Shown here one piece after another: positions 1 to 32,696 of a stretch of DNA of 32,696 nucleotides. Every line of letters begins with the position of its first letter. Positions within the stretch are counted from its first letter, which is position 1. The notes below the pieces were generated by a model. The model searched no databases. It had not been told where the DNA came from and saw only the letters and a program-made list of their open reading frames with translations. The position numbers and the translations under genes are program-made. Origin of the DNA: a virus; the IMG/VR virus record IMGVR_UViG_3300042875_000447, positions 1 to 32,696 of that record; one strand, 5' to 3'.

Positions 1-688
1 GCAATACGTCCAGAACTGCAATTGCCAGACGTTGAATCTCAGCGTCCGCATGAATTGAGCCACGCAGTTCAAGGAAGTGCCTCCATGCTCTGGCGTTGCC
101 AGTCACAAAGATCTTGGTTTCTGTGCAGTTTGGGAGGACAGCGCGAGCGGCCTCGCGAGATTTCTTGCGTCGAAGTGTCGGGCTGTCGATGTCGGCAAAA
201 TCGTTGTATTCCAGCGTTTCGCACAACGCCTCGTAATGTCCCTGCGCTCGGCCAATGGCCTGTGCCCAGATCGCTTCTGGCGTGCTTCCCGGCTTGATGC
301 CCGGTGGTCGCACAAAAGCGCAGTCCGACTCGTCCACATATCGTTGACTGAGCTGCGAGTAACTCATGCCAGCACGATGCCTGACCAGCTCGTGCGTAAG
401 CGATCTGGAGACACCTGTGAAGATCATGGAATAAACCGCATGCTCAAGAACTGAGCCGTGACCCACTTCCAAGATGTGTTCGATATAAGCCTTGTTGCCA
501 CCTGGTCGAGGCTTGGCAAAGCTCATATAGCACAATCGGCCAGCGATCTCCACGAGATGCTCGCTAGCATTGTCGGTGTCGCTGTTCCAGTATTCAACTC
601 CGTGAGCCTCCAGAAACTCAGCACAATCAAGGCTGTTGAGTTCTTGTTTGCCGACCAGGTAGACGGATGGGGCGTTGATGATGTTCAT
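1..688 (-). CDS. thyX: Flavin-dependent thymidylate synthase ThyX (3' end cut by window)
   Basis: ThyX makes dTMP from dUMP using FAD, NADPH and methylene-tetrahydrofolate. About 229 codons are visible from the ATG at 688 to the window edge; the C-terminus lies outside. The family signature is clear: RHR at residues 103-105 followed by YSQLSQRYVDE, and further on NARAWRHFLELRGS and HADAEIQR, which are typical ThyX active-site and FAD/dUMP-binding segments. The serine after RHR sits after eight residues (RHR-X8-S114); many ThyX proteins have X7. The start follows the upstream gene's stop by 4 nt with a GGAAG ribosome site, so it is co-transcribed with the 693-1130 gene. Phages use ThyX to raise dTTP supply during replication. 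Identity is near certain. Confidence 0.95.
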   Translation of the reverse strand, partial: MNIINAPSVYLVGKQELNSLDCAEFLEAHGVEYWNSDTDNASEHLVEIAGRLCYMSFAKPRPGGNKAYIEHILEVGHGSVLEHAVYSMIFTGVSRSLTHELVRHRAGMSYSQLSQRYVDESDCAFVRPPGIKPGSTPEAIWAQAIGRAQGHYEALCETLEYNDFADIDSPTLRRKKSREAARAVLPNCTETKIFVTGNARAWRHFLELRGSIHADAEIQRLAIAVLDVL

Positions 689-692
689 AAAA

Positions 693-1130
693 TTATCTTC
701 CCACCGGCGATGGTTTAAGCAGATCAGCAGGGGAGACCTTTACGGTTTTTAATGCCATATACTGAGCTGAAAGTTTGCGAGAATCCAAATCAAACTCACG
801 CCGTTTTTCTGTAGAGAAATGACTAATATCCACACCTCCCATCCCAGCAACGGCACGCTTGTATTTGCGGTATCCGCTTCGTTGACGCTTGCAATTGTGC
901 TCATAGGCTTCAAGGTCGGTCAGGACGTGTACAGATCCTTTGTAAGCCTTTACTGTCCACTGCAAACCGATTCGGTGCAGTTCCCGTTCGATCATGCCGG
1001 CAAGCTGGACATCTGGAGGCATCGCCCCAGATTGCTCTTCATTTGGATCAACTCCCATGATCTTCAAAACGTCCTCGTTTTCGATCACGTCACCTTTTGC
1101 AAGATGATCAATGAAATTTAAGTTTGCCAT
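693..1130 (-). CDS. Hypothetical early phage protein (145 aa)
   Basis: The reading frame is open further upstream through the pentamer array, but the start is set at the ATG at 1130 because AGGAGG lies 7 nt before it; the longer version would begin with low-complexity array translation. The product is hydrophilic and probably cytoplasmic, with a basic patch around residues 80-95 (KRQRSGYRKYKR) and no cysteine pair suggesting zinc binding. I do not recognise the family. It is the first gene downstream of the repeat array and is followed 4 nt later by thyX, so it belongs to the csrA-RAMP-like-array-thyX transcript. A role in replication or nucleotide metabolism is only a guess from position. 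Confidence 0.8.
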   Translation of the reverse strand: MANLNFIDHLAKGDVIENEDVLKIMGVDPNEEQSGAMPPDVQLAGMIERELHRIGLQWTVKAYKGSVHVLTDLEAYEHNCKRQRSGYRKYKRAVAGMGGVDISHFSTEKRREFDLDSRKLSAQYMALKTVKVSPADLLKPSPVGR

Positions 1131-1168
1131 CTGTATGCCTCCTGTTGATGTTTCAATCCAGAACCGTC

Positions 1169-1670
1169 GAATCCGCATGGACAAATGTTTCGTTGCCACA
1201 TGCGGCCCTTGCCTAGCCATGCCATGCCGAACCTCGCCCGGCCGAGCCGTACCGGGCCGCGCCGAACCACGCCCCGCCCAACCAGACCGCACCGCACCAT
1301 GCAAATCCGCACCGATAAATGTTTCGTCATCATGTGCGGCCCTTGCCAAACCGTGCCTCGCCTAACCGGAACTCGCCTAGCCGAACCCCGCCATGCCTCG
1401 CCTGACCCTACCGTGCCCAGCCTCACCATTCCTAACCGCACCACGCAAATCCGCACCGATGAATATCGCATCACCTTGTGCGGCCCTTGCCTTGCCATGC
1501 CCAGCCATGCCAGGCCCTGCCGCACCGCGCCTGACCCAACCTAGCAAATCCGCACCGATAGGCTTTCACTACCTTGTGCGGCCCATGCCGTGCCAAGCCA
1601 TACCGGACCCAACCGCACCGTGCCACACCCCGCCAGGCCGCGCCTTACCCCTCAAAGCCATACCCCGCCC
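1169..1670. repeat. Degenerate pentanucleotide array (GGYNN on minus strand) with four embedded hairpins
   Basis: On the plus strand RCC recurs every 5 nt: 18 of 18 positions from 1211 to 1298, 18 of 20 from 1345 to 1442, 11 of 11 from 1489 to 1541, and 16 of 17 from 1587 to 1669. The two bases between RCC triplets are almost free. Read on the minus strand, the direction of the operon, this is (GGYNN)n. The four runs are separated by near-identical 44-46 nt cores that carry an inverted repeat. The third base is C or T, almost never A or G. The array begins 2 nt after the stop codon of the 1673-2263 gene and ends about 40 nt before the next gene. Open reading frames through it are low-complexity and look like by-products of the 5-nt period. 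Function unknown. Confidence 0.93.
1173..1581 (-). other. Four co-varying hairpin cores inside the pentamer array
   Basis: Core stems on the plus strand are 1173-1178/1200-1205 (CCGCAT/ATGCGG), 1307-1312/1334-1339, 1451-1456/1478-1483 and 1550-1555/1576-1581 (all CCGCAC/GTGCGG). Loops are 21, 21, 21 and 20 nt. The first core differs at both paired positions (C-G to T-A), a compensatory change that argues the stem is selected as RNA or DNA structure. Loops share the pattern GATNNNTNTTTCG or close to it. Each core is followed on plus by CCC and then a pentamer run, and cores 2-4 are preceded by GCAAAT. Core spacing is 134, 144 and 99 nt. Confidence 0.8.
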
Positions 1671-1672
1671 CG

Positions 1673-2263
1673 TTAGACAGTCTTGACCTCAGTAACCTCA
1701 AACAGCCCAAACTTAGGCCGATAGTCACCAATGCCGATAAATCGGCCTGAGGTCTCAAGAATTGATTTAAAAGTGGATACGTCCAGATCAGAAAGCATCG
1801 CCTCAAAAGTGCAGTTCCACACGGCAAATATAGGCCGGTAACGCATGATCCGTGATCGGCTGATCATTACGCCGCGAACGTCCCGATACTTTGGGAGTTC
1901 CCAAAAGTCATCCGCTGTAGCCTTTTTGCCAGCAGGGTGGTCGTGGACAAGAGTCGGATTGTCGTTGATCAGAATCGAAGCCTTTGCAATCTGGCCTTGT
2001 TTTGATCGCTTGGCACCGGCCACACAACAGGCTTCCAACATGGTCCCAAGGATGACTGGTTTTTTGGCTTCATCGCAATAAAACGATGAGTACCAGTCGA
2101 TTCTTGCTAGTTCAAGATGGTCGGAATCGGTTTTATTTTTCTTGCCACTGACAGCTTTGCGAGCCTTAGCCCACTCGGATAGTGGATCGGCACCGGCTGC
2201 ACTGTGCATCAAAAGAGGACGCACGCCACGAATATTGACTTTGACTGTTTGGAAATCGCTCAT
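1673..2263 (-). CDS. Conserved phage protein with RAMP-like glycine-rich C-terminus (196 aa)
   Basis: The start is the ATG at 2263, which overlaps the csrA stop codon as ATGA; the longer frame adds an N-terminus that overlaps csrA. The order of motifs is an N-terminal beta segment ending RPLLMHS, a central ILGTMLEACCVAGAK segment, a basic region with SRSRIMRYRP, and the C-terminal GIGDYRPKFGLFEV. The pattern of an N-terminal strand and a late glycine-rich loop recalls RAMP proteins (the RNA-binding fold of Cas5/6/7), but I cannot confirm the fold and know no assigned function for this phage family. It sits between csrA and the structured pentamer array, so RNA binding would suit its place. 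Translation is probably coupled to csrA. Confidence 0.82.
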   Translation of the reverse strand: MSDFQTVKVNIRGVRPLLMHSAAGADPLSEWAKARKAVSGKKNKTDSDHLELARIDWYSSFYCDEAKKPVILGTMLEACCVAGAKRSKQGQIAKASILINDNPTLVHDHPAGKKATADDFWELPKYRDVRGVMISRSRIMRYRPIFAVWNCTFEAMLSDLDVSTFKSILETSGRFIGIGDYRPKFGLFEVTEVKTV

Positions 2264-2454
2264 GATACTGCCTTGTTGATTAATGTCCGTTGTTTCGCTT
2301 CCCACACTTCCAGCCGATCCACTCTGACTTCAAGTGGGGCCTCAACACCAATCTTGACCTTGTCGCCCCTGATCTCAGTGACGCAAACCCTGAATTGAAT
2401 GTCGCCATAGTTGATGACAAGAACTTCATTGACCTTCCGTGATAGCACTAAAAT
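2260..2454 (-). CDS. csrA: CsrA/RsmA-type RNA-binding translational regulator, phage-encoded, probable AUU start
   Basis: CsrA is a small dimer that binds GGA motifs in mRNA leaders and represses or stabilises them. This 64-aa copy carries the whole fold: LVLSRKVNE at the N-terminus, EIRGDKVKIGVEAP in the middle, and VRVDRLEVWE, where the Arg matches the RNA-contacting R44 of E. coli CsrA. A GTG at 2448 gives a protein starting MLSRK. Two codons upstream, ATT at 2454 gives the canonical MLVLSRK start and stands 8 nt after GGAGG (2463-2467), whereas the GTG is 14 nt away. I therefore prefer the AUU start; there is no ATG in frame. It is translationally coupled to the RAMP-like gene. Targets could be host or phage mRNAs. 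Confidence 0.9.
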   Translation of the reverse strand: MLVLSRKVNEVLVINYGDIQFRVCVTEIRGDKVKIGVEAPLEVRVDRLEVWEAKQRTLINKAVS

Positions 2455-2462
2455 GGCTGTAG

Positions 2463-2467
2463 CCTCC
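2463..2467 (-). promoter_or_regulatory. Ribosome binding site that decides the csrA start
   Basis: GGAGG on the minus strand lies 8 nt before ATT (2454) and 14 nt before GTG (2448). The spacing favours the ATT, which also restores the family's standard N-terminus. This GGAGG also contains GGA, the CsrA core motif, so autoregulation at this site is possible. Confidence 0.6.
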
Positions 2468-2486
2468 GTGATGCGTTTGATTTGAT

Positions 2487-2510
2487 GCCGGGAGTGGTAA
2501 AACTCCCGGC
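2487..2510 (-). other. Perfect 9-bp hairpin in the csrA leader
   Basis: GCCGGGAGT (2487-2495) pairs exactly with ACTCCCGGC (2502-2510) around a 6-nt loop. It lies 19 nt upstream of the csrA Shine-Dalgarno site on the transcribed strand. No T-run follows, so a simple terminator is unlikely; a leader structure or a processing boundary after the tRNA-like element is more plausible. The rest of 2511-2635 shows nothing I can assign. Confidence 0.6.
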
Positions 2511-2635
2511 GGAGTATGATCAGTCAACTCCCCGTGCGATTCTTGTGAGTCTGCCCAACATGATGCTGGATAAACAAACTCGAATCCGACCAACTAGGAG
2601 TCTGTCAGCAGGCTGGATATCGTTAGCCCCTGACA

Positions 2636-2699
2636 AGTCGCGTGTAGGAATCGAACCTACCGAAAGCCCTATGGGAAAGGGCTATTGCCCAGCCGCGAC
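2636..2699 (-). tRNA. tRNA-Gly(CCC)-like element lacking a normal D arm
   Basis: On the minus strand the element has a 6-bp acceptor stem (GTCGCG/CGCGAC), a canonical T arm (GTAGG, loop TTCGATT, CCTAC), an anticodon stem AGCCCT/AGGGCT with loop TTCCCAT (U33, anticodon CCC, A37), a 4-nt variable loop and discriminator U73, as in bacterial tRNA-Gly. Only 9 nt (CTGGGCAAT) lie between acceptor and anticodon stems, too short for a D arm. GGGC in that stretch can also pair with the following GCCC, competing with the anticodon stem. CCA is not encoded. It may be a decayed tRNA, a minimal tRNA or a tRNA mimic. The interval 2700-2829 beside it holds no gene I can support. Confidence 0.6.
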
Positions 2700-2829
2700 A
2701 AATTGCCATCCTTGGCGACCATCACCATCCATGAATCCCGTTTGACATCTGCTCATTACTGATCGCGCTCATGAATATCGCCACAGATGCCGCCGCTATG
2801 CGTCACCGGAGTCCAAGTCTCACCAAATC

Positions 2830-3075
2830 TCAGCGGCCTGACGGGATTGATTCATCACAGCATTCGTCCACGGCTGTAACCTTGGGCAGAACCACTCGAC
2901 TGGATGAGACTCGAAAGCCTCTGATCGCCCTGACTACATCTAGTGCGAACCGTTCCACAACGGCTGATTCCTGATCGTCCAGATGTTCACCTGGCGAAAT
3001 GGTCAGGATCGGATTTGTTTGCTTTTTGAACCTGTCCATCTCGTCGTGAATGAACTCTAAATCTGTCTTAGTCAT
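2830..3075 (-). CDS. Hypothetical early phage protein (81 aa)
   Basis: The start is the ATG at 3075, with AAGGA about 8 nt upstream and only 2 nt after the stop of the preceding gene; a longer frame from 3108 would overlap that gene. The product begins MTKTDLEFIHDEMDRFKKQ and is charged, likely helical at the N-terminus, and ends with a cysteine pair (ECCDE). I do not recognise a family. It is the last gene before the 375-nt gap that holds the tRNA-like element and the csrA leader, so it probably closes the 4972-to-2830 gene chain. Confidence 0.75.
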   Translation of the reverse strand: MTKTDLEFIHDEMDRFKKQTNPILTISPGEHLDDQESAVVERFALDVVRAIRGFRVSSSRVVLPKVTAVDECCDESIPSGR

Positions 3076-3077
3076 GA

Positions 3078-3446
3078 TTAATCCTTGGAGTCTGGGTAAG
3101 GTGACCACCGGCCTAGCGCCTGTGATTCACTCACTAGAAAATCGTTGCCGTCTTTGTCTTTACCAACACTCACCAGCTTTTCAGGCGAGTAAGGCGAACT
3201 TTCCCAATCGAGCTTTTCTTCTGACCAATCTGAATGTTCTGCCCTCAGTGTCGCCCTGGTCGTGAGCAGCTCGGCTTCGAGCAACTTCCGCCAGCGGACA
3301 TTGTGAGTTCTCAGATATGCAGGATCGGCTGATCTCACACCGTCCATATCTGCAAGCAGTCGTTCGCGGTGCCTGGCTCGCTCAGATCCCGCCAGAACAG
3401 ATTGACCTGTTCTGGCAGCAAAGATAATTTGCAAAGAAGTCACCAT
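3078..3446 (-). CDS. Hypothetical early phage protein (122 aa)
   Basis: The ATG at 3446 shares one base with the stop of the SSB-like gene (TGATG), so translation is coupled. The first half is a basic helical region rich in Arg (RARHRERLLADMD, RTHNVRWRKLLEAELLTTRATLRAEH), and the second half is more polar with WSSPYS-type aromatic positions. This could be a DNA-associated accessory to the SSB-like protein directly upstream, but no motif proves it. Family not recognised. Confidence 0.75.
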   Translation of the reverse strand: MVTSLQIIFAARTGQSVLAGSERARHRERLLADMDGVRSADPAYLRTHNVRWRKLLEAELLTTRATLRAEHSDWSEEKLDWESSPYSPEKLVSVGKDKDGNDFLVSESQALGRWSPYPDSKD

Positions 3447-4069
3447 CAGAATGGAACCCCGTCAATGCTGTCGTACGCATGGTCAATGGCGTGACCATTC
3501 GTGCGAGTCTGGTCAGGATTTGATGGAGTCTTATTGCCACCAAGCTCGTTACATTCAGCCGCAAACTTAGCGACCCACTCAGGCACTCGTTTATCAGCAG
3601 CATCGTCGTATGACCAGACAAATGAATCCATGCTGGGGTTGAATGGCACCATGCCTCTTGGCACCCGTGTCAGGCCGCTTATGTTGGCATAAGTCTTGTC
3701 GCCATTGACGGAGTGAGTCACACCCACCATGACCCGCATATCCAGCAGGCTGTTGATATCCAGATTCTGACCAGGCTTATCAGGGTAGCTGGATCCCATG
3801 ACTGGCTTGAGCAGTTTGGTGAGTCCAGATTTTTCGTTAAGCGAGAATGTCACGGTCGTGCTCATGACATGATTACCCGACCCGTCAGACAATGGCTCGT
3901 CCAGCTCAAAGGCAAAGACAATCTTTTTCTGTGGCGGATTCTTGGGGTCAAACTTGTTGGCATGTGTCCCGCAGTAATAAGCGCGAGTGATGCAGGCTTG
4001 ATATGAACCTTCAGGGCAAAGCTCATATTTTTTCTTCGGAGCAGCAGCAGTCAGTGTTGGGATCGGCAT
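3446..4069 (-). CDS. Probable phage single-stranded DNA-binding protein (207 aa)
   Basis: The start ATG at 4069 follows AGGAA. The N-terminal 110 residues are beta-rich with an alternating pattern around YELCPEGSYQACITRAYY and KKIVFAFELDEP, resembling the OB-fold proteins of the DUF669/phage SSB type. The protein ends SIDGVPF, close to the acidic D-D-I-P-F tip by which bacterial SSBs recruit partners. It lies in the early operon near the primase-helicase and origin, where a phage SSB is expected. The fold assignment rests on pattern recognition only; the tip and context are the strongest points. A hairpin attenuator lies about 49 nt upstream. Confidence 0.6.
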   Translation of the reverse strand: MPIPTLTAAAPKKKYELCPEGSYQACITRAYYCGTHANKFDPKNPPQKKIVFAFELDEPLSDGSGNHVMSTTVTFSLNEKSGLTKLLKPVMGSSYPDKPGQNLDINSLLDMRVMVGVTHSVNGDKTYANISGLTRVPRGMVPFNPSMDSFVWSYDDAADKRVPEWVAKFAAECNELGGNKTPSNPDQTRTNGHAIDHAYDSIDGVPF

Positions 4070-4117
4070 GGTATTTCCTCGTGTTAAAAAGAGGGTGTTG
4101 TGGAGCCGGAAAACTCA

Positions 4118-4145
4118 CCTGGGCCGAAGGGAGGTTCGGCCCAGG
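4118..4145 (-). terminator. Perfect 11-bp hairpin, possible attenuator before the SSB-like gene
   Basis: CCTGGGCCGAA pairs without mismatch with TTCGGCCCAGG around a 6-nt loop that reads CCTCCC on the transcribed strand. It is followed by TGAGTTTTCC, a weak T-tract. It separates the 4156-4464 gene from the SSB-like gene, so partial termination or mRNA end protection is likely. Its loop resembles that of the hairpin at 18486-18512. Confidence 0.6.
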
Positions 4146-4155
4146 CTTGCAGGAG

Positions 4156-4464
4156 TCACACCAATGAAGGTGCTCTGTTTGCTATCGCAGCTTTAGCAGT
4201 GCGGATAGCGTGTTCGACAAGGTGTTGGCGGACGGTCGGTAGTCCGTCTTCTTCAAGCCAGCTCAATTCAGACTCGATCCAGTCGAGCTTTTGGCCAGCT
4301 TCGGCAAGCGTGATAAATTTCAGGATCCAGCGAGAGTCGTCGATGGTTTCCTGCGATCGCTCTAACCGTTTCGCCATAACACGGTTGATCAGCTTTTGTT
4401 GCTCCCAAGTGCGGGCAACAATGTCACGCAGCTCGGCTTTGACGCAGTCAGTTTCGATGCTCAT
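4156..4464 (-). CDS. Hypothetical helical early protein (102 aa)
   Basis: The ATG at 4464 lies at the stop of the preceding 65-aa gene, so the two are tightly coupled. The whole product reads as amphipathic helix with many Glu, Arg, Lys and Leu (VMAKRLERSQETIDDSRW, LDWIESELSWLEED), suggesting a coiled coil or helical bundle. No catalytic motif is visible and I do not recognise the family. It belongs to the chain of small genes expressed from the operator-controlled promoter at about 5036-5063. Confidence 0.75.
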   Translation of the reverse strand: MSIETDCVKAELRDIVARTWEQQKLINRVMAKRLERSQETIDDSRWILKFITLAEAGQKLDWIESELSWLEEDGLPTVRQHLVEHAIRTAKAAIANRAPSLV

Positions 4465-4661
4465 TAGATTGACTCCAGTAATGCTTCAGAGGATTTGACT
4501 TCCGATCTCAGGACAGCAACGTCATGCGGTGTCATGGGCGATCCGTAAGAATCAGACAAAGAAAGCGGAATGTGAGCCGCCCAAGTAAGCGTTGTCAGTT
4601 GGCTCTTGAGGCTGATAATTTTGACCTCCAAAGCCTTTAGGTCGGCTTGTGTAATCGTCAT
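4464..4661 (-). CDS. Hypothetical small early protein (65 aa)
   Basis: The frame is open further upstream, but the start is taken as the ATG at 4661, which forms an ATGA overlap with the stop of the 104-aa gene; a start at 4808 would lie almost wholly inside that gene. The product has a helical N-terminal half with a heptad-like pattern (LKALEVKIISLKSQLTTL) and a helical C-terminus ending ALLESI. Family not recognised. Small helical proteins of this sort often act as phage-encoded inhibitors of host factors, but nothing here shows a target. Confidence 0.7.
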   Translation of the reverse strand: MTITQADLKALEVKIISLKSQLTTLTWAAHIPLSLSDSYGSPMTPHDVAVLRSEVKSSEALLESI

Positions 4662-4972
4662 CGGTCGTCTCCCATGGCAAGAGATCGAACCTTTGAGCAT
4701 GAGATCATGGCTTGTGACAACAGAACTCTGGCTTCTTCGATCGTGGTCTGAGGACGGTCGAGTAGGTTGTTGATGGCTTGCAGGTCCTGATAGTTCAGGT
4801 CCAACCATCGTGCTCGGTTCTCTTCACGCGATTGGCGATCCAAGCGAAACCGTTCGGAAAGTTCGTTGGCCATGCGCTCTTCCTCCACTAGGTGGTTGTC
4901 ATAATCCCTCAGCCCGTCACGAAGACGGGTCTGATGGTCAGCGGATAATTCTTGATCGTGTAAGACGTTCAT
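4658..4972 (-). CDS. Hypothetical helical early protein (104 aa), first gene after the operator-promoter
   Basis: The ATG at 4972 has GGAG about 9 nt upstream. The product is strongly charged and helical (LVEEERMANELSERFRLDRQSREENRARW) and contains DLNYQDLQAINNLLDRPQTTIEEARVLL; no enzymatic motif is visible. It is the first gene downstream of a promoter with TTGACA at -35 (5058-5063) and TTCGAA operator sites, so it is likely a regulated early gene. It heads the chain 4972, 4661, 4464, 4069, 3446, 3075. Function unknown. Confidence 0.78.
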   Translation of the reverse strand: MNVLHDQELSADHQTRLRDGLRDYDNHLVEEERMANELSERFRLDRQSREENRARWLDLNYQDLQAINNLLDRPQTTIEEARVLLSQAMISCSKVRSLAMGDDR

Positions 4973-5006
4973 TTCGGTGACTCCTGCAAAGAGTTGGTTA
5001 GTGATA

Positions 5007-5029
5007 GTTCGAAGTTTGTTACTTCGAAC
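5007..5029. promoter_or_regulatory. Operator: inverted repeat GTTCGAAG/CTTCGAAC
   Basis: GTTCGAAG (5007-5014) and CTTCGAAC (5022-5029) form a perfect 8-bp inverted repeat, each half itself centred on TTCGAA. It lies just downstream of the minus-strand promoter at 5036-5063, where a bound repressor would block elongation or initiation. The same TTCGAA core recurs at 7647-7658 and 7678-7684. Confidence 0.65.
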
Positions 5030-5035
5030 AGGTGT

Positions 5036-5063
5036 ATATTAACGTTCGTGTTCGAAATGTCAA
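5036..5063 (-). promoter_or_regulatory. Sigma70-type promoter for the 4972-to-2830 early genes, overlapped by operators
   Basis: On the minus strand the -35 is TTGACA (5058-5063), the spacer is 16 nt, and the -10 is TAATAT (5036-5041). A TTCGAAC half-site sits in the spacer (5050-5057). A TATCAAAGTTCGAA site lies just upstream of -35 (5066-5079). This layout points to control by the repressor that acts at about 7.65-7.72 kb. Confidence 0.65.
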
Positions 5064-5065
5064 TA

Positions 5066-5079
5066 TATCAAAGTTCGAA
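5066..5079. promoter_or_regulatory. Operator copy TATCAAAGTTCGAA (site A)
   Basis: This 14-mer recurs exactly at 7642-7655, and its first 13 bases recur with one change at 9492-9504 inside another promoter. The three copies sit next to the three main early promoters, so they are probably bound by one regulator. Confidence 0.65.
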
Positions 5080-5121
5080 GTTTTGGATATTTTTTTTGTC
5101 GGCGGGCCTCTGGGTTTGCAC

Positions 5122-5314
5122 TTTTCTCAGATTTTTCTCAAGTGGTCTTTTCTCAAGCCATTCTCAAGAGGCTTTGAGAATTCTCAAGAAGTTTGTAAGT
5201 CTTTGACTGGTAACATTCTCAACTTTTCTCAAGCCATTCTCAGACCACTTTTCTCAAGCTCAAGGGGGTATATATATATCCCTTGAGAATTGAACCTGAG
5301 AACCAATTTGAGAA
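5122..5314. other. Iteron-like cluster of TTCTCAAG, candidate replication origin
   Basis: Direct copies of TTCTCA(A)G or close variants start at 5124, 5135, 5150, 5161, 5181, 5216, 5226, 5237 and 5251, and inverted copies lie at 5172, 5282, 5296 and 5308. A 19-bp block, TTTTCTCAAGCCATTCTCA, occurs twice (5148-5166 and 5224-5242). At 5259-5287 CTCAAGGG and CCCTTGAG flank an alternating TA tract that would melt easily. The cluster lies in a non-coding gap directly after the primase-helicase stop codon. Repeated short sites plus an AT tract next to a replication initiator gene is the usual form of an iteron origin. Confidence 0.65.
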
Positions 5315-5321
5315 TGGATCC

Positions 5322-7292
5322 TTAGTCGGTTTCAGGAGGAATCGCATAGACGGCAATCGTTTTGCCTGTGAAGGTTTCTTTTTGGATTTCAAGGATAACG
5401 TTCTCTGCGACCATCTCTTTAATCACCCGATAGACTGTTTTGTCCGAGTGCCCTTTTTCAGATAGCGCGTCCACCAAGGTTTTGCGGGTCGGCTCAGCGC
5501 CGGGATATCGGCGCAGGTATGCGGCAATCGCGTCTGCGGCACGACCTGAGGCAGACTTGCTTTTAGAATCACCATCCTCGGCGTGAGCGGAAGAATACTC
5601 CCATCCACATTCACCCTGACGGCCTTGGATCACTGGCAAGGCAAATCTATTCCACCTAGCCTTTACGGACTTGATGGTGATGCTCTGTTCGTCGTGGTCG
5701 TCTGCTTCCATGCGGATAACATGGTCACAAGTCCGGCCCATCGCTCGTCCCCATGTCTCGCCCTGGCTGTTCAAGTGGCCGACCAGAACAACAGCCACGT
5801 TCATTTCGCGAGCCAGTTCACGAAGTGGTGATGCGATTTTGGCGACCTCCTGCGGATCCACCAGAGGTCTTGAGGAAGCGGCCATCAGGGTGTCGATCAC
5901 CACCAGGCCAATCTTGTATCGCTCACACCAAAGGCGAATGATTGCGATGGTTTTGGGATCATCCAGATTCGTAAAACCATACGGATCGTTCTTCGGTCCC
6001 GTGAAGATCACGTTCTCTGGGTCGATCCCAAATGACTCGCTACACATCGCGACCTGGTCCCAGTGACTGTCAGCAGCGACAAAAAGAATCTTTGAATCAA
6101 TGTCCATGGAAATGCTCGTGCCATCAGGCCACTTCAGATCATTCGACCACCTTCGACAAAGATCCATAAGCCATCGCGTTTTACCAGTCCCTTCTTTACC
6201 TTCGACCAGGTGCAATCCACGTTTGACAAACCAGCCAACATTGGTTTCTGGGTTGCCCCAAAGCCAAGTGCGTTCTTTCATGAGATCAAGAATGTCTCGT
6301 GCGTTGGAAGCGTCCGGCATGCCTTCAAAGAATTCCATGGGCACAGGCTCAACTGATAGTTGTGGAGCAGCTGCTCCGTTGGCCTTGGCGATTTGGATGA
6401 GACTTCCAAACCGGATCTGCTTATCACCGTCAGTCCGTTTGAACGATCTCACCTTGACTCCACATTCGCCATCAACGTGCTTGTCATGACGTGCGGACCA
6501 TTCCTCCCAAAGTTCAGCACCCTCTTCGCCAAACTTGTGACTTAGCGCCATGCCGACAGCCAACCATTTGTCATAGTCGGCAAGTTCAGTATCCAGATAC
6601 CCTTGAGCAAGTACCGTTTTCGCCCATTCGTAATCGCTGGAGACATTGCCGATGACTTTCGACGGTTCATCCTTTGCCTTCTCTGGTCGAGTGAGTGCAC
6701 GCAAGATGGCTTGCTCTGCCGATTCAGGCAACGGGATTGGCTCCATAGGGATGGATATCCGTTTGCCTTCGCTTGGAGCACAGGCAACTTGACTCCCTTT
6801 GTCCGCCAATCCCACAAAGATTTCGATTGCGTCTCCTGACGGAAGATAAATCTTCAGTTTGCCTTCACGGTTCCAAGCCTTCATGATCGAGTCTGTGACC
6901 ACAAACCAGACGTGAGCGCCCCCCTCAGTTCTGGACACCATCGAACGTGGCCAGTCGTCGGACCCAAACAAAAGCTGTGCCGCCTCTTTCCATGCGGTCG
7001 GTAATCGCCTGGTATCCTTATCCTGAGTGTCAACGTCAATCACCACATGCCCTACCGGCTTGCAACCAATGCCAACGTTGACTCCGTTTTGAAGGTACCT
7101 GACCAGCCGATCCCTCCACTCGTCAGTCGCGACCTTTTGCCAGGCTTCACCGGCACCAGCCATTGGACGCTTGATTTTGCCCTTCTTATCCTCGCCGATA
7201 ACGAGAGGAAGCACGCCAATAGACACAAGCGCCTCGAACGCTGCAAACAAGTCGTTGCGAGCGCAGGCGTCAAAGTAATCTGGCCACGACAT
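5322..7292 (-). CDS. Primase-polymerase / RepA-DnaB-like helicase fusion (656 aa)
   Basis: The protein joins primer synthesis and DNA unwinding for phage replication. Residues 1-180 form a prim-pol domain: IDVD (D86, D88) for metal binding, GGAHVWF with H127, and GIGCKP before them. Residues about 225-275 (WAKTVLAQGYLD through LWEEWSARHD) resemble a PriCT-type linker. Residues 345-545 are a RecA-like ATPase with Walker A GKEGTGKT (365-372), Walker B GLVVID (462-467) and VVLVGHLNS (501-509). The last 80 residues look like a winged helix (TRKTLVDALSEKGHSDKTVYRVIKEM). The gene ends 8 nt from the iteron-like cluster, which its C-terminus may recognise. Start at 7292 has only 4 nt from the previous stop codon. 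Confidence 0.9.
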   Translation of the reverse strand: MSWPDYFDACARNDLFAAFEALVSIGVLPLVIGEDKKGKIKRPMAGAGEAWQKVATDEWRDRLVRYLQNGVNVGIGCKPVGHVVIDVDTQDKDTRRLPTAWKEAAQLLFGSDDWPRSMVSRTEGGAHVWFVVTDSIMKAWNREGKLKIYLPSGDAIEIFVGLADKGSQVACAPSEGKRISIPMEPIPLPESAEQAILRALTRPEKAKDEPSKVIGNVSSDYEWAKTVLAQGYLDTELADYDKWLAVGMALSHKFGEEGAELWEEWSARHDKHVDGECGVKVRSFKRTDGDKQIRFGSLIQIAKANGAAAPQLSVEPVPMEFFEGMPDASNARDILDLMKERTWLWGNPETNVGWFVKRGLHLVEGKEGTGKTRWLMDLCRRWSNDLKWPDGTSISMDIDSKILFVAADSHWDQVAMCSESFGIDPENVIFTGPKNDPYGFTNLDDPKTIAIIRLWCERYKIGLVVIDTLMAASSRPLVDPQEVAKIASPLRELAREMNVAVVLVGHLNSQGETWGRAMGRTCDHVIRMEADDHDEQSITIKSVKARWNRFALPVIQGRQGECGWEYSSAHAEDGDSKSKSASGRAADAIAAYLRRYPGAEPTRKTLVDALSEKGHSDKTVYRVIKEMVAENVILEIQKETFTGKTIAVYAIPPETD

Positions 7293-7296
7293 GGAT

Positions 7297-7440
7297 TCAG
7301 CCTTTCTCTAATTTTGAGAGAGCCTGAATCGCTTCTCGCTCTTCTTTATCGTAAGGGTCAATAAACCGCGGGCCAGGCTCATCGAGCTGGCCACGGACGA
7401 TGCCAAGTGGCAGTTCCCAAGTAAGTTTTTGTTGAGTCAT
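7297..7440 (-). CDS. Small hypothetical early protein (47 aa)
   Basis: The ATG at 7440 overlaps the stop of the RHH gene as ATGA, and the stop lies 4 nt before the primase-helicase start, so this small frame fits exactly between two coupled genes. The product begins MTQQKLTWELPLGIVRGQ and ends in a charged helix (YDKEEREAIQALSKLEKG). No family recognised. Existence is supported mainly by the tight coupling on both sides. Confidence 0.65.
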   Translation of the reverse strand: MTQQKLTWELPLGIVRGQLDEPGPRFIDPYDKEEREAIQALSKLEKG

Positions 7441-7607
7441 GACCTGGCCTTTTCTGCTTTGCGAGACTCAAGCCATTGGTTAACAATTTGATTCAAAAGA
7501 CGTGACCTGTTGTCACCTGTCTCTAACGCAGCTCGGCTAAACTTCAGCCAGGTGTCACGATCCCACCGCATTCCCTTGTTAACCTTTGGACAGTTTTTGA
7601 CAGCCAT
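7437..7607 (-). CDS. Ribbon-helix-helix (RHH) DNA-binding protein (56 aa), early operon
   Basis: The ATG at 7607 follows AAAGGAA. The pattern is that of a short MetJ/Arc/CopG-type protein: a strand (KGMRWDRDT), helix one (WLKFSRAALETG), a turn (DNRS) and helix two (RLLNQIVNQWLESRK). Such proteins act as dimers whose paired strand sits in the DNA major groove. It is the first gene of the minus-strand transcript that continues through the primase-helicase. It is divergent from a second RHH gene at 7756, with promoters and TTCGAA sites between them, a layout like a cI/cro pair. Which protein represses which promoter cannot be read from sequence. Confidence 0.75.
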   Translation of the reverse strand: MAVKNCPKVNKGMRWDRDTWLKFSRAALETGDNRSRLLNQIVNQWLESRKAEKARS

Positions 7608-7631
7608 TGAGTTCCTTTCTGTGATGTTTTC

Positions 7632-7718
7632 AAGTCCGAAGTATCAAAGTTCGAACTTACGAAGTATAAACGCCAAACTTCGAATTATCAATATCAAGAC
7701 TTTTCATAATGTCGAAAT
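7632..7718. promoter_or_regulatory. Operator cluster between the divergent RHH genes
   Basis: Sites in order are AAGTCCGAAG (7632-7641), TATCAAAGTTCGAA (7642-7655, overlapping the perfect palindrome AAGTTCGAACTT at 7647-7658), TTACGAAG (7658-7665), AACTTCGAATT (7676-7686) and GTCGAAAT (7711-7718). Several helical-turn-spaced half-sites like this are typical of cooperative RHH dimers. Confidence 0.7.
7663..7691 (-). promoter_or_regulatory. Sigma70-type promoter for the RHH/primase-helicase operon
   Basis: On the minus strand the -35 is TTGATA (7686-7691), the spacer is 17 nt, and the -10 is TATACT (7663-7668). An AACTTCGAATT operator (7676-7686) lies in the spacer and AAGTTCGAACTT (7647-7658) just downstream, so a bound repressor would cover the promoter. 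Confidence 0.65.
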
Positions 7719-7729
7719 ATTGATATAGT
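7701..7729 (+). promoter_or_regulatory. Probable promoter for the plus-strand RHH gene
   Basis: TTTTCA (7701-7706), a 17-nt spacer and TATAGT (7724-7729) stand upstream of the ATG at 7756. A GTCGAAAT half-site (7711-7718) lies in the spacer, and inverted TATCAATAT/ATATTGATA (7686-7694, 7717-7725) frame it. The -35 is weak, which would suit a regulated promoter. Confidence 0.45.
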
Positions 7730-7755
7730 GAAGATAGACACTTTTTGGAGGGTCT

Positions 7756-7995
7756 ATGATCAAACTAACGAACAAGTGGCGGGTGTCTGCCAGAGTGACA
7801 CCAGAACTAAACCGATCTCTAAACGATCTCGTTGATTGGCTTAAGGAATCGGATACGTTCAAGGTACGTGGTCGGTCAGCTCGTCGCGAACACGTAATCC
7901 AACTGGCCTTGCTTGACATCATAAGTCAGGACAAAGCCGAAGCGGCCAAACGGCTTGCTTCACACGTCAAGGAACTTGAAGCTCAGTGCGACTGA
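7756..7995 (+). CDS. Ribbon-helix-helix transcriptional regulator (79 aa), candidate lysogeny repressor
   Basis: The ATG at 7756 has GGAGGG 3 nt upstream. The sequence fits an RHH protein: strand WRVSARVTP, helix one ELNRSLNDLVDWLKE, a longer loop (SDTFKVRGRSA) and helix two RREHVIQLALLDIISQD, followed by a charged tail. It is the only regulator on the plus strand, lies directly upstream of attP and the integrase, and is divergent from the replication operon, the usual place of a phage repressor. I infer that it binds the TTCGAA sites in its own promoter and at about 5.0 and 9.5 kb. The opposite assignment, with the 7437-7607 protein as repressor, is possible. Confidence 0.8.
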   Translation: MIKLTNKWRVSARVTPELNRSLNDLVDWLKESDTFKVRGRSARREHVIQLALLDIISQDKAEAAKRLASHVKELEAQCD

Positions 7996-7999
7996 AGCC

Positions 8000-8011
8000 G
8001 ATAGTTTGGTA
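8000..8011 (+). repeat. GATAGTTTGGTA repeat, possible integrase arm site
   Basis: The 12-mer lies 42 nt before the attP core and is repeated exactly at 8390-8401 inside the integrase gene; a looser TAGTTTAGGTA occurs at 9421-9431. Repeats on both sides of an att core may be arm-type integrase sites, but the copy inside coding sequence weakens this. Confidence 0.3.
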
Positions 8012-8052
8012 GAAATCAGTCCTGAATGCCTTAAAATAGGCCACTCGCGATT

Positions 8053-8094
8053 CTCTTAATCAGCGGGTTGATGGTTCGAGTCCATCAGGGGGCA
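8053..8094 (+). other. attP: Phage attachment site: 3' half of tRNA-Lys(CTT)
   Basis: The 42 nt contain the anticodon loop CTCTTAA (anticodon CTT at 8055-8057), the 3' anticodon strand TCAGC, a 5-nt variable loop, a perfect T arm (GATGG, loop TTCGAGT, CCATC), the acceptor 3' strand AGGGGGC and discriminator A at 8094. The bases before it do not pair as a 5' anticodon strand or acceptor (GCCCCCT is absent), so this is not a complete tRNA. Integrases often use tRNA 3' halves and restore the gene on insertion. The integrase starts 80 nt downstream. Confidence 0.8.
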
Positions 8095-8173
8095 TTTTTC
8101 CCAAGCCTTTTGAAAATAGTATGTTATATTCCCTCTGCCTCTTTGGTAACCAACCGAAAACAGAAGGAATAAA

Positions 8174-9385
8174 ATGGTAGACTACCATTCTAACGAATTC
8201 TTTGAACTCATGGGACGCAAACGCAACTCCATACCAAGTTACATGTTACACAAGAAAACCGGCAGTGCTCGCACTTGCTGGGGTGATGTGACTGTCTACC
8301 TTGGCAAACATGGCACGCCTGAAAGCCTTGCCGCCTACCAGCAAACTCTGGCGCTCTTCTTTGCAACTGGGAAAATCAAACTTGAAAAGGATAGTTTGGT
8401 ATCTACCAAAGAACTCGTGGACGGGTTTTTAAAGTGGGTCAAAACTCAGCACGACTCGGAATCCACAGAACCACGAAACCACGAACTGGCGCTTCGTGGT
8501 GTTGTGGCTCTTTTTGGTGGCATCCCTGCCAAAGACTTTCGAGCACCTCAGATGACTGCTGTCAGAGATATGTGGATCCTCAAGGGCAACTCCGGCACAC
8601 CTTTAACACGTGGCGTGATCACCAAGTATCAGCGCTACGTTGTGAGGTGCTTTCGGTGGGGCGTTGCCACTGAGCGTATACCCGCATCGTCCTGGGACGC
8701 TCTGAGGGCGCTGGAGAAGTTGAAGAAGCGAAGGTCCGCAGCTCGTGAGCCTGAGCGGGTCAAGCCAGTCTGCTGGGAGCATGTTGTTGCAATTAAACCA
8801 CATGTCTCCAGACAGGTTTGGTCGATGGTCCTGCTGATGTGGCACACCGGCATGAGACCAGGTGAAGTGGTGCTGATCACCTGGCAGGATATCGACCGAT
8901 CCAAACCGGTCTGGATCTATTCGCCCAACAAACACAAAACAGAGTATCGCGACATCGAACGCCATATTGGCATCGGTAAGCAGGCGCAGGAAGTGCTACT
9001 CGAATGGATTGATCGACCACCAGATGTGCCGATCTTTTCACCCGCCCAGGCGGAAGCGGAGAGACACGCAATCTTGCGAGCGAACCGGAAGACACCAGTT
9101 CAGCCTTCTCAAACGCATCGCACCGTTGCCAAGCCTGCTAAGATCGCTGGCGATGCCTATAAAGCGTCCAGTTTCGGGAAGCGTGTTGGTGATGCTGCGG
9201 AAGCGGCTGGCTTGCCAAGGTGGTCGCCGAACCGAATCCGTCACTCGTTTGCCACACGAGTCAGATCAGAGATCGGCCTACATGCCGCCCAGGTCGCTTT
9301 GGGGCATCAACATGCGGATGTTACGCAAGTCTATGCGGAGAAGGATTTGGAGCTTGTGATTGAAGTTGCGGAGAAACTCGGATGA
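8174..9385 (+). CDS. int: Tyrosine-family phage integrase (403 aa)
   Basis: The enzyme recombines attP with the host tRNA-Lys gene. The start ATG has AAGGA upstream. Residues about 75-175 form a core-binding SAM-like domain, and residues 195-400 the catalytic domain: box I TGMRPGEV with R228, a lysine-bearing beta turn near 253-255, box II NRIRHSFATR with R356, LGH with H378, and the nucleophile Y387 in TQVYAEKD. The usual His of HxxR is Asn353 here, a variant I associate with planctomycete integrases. It lies 80 nt after the tRNA-Lys half-site and follows the RHH gene on the same strand. Length is normal for the family. Confidence 0.93.
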   Translation: MVDYHSNEFFELMGRKRNSIPSYMLHKKTGSARTCWGDVTVYLGKHGTPESLAAYQQTLALFFATGKIKLEKDSLVSTKELVDGFLKWVKTQHDSESTEPRNHELALRGVVALFGGIPAKDFRAPQMTAVRDMWILKGNSGTPLTRGVITKYQRYVVRCFRWGVATERIPASSWDALRALEKLKKRRSAAREPERVKPVCWEHVVAIKPHVSRQVWSMVLLMWHTGMRPGEVVLITWQDIDRSKPVWIYSPNKHKTEYRDIERHIGIGKQAQEVLLEWIDRPPDVPIFSPAQAEAERHAILRANRKTPVQPSQTHRTVAKPAKIAGDAYKASSFGKRVGDAAEAAGLPRWSPNRIRHSFATRVRSEIGLHAAQVALGHQHADVTQVYAEKDLELVIEVAEKLG

Positions 9386-9481
9386 TCGTTAACCTACGCA
9401 ACATAATTCAAAGGGGGGGGTAGTTTAGGTAAGTGTTTGTGAAGGGTAAAAAATTATTTTGAGAATCTTGTATAAATATTC

Positions 9482-9510
9482 TTGACTGTGATATCAAAGT
9501 GCGATATATT
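9482..9510 (+). promoter_or_regulatory. Strong sigma70-type promoter with an operator in its spacer
   Basis: TTGACT (9482-9487), an exact 17-nt spacer and TATATT (9505-9510). TATCAAAGTGCGA (9492-9504) fills the spacer and differs by one base from the operator copies at 5066 and 7642. Transcription would begin near 9517, so the earlier GTG at 9499 cannot start the next gene. A lone TTGAGAA, like the origin repeats, lies at 9459. Confidence 0.75.
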
Positions 9511-9561
9511 CATAAGTGTAAGGCAGAAACAAGACCAAGACCACTAACAGGAGTCAGTCAG

Positions 9562-9852
9562 ATGCAAACGCAAGAACAAGTCAGCCTTTTGGAATTCTGG
9601 AACGCAAGCGAAGTTGATTCAATCTGGTTTGTCAGTCACGGCCATCCGGCTGGCAAGGAATTGATCCACGATACAGATACGGAAGATGCCGAAGAATATT
9701 GCGACATCAACGAGGCAATCGAATTCTTAGGTGATCTCGACCAATATACGGGGACAGTGGAAGGCAGTACATGGGCTTGGGATGGAAACAGCGGCGAGCC
9801 ATGCGACTGGAACCGAAACACAATTGTAAATCTTAAGGCGTTTGCCAAGTAA
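9562..9852 (+). CDS. Very acidic small early protein (96 aa), possible DNA mimic or host-takeover protein
   Basis: The start is the ATG at 9562 with AGGAG about 7 nt upstream, downstream of the strong promoter at 9482-9510. The protein has 20 Asp/Glu against 4 Lys/Arg and several Trp (residues 13, 22, 71, 73, 83). Small, highly acidic early phage proteins are sometimes DNA mimics that block restriction enzymes or other DNA-binding defences (Ocr and ArdA are examples), but no homology is visible and that role is speculation. It is followed by a small gene with a strong ribosome site. Control by the shared operator suggests expression when the lysogeny repressor is absent. Confidence 0.8.
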   Translation: MQTQEQVSLLEFWNASEVDSIWFVSHGHPAGKELIHDTDTEDAEEYCDINEAIEFLGDLDQYTGTVEGSTWAWDGNSGEPCDWNRNTIVNLKAFAK

Positions 9853-9881
9853 ATTTAACGATTGCCAAGGAGGGCAACATC

Positions 9882-10133
9882 ATGGCCGGATGGACAATAT
9901 CACTGAATTTCATGGGCTTCGGTTTGACTGTTGCCCAACAGCCTGAAGAGCAACAATGGATTCAACAGAGCCTGTCAAACGAGGCAGGGGGCGACCTAAG
10001 GTCGAGAAGACGCAAAGGGCCGAGCGTGTTTACAAGGTTGATGAAGCGCCGGGGCGAGCCATCCGGTTCGTCTTCTCGCTCTCAGCGGCAGACCGTGCAA
10101 AAATCAGCAGGGTGGCGAAGAAGAACGGCGTGA
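9882..10133 (+). CDS. Small hypothetical protein overlapping the AT-hook gene (83 aa)
   Basis: The ATG at 9882 has AAGGAGG (9867-9873) 8 nt upstream, one of the best ribosome sites in the window, so translation starts here with good support. The first 27 residues (MAGWTISLNFMGFGLTV and on) look like a natural protein; the rest is read in the alternative frame of the AT-hook gene and is low-complexity Arg/Ser-rich. Either the C-terminus is a genuine overprint, or a base error or frameshift near 9950 has joined the two frames. The AT-hook frame has a stop codon 12 nt before its own ATG, so it cannot be extended upstream without a shift. Confidence 0.4.
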   Translation: MAGWTISLNFMGFGLTVAQQPEEQQWIQQSLSNEAGGDLRSRRRKGPSVFTRLMKRRGEPSGSSSRSQRQTVQKSAGWRRRTA

Positions 10134-10180
10134 TGGATTCCGAGCAAGTCCGGCGGTGGATACGTGAAGCGCCAGAATAA
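9956..10180 (+). CDS. AT-hook DNA-binding protein (74 aa)
   Basis: The N-terminus carries KRGRGRPKVEK, a textbook AT-hook (GRGRP core) that binds the minor groove of AT-rich DNA. The remainder (VYKVDEAPGRAIRFVFSLSAADRAKISRVAKKNGVMDSEQVRRWIREAP) has an RHH-like pattern: a strand followed by two helices. Together this suggests a small DNA-binding regulator or nucleoid-type protein made from the 9482 promoter. The ATG at 9956 has GAAGAG upstream and lies inside the 9882 frame. It is the last plus-strand gene before the convergent structural operon. Confidence 0.75.
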   Translation: MDSTEPVKRGRGRPKVEKTQRAERVYKVDEAPGRAIRFVFSLSAADRAKISRVAKKNGVMDSEQVRRWIREAPE

Positions 10181-10202
10181 TCCAAGGCGAATTTGGCGCA
10201 TG

Positions 10203-10247
10203 CCCGCTATAATCCAATCTCACACAACTGGCGAAGGCCAGAGCGGG
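10203..10247 (+). ncRNA. Structured intergenic element, possible small RNA start
   Basis: CCCGCT (10203-10208) pairs with AGCGGG (10242-10247) and encloses CTGGC-GAAG-GCCAG (10228-10241). TATAAT at 10208-10213 is a perfect -10, but no good -35 precedes it. With the hairpin and T-rich run at 10341-10383 a short transcript of about 160 nt is possible. Evidence is weak. Confidence 0.25.
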
Positions 10248-10340
10248 ATTGTTGGCGGGTATGTTCGCCCACCAGTGATCAGCAAACAAGGGGGCGCCCG
10301 GATCGCTCTGGACACGTTCTTCAGTTGAGCTTTACGATTG

Positions 10341-10383
10341 GCCCGCGGTTTACGAGGTAAGTAGGTTGCGGGCTATTAATTTT
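10341..10383 (+). terminator. Probable terminator between convergent transcripts
   Basis: GCCCGC (10341-10346) pairs with GCGGGC (10368-10373) and is followed by TATTAATTTT on the plus strand. It lies between the plus-strand AT-hook gene and the end of the minus-strand structural operon. The 21-nt loop is long, so its efficiency is uncertain. Confidence 0.4.
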
Positions 10384-10387
10384 GTGC

Positions 10388-10879
10388 TTAGTTTACCAGC
10401 ATCGTGACTCTAAGGGTTTGGGTGGTGTTGGCACCTGTTGCGGTGATGGTGCCGTTGGCTGGGATCGTCAAGCCGGTTGCATTGGCAAACCATTTGATAT
10501 GCCCGCCGGGAGTAATATTTGCGACTGGAAAGCCGGTGATATTTGAAGTCAGTACAATTGACGCATTTGTTTGCTCGTTTGAAACTCGCAAGTACCTGAG
10601 TGTCACAGGCGTGATGGTGTCGCCCAAAGATGTGGTGCTGTTGCCAAAAGTAAAGGCGGTTCCGTTCGCCGTGATTGAACCGTCGATCAGGTGGGTGGCG
10701 TATCCGCTATCAACCGAATTGGCCGTGGAAAAAACATCGTCGATTTGAGCGGAAGATATCAGCAGACTTCCACCAGCAGCCGCCTTCTGAGAGGCAACCG
10801 TGATGTGGTCGTTTAATGTGATCTGCATACTTGGAATAGTCGCGTTTGCGGTCGAGGTTCCGGTCGAGATTGTTGGCAC
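10388..10879 (-). CDS. Probable virion decoration or tail-associated protein (163 aa)
   Basis: This is the last gene of the structural operon. The product is Thr/Ala/Asn-rich and beta-strand-like throughout, with short alternating segments such as TLRYLRVSN and GTITATGANTTQTLRVTMLVN, typical of small virion surface or fibre-accessory proteins. It has no cysteine and no signal peptide. It is rich in N-X-S/T triplets, like its neighbours. I cannot name the family. Position after the distal tail genes points to a tail tip, fibre or decoration role. Confidence 0.75.
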   Translation of the reverse strand: MPTISTGTSTANATIPSMQITLNDHITVASQKAAAGGSLLISSAQIDDVFSTANSVDSGYATHLIDGSITANGTAFTFGNSTTSLGDTITPVTLRYLRVSNEQTNASIVLTSNITGFPVANITPGGHIKWFANATGLTIPANGTITATGANTTQTLRVTMLVN

Positions 10880-10903
10880 GATTGGCCCTTTCTGAAGGAT
10901 GAG

Positions 10904-12316
10904 TTAAACTTCAAGCACTTCGAGTTCGAGTGTACCCAAGTCTAAAGTCTGGTAAGTTCCGCCGCCTGGGTACGAAGTTGTGAGGGTGATGTTCGCTTTA
11001 GCGCCTTGAGTGTACGGAAGGGTTGACGAGAGGTTTGAAGTGAACTGGTAGAGCGTTGTCCCTGAACCCTGAATATCAATCGTGCTTGCAAAATTGTGGC
11101 TGAAGGAGACTTGATAAGCCACACCGTTTGCAGTGGTGTTGGCCGATACGCTGGAACTCGTCACAGTAAACAGCCTGCGAGCATGGCTTTGTTTACTTGA
11201 GTTTACCACTTGATATTGCGAAGGGACTGGCCAGTAATATCCGCCCAGGGTCATGTTCGATGCAGCCGATGTGGTTTGGCCAGTGCGATAAATGTAGAAG
11301 TATGTTCCGTTTGCATTTTGCACCGCAACAGGGACATTCGGAAGATTTGACGGTAAGGCTCCCACCACCGAATTGGAAATAAAAGTTGCCTTGATCACCT
11401 TGTGAACTGGAAATGCCCTGGTCACGTTCCTTGTGGTCAAACAGGCAGTCCCAGACGTGGTCACGTTCGGCACGGAACTGAAAGTTAAAGTCAGGTTGGT
11501 GGATGTGGTTTGATTTGCAAGCGGAACAACGAAATCTCCGTCCTGATAAAACGTGATGCCAGGCGAATTTGCTGGACCGTTTGCCAGTATACCGTTGGAT
11601 GTGTAATGCGATACCGTCGAGTTAACGGGAGTGATGGACCAATTGTAATTGACCGTCAAACCTGTCTCCGTGACGGTGTTCCCTGTCGAGTCGATCCACT
11701 GGAAAGTTGAGTTTGCCTGGTTGTAAACAGACAGATTCGCTGTGCCGTTTGAGCTGGGTAAGGTGAAAGGCTTCACCGCTTGAAATGAGTAGTTCGTAGA
11801 TCGCAAGAATTGCCCGTAAGCAGTCAAACGATTGTCGCCGGTGATGTTGGACGCAACAAGAGAGTCCGTCCATGTGTACGTTGTGCCGCCCGTCAATGCA
11901 CCGGGAAACTGTGGTGTGAAAGAGCATGTCTTTTGAACTTCACAGTACATTTTGGGACCAGCTTGACCCACATCAGCAGTTGAGAATGGAGGGTTGCTGT
12001 AGTAAGCCTTGGATCCACCGTCATAGACTACGCCCGTTTCTCCCTCGTTTCTCCATGCGGGTGCCATCCAAGCAGTCGTGTTTGATACGCTGCTTGCTGG
12101 GCCATGCAAAATAGGACCAATTGGAGCACTATTTGTAGTAAAGATTAAATAAAAGTCCCAGATTCTCCACTTCTTGCCGTAGCAGTCGTATTCCATAAAC
12201 AGCCTTGGTGCGTCATATTCTCCAGTAGTGCCGTTGGCTACATACTGTATTTCACGCTCCTCCATGATGGTGCTCATGGTAAATCTGGAATCGACATAAG
12301 TCCCATAAGTAGGCAC
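10904..12316 (-). CDS. Large distal tail / receptor-binding-type protein (470 aa), probably the -1 continuation of the 12364-12618 gene
   Basis: The first usable codon of this frame is the GTG at 12316, but no ribosome site precedes it. The frame stays open upstream without a stop to 12367, where a T9 run ends the preceding gene; that upstream stretch (AGCYVYFYGYV) looks like real protein. I therefore think it is made as a fusion, by a -1 shift or a homopolymer error, giving about 571 aa. The protein is beta-rich, high in Ser, Thr, Asn and Gly with 19 N-X-S/T triplets, as in phage tail tip or receptor-binding proteins. Family not recognised. It lies last but one in the tail operon. Confidence 0.8.
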   Translation of the reverse strand: MPTYGTYVDSRFTMSTIMEEREIQYVANGTTGEYDAPRLFMEYDCYGKKWRIWDFYLIFTTNSAPIGPILHGPASSVSNTTAWMAPAWRNEGETGVVYDGGSKAYYSNPPFSTADVGQAGPKMYCEVQKTCSFTPQFPGALTGGTTYTWTDSLVASNITGDNRLTAYGQFLRSTNYSFQAVKPFTLPSSNGTANLSVYNQANSTFQWIDSTGNTVTETGLTVNYNWSITPVNSTVSHYTSNGILANGPANSPGITFYQDGDFVVPLANQTTSTNLTLTFSSVPNVTTSGTACLTTRNVTRAFPVHKVIKATFISNSVVGALPSNLPNVPVAVQNANGTYFYIYRTGQTTSAASNMTLGGYYWPVPSQYQVVNSSKQSHARRLFTVTSSSVSANTTANGVAYQVSFSHNFASTIDIQGSGTTLYQFTSNLSSTLPYTQGAKANITLTTSYPGGGTYQTLDLGTLELEVLEV

Positions 12317-12363
12317 ATAACCATAAAAATAAACGTAGCATCCGGCAGGTTGTTGATTTAAGG

Positions 12364-12618
12364 CTAAAAAAAAAGCACCTGACCGGTTCTTGTGTCTCTG
12401 TGCGCTGGTCGAATCATGCCGATGGTGACGCTGCCATCATTATACTCATAGGCTGGATCGTAAGTGATATTCCCAGATGTCGTCAGGTTATTCCATTTGC
12501 CTGTGGAGTCCCGATAAACCTGAACCCAAGAGTATTTTCTGGGAGTCGAGGAGTCTTGCGCAGTCAGGCGAATATCTAAGTCGCGAACAAGTTCCTGCTT
12601 TGGTCTTGCGTCATTCAT
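12364..12618 (-). CDS. Tail protein N-terminal part (84 aa), frameshift partner of the 470-aa frame
   Basis: The ATG at 12618 overlaps the stop of the preceding gene as ATGA. The product (MNDARPKQELVRDLDIRLTAQD and on) has a charged N-terminus and a beta-rich middle with YSWVQVYRDSTGKW, then ends abruptly at the T9 run with GQVLFF. A small protein ending in a homopolymer followed at once by a start-less open frame suggests that the two frames form one gene. Alone it would be an unassigned small tail protein. Confidence 0.75.
   Translation of the reverse strand: MNDARPKQELVRDLDIRLTAQDSSTPRKYSWVQVYRDSTGKWNNLTTSGNITYDPAYEYNDGSVTIGMIRPAHRDTRTGQVLFF
12366..12374 (-). other. T9 run: candidate -1 frameshift site or sequencing indel
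   Basis: On the minus strand nine T's precede the TAG that ends the 84-aa frame. T TTT TTT is a classic slippery heptamer. A -1 slip continues into the open frame of the 470-aa protein. One missing T in the assembly would have the same effect. Confidence 0.6.
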
Positions 12619-13097
12619 GGCTTATTACAGGCTCCTCCACGGTAGAAACCAAGCGTTCGTTTGACCGGCACCGTCTTGAAAGTATACCCGAATTGAACCG
12701 ATGCCATCTCGCTTGCGTTCACAGAAATGTTGAAATTGGATATCAGGATGTAGCCTTCATACGTCCATGAACCAGCCGTGATGATCAGATACATCTTTGT
12801 TCCTGCACGCACGCTGACAGGGTCGGTTGTGTGGTCGGTGTCGCTGGCTGTTACAAATCCATCCACGGTGCCTGAGATTGTGGTGGGTCCAGAATAGCTG
12901 TCTGTGAAGCCGTTGTAGGCTGTGGTGCCGATGGTGGTGATGCTGGATGACTCTGTGGCCGATATGGAGCCATGCTCGATAATCAGAGGATTGGCGTCAG
13001 ATGGTCCAGTTCCTACCGCACACCATGAATAGTTGACTCGGTTTCCGTTGCCTGCAATGAAGCCACGTCCGGTGAATGGTCGGTTGAGTGCTGCCAT
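12615..13097 (-). CDS. Probable distal tail protein (160 aa)
   Basis: AAGGAGG precedes the ATG at 13097. The product is beta-rich with Gly/Thr/Ser turns and a pattern reminiscent of small tail-tube or tail-tip proteins (GRGFIAGNGNRVNYSW, and SWTYEGYILISNFNISVNASEMASVQFGYTF in shorter segments). The VQFGYTF-type ending resembles tail tube domains. It could be a distal tail or baseplate-hub accessory protein. It lies between the 343-aa tail protein and the 84-aa frame, all in one transcript. Confidence 0.75.
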   Translation of the reverse strand: MAALNRPFTGRGFIAGNGNRVNYSWCAVGTGPSDANPLIIEHGSISATESSSITTIGTTAYNGFTDSYSGPTTISGTVDGFVTASDTDHTTDPVSVRAGTKMYLIITAGSWTYEGYILISNFNISVNASEMASVQFGYTFKTVPVKRTLGFYRGGACNKP

Positions 13098-13109
13098 ACC
13101 AGAGCCTCC

Positions 13110-14141
13110 TTAGACGGCGATCGAAACAGGTGGTTTTGGAGCGGTCGAGAGAATGCCGTAATAGAAGAGGGTGCTTGTATAATCCTGATAGTTGTAGCTG
13201 CGGAAGACGTGTGAGTTCTTTGGCCCAGAGGTTTGGGCCACTCCGTTGGTAATCACAGGAGCCATTGTTGACCAGGCCATCAGCTCTGATGTAGCGCCCG
13301 GGTATTTGGCTCGTATGCTCTCGGATGGTCGAACGTCGGTCGGCGCGTCGATGAGGTTCCAGTCTTGTGGCTTGCTCTCGAAGTTGTGGGTGATCTTGTA
13401 GCCGGGATAGCCTAGCGGAGACATCGAATATTCGTTGTCGCTCCCAAGGTAAAGCAGAGTTCCAGCCGCCCAGATGGAAATATCCTTGCGGTTGACTGAG
13501 CCTCGCATCTTGGTCATGTTGGCCAGGTTGACAAGGCTGGCATCCACCCAAGGGAATTCGATGCGAATTACGTCCTTGGCATCGACTCTGGGCATGGGCT
13601 TGTTTAACGGGGCAAAGGTGCCGTTGGCAAAGTCTGCTCCAGCTCCACCAGCGATACCGGCAGCTGTGTATTTGGCAGCGACCGTGTTGTTTTCGCCAAA
13701 CTCCACAAACTCGCCTGAGCCTTGCATGGTCACCCAGCAACAGTTTAGACCCAGCGTGTTCTCCGGCTCTTGCATCCACTCCACGGAAACTTCTGCAAGA
13801 TCCGCATTTTCGAGCGTGTTGACGCCTGAGTTGAGGTCAACAGATGTGCCGTTGGCGTTGAGCGTGTTAGGAGCATAAGTATCAAGAATCTTAAACGACA
13901 TCTTCTGAGCTGTGAGTGCCGAAAGAAGTGTCTGCTGGATCTTGGCTTTGTAAGGATAGCTGGCTGTTGGACCACCGTTTTTGCGTGCAAGAAAACGGTC
14001 TTTACTGTCGATCAGAGTCAAAGCCAATTGCAGGTTGGCCGCAGTACATGGGACGATCCAACGGCCTGTGTAGGTAACGGAATTTGCTTCAGCGGTGTAA
14101 CCAAAACCGTCGGTCACGGGTGTCCAGCCAGGGAAGATCAT
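13110..14141 (-). CDS. Probable distal tail / minor tail protein (343 aa)
   Basis: The ATG at 14141 stands 1 nt after the tape-measure stop. It comes directly after the tape measure in gene order, where siphoviruses encode the distal tail protein. The sequence starts MIFPGWTPVTDGFGYTAEANSV and is beta-rich, with repeated aromatic/polar alternation and a paired cysteine (LNCCWV). There is no hydrolase motif I can identify. Function as a distal tail or tail-hub component is inferred from position. Confidence 0.78.
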   Translation of the reverse strand: MIFPGWTPVTDGFGYTAEANSVTYTGRWIVPCTAANLQLALTLIDSKDRFLARKNGGPTASYPYKAKIQQTLLSALTAQKMSFKILDTYAPNTLNANGTSVDLNSGVNTLENADLAEVSVEWMQEPENTLGLNCCWVTMQGSGEFVEFGENNTVAAKYTAAGIAGGAGADFANGTFAPLNKPMPRVDAKDVIRIEFPWVDASLVNLANMTKMRGSVNRKDISIWAAGTLLYLGSDNEYSMSPLGYPGYKITHNFESKPQDWNLIDAPTDVRPSESIRAKYPGATSELMAWSTMAPVITNGVAQTSGPKNSHVFRSYNYQDYTSTLFYYGILSTAPKPPVSIAV

Positions 14142-14142
14142 C

Positions 14143-15645
14143 TTAGTAGGCTCCTACCAGTTGAGGGGACCGGTCTGGGCCGGGTTTTTTTGTGGCCATG
14201 TCTACGGCACCGGTTCTCCCGCCTGTGGGTGAAGTATTAGCCGCAATCTTTTCCAAGACTGTTAGTTGCTTGTCTGCTGTTGCTGCGTTGTTCAATAAAG
14301 CGGAAAACGACGATCGCTGTGGACCTTGTTTCTTTTCCGTGGAAATGGTTTTCCCCGGCATTTCACCAATCGCACCCGGCCCAGTCGGTACATTTAACTG
14401 CAAAGCCGCAGAGAGAGAGGCTTTGTCGGCATCACGCTTGGCGTTGGCTTCGGCGATCTTGTCGCCAGCCTCTTGATCCATCTGCTCTCGTCGCTGGCCA
14501 AGAGAGGCAACAATGCCGGTCATGCCTTCGCCCAGGCTGATGCCCAATTGCTTGGCGATGAAGCGAAACGGTTGCATGATCAGGTCGATGCCTTGGGCCA
14601 AACGATAGGCCAGCTCCACTCCCATCCGGCCAAAGATCCCTTGGAATCCTCCGAAACCAATGATGGCATCACGGAAGAATCCACCAACAGCACCAAGCAC
14701 CGACATGAACCATCCACCTACAGTCATCAAGCCTTGGCCCAACGGAATAATCACACCCACGACAGCCGCCGCAAGACCATCAGCCATGTCAATGATCGTA
14801 TTCCGCATCTGGTCGATAAAGCCTGTGAATCCCTCAAAACCTGCTCCACCAATCGCACTTAAAATGACAGATTGCAAATAGGCAAAAGCCTGAGTCACAG
14901 GCTGAATGGCCTGGCCAAACTTGGTCATCATCGTTTCGATGGAGTTGGTATTTGTGCGTTGCATGTTGGAAGTCGAAAGCCGAGTGTTTGCAAAGTCGCC
15001 TTTCGCTCGTTGCGTCTGTTGCATGATGCCTTGGGCGATAGCCTCACCCATCGGCAGTCCGGTGGCCTTCAGGCTGTCAGCATCGAGAAACACCTTGTAC
15101 TTCCGCATAACCTGAAGTTCGCCAGCGAAAGCCGATTGCAGGTCCGCACGAATCTTGGCAGGGTCGATATTGTCCTGGCTGGCAATATCACCCACTCTGG
15201 CTTCCAGTTGCTTGGCCGTTTCGATAGCCTTACCCGTCTCAGTGCCAAGACCCTTCATCGCCATGGCCGAGCCTGTGATGCTCTCCAGAATATCCTTCAT
15301 CTGGCCTTGGCCACTGCTTTGCAGCTCGGTCGCAAACTTTACGGCATCGGCTGTGGCCTCGCCCATCAAGACGCCTGTCTTGCTGAGTGTCTCGTTGAGA
15401 TCGGCACCACGAGTGGAGGATTCGCTGATTGCTGATCCGATCCCTCGCACAGCCGCCCCGGCAGCATTGATTGCAGCCATTGCAACAGCAGCACCACCAC
15501 CCATGATGGCACCGGCCAGCAACCCCTTGCCTCCACTGGAGACAGCCCCGCCCATGCCTTTCAGCATGGACTTGGCTTTATCCAGACTGCGACCCAAGGC
15601 AGTCGTGTCTGCACCGATATTGACAAACAGGTTTCCAACGGCCAT
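14143..15645 (-). CDS. Tail tape measure protein (500 aa)
   Basis: The tape measure sets tail length and is ejected during DNA entry. The N-terminus (MAVGNLFVNIGADTTALGRSL) is typical of the family, followed by a Gly/Ala-rich hydrophobic stretch near residues 35-75, long helical regions, and hydrophobic segments at about 265-345 (AAAVVGVIIPLGQGLMTVGG, FRDAIIGFGGF). The C-terminus is Lys/Gly-rich. At about 0.15 nm per residue, 500 residues predict a tail of roughly 75 nm, short for a siphovirus. The start codon overlaps by one base the stop of the shifted tail chaperone frame (TGATG), the usual arrangement. Confidence 0.9.
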   Translation of the reverse strand: MAVGNLFVNIGADTTALGRSLDKAKSMLKGMGGAVSSGGKGLLAGAIMGGGAAVAMAAINAAGAAVRGIGSAISESSTRGADLNETLSKTGVLMGEATADAVKFATELQSSGQGQMKDILESITGSAMAMKGLGTETGKAIETAKQLEARVGDIASQDNIDPAKIRADLQSAFAGELQVMRKYKVFLDADSLKATGLPMGEAIAQGIMQQTQRAKGDFANTRLSTSNMQRTNTNSIETMMTKFGQAIQPVTQAFAYLQSVILSAIGGAGFEGFTGFIDQMRNTIIDMADGLAAAVVGVIIPLGQGLMTVGGWFMSVLGAVGGFFRDAIIGFGGFQGIFGRMGVELAYRLAQGIDLIMQPFRFIAKQLGISLGEGMTGIVASLGQRREQMDQEAGDKIAEANAKRDADKASLSAALQLNVPTGPGAIGEMPGKTISTEKKQGPQRSSFSALLNNAATADKQLTVLEKIAANTSPTGGRTGAVDMATKKPGPDRSPQLVGAY

Positions 15646-15853
15646 CAGTGCACCTCGTTCCAGTCATCCGGCACAGAATCTATCAATTCGTCCAGGGTAT
15701 CCCTGCTCAACTGGCCTGTCAGGTCAGGCTTCTCCACCATCAACACCATGATTTGCCACGGTGTCAGTTCCAGAACATCCTGATACCTCATGTGGCCTTC
15801 CAAAACCAATCGCCTCATCAGATCGTGCCAGTTGACGCCTGAGAGGTGCTGTC
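15645..15853 (-). CDS. Tail assembly chaperone, -1 frameshift extension (69 codons)
   Basis: This frame has no good start of its own; read through a -1 slip at CCCAAAA (15854-15860) it continues the 156-aa chaperone from DDPK into RQHLSGVNWHDLM and on, giving a 214-aa fusion that ends in a TGA overlapping the tape-measure ATG. It resembles the lambda gpG/gpGT pair, in which a minor shifted product helps to fold the tape measure. The segment contains LTPWQIMVLMVEKP and a helical, acidic C-terminus (DTLDELIDSVPDDWNEVH). The gene position just before the tape measure is the conserved one. Confidence 0.85.
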
Positions 15854-16288
15854 TTTTGGGTCGTCAGCGCTCCGCCCGGTGATCGCGAACATCAGCAGTT
15901 TGATCAGAGCGGTTTGGTAAGGGATGGAATCAACCAGCGCCTTGACCTCATCCTGCGTCACGGTCTGGTTCCGCTTCAAACCGTGGTACAAAACAGCTTG
16001 CTGAACTTCACGCGAGCTGAACAGATAGGCTTGGCCATCTTCACTTTCAGGAAGTGGAGGCCAGTAAGCGTATTGCCGTTTGGCTTCTTTCCAAATCTCT
16101 TTGGCTGTGGCTGGTGGCAGGTCGCGACAGGCGTCTTTTGCGTCAGTCAGCGGATTCGGGACGATGCCCCGAAGCACGTTGCCAATTTCAGCTCTATCTC
16201 CAGCAGTCAGCTCGGAAAGTATCCAGCTCCGGCTGTTGAGCCGGAACTGGAATTTGCGAGCGATCAGGTCATCAATATCAAAGACCAT
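15818..16288 (-). CDS. Tail assembly chaperone, gpG-like (156 aa)
   Basis: This is the major product of the tail chaperone gene, not part of the mature virion in well-studied siphoviruses. The sequence starts MVFDIDDLIARKFQFRLNSR and is mostly helical. Residues 142-145 (DDPK) coincide with the slippery heptamer, and the last 11 residues (DSTSQASTGTI) are the low-complexity zero-frame tail that the shifted product replaces. It lies between tail tube and tape measure, the conserved place for this gene. Confidence 0.85.
   Translation of the reverse strand: MVFDIDDLIARKFQFRLNSRSWILSELTAGDRAEIGNVLRGIVPNPLTDAKDACRDLPPATAKEIWKEAKRQYAYWPPLPESEDGQAYLFSSREVQQAVLYHGLKRNQTVTQDEVKALVDSIPYQTALIKLLMFAITGRSADDPKDSTSQASTGTI
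15854..15860 (-). promoter_or_regulatory. Programmed -1 ribosomal frameshift site C CCA AAA
   Basis: The heptamer is in the correct phase: zero-frame codons CCA and AAA follow a C that ends GAC. Slipping back one base re-pairs both tRNAs as CCC and AAA. The zero frame stops 36 nt later at 15818. Confidence 0.85.
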
Positions 16289-16307
16289 AGAAAATCTCTC
16301 TCAGGTG

Positions 16308-16760
16308 TTAGACGCAGTTCACAATGCCGATAACTCGTGTGCGTGGATCGCCGTTGTTTTTCAGCGACAAATCCAGCGTCACAAAGTCGGCAGCATCCAA
16401 AGAAGTCTTGAGCGATTCAAGCATGAATTCGCCCTCGTAGTTGAGTGATCCTGCAACCAGGTTGGCGTTCAAATAGTCGCCAGTTTTAAACGGCAGGACC
16501 GTTCCGTTGGCGTTGCCTGTGCCTGTAACCGACGAGACGAAAGCATTGACTTCAATACTCACGTCCAGCGAACCGGCAGCACGGATCTTGCCAACACAGT
16601 TTACGTTTGCTTCAGCAACCGAGACGTTATCGTCCAGCGAGCCGGACTTGGCAATCAGGTTGATGGATGCAGTCGTGTTGGCTGTGCCTGTAGTTTGATC
16701 CAGTGGAGTCAGTGTGATGGTCCCGTTCTTGAACGTGACCGGCTTGCCCTTCATGGCCAT
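16308..16760 (-). CDS. Major tail tube protein (150 aa)
   Basis: The protein polymerises as rings around the tape measure. It begins MAMKGKPVTFKNGTITLTP, is beta-rich with Thr/Asn/Gly turns, and has the small-tube-protein layout ending in a mixed segment VTLDLSLKNNGDPRTRVIG. AAGAGG precedes the ATG. The order connector, gp10, closure, terminator, tube, chaperone, tape measure matches lambda/HK97-like phages and fixes the assignment better than the sequence alone. Confidence 0.82.
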   Translation of the reverse strand: MAMKGKPVTFKNGTITLTPLDQTTGTANTTASINLIAKSGSLDDNVSVAEANVNCVGKIRAAGSLDVSIEVNAFVSSVTGTGNANGTVLPFKTGDYLNANLVAGSLNYEGEFMLESLKTSLDAADFVTLDLSLKNNGDPRTRVIGIVNCV

Positions 16761-16772
16761 ATCTAACCTCTT

Positions 16773-17150
16773 TCAATTGTCGAAGATTTCGACCTTCAGT
16801 GTGAATTCAAAGACCCAAACATCCAACTGACCAACCTTTGCCGGACGTGCCAAACTATCCGGTTCAATTTGAACCGAGGTAATTTTGTCGCCCGCCAGAG
16901 TGTCCATTTTCTCGATTGCCGATTCGCCAATTGACCAGGTTGATTCCGCCGATGTGGTCAAGATCGAGATCCGGTAGTTGTGCGAGTCCATATAGGACCC
17001 AGCCGAAAGCGGAGTTCGCGAAAACCCGGTCGCCTCCATCACGGCTAATGGGGGAACCAGTGGATCTGGTGCATATTCCAGCCATAAGCTGGGAAGCCCA
17101 GTTTGTGCGGACCAGTGCGATTGGATAGCCAGCGGTACGTTGTAGCTCAT
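16773..17150 (-). CDS. Probable tail terminator protein (125 aa)
   Basis: The start is the ATG at 17150, forming an ATGA overlap with the preceding stop; the longer frame to 17303 lies mostly inside that gene and is Arg-rich shadow. The sequence starts MSYNVPLAIQSHWSAQ and ends with FEFTLKVEIFDN, a mixed alpha/beta layout as in gpU-like tail terminators that cap the tail tube and join it to the head. Assigned by position between the head-closure candidate and the tail tube. Confidence 0.65.
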   Translation of the reverse strand: MSYNVPLAIQSHWSAQTGLPSLWLEYAPDPLVPPLAVMEATGFSRTPLSAGSYMDSHNYRISILTTSAESTWSIGESAIEKMDTLAGDKITSVQIEPDSLARPAKVGQLDVWVFEFTLKVEIFDN

Positions 17151-17503
17151 GAGGCCACCACTGGCACAGGTGTGCGACAAATGACTGTCAGAGCGGTGTT
17201 GTGTCCTAGTCCAGCGGCCTCGGACGAGGTAGAGACCTGTCCAGTCGCAACCCGGCCTGAAGCGGTCAGCACCTTGACCCAATGGTTTGTGGTCAACGGC
17301 CATGACCCCGCCAGGTAAACCGAGAATATCTGGGCCTCGCCTTCGATCGGCGGTCCATCACGTTGGATGGACTTAAAATCGACGCGGCATTTTGGCGTTC
17401 CGATCACAGTAAGAGTCTGCACTGGCTGACCCATGGAACCTTTGGCGTTGGCTTCCAGGTAGATCGTTGCACAGGAGTTTAAAAGTCGTTCCGGCAATGG
17501 CAT
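17147..17503 (-). CDS. Probable head-closure (stopper) protein (118 aa)
   Basis: The small beta-rich protein MPLPERLLNSCATIYLEAN... has the size and beta-barrel-like pattern of head-closure proteins such as HK97 gp7-type or SPP1 gp16-type stoppers, with strands around GTPKCRVDFKSIQRDG and AQIFSVYLAG, then WVKVLTASGRVATGQV. It lies after the gp10-like gene and before the tail terminator candidate. The function is inferred from gene order; sequence similarity is weak. Confidence 0.6.
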   Translation of the reverse strand: MPLPERLLNSCATIYLEANAKGSMGQPVQTLTVIGTPKCRVDFKSIQRDGPPIEGEAQIFSVYLAGSWPLTTNHWVKVLTASGRVATGQVSTSSEAAGLGHNTALTVICRTPVPVVAS

Positions 17504-17519
17504 CTTTCCCTCTTTCGAT

Positions 17520-18125
17520 TTAAATCGAGGCTTTCAGGATGGCTTGATCGAAACGTTCCATGATTTCCGCTTGCTGCGATTCCATGGCCGGTCGCATGTA
17601 TGGACGAGGAGGTAAATTGATCATCCCTTTGCCGCCAAGCTCTTGAATTCGTGCATACTTCAAGCCTTGCATGGGTCCTACTTTGGCGTGTAGTCCGCCT
17701 CGTGATGGCTCAACAACAATCTTTTGGAGGTTGCCACTTTGCTTGTGCGGAGGCGAGCCAGGTGCAGAAGCAGTCGTCCAACGATTCTGAGGGGGACCAT
17801 ACCAATAAATCCGGCTGGCACCCTTATGAGTCCCACCAAACCGCAGTGTGGATTTGCGCCCCTTGACTGTCTTTAAGCCTTGGACCTTTTTTAATCCGCT
17901 GGAGAATGTCAAAGCATTCTTCTGAGTTGCATTTAAACCTTTGAAAGCCTTGCCAGTCTGCTTGTTCAGATCCTTTGTGGCGGCGGCCCCCGGCTTGTTC
18001 AACAGTTTGATGGCCGCGTTACGGACCTTGCCAGCCGAAATTCGGATCGCCTTTGATAATTCTTTGTGCAGGCGAGCTTTGTACGCTTCGCCCTCCCAGT
18101 CTAAACGGAAGTCTCGACTGATCAT
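17520..18125 (-). CDS. HK97 gp10-like neck / tail-completion protein (201 aa)
   Basis: The C-terminal half carries the hallmarks of the HK97 gp10 family: SPPHKQSGNLQK, ARIQELGGKG and LPPRPYMRPA, the last being the conserved RP-x-MRPA loop. The N-terminal half is basic and helical (HKELSKAIRISAGKVRNAAIKLL), longer than in most members. The ATG overlaps the connector stop as ATGA. The protein joins the neck between head and tail. Identification by motif and position is good. Confidence 0.82.
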   Translation of the reverse strand: MISRDFRLDWEGEAYKARLHKELSKAIRISAGKVRNAAIKLLNKPGAAATKDLNKQTGKAFKGLNATQKNALTFSSGLKKVQGLKTVKGRKSTLRFGGTHKGASRIYWYGPPQNRWTTASAPGSPPHKQSGNLQKIVVEPSRGGLHAKVGPMQGLKYARIQELGGKGMINLPPRPYMRPAMESQQAEIMERFDQAILKASI

Positions 18126-18460
18126 CCCATCACCACCACTCTATAAGGCTGGAGCAGTTGTGTTACAAGAGCGGGCAGGACGCTTCCAGAGTTTAAGATT
18201 TGATACATTGCGGAGTAGTCACCGATGCGTTCCATCTGGAGCGGTGCCGGATTCTGGCCATTGTTTTTTAAATGAACAGCCGTTAACGCGATCGCCAATT
18301 TCACATCGGCAGTCAAATCAGCAGGCAGGAAAGTTCGAGCACAATACTGGTCAATTAATGACGATGCTGCCGACAGGTAGGCCACAGCAGTAGATGCCGC
18401 CCAGGTGCTGATCACATCGGTGTAGGTTGTTGCTTCGGACTGCGAGATGTAAGCGGCCAT
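18122..18460 (-). CDS. Head-tail connector protein (112 aa)
   Basis: The product, MAAYISQSEATTYTDVISTW and on, is a helical protein with YLSAASSLIDQYCARTF and LADVKLAIALTAVHL-type helices, the usual layout of gp6-like adaptors that bind the portal's outer face. It follows the capsid gene and precedes the gp10-like gene. A GC-rich hairpin in the gap with the capsid gene may reduce its expression relative to capsid protein. Confidence 0.7.
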   Translation of the reverse strand: MAAYISQSEATTYTDVISTWAASTAVAYLSAASSLIDQYCARTFLPADLTADVKLAIALTAVHLKNNGQNPAPLQMERIGDYSAMYQILNSGSVLPALVTQLLQPYRVVVMG

Positions 18461-18485
18461 TGTTTTACCTCAAGTTAAAATGAGA

Positions 18486-18512
18486 CCCGGCGGGCAGGGA
18501 GGACCCGCCGGG
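18486..18512 (-). terminator. GC-only 9-bp hairpin after the capsid gene, likely attenuator
   Basis: CCCGGCGGG and CCCGCCGGG pair perfectly around a 9-nt loop that reads TCCTCCCTG on the transcribed strand. TCTCATTTTAAC follows, a short T-tract. The site lies 19 nt after the capsid stop. Attenuation here would keep capsid mRNA in excess over the connector and tail genes. Confidence 0.65.
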
Positions 18513-18530
18513 CTGACCAACAAACCAAAC

Positions 18531-19958
18531 TCAGGAAACGGCTTCTTTAATGCTAGCAAATGCGCTGGCATCTCGAACAGCACCGCCGATGCGGTACTTG
18601 TAATTCAGCCGGATGAGGTTATCACCTTGCTTCGACATGTCGTCAATGATGACCGTAAAGCCTTGACGAACGAGCAAGTAATACTCTTGGAAATCACCAA
18701 TCAGGATCGAGCGGGCATTGGCTGCGCCAGAAGCTGGCATGTATTCCACGTAGCTCACTGGAATCCCAAACATTTGATAGCTCGGCGAATTGGAGAATGT
18801 GCCTTGCTGAAAAGCTGAAAGCAAAGGAAGACCTTGGGAGTCCTTGACCTTATACAGCTTGCCATGCGTTGCACGATTCATGACCCACGACAAATTGCTG
18901 GCGTAGCTCTCCTTGAACGAGAAGAACAGGTCAGCCATGTTGTCGTAAACCTTGGCATTATCGGTGCCGAGGCTTGCCGATGTGCCTGAAAGCTGGGTGC
19001 CGATCCCGGTGTTGGCCAGAATCGCTTCCAGTGAGTCAGAAAGAGTGGTCGCCGAAAAGACTTCTTTGTCAATTCGGTTTGCAAACAATTTGCTCGATTC
19101 TTGTTGCAGGTAGCTGGACATTCCCGGAGCGTCTTGGAAGAAGTCAGCCGAAATGTCTTGGACCATCGTGCCGGTCTTGGCCGTGATGGTGAGCTGCGAG
19201 AACGGCCCGGTGTCGATCGCCGTGGCTGTTGGGCTTTCGCCCTTTGTTGGACGATTGTTAGTGCCGATGGTACCGACGCGGCCACTGTCCGTGTTGGTGT
19301 CGGTATTTTTCGGGAACGTGACACTCGAAACATTCGTCGTGATCACTCGACAGAGTTGCAAAGCCTTCGGTGTGACCGAGCGTTGCGTGATCACATCAAA
19401 ACGGAAGTCTGGGGCGACAGCATTGGAACCGTTTGTGGATGATGCCAGCGTCATCGCCTTGCTGAACGGAATAAAGAATTCATTCCATCCAAGGTTCCTG
19501 TCGCCGCCTTTACCGTATCGTTCGAGCATGTCGCGGTGATTGCGACTCGTCACGCGATCGACGTTACCACGAGCCTCCAGAAGCCCTTCAAACGCTTTGC
19601 TGTAATCGCGAGACGAAACGGCTTCAGTGTCTGTCAGGCTGGCAAGGTCGCCACCGTCAATCACCTGGCCGCTGCGACGGTCGATTGTGGCCGCCTTGTA
19701 GGTTGGCTGTGGGCGCTGTGGCTTGGCCGACAGGCTTTCGAGCATGGCGTTGGCGTTTTCAACAGCCTTCACCAGATAATATTCTTTATCACAGGCTTCA
19801 AGCCGATCATTGGCGGCTTGCAGGTCGGCAGACTTTTCAGCCCGAACATCGTCCGGAGCGGCCAGGATTTCGTCACGCAATGCAATCACGCTGGAAGCGA
19901 GTGCGATACGGTCTTCGGCAATGGATGCCGCAGAGCGGATTTCGTTTGCAATACTCAT
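18531..19958 (-). CDS. HK97-fold major capsid protein with N-terminal scaffold (delta) domain (475 aa)
   Basis: Residues 1-120 are a charged coiled coil (RDEILAAPDDVRAEKSADLQ and on) that probably acts as an internal scaffold and is removed by the adjacent protease, as in HK97. The rest shows the family pattern: an N-arm region, DFRFDVITQRSVTPKALQLC, a long helix region around MSSYLQQESSKLFANRIDKEVF, and the A-domain end FGIPVSYVEYMP and RQGFTVIIDDMSKQGDNLIRLNYKYRIGGAV. Length fits. It lies 16 nt after the protease gene on the same transcript. Confidence 0.92.
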   Translation of the reverse strand: MSIANEIRSAASIAEDRIALASSVIALRDEILAAPDDVRAEKSADLQAANDRLEACDKEYYLVKAVENANAMLESLSAKPQRPQPTYKAATIDRRSGQVIDGGDLASLTDTEAVSSRDYSKAFEGLLEARGNVDRVTSRNHRDMLERYGKGGDRNLGWNEFFIPFSKAMTLASSTNGSNAVAPDFRFDVITQRSVTPKALQLCRVITTNVSSVTFPKNTDTNTDSGRVGTIGTNNRPTKGESPTATAIDTGPFSQLTITAKTGTMVQDISADFFQDAPGMSSYLQQESSKLFANRIDKEVFSATTLSDSLEAILANTGIGTQLSGTSASLGTDNAKVYDNMADLFFSFKESYASNLSWVMNRATHGKLYKVKDSQGLPLLSAFQQGTFSNSPSYQMFGIPVSYVEYMPASGAANARSILIGDFQEYYLLVRQGFTVIIDDMSKQGDNLIRLNYKYRIGGAVRDASAFASIKEAVS

Positions 19959-19974
19959 CTTAAGAACCTTTCGT

Positions 19975-20610
19975 TTACCGCTTGGCGGCGGTCAATATCG
20001 AATCAGCCAATTCCGCCTGGCGAAACAATTTCGTCAGGTGCTTGGCATCCACCACCGGGGTCGGTGTTTCGTCGTCGGAGTGTGCTTTGACACTGATAAT
20101 CGAGGCGTCAGCGTTTGCCGGGATCGGCACCACTGAGACTTCGATAATCTCCGACACTTCTTTGATCAGGTTCGCACCCTTTTCGGCGAGCCTAATTTGA
20201 CTTGCGTTTGGCTTGTATCCGTAGCGGTCCCATAGGTCTGAGACCTGCTTTTTGCTTAGCCGTTCTGGCTGTCTCGCCAGAAATGAAATCGACATCTTGC
20301 GAACCGCTTTTTCGCGGAGCAGAGTGCGAATATCCTGACCGGCTTTTGTGGCTGAAAATGTCACATCCACCTTCAAGCCAGACCGGTCTTCAGTCGCATC
20401 ATTCAACGTGCCGATCACCGCGGATGTTTTGTTTTCGTGGTCAGACAGGACCAAACCACCTGAGTCCATAAAGTCTTGAATTGACTTTTGGAACGCACCA
20501 GGCAAAATAATATCGCCTTGTCGGTCGATGTTGAGGAAGCGGGCAGCATAGCCCACAAACCCGCCTGTATCGCTTTTCGTGATGCCGGAATCAGTCGATT
20601 TAGTGATCAT
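19975..20610 (-). CDS. Prohead maturation protease, S78/U35 family (211 aa)
   Basis: The enzyme cleaves scaffold and capsid N-termini inside the prohead. Visible motifs are an N-terminal GYAARFLNIDRQGDIILPGAF, LSDHENKTSAVIG with the catalytic His, KMSISFLARQ with the catalytic Ser, and EVSVVPIPANADA, the typical strand after it. The C-terminal 40 residues are a likely self-cleaved tail. The ATG overlaps the gpF-like stop as ATGA. Next to the capsid gene, as expected. Confidence 0.9.
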   Translation of the reverse strand: MITKSTDSGITKSDTGGFVGYAARFLNIDRQGDIILPGAFQKSIQDFMDSGGLVLSDHENKTSAVIGTLNDATEDRSGLKVDVTFSATKAGQDIRTLLREKAVRKMSISFLARQPERLSKKQVSDLWDRYGYKPNASQIRLAEKGANLIKEVSEIIEVSVVPIPANADASIISVKAHSDDETPTPVVDAKHLTKLFRQAELADSILTAAKR

Positions 20611-21512
20611 GTATCAGCCTCCAATATCCGGCCCGTTTTTGTGAATGATTTGGCGTTCCCAACTGCAACCGATTGATATCCAGCCTCTTCAGCAGCAGCA
20701 AAGTCGATGTCTGCAGGCTGTAGGTATCCGTTCTCACCCGGCCTGACAGGTGGCTTCAGATTCTTGGGCATCTCGTCTTCAAAGACTTCCAAGAGACTGC
20801 ACCTGCAACCAGGGTGGAATGGTGGAAATTTAAGGTCTTTGTATGTCTTATTCTTACCGTTGGTCCCAAAGGTTCCGCCCTTTGGAATGACCGGGCATAA
20901 TCTGAAGATCATTTGACACATCGGGCAAGCGTCACCGGACAGCAGCAGTTCCCAACCGGTGACAAAGTCCAGCCCCTCAGCAGCACTTGTCAGGCCGGTG
21001 TTATAGGCTCTTGCTGATTCGGTGATTGCGATGCGCCGTGCTCGCCATCGTGCGTTATCCTTGATCCATGTGCTGATTCGGTTAGTCAATTCGCCAGCCG
21101 TTTCGCCCGCCTCAATTGAGGCTGCAATATCAGCCCGCATGCCTTCCAGAGCGCGAAGTGTATCCTGCGTGAACTGCTCAATCGTCTCTTGGCACAGATC
21201 CAGAGTCGCATTGCGTGCGGCCTCAATCACTTCTGGTGCACGAACCAACCATTGGTCGGCATCCTGTTGGCCAAGTGACACCAGAAAGGACCGGCCAGAT
21301 GCGTCGATCCATGCTTCAATCACTGGAATAAATTGGGCGGCCATATCAATCGGAGCCGTGAACGGATCGGCTTCTTTCTTCCGGTCGTAAATCGCCAGCC
21401 ACGGTTTTGCCACGTTGTTGCCCAGCTCCGCGAGGATGCGGCGGGCAATACGCTCCAATTCCGTGCCGCTTGGCATGGCATTGAGCCTGCTCTTAGGTGT
21501 TTTGCGTTTCAA
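20607..21512 (-). CDS. Phage head morphogenesis protein, Mu gpF-like (301 aa)
   Basis: The C-terminal half contains the family pattern: RIAITESARAYNTG, GDACPMCQMI with a CxxC pair, and FPPFHPGCRCSL, a His/Cys set suggesting a metal site. The N-terminal half is helical. Members of this family (PF04233) are minor head proteins that associate with portal or scaffold. It lies directly before the protease in transcription order. Function in capsid assembly is known for the family only in outline. Confidence 0.88.
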   Translation of the reverse strand: MKRKTPKSRLNAMPSGTELERIARRILAELGNNVAKPWLAIYDRKKEADPFTAPIDMAAQFIPVIEAWIDASGRSFLVSLGQQDADQWLVRAPEVIEAARNATLDLCQETIEQFTQDTLRALEGMRADIAASIEAGETAGELTNRISTWIKDNARWRARRIAITESARAYNTGLTSAAEGLDFVTGWELLLSGDACPMCQMIFRLCPVIPKGGTFGTNGKNKTYKDLKFPPFHPGCRCSLLEVFEDEMPKNLKPPVRPGENGYLQPADIDFAAAEEAGYQSVAVGNAKSFTKTGRILEADT

Positions 21513-21520
21513 TGTGCGAT

Positions 21521-22312
21521 TTATGCAAGCACTGGAGGTAAGTTATTTGGATCGGCCACGGTGGCACTGACGCAGTAAGCATCCCAGCTAGTTCCGGCCA
21601 CATTACGCTCGGTAATCCAGCAGTACCCATTCCAGCCCCACTGAGTTCCCCATGAGTTTTGCATCAAGATGGCCCACTTTCCGTTGGGCATCTTCTTCAT
21701 TCCCATGCCACCTGTCACAGCATGGTTGTGGGATCCAGCTCGGTTGCCTGGCACTCCATCTTTGTCGAGCGTGTTGAAATTGGCGTTGACCGGAACACTG
21801 AAATTGAATGGCATTCGGAGCTGTGCGGCAATACATAAATCGTTGAAAGTGTTGAGCCTGTATCCGATCTCAACTTTGAACCGCTTGGCATCAGATCTGG
21901 CCGACTGAGGAATTCTTGAAGGATTAATTGTCGCATAAGGAACCAGCGGCTCAGAGCAAGTACCCTTGTTTTCAAGGTAGGCCAAAGCCTCTGCAATATT
22001 TGAGCCAACGTCCCAACCATTGCATAGATCAGCATAGACGAGCCAAGGACTGAGAGCGACATAAGCAGCACCAGAAACGTACCGAGCGATTTCCAAACTG
22101 CTTGCCGCTGCATGGCCATTGCAAGCCCCTTTGCCGTTCTGGTCTTTAATCTTGACCGGATACTTTGGGTCGTCCCTCAGGTCGAATTCTTCCCATTCGC
22201 TTTCGGGGATGCCTGGGAGTTGCTTGCCAGTGGCCAGCATGAGCGCGGATTCATGGCTTCCCAAATACCTCAGCTCGCCGTCAGGTGTTACCCAGCCAAG
22301 CAGATTGCTCAC
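21521..22312 (-). CDS. Papain-like (C1 family) cysteine peptidase (263 aa)
   Basis: The active-site set is complete: Q58 and C64 in DQNGKGACNGHAAAS, H197 in SHNHAVTGG, and N219 in MQNSWGTQWGWNGY. No signal peptide is visible; the first 45 residues (MSNLLGWVTPDGELRYLG) look like a short N-terminal domain rather than a full propeptide. It lies between the gpF-like gene and a set of small membrane proteins, where many phages encode an endolysin, and no lysozyme, amidase or transglycosylase is present in the window. It could be a lysis enzyme against a protein-rich envelope, a virion peptidase, or a maturation enzyme. The fold is near certain; the role is open. Confidence 0.9.
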   Translation of the reverse strand: MSNLLGWVTPDGELRYLGSHESALMLATGKQLPGIPESEWEEFDLRDDPKYPVKIKDQNGKGACNGHAAASSLEIARYVSGAAYVALSPWLVYADLCNGWDVGSNIAEALAYLENKGTCSEPLVPYATINPSRIPQSARSDAKRFKVEIGYRLNTFNDLCIAAQLRMPFNFSVPVNANFNTLDKDGVPGNRAGSHNHAVTGGMGMKKMPNGKWAILMQNSWGTQWGWNGYCWITERNVAGTSWDAYCVSATVADPNNLPPVLA

Positions 22313-22818
22313 TTGATCACCTCCACCAGCTTGATGATGTCAGCCTTGGTCTGAGGACTCGTAGACTTGACGATTTTTCCTGCCTGATCCTGCAAGATGA
22401 CGGTCGGTAAACCTATCTGACCAACGGTGGTTTGAAACCCGAGTCGATCTATGTCCACTTCCCCTGCGATGTACGATCTGTACTGTATCCCACGACTTTC
22501 CAGTAACTTGCGGATCTCTGGGTCGGTACGCCATGACTGCTGCTCCGGTTTAGACTCGTCAACAACAACCGAAAACCACTTGATGCCACTGACCGGCTCA
22601 GGCTTTCCGTCTTCGTCTGGGACTGGTGGCGGGACTGGTCGAACACCACCCTGTTCGATGGCGATGACACTTCCACTGGACTTGCCCACAAAGTAGGTAA
22701 ATCCAGCGTGGCTAAACACCACCCGCTCCTCGACTGCTGGCGGAACCAGAGTCGAGGGAACAGGCTGTTGAGCCAGTAGAACTGCGATCAGAAGTCCGAT
22801 CACAGGCCGACCTCCCAT
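22309..22818 (-). CDS. Secreted thioredoxin-fold-like protein without CxxC (169 aa)
   Basis: The N-terminus (MGGRPVIGLLIAVLLAQQ) is a signal peptide or membrane anchor. The C-terminal 75 residues (PEIRKLLESRGIQYRSYIAGEVDID, then QIGLPTVILQDQAGKIVK) follow a thioredoxin-like order with the cis-Pro segment GLPTVIL, but the redox CxxC is absent. The middle is Pro-rich (RPVPPPVPDE). It overlaps the peptidase start by 4 nt, so the two are co-translated; it may help the peptidase cross or act in the envelope. Role inferred only. Confidence 0.7.
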   Translation of the reverse strand: MGGRPVIGLLIAVLLAQQPVPSTLVPPAVEERVVFSHAGFTYFVGKSSGSVIAIEQGGVRPVPPPVPDEDGKPEPVSGIKWFSVVVDESKPEQQSWRTDPEIRKLLESRGIQYRSYIAGEVDIDRLGFQTTVGQIGLPTVILQDQAGKIVKSTSPQTKADIIKLVEVIK

Positions 22819-22988
22819 TGAACAGATTTAAGCTGCGACTGAATCGACTCTTCACGCTGATTCATCGCCGATTTCACACTGGTCTCGTCGATGCTCACCA
22901 GCTCGCCGTTGGCCAGCTTGGAGAGCAGTTCGCGGATCACCTCCACGATGATCGGAGTCAACAGGCGGATGATGATCTTGCTAATCAT
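22800..22988 (-). CDS. Small amphipathic protein in the lysis-type cassette (62 aa)
   Basis: MISKIIIRLLTPIIVEVIRELLSKL forms a hydrophobic/amphipathic N-terminal helix, followed by a charged tail. It overlaps the 77-aa gene stop by 4 nt and the secreted gene by 19 nt. Such a protein could act as a holin-like or antiholin-like membrane peptide, but the helix is short and interrupted by charged residues. Family not recognised. Confidence 0.6.
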   Translation of the reverse strand: MISKIIIRLLTPIIVEVIRELLSKLANGELVSIDETSVKSAMNQREESIQSQLKSVQWEVGL

Positions 22989-23218
22989 TTGCTTGCTTCC
23001 ACTTCATAAATGTAAATTGCTTTGGGGCTGAATAAGCCGCGAGGTTTGGCCAAGAGGAATCTTGGTGGTCGTGGCTTGCCGTTGATTGGTCGGGGAGGCA
23101 GGAATTGACCCTTGACCTCTTTTTGCTCGACTGTGGTGGTCGTTGTGGTCACTGTCTGCTTTGGACACTGGCCGGACTGACAGGATTGAGCTGCAAGAAC
23201 GATGTACTCTGCGAACAA
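22985..23218 (-). CDS. Small cysteine-containing, possibly exported protein (77 aa), TTG start
   Basis: A stop codon lies just before this frame and no ATG or GTG occurs at its start, so TTG at 23218 is used; AAGGTG lies 4 nt before it. The N-terminus MFAEYIVLAAQSCQSGQC is mildly hydrophobic with two cysteines, then comes a Thr-rich run and a Pro/Lys-rich stretch (PPRPINGKPRPPRFLLAKPRG). It may be an envelope-located or spanin-like peptide, but no lipobox is convincing. It follows three tandem hairpins. Confidence 0.55.
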   Translation of the reverse strand: MFAEYIVLAAQSCQSGQCPKQTVTTTTTTVEQKEVKGQFLPPRPINGKPRPPRFLLAKPRGLFSPKAIYIYEVEASK

Positions 23219-23248
23219 GGATCACCTTACCTCTCTTGGGTTTAGGGT

Positions 23249-23345
23249 ATGTTCCCGAAACAGATTTCGGGAACATCTGTCAACCATTTTCCCGACATCA
23301 GGAAAATGGTAACCGTCTCGCCTGTCCTCTCGACGGTGAGACGGT
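23249..23345 (-). other. Three tandem perfect hairpins in an intergenic leader
   Basis: Stems are 12 bp at 23249-23260/23265-23276 (loop CAGA), 10 bp at 23283-23292/23301-23310 and 8 bp at 23312-23319/23338-23345. None is followed by a T-run on the minus strand, so simple termination is unlikely. They occupy most of the gap before the 22985-23218 gene. Confidence 0.7.
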
Positions 23346-23361
23346 AGGCGGCGGGAGACTG

Positions 23362-23547
23362 CTACTTCTTCGGGTCTCTCAGAGACCTGCGATAGGCTGC
23401 GATTGCGTAGATGATTGCCGCCAATGCGTACATAGTCTGAGGGATTGACGGATCGACAGAACTGCCTTGAACCGCTTTATCTGTGACGATTTGGGCTACT
23501 GGCACGATCCATCCATAGTCAGGGTTGATGACATCCTCGATACGCAA
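23362..23547 (-). CDS. Small single-span membrane protein (61 aa), TTG start
   Basis: The frame is open further upstream, but that region lies inside the preceding gene. TTG at 23547 has AAAGGG 8 nt upstream and begins just after the stop of the 72-aa gene, so I prefer it. The product has one membrane span near the C-terminus (QTMYALAAIIYAIAAY) followed by a basic tail RRSLRDPKK, and a soluble N-terminus. It may be a holin partner or spanin-like component. No family recognised. Confidence 0.55.
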   Translation of the reverse strand: MRIEDVINPDYGWIVPVAQIVTDKAVQGSSVDPSIPQTMYALAAIIYAIAAYRRSLRDPKK

Positions 23548-23551
23548 TGGC

Positions 23552-23770
23552 TTAACCCTTTGGTGCTGGTGGCGTTTGGCCAGAGTTGAGATAGATGAGC
23601 GTTTGGGCGATCCCGAACGCCAGCGCCATGCCCAATGGGCTGGTGGTTGCAACAATAGAGTCAAGGTGTTGACTCAAAACGCCCAGCGCCGTCACAGTTC
23701 CTGCAAGAGCCATGCGAACAATTATTGCGCGGGCTTGCTGGGCGTTGATTTGTCCAATCCAGTCGTGCAT
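23552..23770 (-). CDS. Small two-span membrane protein, holin candidate (72 aa)
   Basis: The ATG at 23770 has AAAGGA about 9 nt upstream; the longer frame from 23938 overlaps the next gene and is low-quality shadow. The protein has hydrophobic segments near residues 14-30 (IIVRMALAGTVTALGVL) and 42-57 (PLGMALAFGIAQTLIY), with short charged ends, the layout of class II holins, which make lesions in the inner membrane at lysis. Several small membrane genes cluster here, so the true holin is uncertain. Confidence 0.65.
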   Translation of the reverse strand: MHDWIGQINAQQARAIIVRMALAGTVTALGVLSQHLDSIVATTSPLGMALAFGIAQTLIYLNSGQTPPAPKG

Positions 23771-23783
23771 ATATCGAAGTCCT

Positions 23784-24029
23784 TTAGATTGGCCTTGGCT
23801 TGGGTGGCACTGGGATGACGGATGGGTTCCAGACGTAATTTGGATCGTCCAGATAGTTCTGAAACACTGGTGGAGGCACATTGACGAGCTGGGTGACCAA
23901 CTGGGCGTGCTTTCTGGAATCCACGGAATACCGCTCAATAGCCTTTTGGCGTGCCAGCCGTTTAGCCTGTTCCTCTGGCGTTATTTTGGGTTTGCCCCTG
24001 AGCCAGTCCAGCAATTCTCTGCCAGTCAT
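23784..24029 (-). CDS. Small hypothetical protein (81 aa) between holin-like genes
   Basis: The ATG at 24029 overlaps the preceding stop as ATGA. The N-terminal half is a basic helix (TPEEQAKRLARQKAIERYSV), the C-terminal part is Pro-rich (VIPVPPKPRPI). No membrane span. It may be an accessory of the neighbouring membrane proteins. Family not recognised. Confidence 0.65.
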   Translation of the reverse strand: MTGRELLDWLRGKPKITPEEQAKRLARQKAIERYSVDSRKHAQLVTQLVNVPPPVFQNYLDDPNYVWNPSVIPVPPKPRPI

Positions 24030-24235
24030 TTGGATAGCCCTCTTGGAACAGTGAAACAGTGGCCCAGGACGATTCCAACACCGAGTGCAAAGCTGAGACT
24101 GTGCTGATTGACTTCCCAGATCGCTTCAGACCATGTCACGTTGCCAGACTGCCACTTGATCAGATCAACAACCAGCAGCACGATTGCAACTGTGATGAGA
24201 AAGACAAAGTTCTTGGCAGCAGCACTGAAAGTCAT
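24026..24235 (-). CDS. Small two-span membrane protein, holin candidate (69 aa)
   Basis: Membrane spans lie at about residues 9-26 (NFVFLITVAIVLLVVDLI) and 46-62 (SLSFALGVGIVLGHCFT), with a short polar linker and basic end. The start overlaps the preceding stop by one base (TAATG). Like the 72-aa protein it fits a class II holin. With both in the same transcript a holin/antiholin pair is possible. Confidence 0.65.
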   Translation of the reverse strand: MTFSAAAKNFVFLITVAIVLLVVDLIKWQSGNVTWSEAIWEVNQHSLSFALGVGIVLGHCFTVPRGLSK

Positions 24236-24813
24236 TAGATTGGCCCGTTAGCAGTTCCATTGGATGTGCCATTGCCGTTGTTTACAGGCCAGAGTGGTGG
24301 AAGGCTTGCGAAGAACTCGCCCACTGTTGGAACTGCCTGAGTACCCGCCTGAACAGCCTGAACCATGTTGTAAAACAAGCTCCAGATTGAGTCGCGATAA
24401 GCGATTGCGGCATCACCTTCAGACTTGTAAGTTGTGATGTTGCTCAGTGTCCAGCTTGTGGCTGAAAGGATGGAGTCGTATTGCTTAACGCTTACTGCTT
24501 GATCAAGAAATGAGCCGATGCCGTTGCCGATTTCAGTCAGCCTTTGGATTACGTATGCTTGCTGTTCTTCTGCCGTCAGATCAACGACCGTCCATGTATC
24601 GCTCACAGATGTGCCGTCAAAGGCAAAGCTCTGGGAGAGTCGCTGTGCGGCAGGGTTGTAGCTTGGGATGGGCGATGGAGTGTACGGGTAGTATCCGTAG
24701 GTGGCTAAGGATGCATCATCCAAAGCGTTGAAATTGGATACAGTCGTGAATGACTGTGGTAGCCACTGTGGGCCTGAGATTTGACCGTTTGGATTGACTT
24801 GGCAATATTGCAT
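24235..24813 (-). CDS. Probable tail fibre accessory/assembly protein (192 aa)
   Basis: The N-terminal part (MQYCQVNPNGQISGPQWLPQ) and the helical middle (LTAEEQQAYVIQRLTEIGNG) resemble the tail fibre assembly proteins that often follow fibre genes, with an aromatic-rich strand region first. The C-terminus is Asn/Gly-rich (NNGNGTSNGTANGPI). It lies between the LamG protein and the first holin candidate. Assignment is by position and general layout. Confidence 0.6.
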   Translation of the reverse strand: MQYCQVNPNGQISGPQWLPQSFTTVSNFNALDDASLATYGYYPYTPSPIPSYNPAAQRLSQSFAFDGTSVSDTWTVVDLTAEEQQAYVIQRLTEIGNGIGSFLDQAVSVKQYDSILSATSWTLSNITTYKSEGDAAIAYRDSIWSLFYNMVQAVQAGTQAVPTVGEFFASLPPLWPVNNGNGTSNGTANGPI

Positions 24814-24822
24814 GACTGCGCC

Positions 24823-25569
24823 TTATGCGTTGGGGTATGGGGCTGTTGGTACGGTTATTGTGCGAGCGTATTTGGTAATTCGGATGTCATCTAAATAGCC
24901 ATTCATTGCTTGTTTACCGCCAGTTGAATCTGCTGCAATAGCAAGAGGACGTACGTTGTCGGCAAAGATCGTCTTTGTTACAGATGTTGTTGTTCCGGTC
25001 TGCACGCCGTCTAAATACAGACTTAAATTGCCGTTTTGTCGTACTGCTGCAACGTGATACCACCTACCAGTTGACCAAGTAAAGGTTGCGCTCTGAGTCA
25101 AAATGAAAGACCCGCCGCCCGCTGCATAAAAATATAATCCGGTAGAGACTGCGTAAAAGCCCCACCAGTTCCCTGGATTGGATTCCGGCCAAGTTGACTG
25201 CCCAATTAACTGATTTTCATATCCGCTTCCATTGCCGGGTGGAGCAGTCGTAAAATAAACCCAAGTCTCAATTGTAAAATCACCAGAAATTGAACCAAAA
25301 ACCGTATTTGGATTGTTTATTTTTATGTAATTCCCGAGGCCATTTACCGCACTATTTGTGTAAAAATAGCCAGAAGCTCCACCAAACTTGCTCTGCGTTG
25401 TGCTTATCTTGACATTGCCATTCACAGTCACTGTTGCTGCATTTGGCCCGCTGTCCACAAAACTCGTGCTGTTATTCGCCCCGTCCATGTGCAGCAGGAG
25501 CGAAACGCTGGAGAAATATGGGTCGCTTGTTGCCGTCTTTCGGGCATTCCGAATGATATTGGCTAACAT
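24823..25569 (-). CDS. LamG/concanavalin-like lectin-domain protein (248 aa)
   Basis: The start is the ATG at 25569, sharing one base with the fibre stop (TGATG) and preceded by GGGAGG; a longer frame is shadow. The order SLLLHMDGANNSTSFVDSG, GDFTIETWVYF, WYHVAAVRQNGNLSLYLDG and GYLDDIRITKYAR is diagnostic for a LamG-type carbohydrate-binding jelly roll. Such domains in phages sit on tail fibres or spikes and bind host surface glycans. It lies directly after the long fibre gene, so it probably forms part of the receptor-binding complex. Confidence 0.88.
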   Translation of the reverse strand: MLANIIRNARKTATSDPYFSSVSLLLHMDGANNSTSFVDSGPNAATVTVNGNVKISTTQSKFGGASGYFYTNSAVNGLGNYIKINNPNTVFGSISGDFTIETWVYFTTAPPGNGSGYENQLIGQSTWPESNPGNWWGFYAVSTGLYFYAAGGGSFILTQSATFTWSTGRWYHVAAVRQNGNLSLYLDGVQTGTTTSVTKTIFADNVRPLAIAADSTGGKQAMNGYLDDIRITKYARTITVPTAPYPNA

Positions 25570-27509
25570 CAGAAGTTTTGACCTCCCACATACCCTTGCC
25601 AATTCGTTCCACCATCGCTGGTGAAGAACGCAAAGCTATCCACCTTACCGGATGTCGATGTGATCGTTGGAGCAGTTCCATTCGCCCATTTAATTGCCGC
25701 AGGCCAAGTGACTGCCCGTGCTGTTCCATCAGCAGTAAAGATCAGTGTGAAAGAGCCACCAGATCCGCTTGCAGGAGGATTGGAGATCGTCAGTGTGGTA
25801 ATCGCTGCATTTAAGCTCACGGTAAAGATGTTTGATGTTTCGAGATTAAGAGTGAGCGTGCCGGATGAGATCGTTGGGCTGGAGACGGTTTCGGAATAGT
25901 CCCTGATCTTGGCTCGGATCAGCTCGTTATCCTGTAGGTTTTGCGTGCCTGTAAAGCTGTTTGCACCAGCAGTGATGAATCCTGATGGGTTGCTTGTGCT
26001 GTAACCGTCTGTGATCCCGTATCCTGATAGCGTGGTTGGCTTGCCTGTGATGTTCGCAAACGTCAGGCAGGATGTCGTGGCATAGTTGCCCAATGGTTGA
26101 TAAGTTGCCGTGGCATTGGCCGTGGTCAAATACACCGTCAGGTTTGGCGTGCCTGTGATATTCGCGTACGTGAAGTTGGCCGATGGTAGTTTTAGATCCA
26201 GTGCGGTCTGAAGCCCTGTAACCTCAGAAATAGCGTGCGTGTGAGCGGATGGTGCAAACGTGCTTGGCTTGCCTGTCAGGTTCGCATAAGTGAAATTGGA
26301 TGTCTCAAGTTTGGCGTCAAGTGCGGTTTGCAAGCCTGTGACGTTCGCGATGCTGTGCGTGTGGCCCAAGACTGAGTAGGTTGCGTTGGCACTGGATATT
26401 GTCAGGTATGGAGTCAGGTTTGCGGATGTCAGACCATCTGTAATGCCATAACCAGCGAGCGTTGTGGGCGTGCCTGTGAGATTGGCAAAGGTCATGTTTG
26501 CGGATGTCAGATAAGACCCGACAGCCTGATAACGAGTGTCAGCGTAGCCTTGAGTTAGGATTGAGTTGGATGTGTAGACAGGCGAAATATTAAGATAAAA
26601 CAGCTCGGCTTTATTTCGTGAAGCCCTGATCTCTGTGCCAGTTCTTACGCCTGAAATGACAGCGTCAGTTGTGTGTTGGAAAGAAGTGTAACTACCTGGG
26701 CTTCCTGTAAACCCGCCTAAACCTGTCGTGTTATCAAAAACCAATCCGTTGGTCATGTTGTAACTAATACTGGAATCCGTATAAGCATATTGGAATCCAA
26801 TTGTAGACTTTAAAGCGGCCTGCTGAAAACAGATCCCCCTGTCAAAGCCAGAGGTAGGCCCAAATGCAAGCTGATAGTCTTGGCTGTTATCCCCTGTACC
26901 ACCTAGGTTGCCTCGGAGCCGAAAATGTCCACCCTGAGCATTACCAGAGATAACCCCACTGCCAAGGTTGAGAATGGTTTGGGATGTTGCGTTACTTGCA
27001 TTAATGAAGGCAAAGCCCGGTTGGGCTGCTATAAAAGAGAACTGTTGAGTGTTTGACGACTGAAAAGAAAGGGTAGACCCGTCCGTTTCGACGCTGGTAG
27101 CAGACTGTAGTGTTCCATTTGGGTTGTAAAGATAACTGCCCATCGCATATTGATCAGGGTCTAAATACGCTCCGGTAGACAACACCCTTTCGCCACGCAA
27201 GCCTATATAGGACTTTTTAAGCCCGCTAGTGACATAATCGCCATTTACATAATAGTTTGAGTTGCCAGGGGCGTAAGGGACGCCTGTGTCAGTCAAGCCA
27301 TATGTCGTGTTCGCAAGTTTTGGCTGAAACGTATCGGCTACCGACAGTACCCCGTTGCCCGTGATCGACAGATTATTCCCAACGATGATACCACCGAGCG
27401 TGGCGTTTGTAGCGGGAATAGATGCACCGCTGATCCCGGCTGGACCTTGAACGCCCACCGTGACAACAGTGACAGTCTTTTCGCCTGTGATTATAACTGT
27501 ATCAGCCAC
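25569..27509 (-). CDS. Long tail fibre protein (646 aa)
   Basis: The protein begins with a short beta part and a GVQGPAGISG collagen-like turn, then a long region, and repeats in the C-terminal third: LTGTPTTLAGYGITDG, GHTHSIANVTGLQTALDAK, HTHAISEVTGLQTALDLK and ITGKPTTLSGYGITDG. These triplet-forming repeats are standard for phage tail fibres. The C-terminal 100 residues (a beta-rich LNLETSNIFTVSLNAAITTL region) resemble a fibre tip domain. It has 22 N-X-S/T triplets. Unusually it is encoded between portal and head genes. Confidence 0.9.
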   Translation of the reverse strand: MADTVIITGEKTVTVVTVGVQGPAGISGASIPATNATLGGIIVGNNLSITGNGVLSVADTFQPKLANTTYGLTDTGVPYAPGNSNYYVNGDYVTSGLKKSYIGLRGERVLSTGAYLDPDQYAMGSYLYNPNGTLQSATSVETDGSTLSFQSSNTQQFSFIAAQPGFAFINASNATSQTILNLGSGVISGNAQGGHFRLRGNLGGTGDNSQDYQLAFGPTSGFDRGICFQQAALKSTIGFQYAYTDSSISYNMTNGLVFDNTTGLGGFTGSPGSYTSFQHTTDAVISGVRTGTEIRASRNKAELFYLNISPVYTSNSILTQGYADTRYQAVGSYLTSANMTFANLTGTPTTLAGYGITDGLTSANLTPYLTISSANATYSVLGHTHSIANVTGLQTALDAKLETSNFTYANLTGKPSTFAPSAHTHAISEVTGLQTALDLKLPSANFTYANITGTPNLTVYLTTANATATYQPLGNYATTSCLTFANITGKPTTLSGYGITDGYSTSNPSGFITAGANSFTGTQNLQDNELIRAKIRDYSETVSSPTISSGTLTLNLETSNIFTVSLNAAITTLTISNPPASGSGGSFTLIFTADGTARAVTWPAAIKWANGTAPTITSTSGKVDSFAFFTSDGGTNWQGYVGGQNF

Positions 27510-27846
27510 GGGTCACCTCCGGTGATACAGTCAAAGTCCCTGAGATCAGTCTCTGAACGACACTTCCGGTCACGATTTCGAGATCGTAAACACCGTCAAC
27601 CAGGTTGGCAGTTGTGGCAGCATCCAAAGCGAGTGCAATCACTCCGCCGGTTGCGTTGCTGATCGACAAACAGGCCGAAGGTGTGGTCAGGCTCAATGTC
27701 GTGTTGGTGTTGCTGTAAGACGTGCGAGCCATCATCCTGGCACTGCTTCCGGTCAGGTTCACAGCGGTGCCGTTTGAGGTCCAAGTGAGCGTGCGATTGA
27801 ATGAAGCGCCGGCTTCAATTTCAAGGTTGTAATTCCCAGCCATCAT
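27502..27846 (-). CDS. Beta-sandwich fibre-associated protein (114 aa)
   Basis: The product (MMAGNYNLEIEAGASFNRTLTW) is an all-beta protein of about Ig-like size with alternating strands to the end (VYDLEIVTGSVVQRLISGTLTV). It resembles N-terminal domains of baseplate upper proteins and small fibre adaptors. It overlaps the portal stop and the fibre start by a few bases, so it is part of the same unit. Likely an adaptor between tail and fibre. Confidence 0.7.
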   Translation of the reverse strand: MMAGNYNLEIEAGASFNRTLTWTSNGTAVNLTGSSARMMARTSYSNTNTTLSLTTPSACLSISNATGGVIALALDAATTANLVDGVYDLEIVTGSVVQRLISGTLTVSPEVTRG

Positions 27847-29150
27847 TCAGTCTCCATTTCCGCTTCAGGTGTCGCAGTTTCCACAGGCTCGTCAGGTTCC
27901 TCAGCCTCAGCCTCTGGAGGCTCTTCCATCTCACCAAGTCCGAGTGTGGCACGAGCTTCGTTAACCGTGAATATGCCCGCATTCACACCCGCGGTGGCGA
28001 TGTCCATCAGCGCCTTTCGATCGACGGATAATTCCTCAATCTGGCTGGTGTCGAACCGAACACACAGCGATTCATCAGGCTGTGAGGTCATACCGTTGCA
28101 GGCAATCGGCAAAGTTTGGACCAGCCTGGTCAGCTCACCGGCCACCAAGTCGAGGAACGGAATCACAGCATCGCGCCATGACGCTTTGTTGGCCTCGACA
28201 AGGTTGCTGTAGGTCTTCCCAGTGTCAGGCTGTTTCAGGCTCATGGGTGCCCATCCAAGGACTCCACAGATTCGAGCGGTCGCAAGGTCCGCCATCTCGC
28301 TCACGGATAAATCTTTTGGTGAGAAGCCCGGCGACTTGATATCCATTTCGCTGGTACCGACGAATGGCCTGCCCACAGCTTTACCACTCACAGCTCGTGC
28401 CAGGTCGGCTTGAACCTGCGACAATTGCGCGTCACTGAGATTGCCGAGTGTTTTTAAACTGACGATCAGTGATGGCACACCAGACCGACTGAGAACTGTC
28501 GTCTCATACTGGCCGATGATCTTGACCAGCGCCATTTCGGCCACAACAGAATCGAGCGTTGAAACACCGCGGCTCTGAGCGTAGGTCGATCGGCCCTGGC
28601 GAAATGCCATCATCAAATCAGCGGGAACAGAGTAGTTGTACGACCGGCCCCAATCGCTCCCCATCACTGGATATTCGAGAACTTCGTTGATGCTTTCGCC
28701 CATGACGGGTCGCAGGACCCAAGGCGATGGGATCGGCATCAGTTCGGTCACCGCAGTGCCAGCCGTGTTCGTGATCACTTGGATATAAGCGTTACCGTTA
28801 TCGCACAGGCTGCAATAAAGATGTTCCAGAACGGTGGCATCCGATTCGCCGGGGCTTGGCCGTTGCCAGAGTGACTGCAAAGGGTGATAGACAGGCGTAA
28901 ACCCTCCATCCTCATCCCATCGGCCCACCTGCATGATTGCCTTGGTGGCGTTGCGCTTCATGGCCTGAATCGCGGCTTGAACCACAGACACCTGGTTGTA
29001 CGGACGAGCCAAGGTCATGTAGTCGTTCGATAAGCCGGTCATCATGTCCACAGTCCATGAAGTCGCGGCAATGTCAGCGGTGTTGGCAGTGACGCCTTCA
29101 CGCACCGACTTGGTGAACCGACTGCGGATGTTTTCAAATAGTGTTGGCAT
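27843..29150 (-). CDS. Portal protein, HK97 type (435 aa)
   Basis: Twelve copies form the DNA channel at one capsid vertex. Typical features are the N-terminal YNQVSVVQAAIQAMKRN helix, the central LLxxNGNAYI-like stretch (CDNGNAYIQVITN), a channel-stem region at about 225-300 (RSGVPSLIVSLKTLGNLSDAQL) and the C-terminal clip and crown. The last 40 residues are acidic (EMEEPPEAEAEEPDEPVE). It follows the large terminase by 5 nt. Length is near the family norm. Confidence 0.9.
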   Translation of the reverse strand: MPTLFENIRSRFTKSVREGVTANTADIAATSWTVDMMTGLSNDYMTLARPYNQVSVVQAAIQAMKRNATKAIMQVGRWDEDGGFTPVYHPLQSLWQRPSPGESDATVLEHLYCSLCDNGNAYIQVITNTAGTAVTELMPIPSPWVLRPVMGESINEVLEYPVMGSDWGRSYNYSVPADLMMAFRQGRSTYAQSRGVSTLDSVVAEMALVKIIGQYETTVLSRSGVPSLIVSLKTLGNLSDAQLSQVQADLARAVSGKAVGRPFVGTSEMDIKSPGFSPKDLSVSEMADLATARICGVLGWAPMSLKQPDTGKTYSNLVEANKASWRDAVIPFLDLVAGELTRLVQTLPIACNGMTSQPDESLCVRFDTSQIEELSVDRKALMDIATAGVNAGIFTVNEARATLGLGEMEEPPEAEAEEPDEPVETATPEAEMETE

Positions 29151-29155
29151 AGTTT

Positions 29156-30508
29156 TCAGGAGACGTATCTGAAAGGCTGGATCGGAGACAAATAGTTGAA
29201 CGCATCAGCAGCAGCATCAACCTGGTCGTCATGCTTGCCGGTCGGAAATGAGCACAATTCGTCAATGAAGTCACGGTTCCAATCGCCCTTTTCCAGCTCG
29301 ATCGAACTAGATTCAAAAGCAGCGGCCATCGGCATCGCCCGCACTTCTTTCGAGCCTGTGGGGCGTTTGCTGATGACTCCATAACCGATAAGGTTACGAG
29401 TGTCATGCTGGACTTGATCGACACCTGCCGAGCCGGGATCTTGCGCCAGGTGAACAATCGTTTCGCGCCCGTCGGTCTCGGCGATCTGGCGTTGGATTGT
29501 GCGACGTGTAGCCGGTGACCACTGGCCCCGTGAAACGTGCTTGACACGGTAGATGTCGCCGGTCCTGCTCATCCACACACCGGCAGTGTAATCACCACCA
29601 CCGACCGTGGCGGCTGTATCCCATGCCCGGCATGAGTTGGAGTTGTTTGGGATCGGAGCAGGCTCAACGATCTTGAACCATTCAGGCTTGAAAAAGCCTC
29701 CATCGCGTGGCGTTGGTGTCTGTTGATAGAGAGCGGAAAAGGCGTAAGAACCGACGGTCTTTTTGATTCGGTCGAAGTCTTCCACGGAATATCGTTCTGG
29801 CCAAAGCGCCTCACCAGGCTGGCGGCCAATTAGGTCATCATCCTCAGCAATGGCAGGCAGACTGACCACTTCCCATTGTTCGCCACCTTCATTGGCCTGT
29901 TCAAGCAACTGGCCAGCCAAGTCGAGAGAGTGCCAGCGTGTCATAATCAGGACAATTGCAGCACCAGGGTGAAGGCGTGTGTAGAGGTCGTTTTGGTACC
30001 AGTCCATGACGCGAGCACGATAGGTGGGTGATTCGGCTTCAGCTCGTGACTTCACTGGGTCGTCAATGATCACCAGGTCGGCACCATAGCCGGTCACACC
30101 CGATCCGACACCGACCGCATAAAGCCCGCCGCCATGTTCGCTTGACCACTGATTCTGTTTGTTTTGATCGTCGCTAAAGTTGAATCCAAACTCTTTAGCG
30201 ATGCGTCGCGTTTGTCGGCTAAAAGTGCAGGCCAGCGAGTGGTTGTAAGCTCCAATAATTATCCGTAAACCTTGATCCACCAATAATCTATAAGCAGCAT
30301 AGTGGATCGTTGCCAGCTCGCTCTTGCCGTGCCTGGGCGGTAGGAAGAGCATCAACCGTTTGACATCACCTGTCGTCACCCTGTCCAGCGCCCGGCGGCA
30401 CTCCGCCAAGTGTTCGGGCGACCACTGGTGATCCGGCTTTGCGGCCTGTAGAAACCGGTTTAGCCCCTTTGGGATCAACTGTCTGTCGTGGCGGTGTGTC
30501 GCACTCAT
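29156..30508 (-). CDS. terL: Terminase large subunit (450 aa)
   Basis: The protein is the packaging ATPase and nuclease. Walker A LPPRHGKSE (residues 56-64) and Walker B LVIIDD (145-150) mark the ATPase; the motif IMTRWH (188-193) follows; the RNase H-like nuclease has CRAWDTA, QDPGSAG and HDDQVDAAADAF, giving the expected acidic residues. The ATG at 30508 lies 143 nt inside the small terminase gene in another frame; a later start would lose conserved N-terminal sequence (FLQAAKPDHQWSPEHL). Type resembles the Terminase_6 group. Confidence 0.93.
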   Translation of the reverse strand: MSATHRHDRQLIPKGLNRFLQAAKPDHQWSPEHLAECRRALDRVTTGDVKRLMLFLPPRHGKSELATIHYAAYRLLVDQGLRIIIGAYNHSLACTFSRQTRRIAKEFGFNFSDDQNKQNQWSSEHGGGLYAVGVGSGVTGYGADLVIIDDPVKSRAEAESPTYRARVMDWYQNDLYTRLHPGAAIVLIMTRWHSLDLAGQLLEQANEGGEQWEVVSLPAIAEDDDLIGRQPGEALWPERYSVEDFDRIKKTVGSYAFSALYQQTPTPRDGGFFKPEWFKIVEPAPIPNNSNSCRAWDTAATVGGGDYTAGVWMSRTGDIYRVKHVSRGQWSPATRRTIQRQIAETDGRETIVHLAQDPGSAGVDQVQHDTRNLIGYGVISKRPTGSKEVRAMPMAAAFESSSIELEKGDWNRDFIDELCSFPTGKHDDQVDAAADAFNYLSPIQPFRYVS

Positions 30509-30782
30509 TGTCTATGGCCGCCCAGTCCACTTGGGGCTTATCAGAGATTTCGATGCTGCTGGCAACCTTGCCATCAAGCCGATCGTAAATCTCTTTCCAG
30601 TAACGGAAATCGCCATTGATCGCCTCTTGAATTCCTTTGTCGATCAGCGATCGCAAGACTTCAGGATTAGCGTCCAGCAACTGCCCAAGCGCAGCCTGCA
30701 TAGAGTGTTTCTTAGGCCGACCACGTTCGTTACCAGAAACGCCTTTAGGCCAAGGTGGTTTTAAGTTTTGCGGATTGGCCAT
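30366..30782 (-). CDS. terS: Probable terminase small subunit, DUF5681-like (138 aa)
   Basis: The N-terminus WPKGVSGNERGRPKKHS matches the KGxSGNPxGRPK pattern of DUF5681 proteins, found next to large terminases and thought to bind DNA. A helical part follows (SMQAALGQLLDANPEVLRSL) and the C-terminus is Pro/Gly/Lys-rich. The last 47 codons overlap the large terminase in another frame. It recognises the packaging start in other phages; here by position and motif. Confidence 0.75.
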   Translation of the reverse strand: MANPQNLKPPWPKGVSGNERGRPKKHSMQAALGQLLDANPEVLRSLIDKGIQEAINGDFRYWKEIYDRLDGKVASSIEISDKPQVDWAAIDNECDTPPRQTVDPKGAKPVSTGRKAGSPVVARTLGGVPPGAGQGDDR

Positions 30783-30803
30783 GATTCGGTGTTACCTCGG
30801 TGA

Positions 30804-31274
30804 TCATTCGTTTCCTTGATATCCATGCGGCCTAGCGCCATGATTCCCTCGTCCAGGCTTGTCAATCACACCCTTCCGCCGCAGTCGCTGCATCAAAGCG
30901 CGTTGCTTGATTGCTATGTTGCGGAACTTGGCCCAAAAAGCCATGAGTTCCGTTTGTTCTGTCATGGCTCGTTTGATCGCCGCGTCCAGTTGTTTGCTGG
31001 CTCGCGTGCATGATAAGCAAATCGCATAGCGATGCTGCTCAACCTTCCGCCCATCAACACAATGAGGACAGGGTTGATTCGGCGTACCTTCCGTCCAGCC
31101 AGATGCGTCCACACCTATCAAAACAGGTTGTACGCCGTGGATAGAACGGATAAGTCGCCTTGTGATATTCTGGTCGATTTCCCCATCCGTGGGAGCGATC
31201 GAGTCTGAACCTAATGGTTCATTCATATCTTGACGATAATCACAGGACCCACCGATCGTCAATAGGGTGCTCAA
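30804..31274 (-). CDS. Zinc-ribbon-type phage protein (156 aa), TTG start likely
   Basis: Two cysteine pairs, CPHC (about residue 69) and CLSC (about 88), form a four-Cys zinc ribbon, followed by a helical, basic region (ASKQLDAAIKRAMTEQ, IKQRALMQRLRRKG) and a Gly/Arg-rich end. TTG at 31274 overlaps the preceding stop as TTGA and has GGGGGTG 7 nt upstream; the ATG at 31226 has no ribosome site. It sits directly before the terminase genes and may regulate late transcription or help packaging; both are guesses. Confidence 0.7.
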   Translation of the reverse strand: MSTLLTIGGSCDYRQDMNEPLGSDSIAPTDGEIDQNITRRLIRSIHGVQPVLIGVDASGWTEGTPNQPCPHCVDGRKVEQHRYAICLSCTRASKQLDAAIKRAMTEQTELMAFWAKFRNIAIKQRALMQRLRRKGVIDKPGRGNHGARPHGYQGNE

Positions 31275-31483
31275 GATTTTTCACCCCCAGTTTGACCTTC
31301 GGACTCGGCCCAGTCAATATACGCCTTATACATCCGGTCACCCTTCAGGCCAGAGTAATCAAACTGAGCCGCCATTTCACGAAACGCCTTGTCCACGATC
31401 TGCAAACGATTCCAAAGGCTCAGAGCAACCGCCTTGCCTTCGCTGTCTGTAAGTGCTGCAATATCATCAAGATTGATCATCAT
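31271..31483 (-). CDS. Small hypothetical early/late-junction protein (70 aa)
   Basis: The start is the ATG at 31483 (AGGGA 7 nt upstream); a TTG at 31498 would be an alternative. The product is a helical, acidic-to-neutral protein (INLDDIAALTDSEGKAVALSLW, YIDWAESEGQTGGEK). It overlaps both neighbours by a few bases. Family not recognised. Confidence 0.68.
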   Translation of the reverse strand: MMINLDDIAALTDSEGKAVALSLWNRLQIVDKAFREMAAQFDYSGLKGDRMYKAYIDWAESEGQTGGEKS

Positions 31484-31787
31484 AGTTTTCCCTGTCAAAT
31501 ATGCCTTCGTATGGTGATAAACTGGCTATCGCCTCGGCTTGCTCTTTTTTATTCAAAATAGCCCAAATGCACGACTCTTTGGCTCTCTTTAAGCAGTCAA
31601 AGTCACCACTCCAGTCATCTTTGTTAAGCTGATCCCAAGAAAGTTCTTCTGGTGGTCTGTCTTTCACACTTCCAATGCTTGCAAAATAGCTGGTGTTGTC
31701 AAAAGACAACTCAATATGCGCCCAATACTTGCCGTGGGATAGGGTCCAGCTTGTGCCATCAGTCGTGCACCATCTTTGCTCAATCAT
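31467..31787 (-). CDS. Hypothetical protein (106 aa)
   Basis: The ATG at 31787 overlaps the preceding stop as ATGA. The sequence is Trp- and Asp-rich (TSWTLSHGKYWAHIELSFD, ELSWDQLNKDDWSGDF) with a short basic helix in the middle (CLKRAKESCIWAILNKKEQ). No motif recognised. Part of the chain of overlapping genes from rusA to the terminases. Confidence 0.7.
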   Translation of the reverse strand: MIEQRWCTTDGTSWTLSHGKYWAHIELSFDNTSYFASIGSVKDRPPEELSWDQLNKDDWSGDFDCLKRAKESCIWAILNKKEQAEAIASLSPYEGIFDRENYDDQS

Positions 31788-32104
31788 TGTGTTTGCCTCT
31801 TCTTGTCTTTCTTGCGTCTCTCTGTGTCTACCATAGCCAGAACCACTGGTATGATTTCATTCATAAAGTATTTGCTTTCGTCTTTCGTTCTTATTGCTTG
31901 AGAAAGCCAGAATGCTTCCGCCGCTTGATCTGTCTCGGCTTCACCTTCTTTATTTCCGCGTCGAAACCTGTGCTCCATCGCAGAGATAATGCAGTGGTAA
32001 ACTTCATGACTCACTCGCGGTTTCAGCCAGGCACTCAGCTCATTGTTGGCAAAGTCGATAAACTCGCGACCACTGGCCAACAGGTAGTAATCAGGACAGC
32101 TCAT
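31784..32104 (-). CDS. Hypothetical helical protein, weakly like DUF3310/MazG-type phage proteins (106 aa)
   Basis: The ATG at 32104 overlaps the preceding stop as ATGA. The protein is mostly helical; HCIISAMEHRFRRGNKEG and TDQAAEAFWLSQAIRTKDE are reminiscent of the small helical DUF3310 nucleotide-related proteins. This is a weak resemblance. The C-terminus is basic (RRKKDKKRQ). Neighbour of RusA in an early-type cluster. Confidence 0.65.
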   Translation of the reverse strand: MSCPDYYLLASGREFIDFANNELSAWLKPRVSHEVYHCIISAMEHRFRRGNKEGEAETDQAAEAFWLSQAIRTKDESKYFMNEIIPVVLAMVDTERRKKDKKRQTQ

Positions 32105-32421
32105 GCATCATTCTCCATGTCAATTTGCGAAACTCTGTAAGCATGTTTCACTTTCTTGTTCTGGTGGTATCCATTCAAGTAACGATTTTGTTTTACTGGG
32201 ATGCCGGTCACAGATCGTTGGCCTTTGGTACTGGCCATCAGTTCGGTGATTGCTGGATAGCCATGATTTGATGTGTTGCCGTTTGAGCGATCATCCAAGA
32301 TGGCATTCGCGTGCATTCGCTCATATTCCGTGCCGATTCGCTTCAGCTCCAATAGTTGATGCTGTGGCATGACTTCCATTTCAGTTCGCGAAAACCTGAT
32401 CTCAGCTCGCTTGGATTTCAT
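32101..32421 (-). CDS. Hypothetical basic protein (106 aa)
   Basis: The start is the ATG at 32421, which lies 20 nt inside the end of the RusA-like gene and has GGAG upstream; the longer frame is RusA shadow. The product is basic and helical at first (SKRAEIRFSRTEMEVMPQHQLLELKRIGTEYERM) and ends acidic. Not recognised. It may be an accessory factor of the RusA resolvase because the two overlap. Confidence 0.68.
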   Translation of the reverse strand: MKSKRAEIRFSRTEMEVMPQHQLLELKRIGTEYERMHANAILDDRSNGNTSNHGYPAITELMASTKGQRSVTGIPVKQNRYLNGYHQNKKVKHAYRVSQIDMENDA

Positions 32422-32696
32422 TTGGTTGCTCCACAGTTTCAACGATGACAAAAGCGGAATCCTCATCGCCCCAACATTTGCGAGCCTCTCCCGAAATCAC
32501 CTGACTGTCATCCTTCCAGAGCACACCCTTGAAAGCATCTTCCAGGCACCGCAACAGCTTTGTTCTATCCGGTTTCTGAGTGTGCCAGAATGGTGCTGTC
32601 GGCTTCATGATCGCTGAATTCTTGCCAGTCCGGAAATGCGCTTTAGGTCTCGCAAATGTAAACAGAACTTGCAGATTGATTGGTCCTGATGCACAC
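32402..32696 (-). CDS. rusA: RusA-type Holliday junction resolvase (5' end cut by window)
   Basis: Reading continues from the 32402 stop to the window edge without interruption, so the real start lies outside. Visible are FARPKAHFRTGKNSA, APFWHTQKPDRTKLL and FKGVLWKDDSQVI, the conserved segments of RusA, which cuts branched DNA during recombination and before packaging. In E. coli RusA the first acidic pair reads D-x-D; here it is D-R-T, so the second Asp is replaced by Thr, while the later DD pair is present. An ATG at 32608 inside the frame is not the start since conserved sequence precedes it. Confidence 0.9.
   Translation of the reverse strand, partial: CASGPINLQVLFTFARPKAHFRTGKNSAIMKPTAPFWHTQKPDRTKLLRCLEDAFKGVLWKDDSQVISGEARKCWGDEDSAFVIVETVEQPNEIQAS

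Follow-up and report, generated by a model that had tools for sequence, protein, structure and literature searches.

In phage lambda, the immunity region (cI, cro, OR, OL) carries a divergent pair of a repressor and an early regulator with operators common to two promoters. A second operator set lies at another early promoter, the region is exchanged as a specificity block, and its regulators are helix-turn-helix proteins. Proteins of the RHH (MetJ/Arc) superfamily instead dimerise and place a two-stranded sheet in the major groove of DNA. The arc and mnt genes of Salmonella phage P22 also have a divergent layout and encode proteins of 53 and 82 aa. Mnt and Arc are both Arc-type RHH proteins (PMC10516654); within immI, Mnt represses arc and ant and Arc represses mnt, and immI, which is secondary, governs the antirepressor ant and acts on immC (PMC11016777). 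The cassette of mycobacteriophage BPs has the order integrase, attP/repressor and Cro-like gene, with repressor and integrase on one transcript and with attP inside the repressor gene, which is truncated upon integration (PMC4557955). In mycobacteriophages of Cluster A, immunity types arise through co-variation of the repressor with its operator motif, with up to 30 stoperators genome-wide (PMC6550527). RHH proteins also serve as plasmid regulators, as exemplified by ArtA, a master regulator of plasmid transfer (PMC6540685). No RHH-based primary phage switch with block-exchanged types was reported in the open-licence papers that we surveyed.

The window analysed here is the whole 32,696-base record IMGVR_UViG_3300042875_000447 from an uncultured virus, whose portal, terminase, head protease and major head proteins are of the tailed-phage type. 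Our overall interpretation, which we regard as likely, is that the source virus is a temperate tailed phage of bacteria and that the cassette between its replication and integration genes is its immunity (lysis-lysogeny) module. The initial annotation had described two small ORFs transcribed away from each other, with replication genes on one side and attP and integrase on the other, and this layout was borne out. Leftward of a 148-bp spacer lie L, a 47-aa ORF and a primase-helicase gene, and rightward lie R, the 3' half of a tRNA (attP) and a tyrosine integrase gene, as follows.

5322–7292, minus strand: primase-helicase (domain matches to Prim-Pol, PriCT_2 and AAA_25), downstream of P_L1
7297–7440, minus strand: 47-aa ORF downstream of L, conserved and not allele-typed; left border of the exchanged block
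7437–7607, minus strand: left regulator (L), ORF of 56 aa, RHH-like; heads the leftward early operon, with a role predicted to be Cro/Arc-like
7608–7755: L–R divergent control region, the 148-bp spacer
7756–7995, plus strand: right regulator (R), ORF of 79 aa, the putative immunity repressor; candidate RHH-like fold
8053–8094, plus strand: attP, a tRNA-like 3' half, probably of tRNA-Lys(CTT); outside the exchanged block, on its right
8174–9385, plus strand: tyrosine integrase (Phage_integrase, 5e-18)

The half tRNA lies between R and the integrase in the contigs read, even where the integrases differ. Neither a complete tRNA (ARAGORN) nor an RNA family (Rfam) was found in the window, as expected because attP holds half a tRNA. 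When bacterial genomes were scanned for a related prophage, the sole match was distant, a helicase fragment from an Anaerolinea MAG, and we judged it uninformative.

The two regulators differ in how closely they resemble RHH proteins. L is well supported as a member of the RHH (MetJ/Arc) superfamily by its pattern and predicted fold, in which an N-terminal strand is followed by two helices. Its AF2 model (pLDDT 76.7; a monomer prediction, as is that of R) has helices at residues 17–30 and 34–55, and its top Foldseek matches in the PDB are mostly RHH structures, namely ParG, MatP, MazE, Arc, CopASO, ParD, PutA and CopG (TM 0.5–0.7). Owing to the shortness of L, these matches have weak E-values, none better than 0.2. 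Profile searches with L matched CopG and 56B (E 0.03–0.05), and the allelic left proteins of types D and E described below matched phrog_582, an Arc-like repressor (2e-6 and 4e-7). The AF2 model of R (pLDDT 82.5) has confidently predicted helices at residues 16–32, 44–56 and 60–77 and a strand-compatible N terminus, and the sequence pattern fits a strand-helix-long loop-helix order, like that of RHH proteins except that the loop is longer. The best PDB match of R was Reg576, a weak one (E 4.6, probability 0.11), and its model matched well a viral model of unknown function (TM 0.79). No RHH family was above the cut-off when R was searched by sequence, and profiles of the right proteins found no RHH protein in the PDB apart from a weak match to MazE4 (E 0.35). 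An RHH fold is plausible for R from its predicted element order. Hence, of the earlier proposal that both proteins are RHH regulators, the part concerning L is upheld by pattern and by the structure matches of its model, whereas R gave no convincing match in sequence or in predicted structure. A profile comparison of L with R (probability 2%) left common descent unsupported. Searches of Pfam and PHROGs returned no family match for either window protein, family searches detected no helix-turn-helix family in L or R, and no sequence homologues of the two were found in annotated phages.

The spacer and a region 2.6 kb away carry the putative operators and promoters listed here.

5008–5013: remote operator TTCGAA, exact word
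5023–5028: remote operator TTCGAA, exact word
5036–5063, minus strand: remote leftward promoter P_L2, TTGACA-16-TAATAT
5051–5056: remote operator TTCGAA, exact word, in the P_L2 spacer
5074–5079: remote operator TTCGAA, exact word, just upstream of the P_L2 -35
7635–7640: operator-like site TCCGAA, within one mismatch of TTCGAA
7650–7655: operator site TTCGAA, exact word, inside AAGTTCGAACTT
7658–7663: operator-like site TACGAA, which reaches the P_L1 -10
7663–7691, minus strand: leftward promoter P_L1, TTGATA-17-TATACT, sigma-70-like
7679–7684: operator site TTCGAA, exact word, in the P_L1 spacer
7701–7729, plus strand: rightward promoter P_R, TTTTCA-17-TATAGT with TG before the -10, sigma-70-like
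7711–7716: operator-like site GTCGAA, in the P_R spacer

The five TTCGAA-like sites and two promoters that had been noted between L and R are all present, and the sites alone are modest against shuffled sequence. Within one mismatch of TTCGAA, five sites were observed in the spacer, where its dinucleotide shuffles would give 1.98 (p 0.027), and two exact words were observed against 0.19 expected (p 0.014). Taken alone, this excess in an AT-rich spacer is barely above the shuffles and is suggestive only. What makes the sites convincing is a second cluster at 5008–5079, overlooked in the initial annotation, in which four exact TTCGAA words lie just beyond the helicase gene at its 3' end and over the leftward promoter P_L2. 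All six exact occurrences of the word in the 32.7-kb window fall inside two clusters (7650–7684 and 5008–5079), an arrangement that arose in none of 200,000 random placements. P_L1, P_L2 and P_R each hold a TTCGAA site between the -35 and the -10, that of P_R with one mismatch. Leftward sigma-70-like promoters are present in all seven cassettes and in most of the remote sites tested.

To compare the locus with its relatives, about 20 related contigs were collected, most of them metagenome fragments. A single-sequence scan of viral contigs with L gave no match, and the relatives were therefore reached through R, the helicase and the integrase. Relatives of R showed 97, 66 and 65% identity. The related contigs carry different L/R pairs at the same position, forming at least seven allele types: A (the window), B, C, D, E, F and G. 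L, the spacer and R are swapped as one block, and the flanking attP, integrase and helicase sequences can remain 90–100% identical. Between the window and types C and F, the attP flank is identical at 167 of 167 aligned bases, the integrase is ~96–97% identical at the DNA level and the 47-aa ORF ~93–97%, whereas L, the spacer and R are unalignable and give chance-length matches only. The N-terminal part of the helicase is 93–98% identical to that of some type B and C contigs. In binned identity against one type B contig (L007), the helicase matched at 95–98% from 5700 to 7292, nothing matched in the cassette, and the remote site was also replaced. Conserved flanks around an unalignable cassette are thus the mark of a specificity module whose exchange has fixed boundaries.

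The remote region differs with cassette type, although a largely conservable helicase gene intervenes. When the k-mers common to the cassette spacer and the remote region were counted for six types, the true pairing was the best of all 720 at k = 6, 7, 8 and 9. The iteron region adjoining the remote site, used as a control, gave no co-variation signal (528 of 720 pairings were equally good). In a leave-one-out assignment, the remote site pointed to the correct type in all 15 contigs having a second member of their own type; type C is a single contig and lies outside this assignment. A further contig (L061) combines an F-like L/R pair (71–74%) with a different helicase of 838 aa, and by-eye comparison its remote region resembles the F remote site. 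Co-variation cannot tell whether L or R binds the operators because the two genes swap together.

The orphan genes found downstream of some cassettes concern R alone. In IMGVR_UViG_3300032232_001065, the contig's own type E pair is followed in the same direction by R_F and R_A, each 97% identical to the F or A protein; the two overlap by four bases and their frames are intact. In IMGVR_UViG_3300027712_000186, a new type G R is followed by R_D. Neither carrying contig has the L partners of its extra R genes, and operator clusters matching the extra types are absent from the carrying loci read. The extra R genes are under purifying selection: two have dN/dS of about 0.05 and 0.08, and the third shows seven silent changes and none at the amino-acid level. 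They look retained, whether acquired or left from earlier replacements, and such spare repressors probably block rival viruses. The extra genes might instead be functionless scars of repeated cassette replacement, a sub-question within the overall interpretation rather than a rival to it. Their position, with the resident R on one side and attP on the other, is where a replacement entering upstream would leave the old R, but the intact frames, the four-base overlap and a dN/dS far below 1 speak against scars, and very recent orphaning could mimic these features. We consider scars possible, though on the unlikely side. It is mainly because orphan copies exist for R alone that we give the immunity role to R.

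Taken as a whole, the region likely represents an exchangeable lambda-like immunity module, in which R would be the prophage and superinfection repressor, L a Cro- or Arc-like early regulator, and the two operator clusters, 2.6 kb apart, their shared targets. The sequences themselves show the gene order, sites, promoter matches, block exchange, co-varying sites and orphan R genes under purifying selection; DNA binding, the assignment of proteins to sites, repression, immunity and the antagonism of R by L we infer. In the free phage, P_R would give R and, before integration, would read on through attP into the integrase. P_L1 would give L, the 47-aa protein and the primase-helicase, and P_L2 would give the next early genes. 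L, as the first early product, would bind the same control region and lower P_R, favouring the lytic route. Integration at the tRNA would part the integrase from R and so take the integrase off the R transcript. In the prophage, R would occupy both clusters, closing P_L1 and P_L2, and on matching operators it would also stop infecting phages of the same operator type. Specificity would be held only by L, R and the two operator sets, so phages could swap these jointly to escape immunity, and prophages would profit from extra R genes against other types. Block replacement, the co-varying remote operator and the orphan R genes lend strong support to the earlier suggestion of a lysis-lysogeny switch. 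A broader proposal, that primary immunity consists wholly of RHH proteins with two operator clusters around a replication gene, seven or more exchangeable specificities and stacked orphan repressors acting as a multi-type defence against rival phages, is put forward tentatively.

The roles of the two proteins could be reversed, with L as the operator-binding immunity repressor and R as a linked integration helper, for instance a directionality factor or a regulator of the integrase. Of the two, L is more clearly an RHH protein and R adjoins attP and the integrase, but L heads an operon toward replication, which would be odd for a repressor that maintains the prophage. Moreover, types A, B, C and F have nearly the same integrase and attP with unrelated or distant R proteins, which argues against R as an integrase partner, and orphan copies are known for R only; we find the reversed assignment improbable. 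It is also very unlikely that the pair is a secondary immunity system like P22 immI, with another repressor elsewhere governing lysogeny: no antirepressor or CI-like repressor was found among the window proteins searched, the L side leads straight to the gene for replication, and each of the two early leftward promoters carries operators. Such a system would account for a size and layout resembling arc/mnt (53 and 82 aa), and some window ORFs without a known function could encode the other repressor. Since most contigs are fragments, a further regulator may lie elsewhere. Another reading is a plasmid-type module with an RHH regulator, serving copy number, partition or toxin-antitoxin function: ParG/omega, CopG and antitoxins are typical RHH cases, and the L models match ParG, CopG and MazE. 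However, the pair is adjoined by an integrase and attP, the neighbours searched include no ParA or toxin partner, and R has no toxin family match above the cut-off, making a plasmid-type module highly improbable.

The lambda-like module preferred here resembles lambda in its sequence anatomy, with divergent regulators, operators common to the two promoters between them, a further operator set of the same specificity at another early promoter and block exchange among relatives. It differs in that no helix-turn-helix family of the CI/Cro kind was found in L or R, because of which the locus is not filed as a lambdoid immunity region but only as one working alike, and in that a helicase gene, mostly not allele-typed, separates the remote operators from the cassette. 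As in P22 immI, two small divergent regulators of similar size lie in a phage immunity region, here a predicted one. Unlike immI, the pair adjoins replication and integrase genes and has a second operator cluster, and no ant gene was found among the window proteins searched; the L operon runs on to the 47-aa ORF and the primase-helicase. A switch of two RHH proteins had been called uncommon; Mnt and Arc provide a precedent, though in a secondary system. The gene order and a predicted shared repressor/integrase transcript are as in BPs, whereas attP here follows an intact R, which ends at 7995, with the tRNA half beginning at about 8053. Block replacement with two operator clusters contrasts with the gradual divergence of Cluster A. 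As predicted small regulators over promoters, RHH-like for L and plausibly so for R, the pair recalls the plasmid regulators CopG, ArtA, omega and Reg576, but those do not serve phage immunity, and to our knowledge they include no divergent allelic pair with exchange.

The types together form a natural set of at least seven very small repressor/operator specificities in near-constant backgrounds, with both operator sites replaced in step. Such a set would allow tests of the origin and spread of immunity types, of RHH proteins as drivers of a primary lysogeny switch, and of prophage protection by stacked orphan repressors against several rival types.

Several features of the flanking genes were also observed. 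The 47-aa ORF has no match to known families in Pfam or PHROGs, and its pattern WELPLGxxRGxLxEPGPxxxDP is kept in nearly all relatives of any immunity type. Four contigs (L010, L011, L016 and L022) carry an optional ORF of 199–231 aa (MNAIPTHYNGINFRSRLEAKWARFFD...) in the early operon between the 47-aa ORF and the helicase; its 231-aa version matched no Pfam family. In a type A relative (L004:3150–5535), an N6/N4 DNA methylase and a SNF2/ResIII-like helicase separate the 47-aa ORF from the replication helicase. Beyond the integrase, a small ORF of the window (9956–10180, plus strand) has an RGRPK stretch that resembles an AT-hook, its C terminus is RHH/HTH-like, and a similar ORF in contig L003 (7526–7963) gave a weak RHH_1 match (E 0.0023). 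An iteron-like TTCTCAA array at 5135–5314, beside the 3' end of the helicase gene, contains 10 of the 15 exact copies in the window and is probably the replication origin. The iteron word in relatives (TTCTCA, AGTCCCA or AGTTCCA) tracks the helicase C-terminal region and not immunity type, and in L061:2180–2380 GTGTCCAC repeats adjoin the different 838-aa helicase and form a further iteron type.
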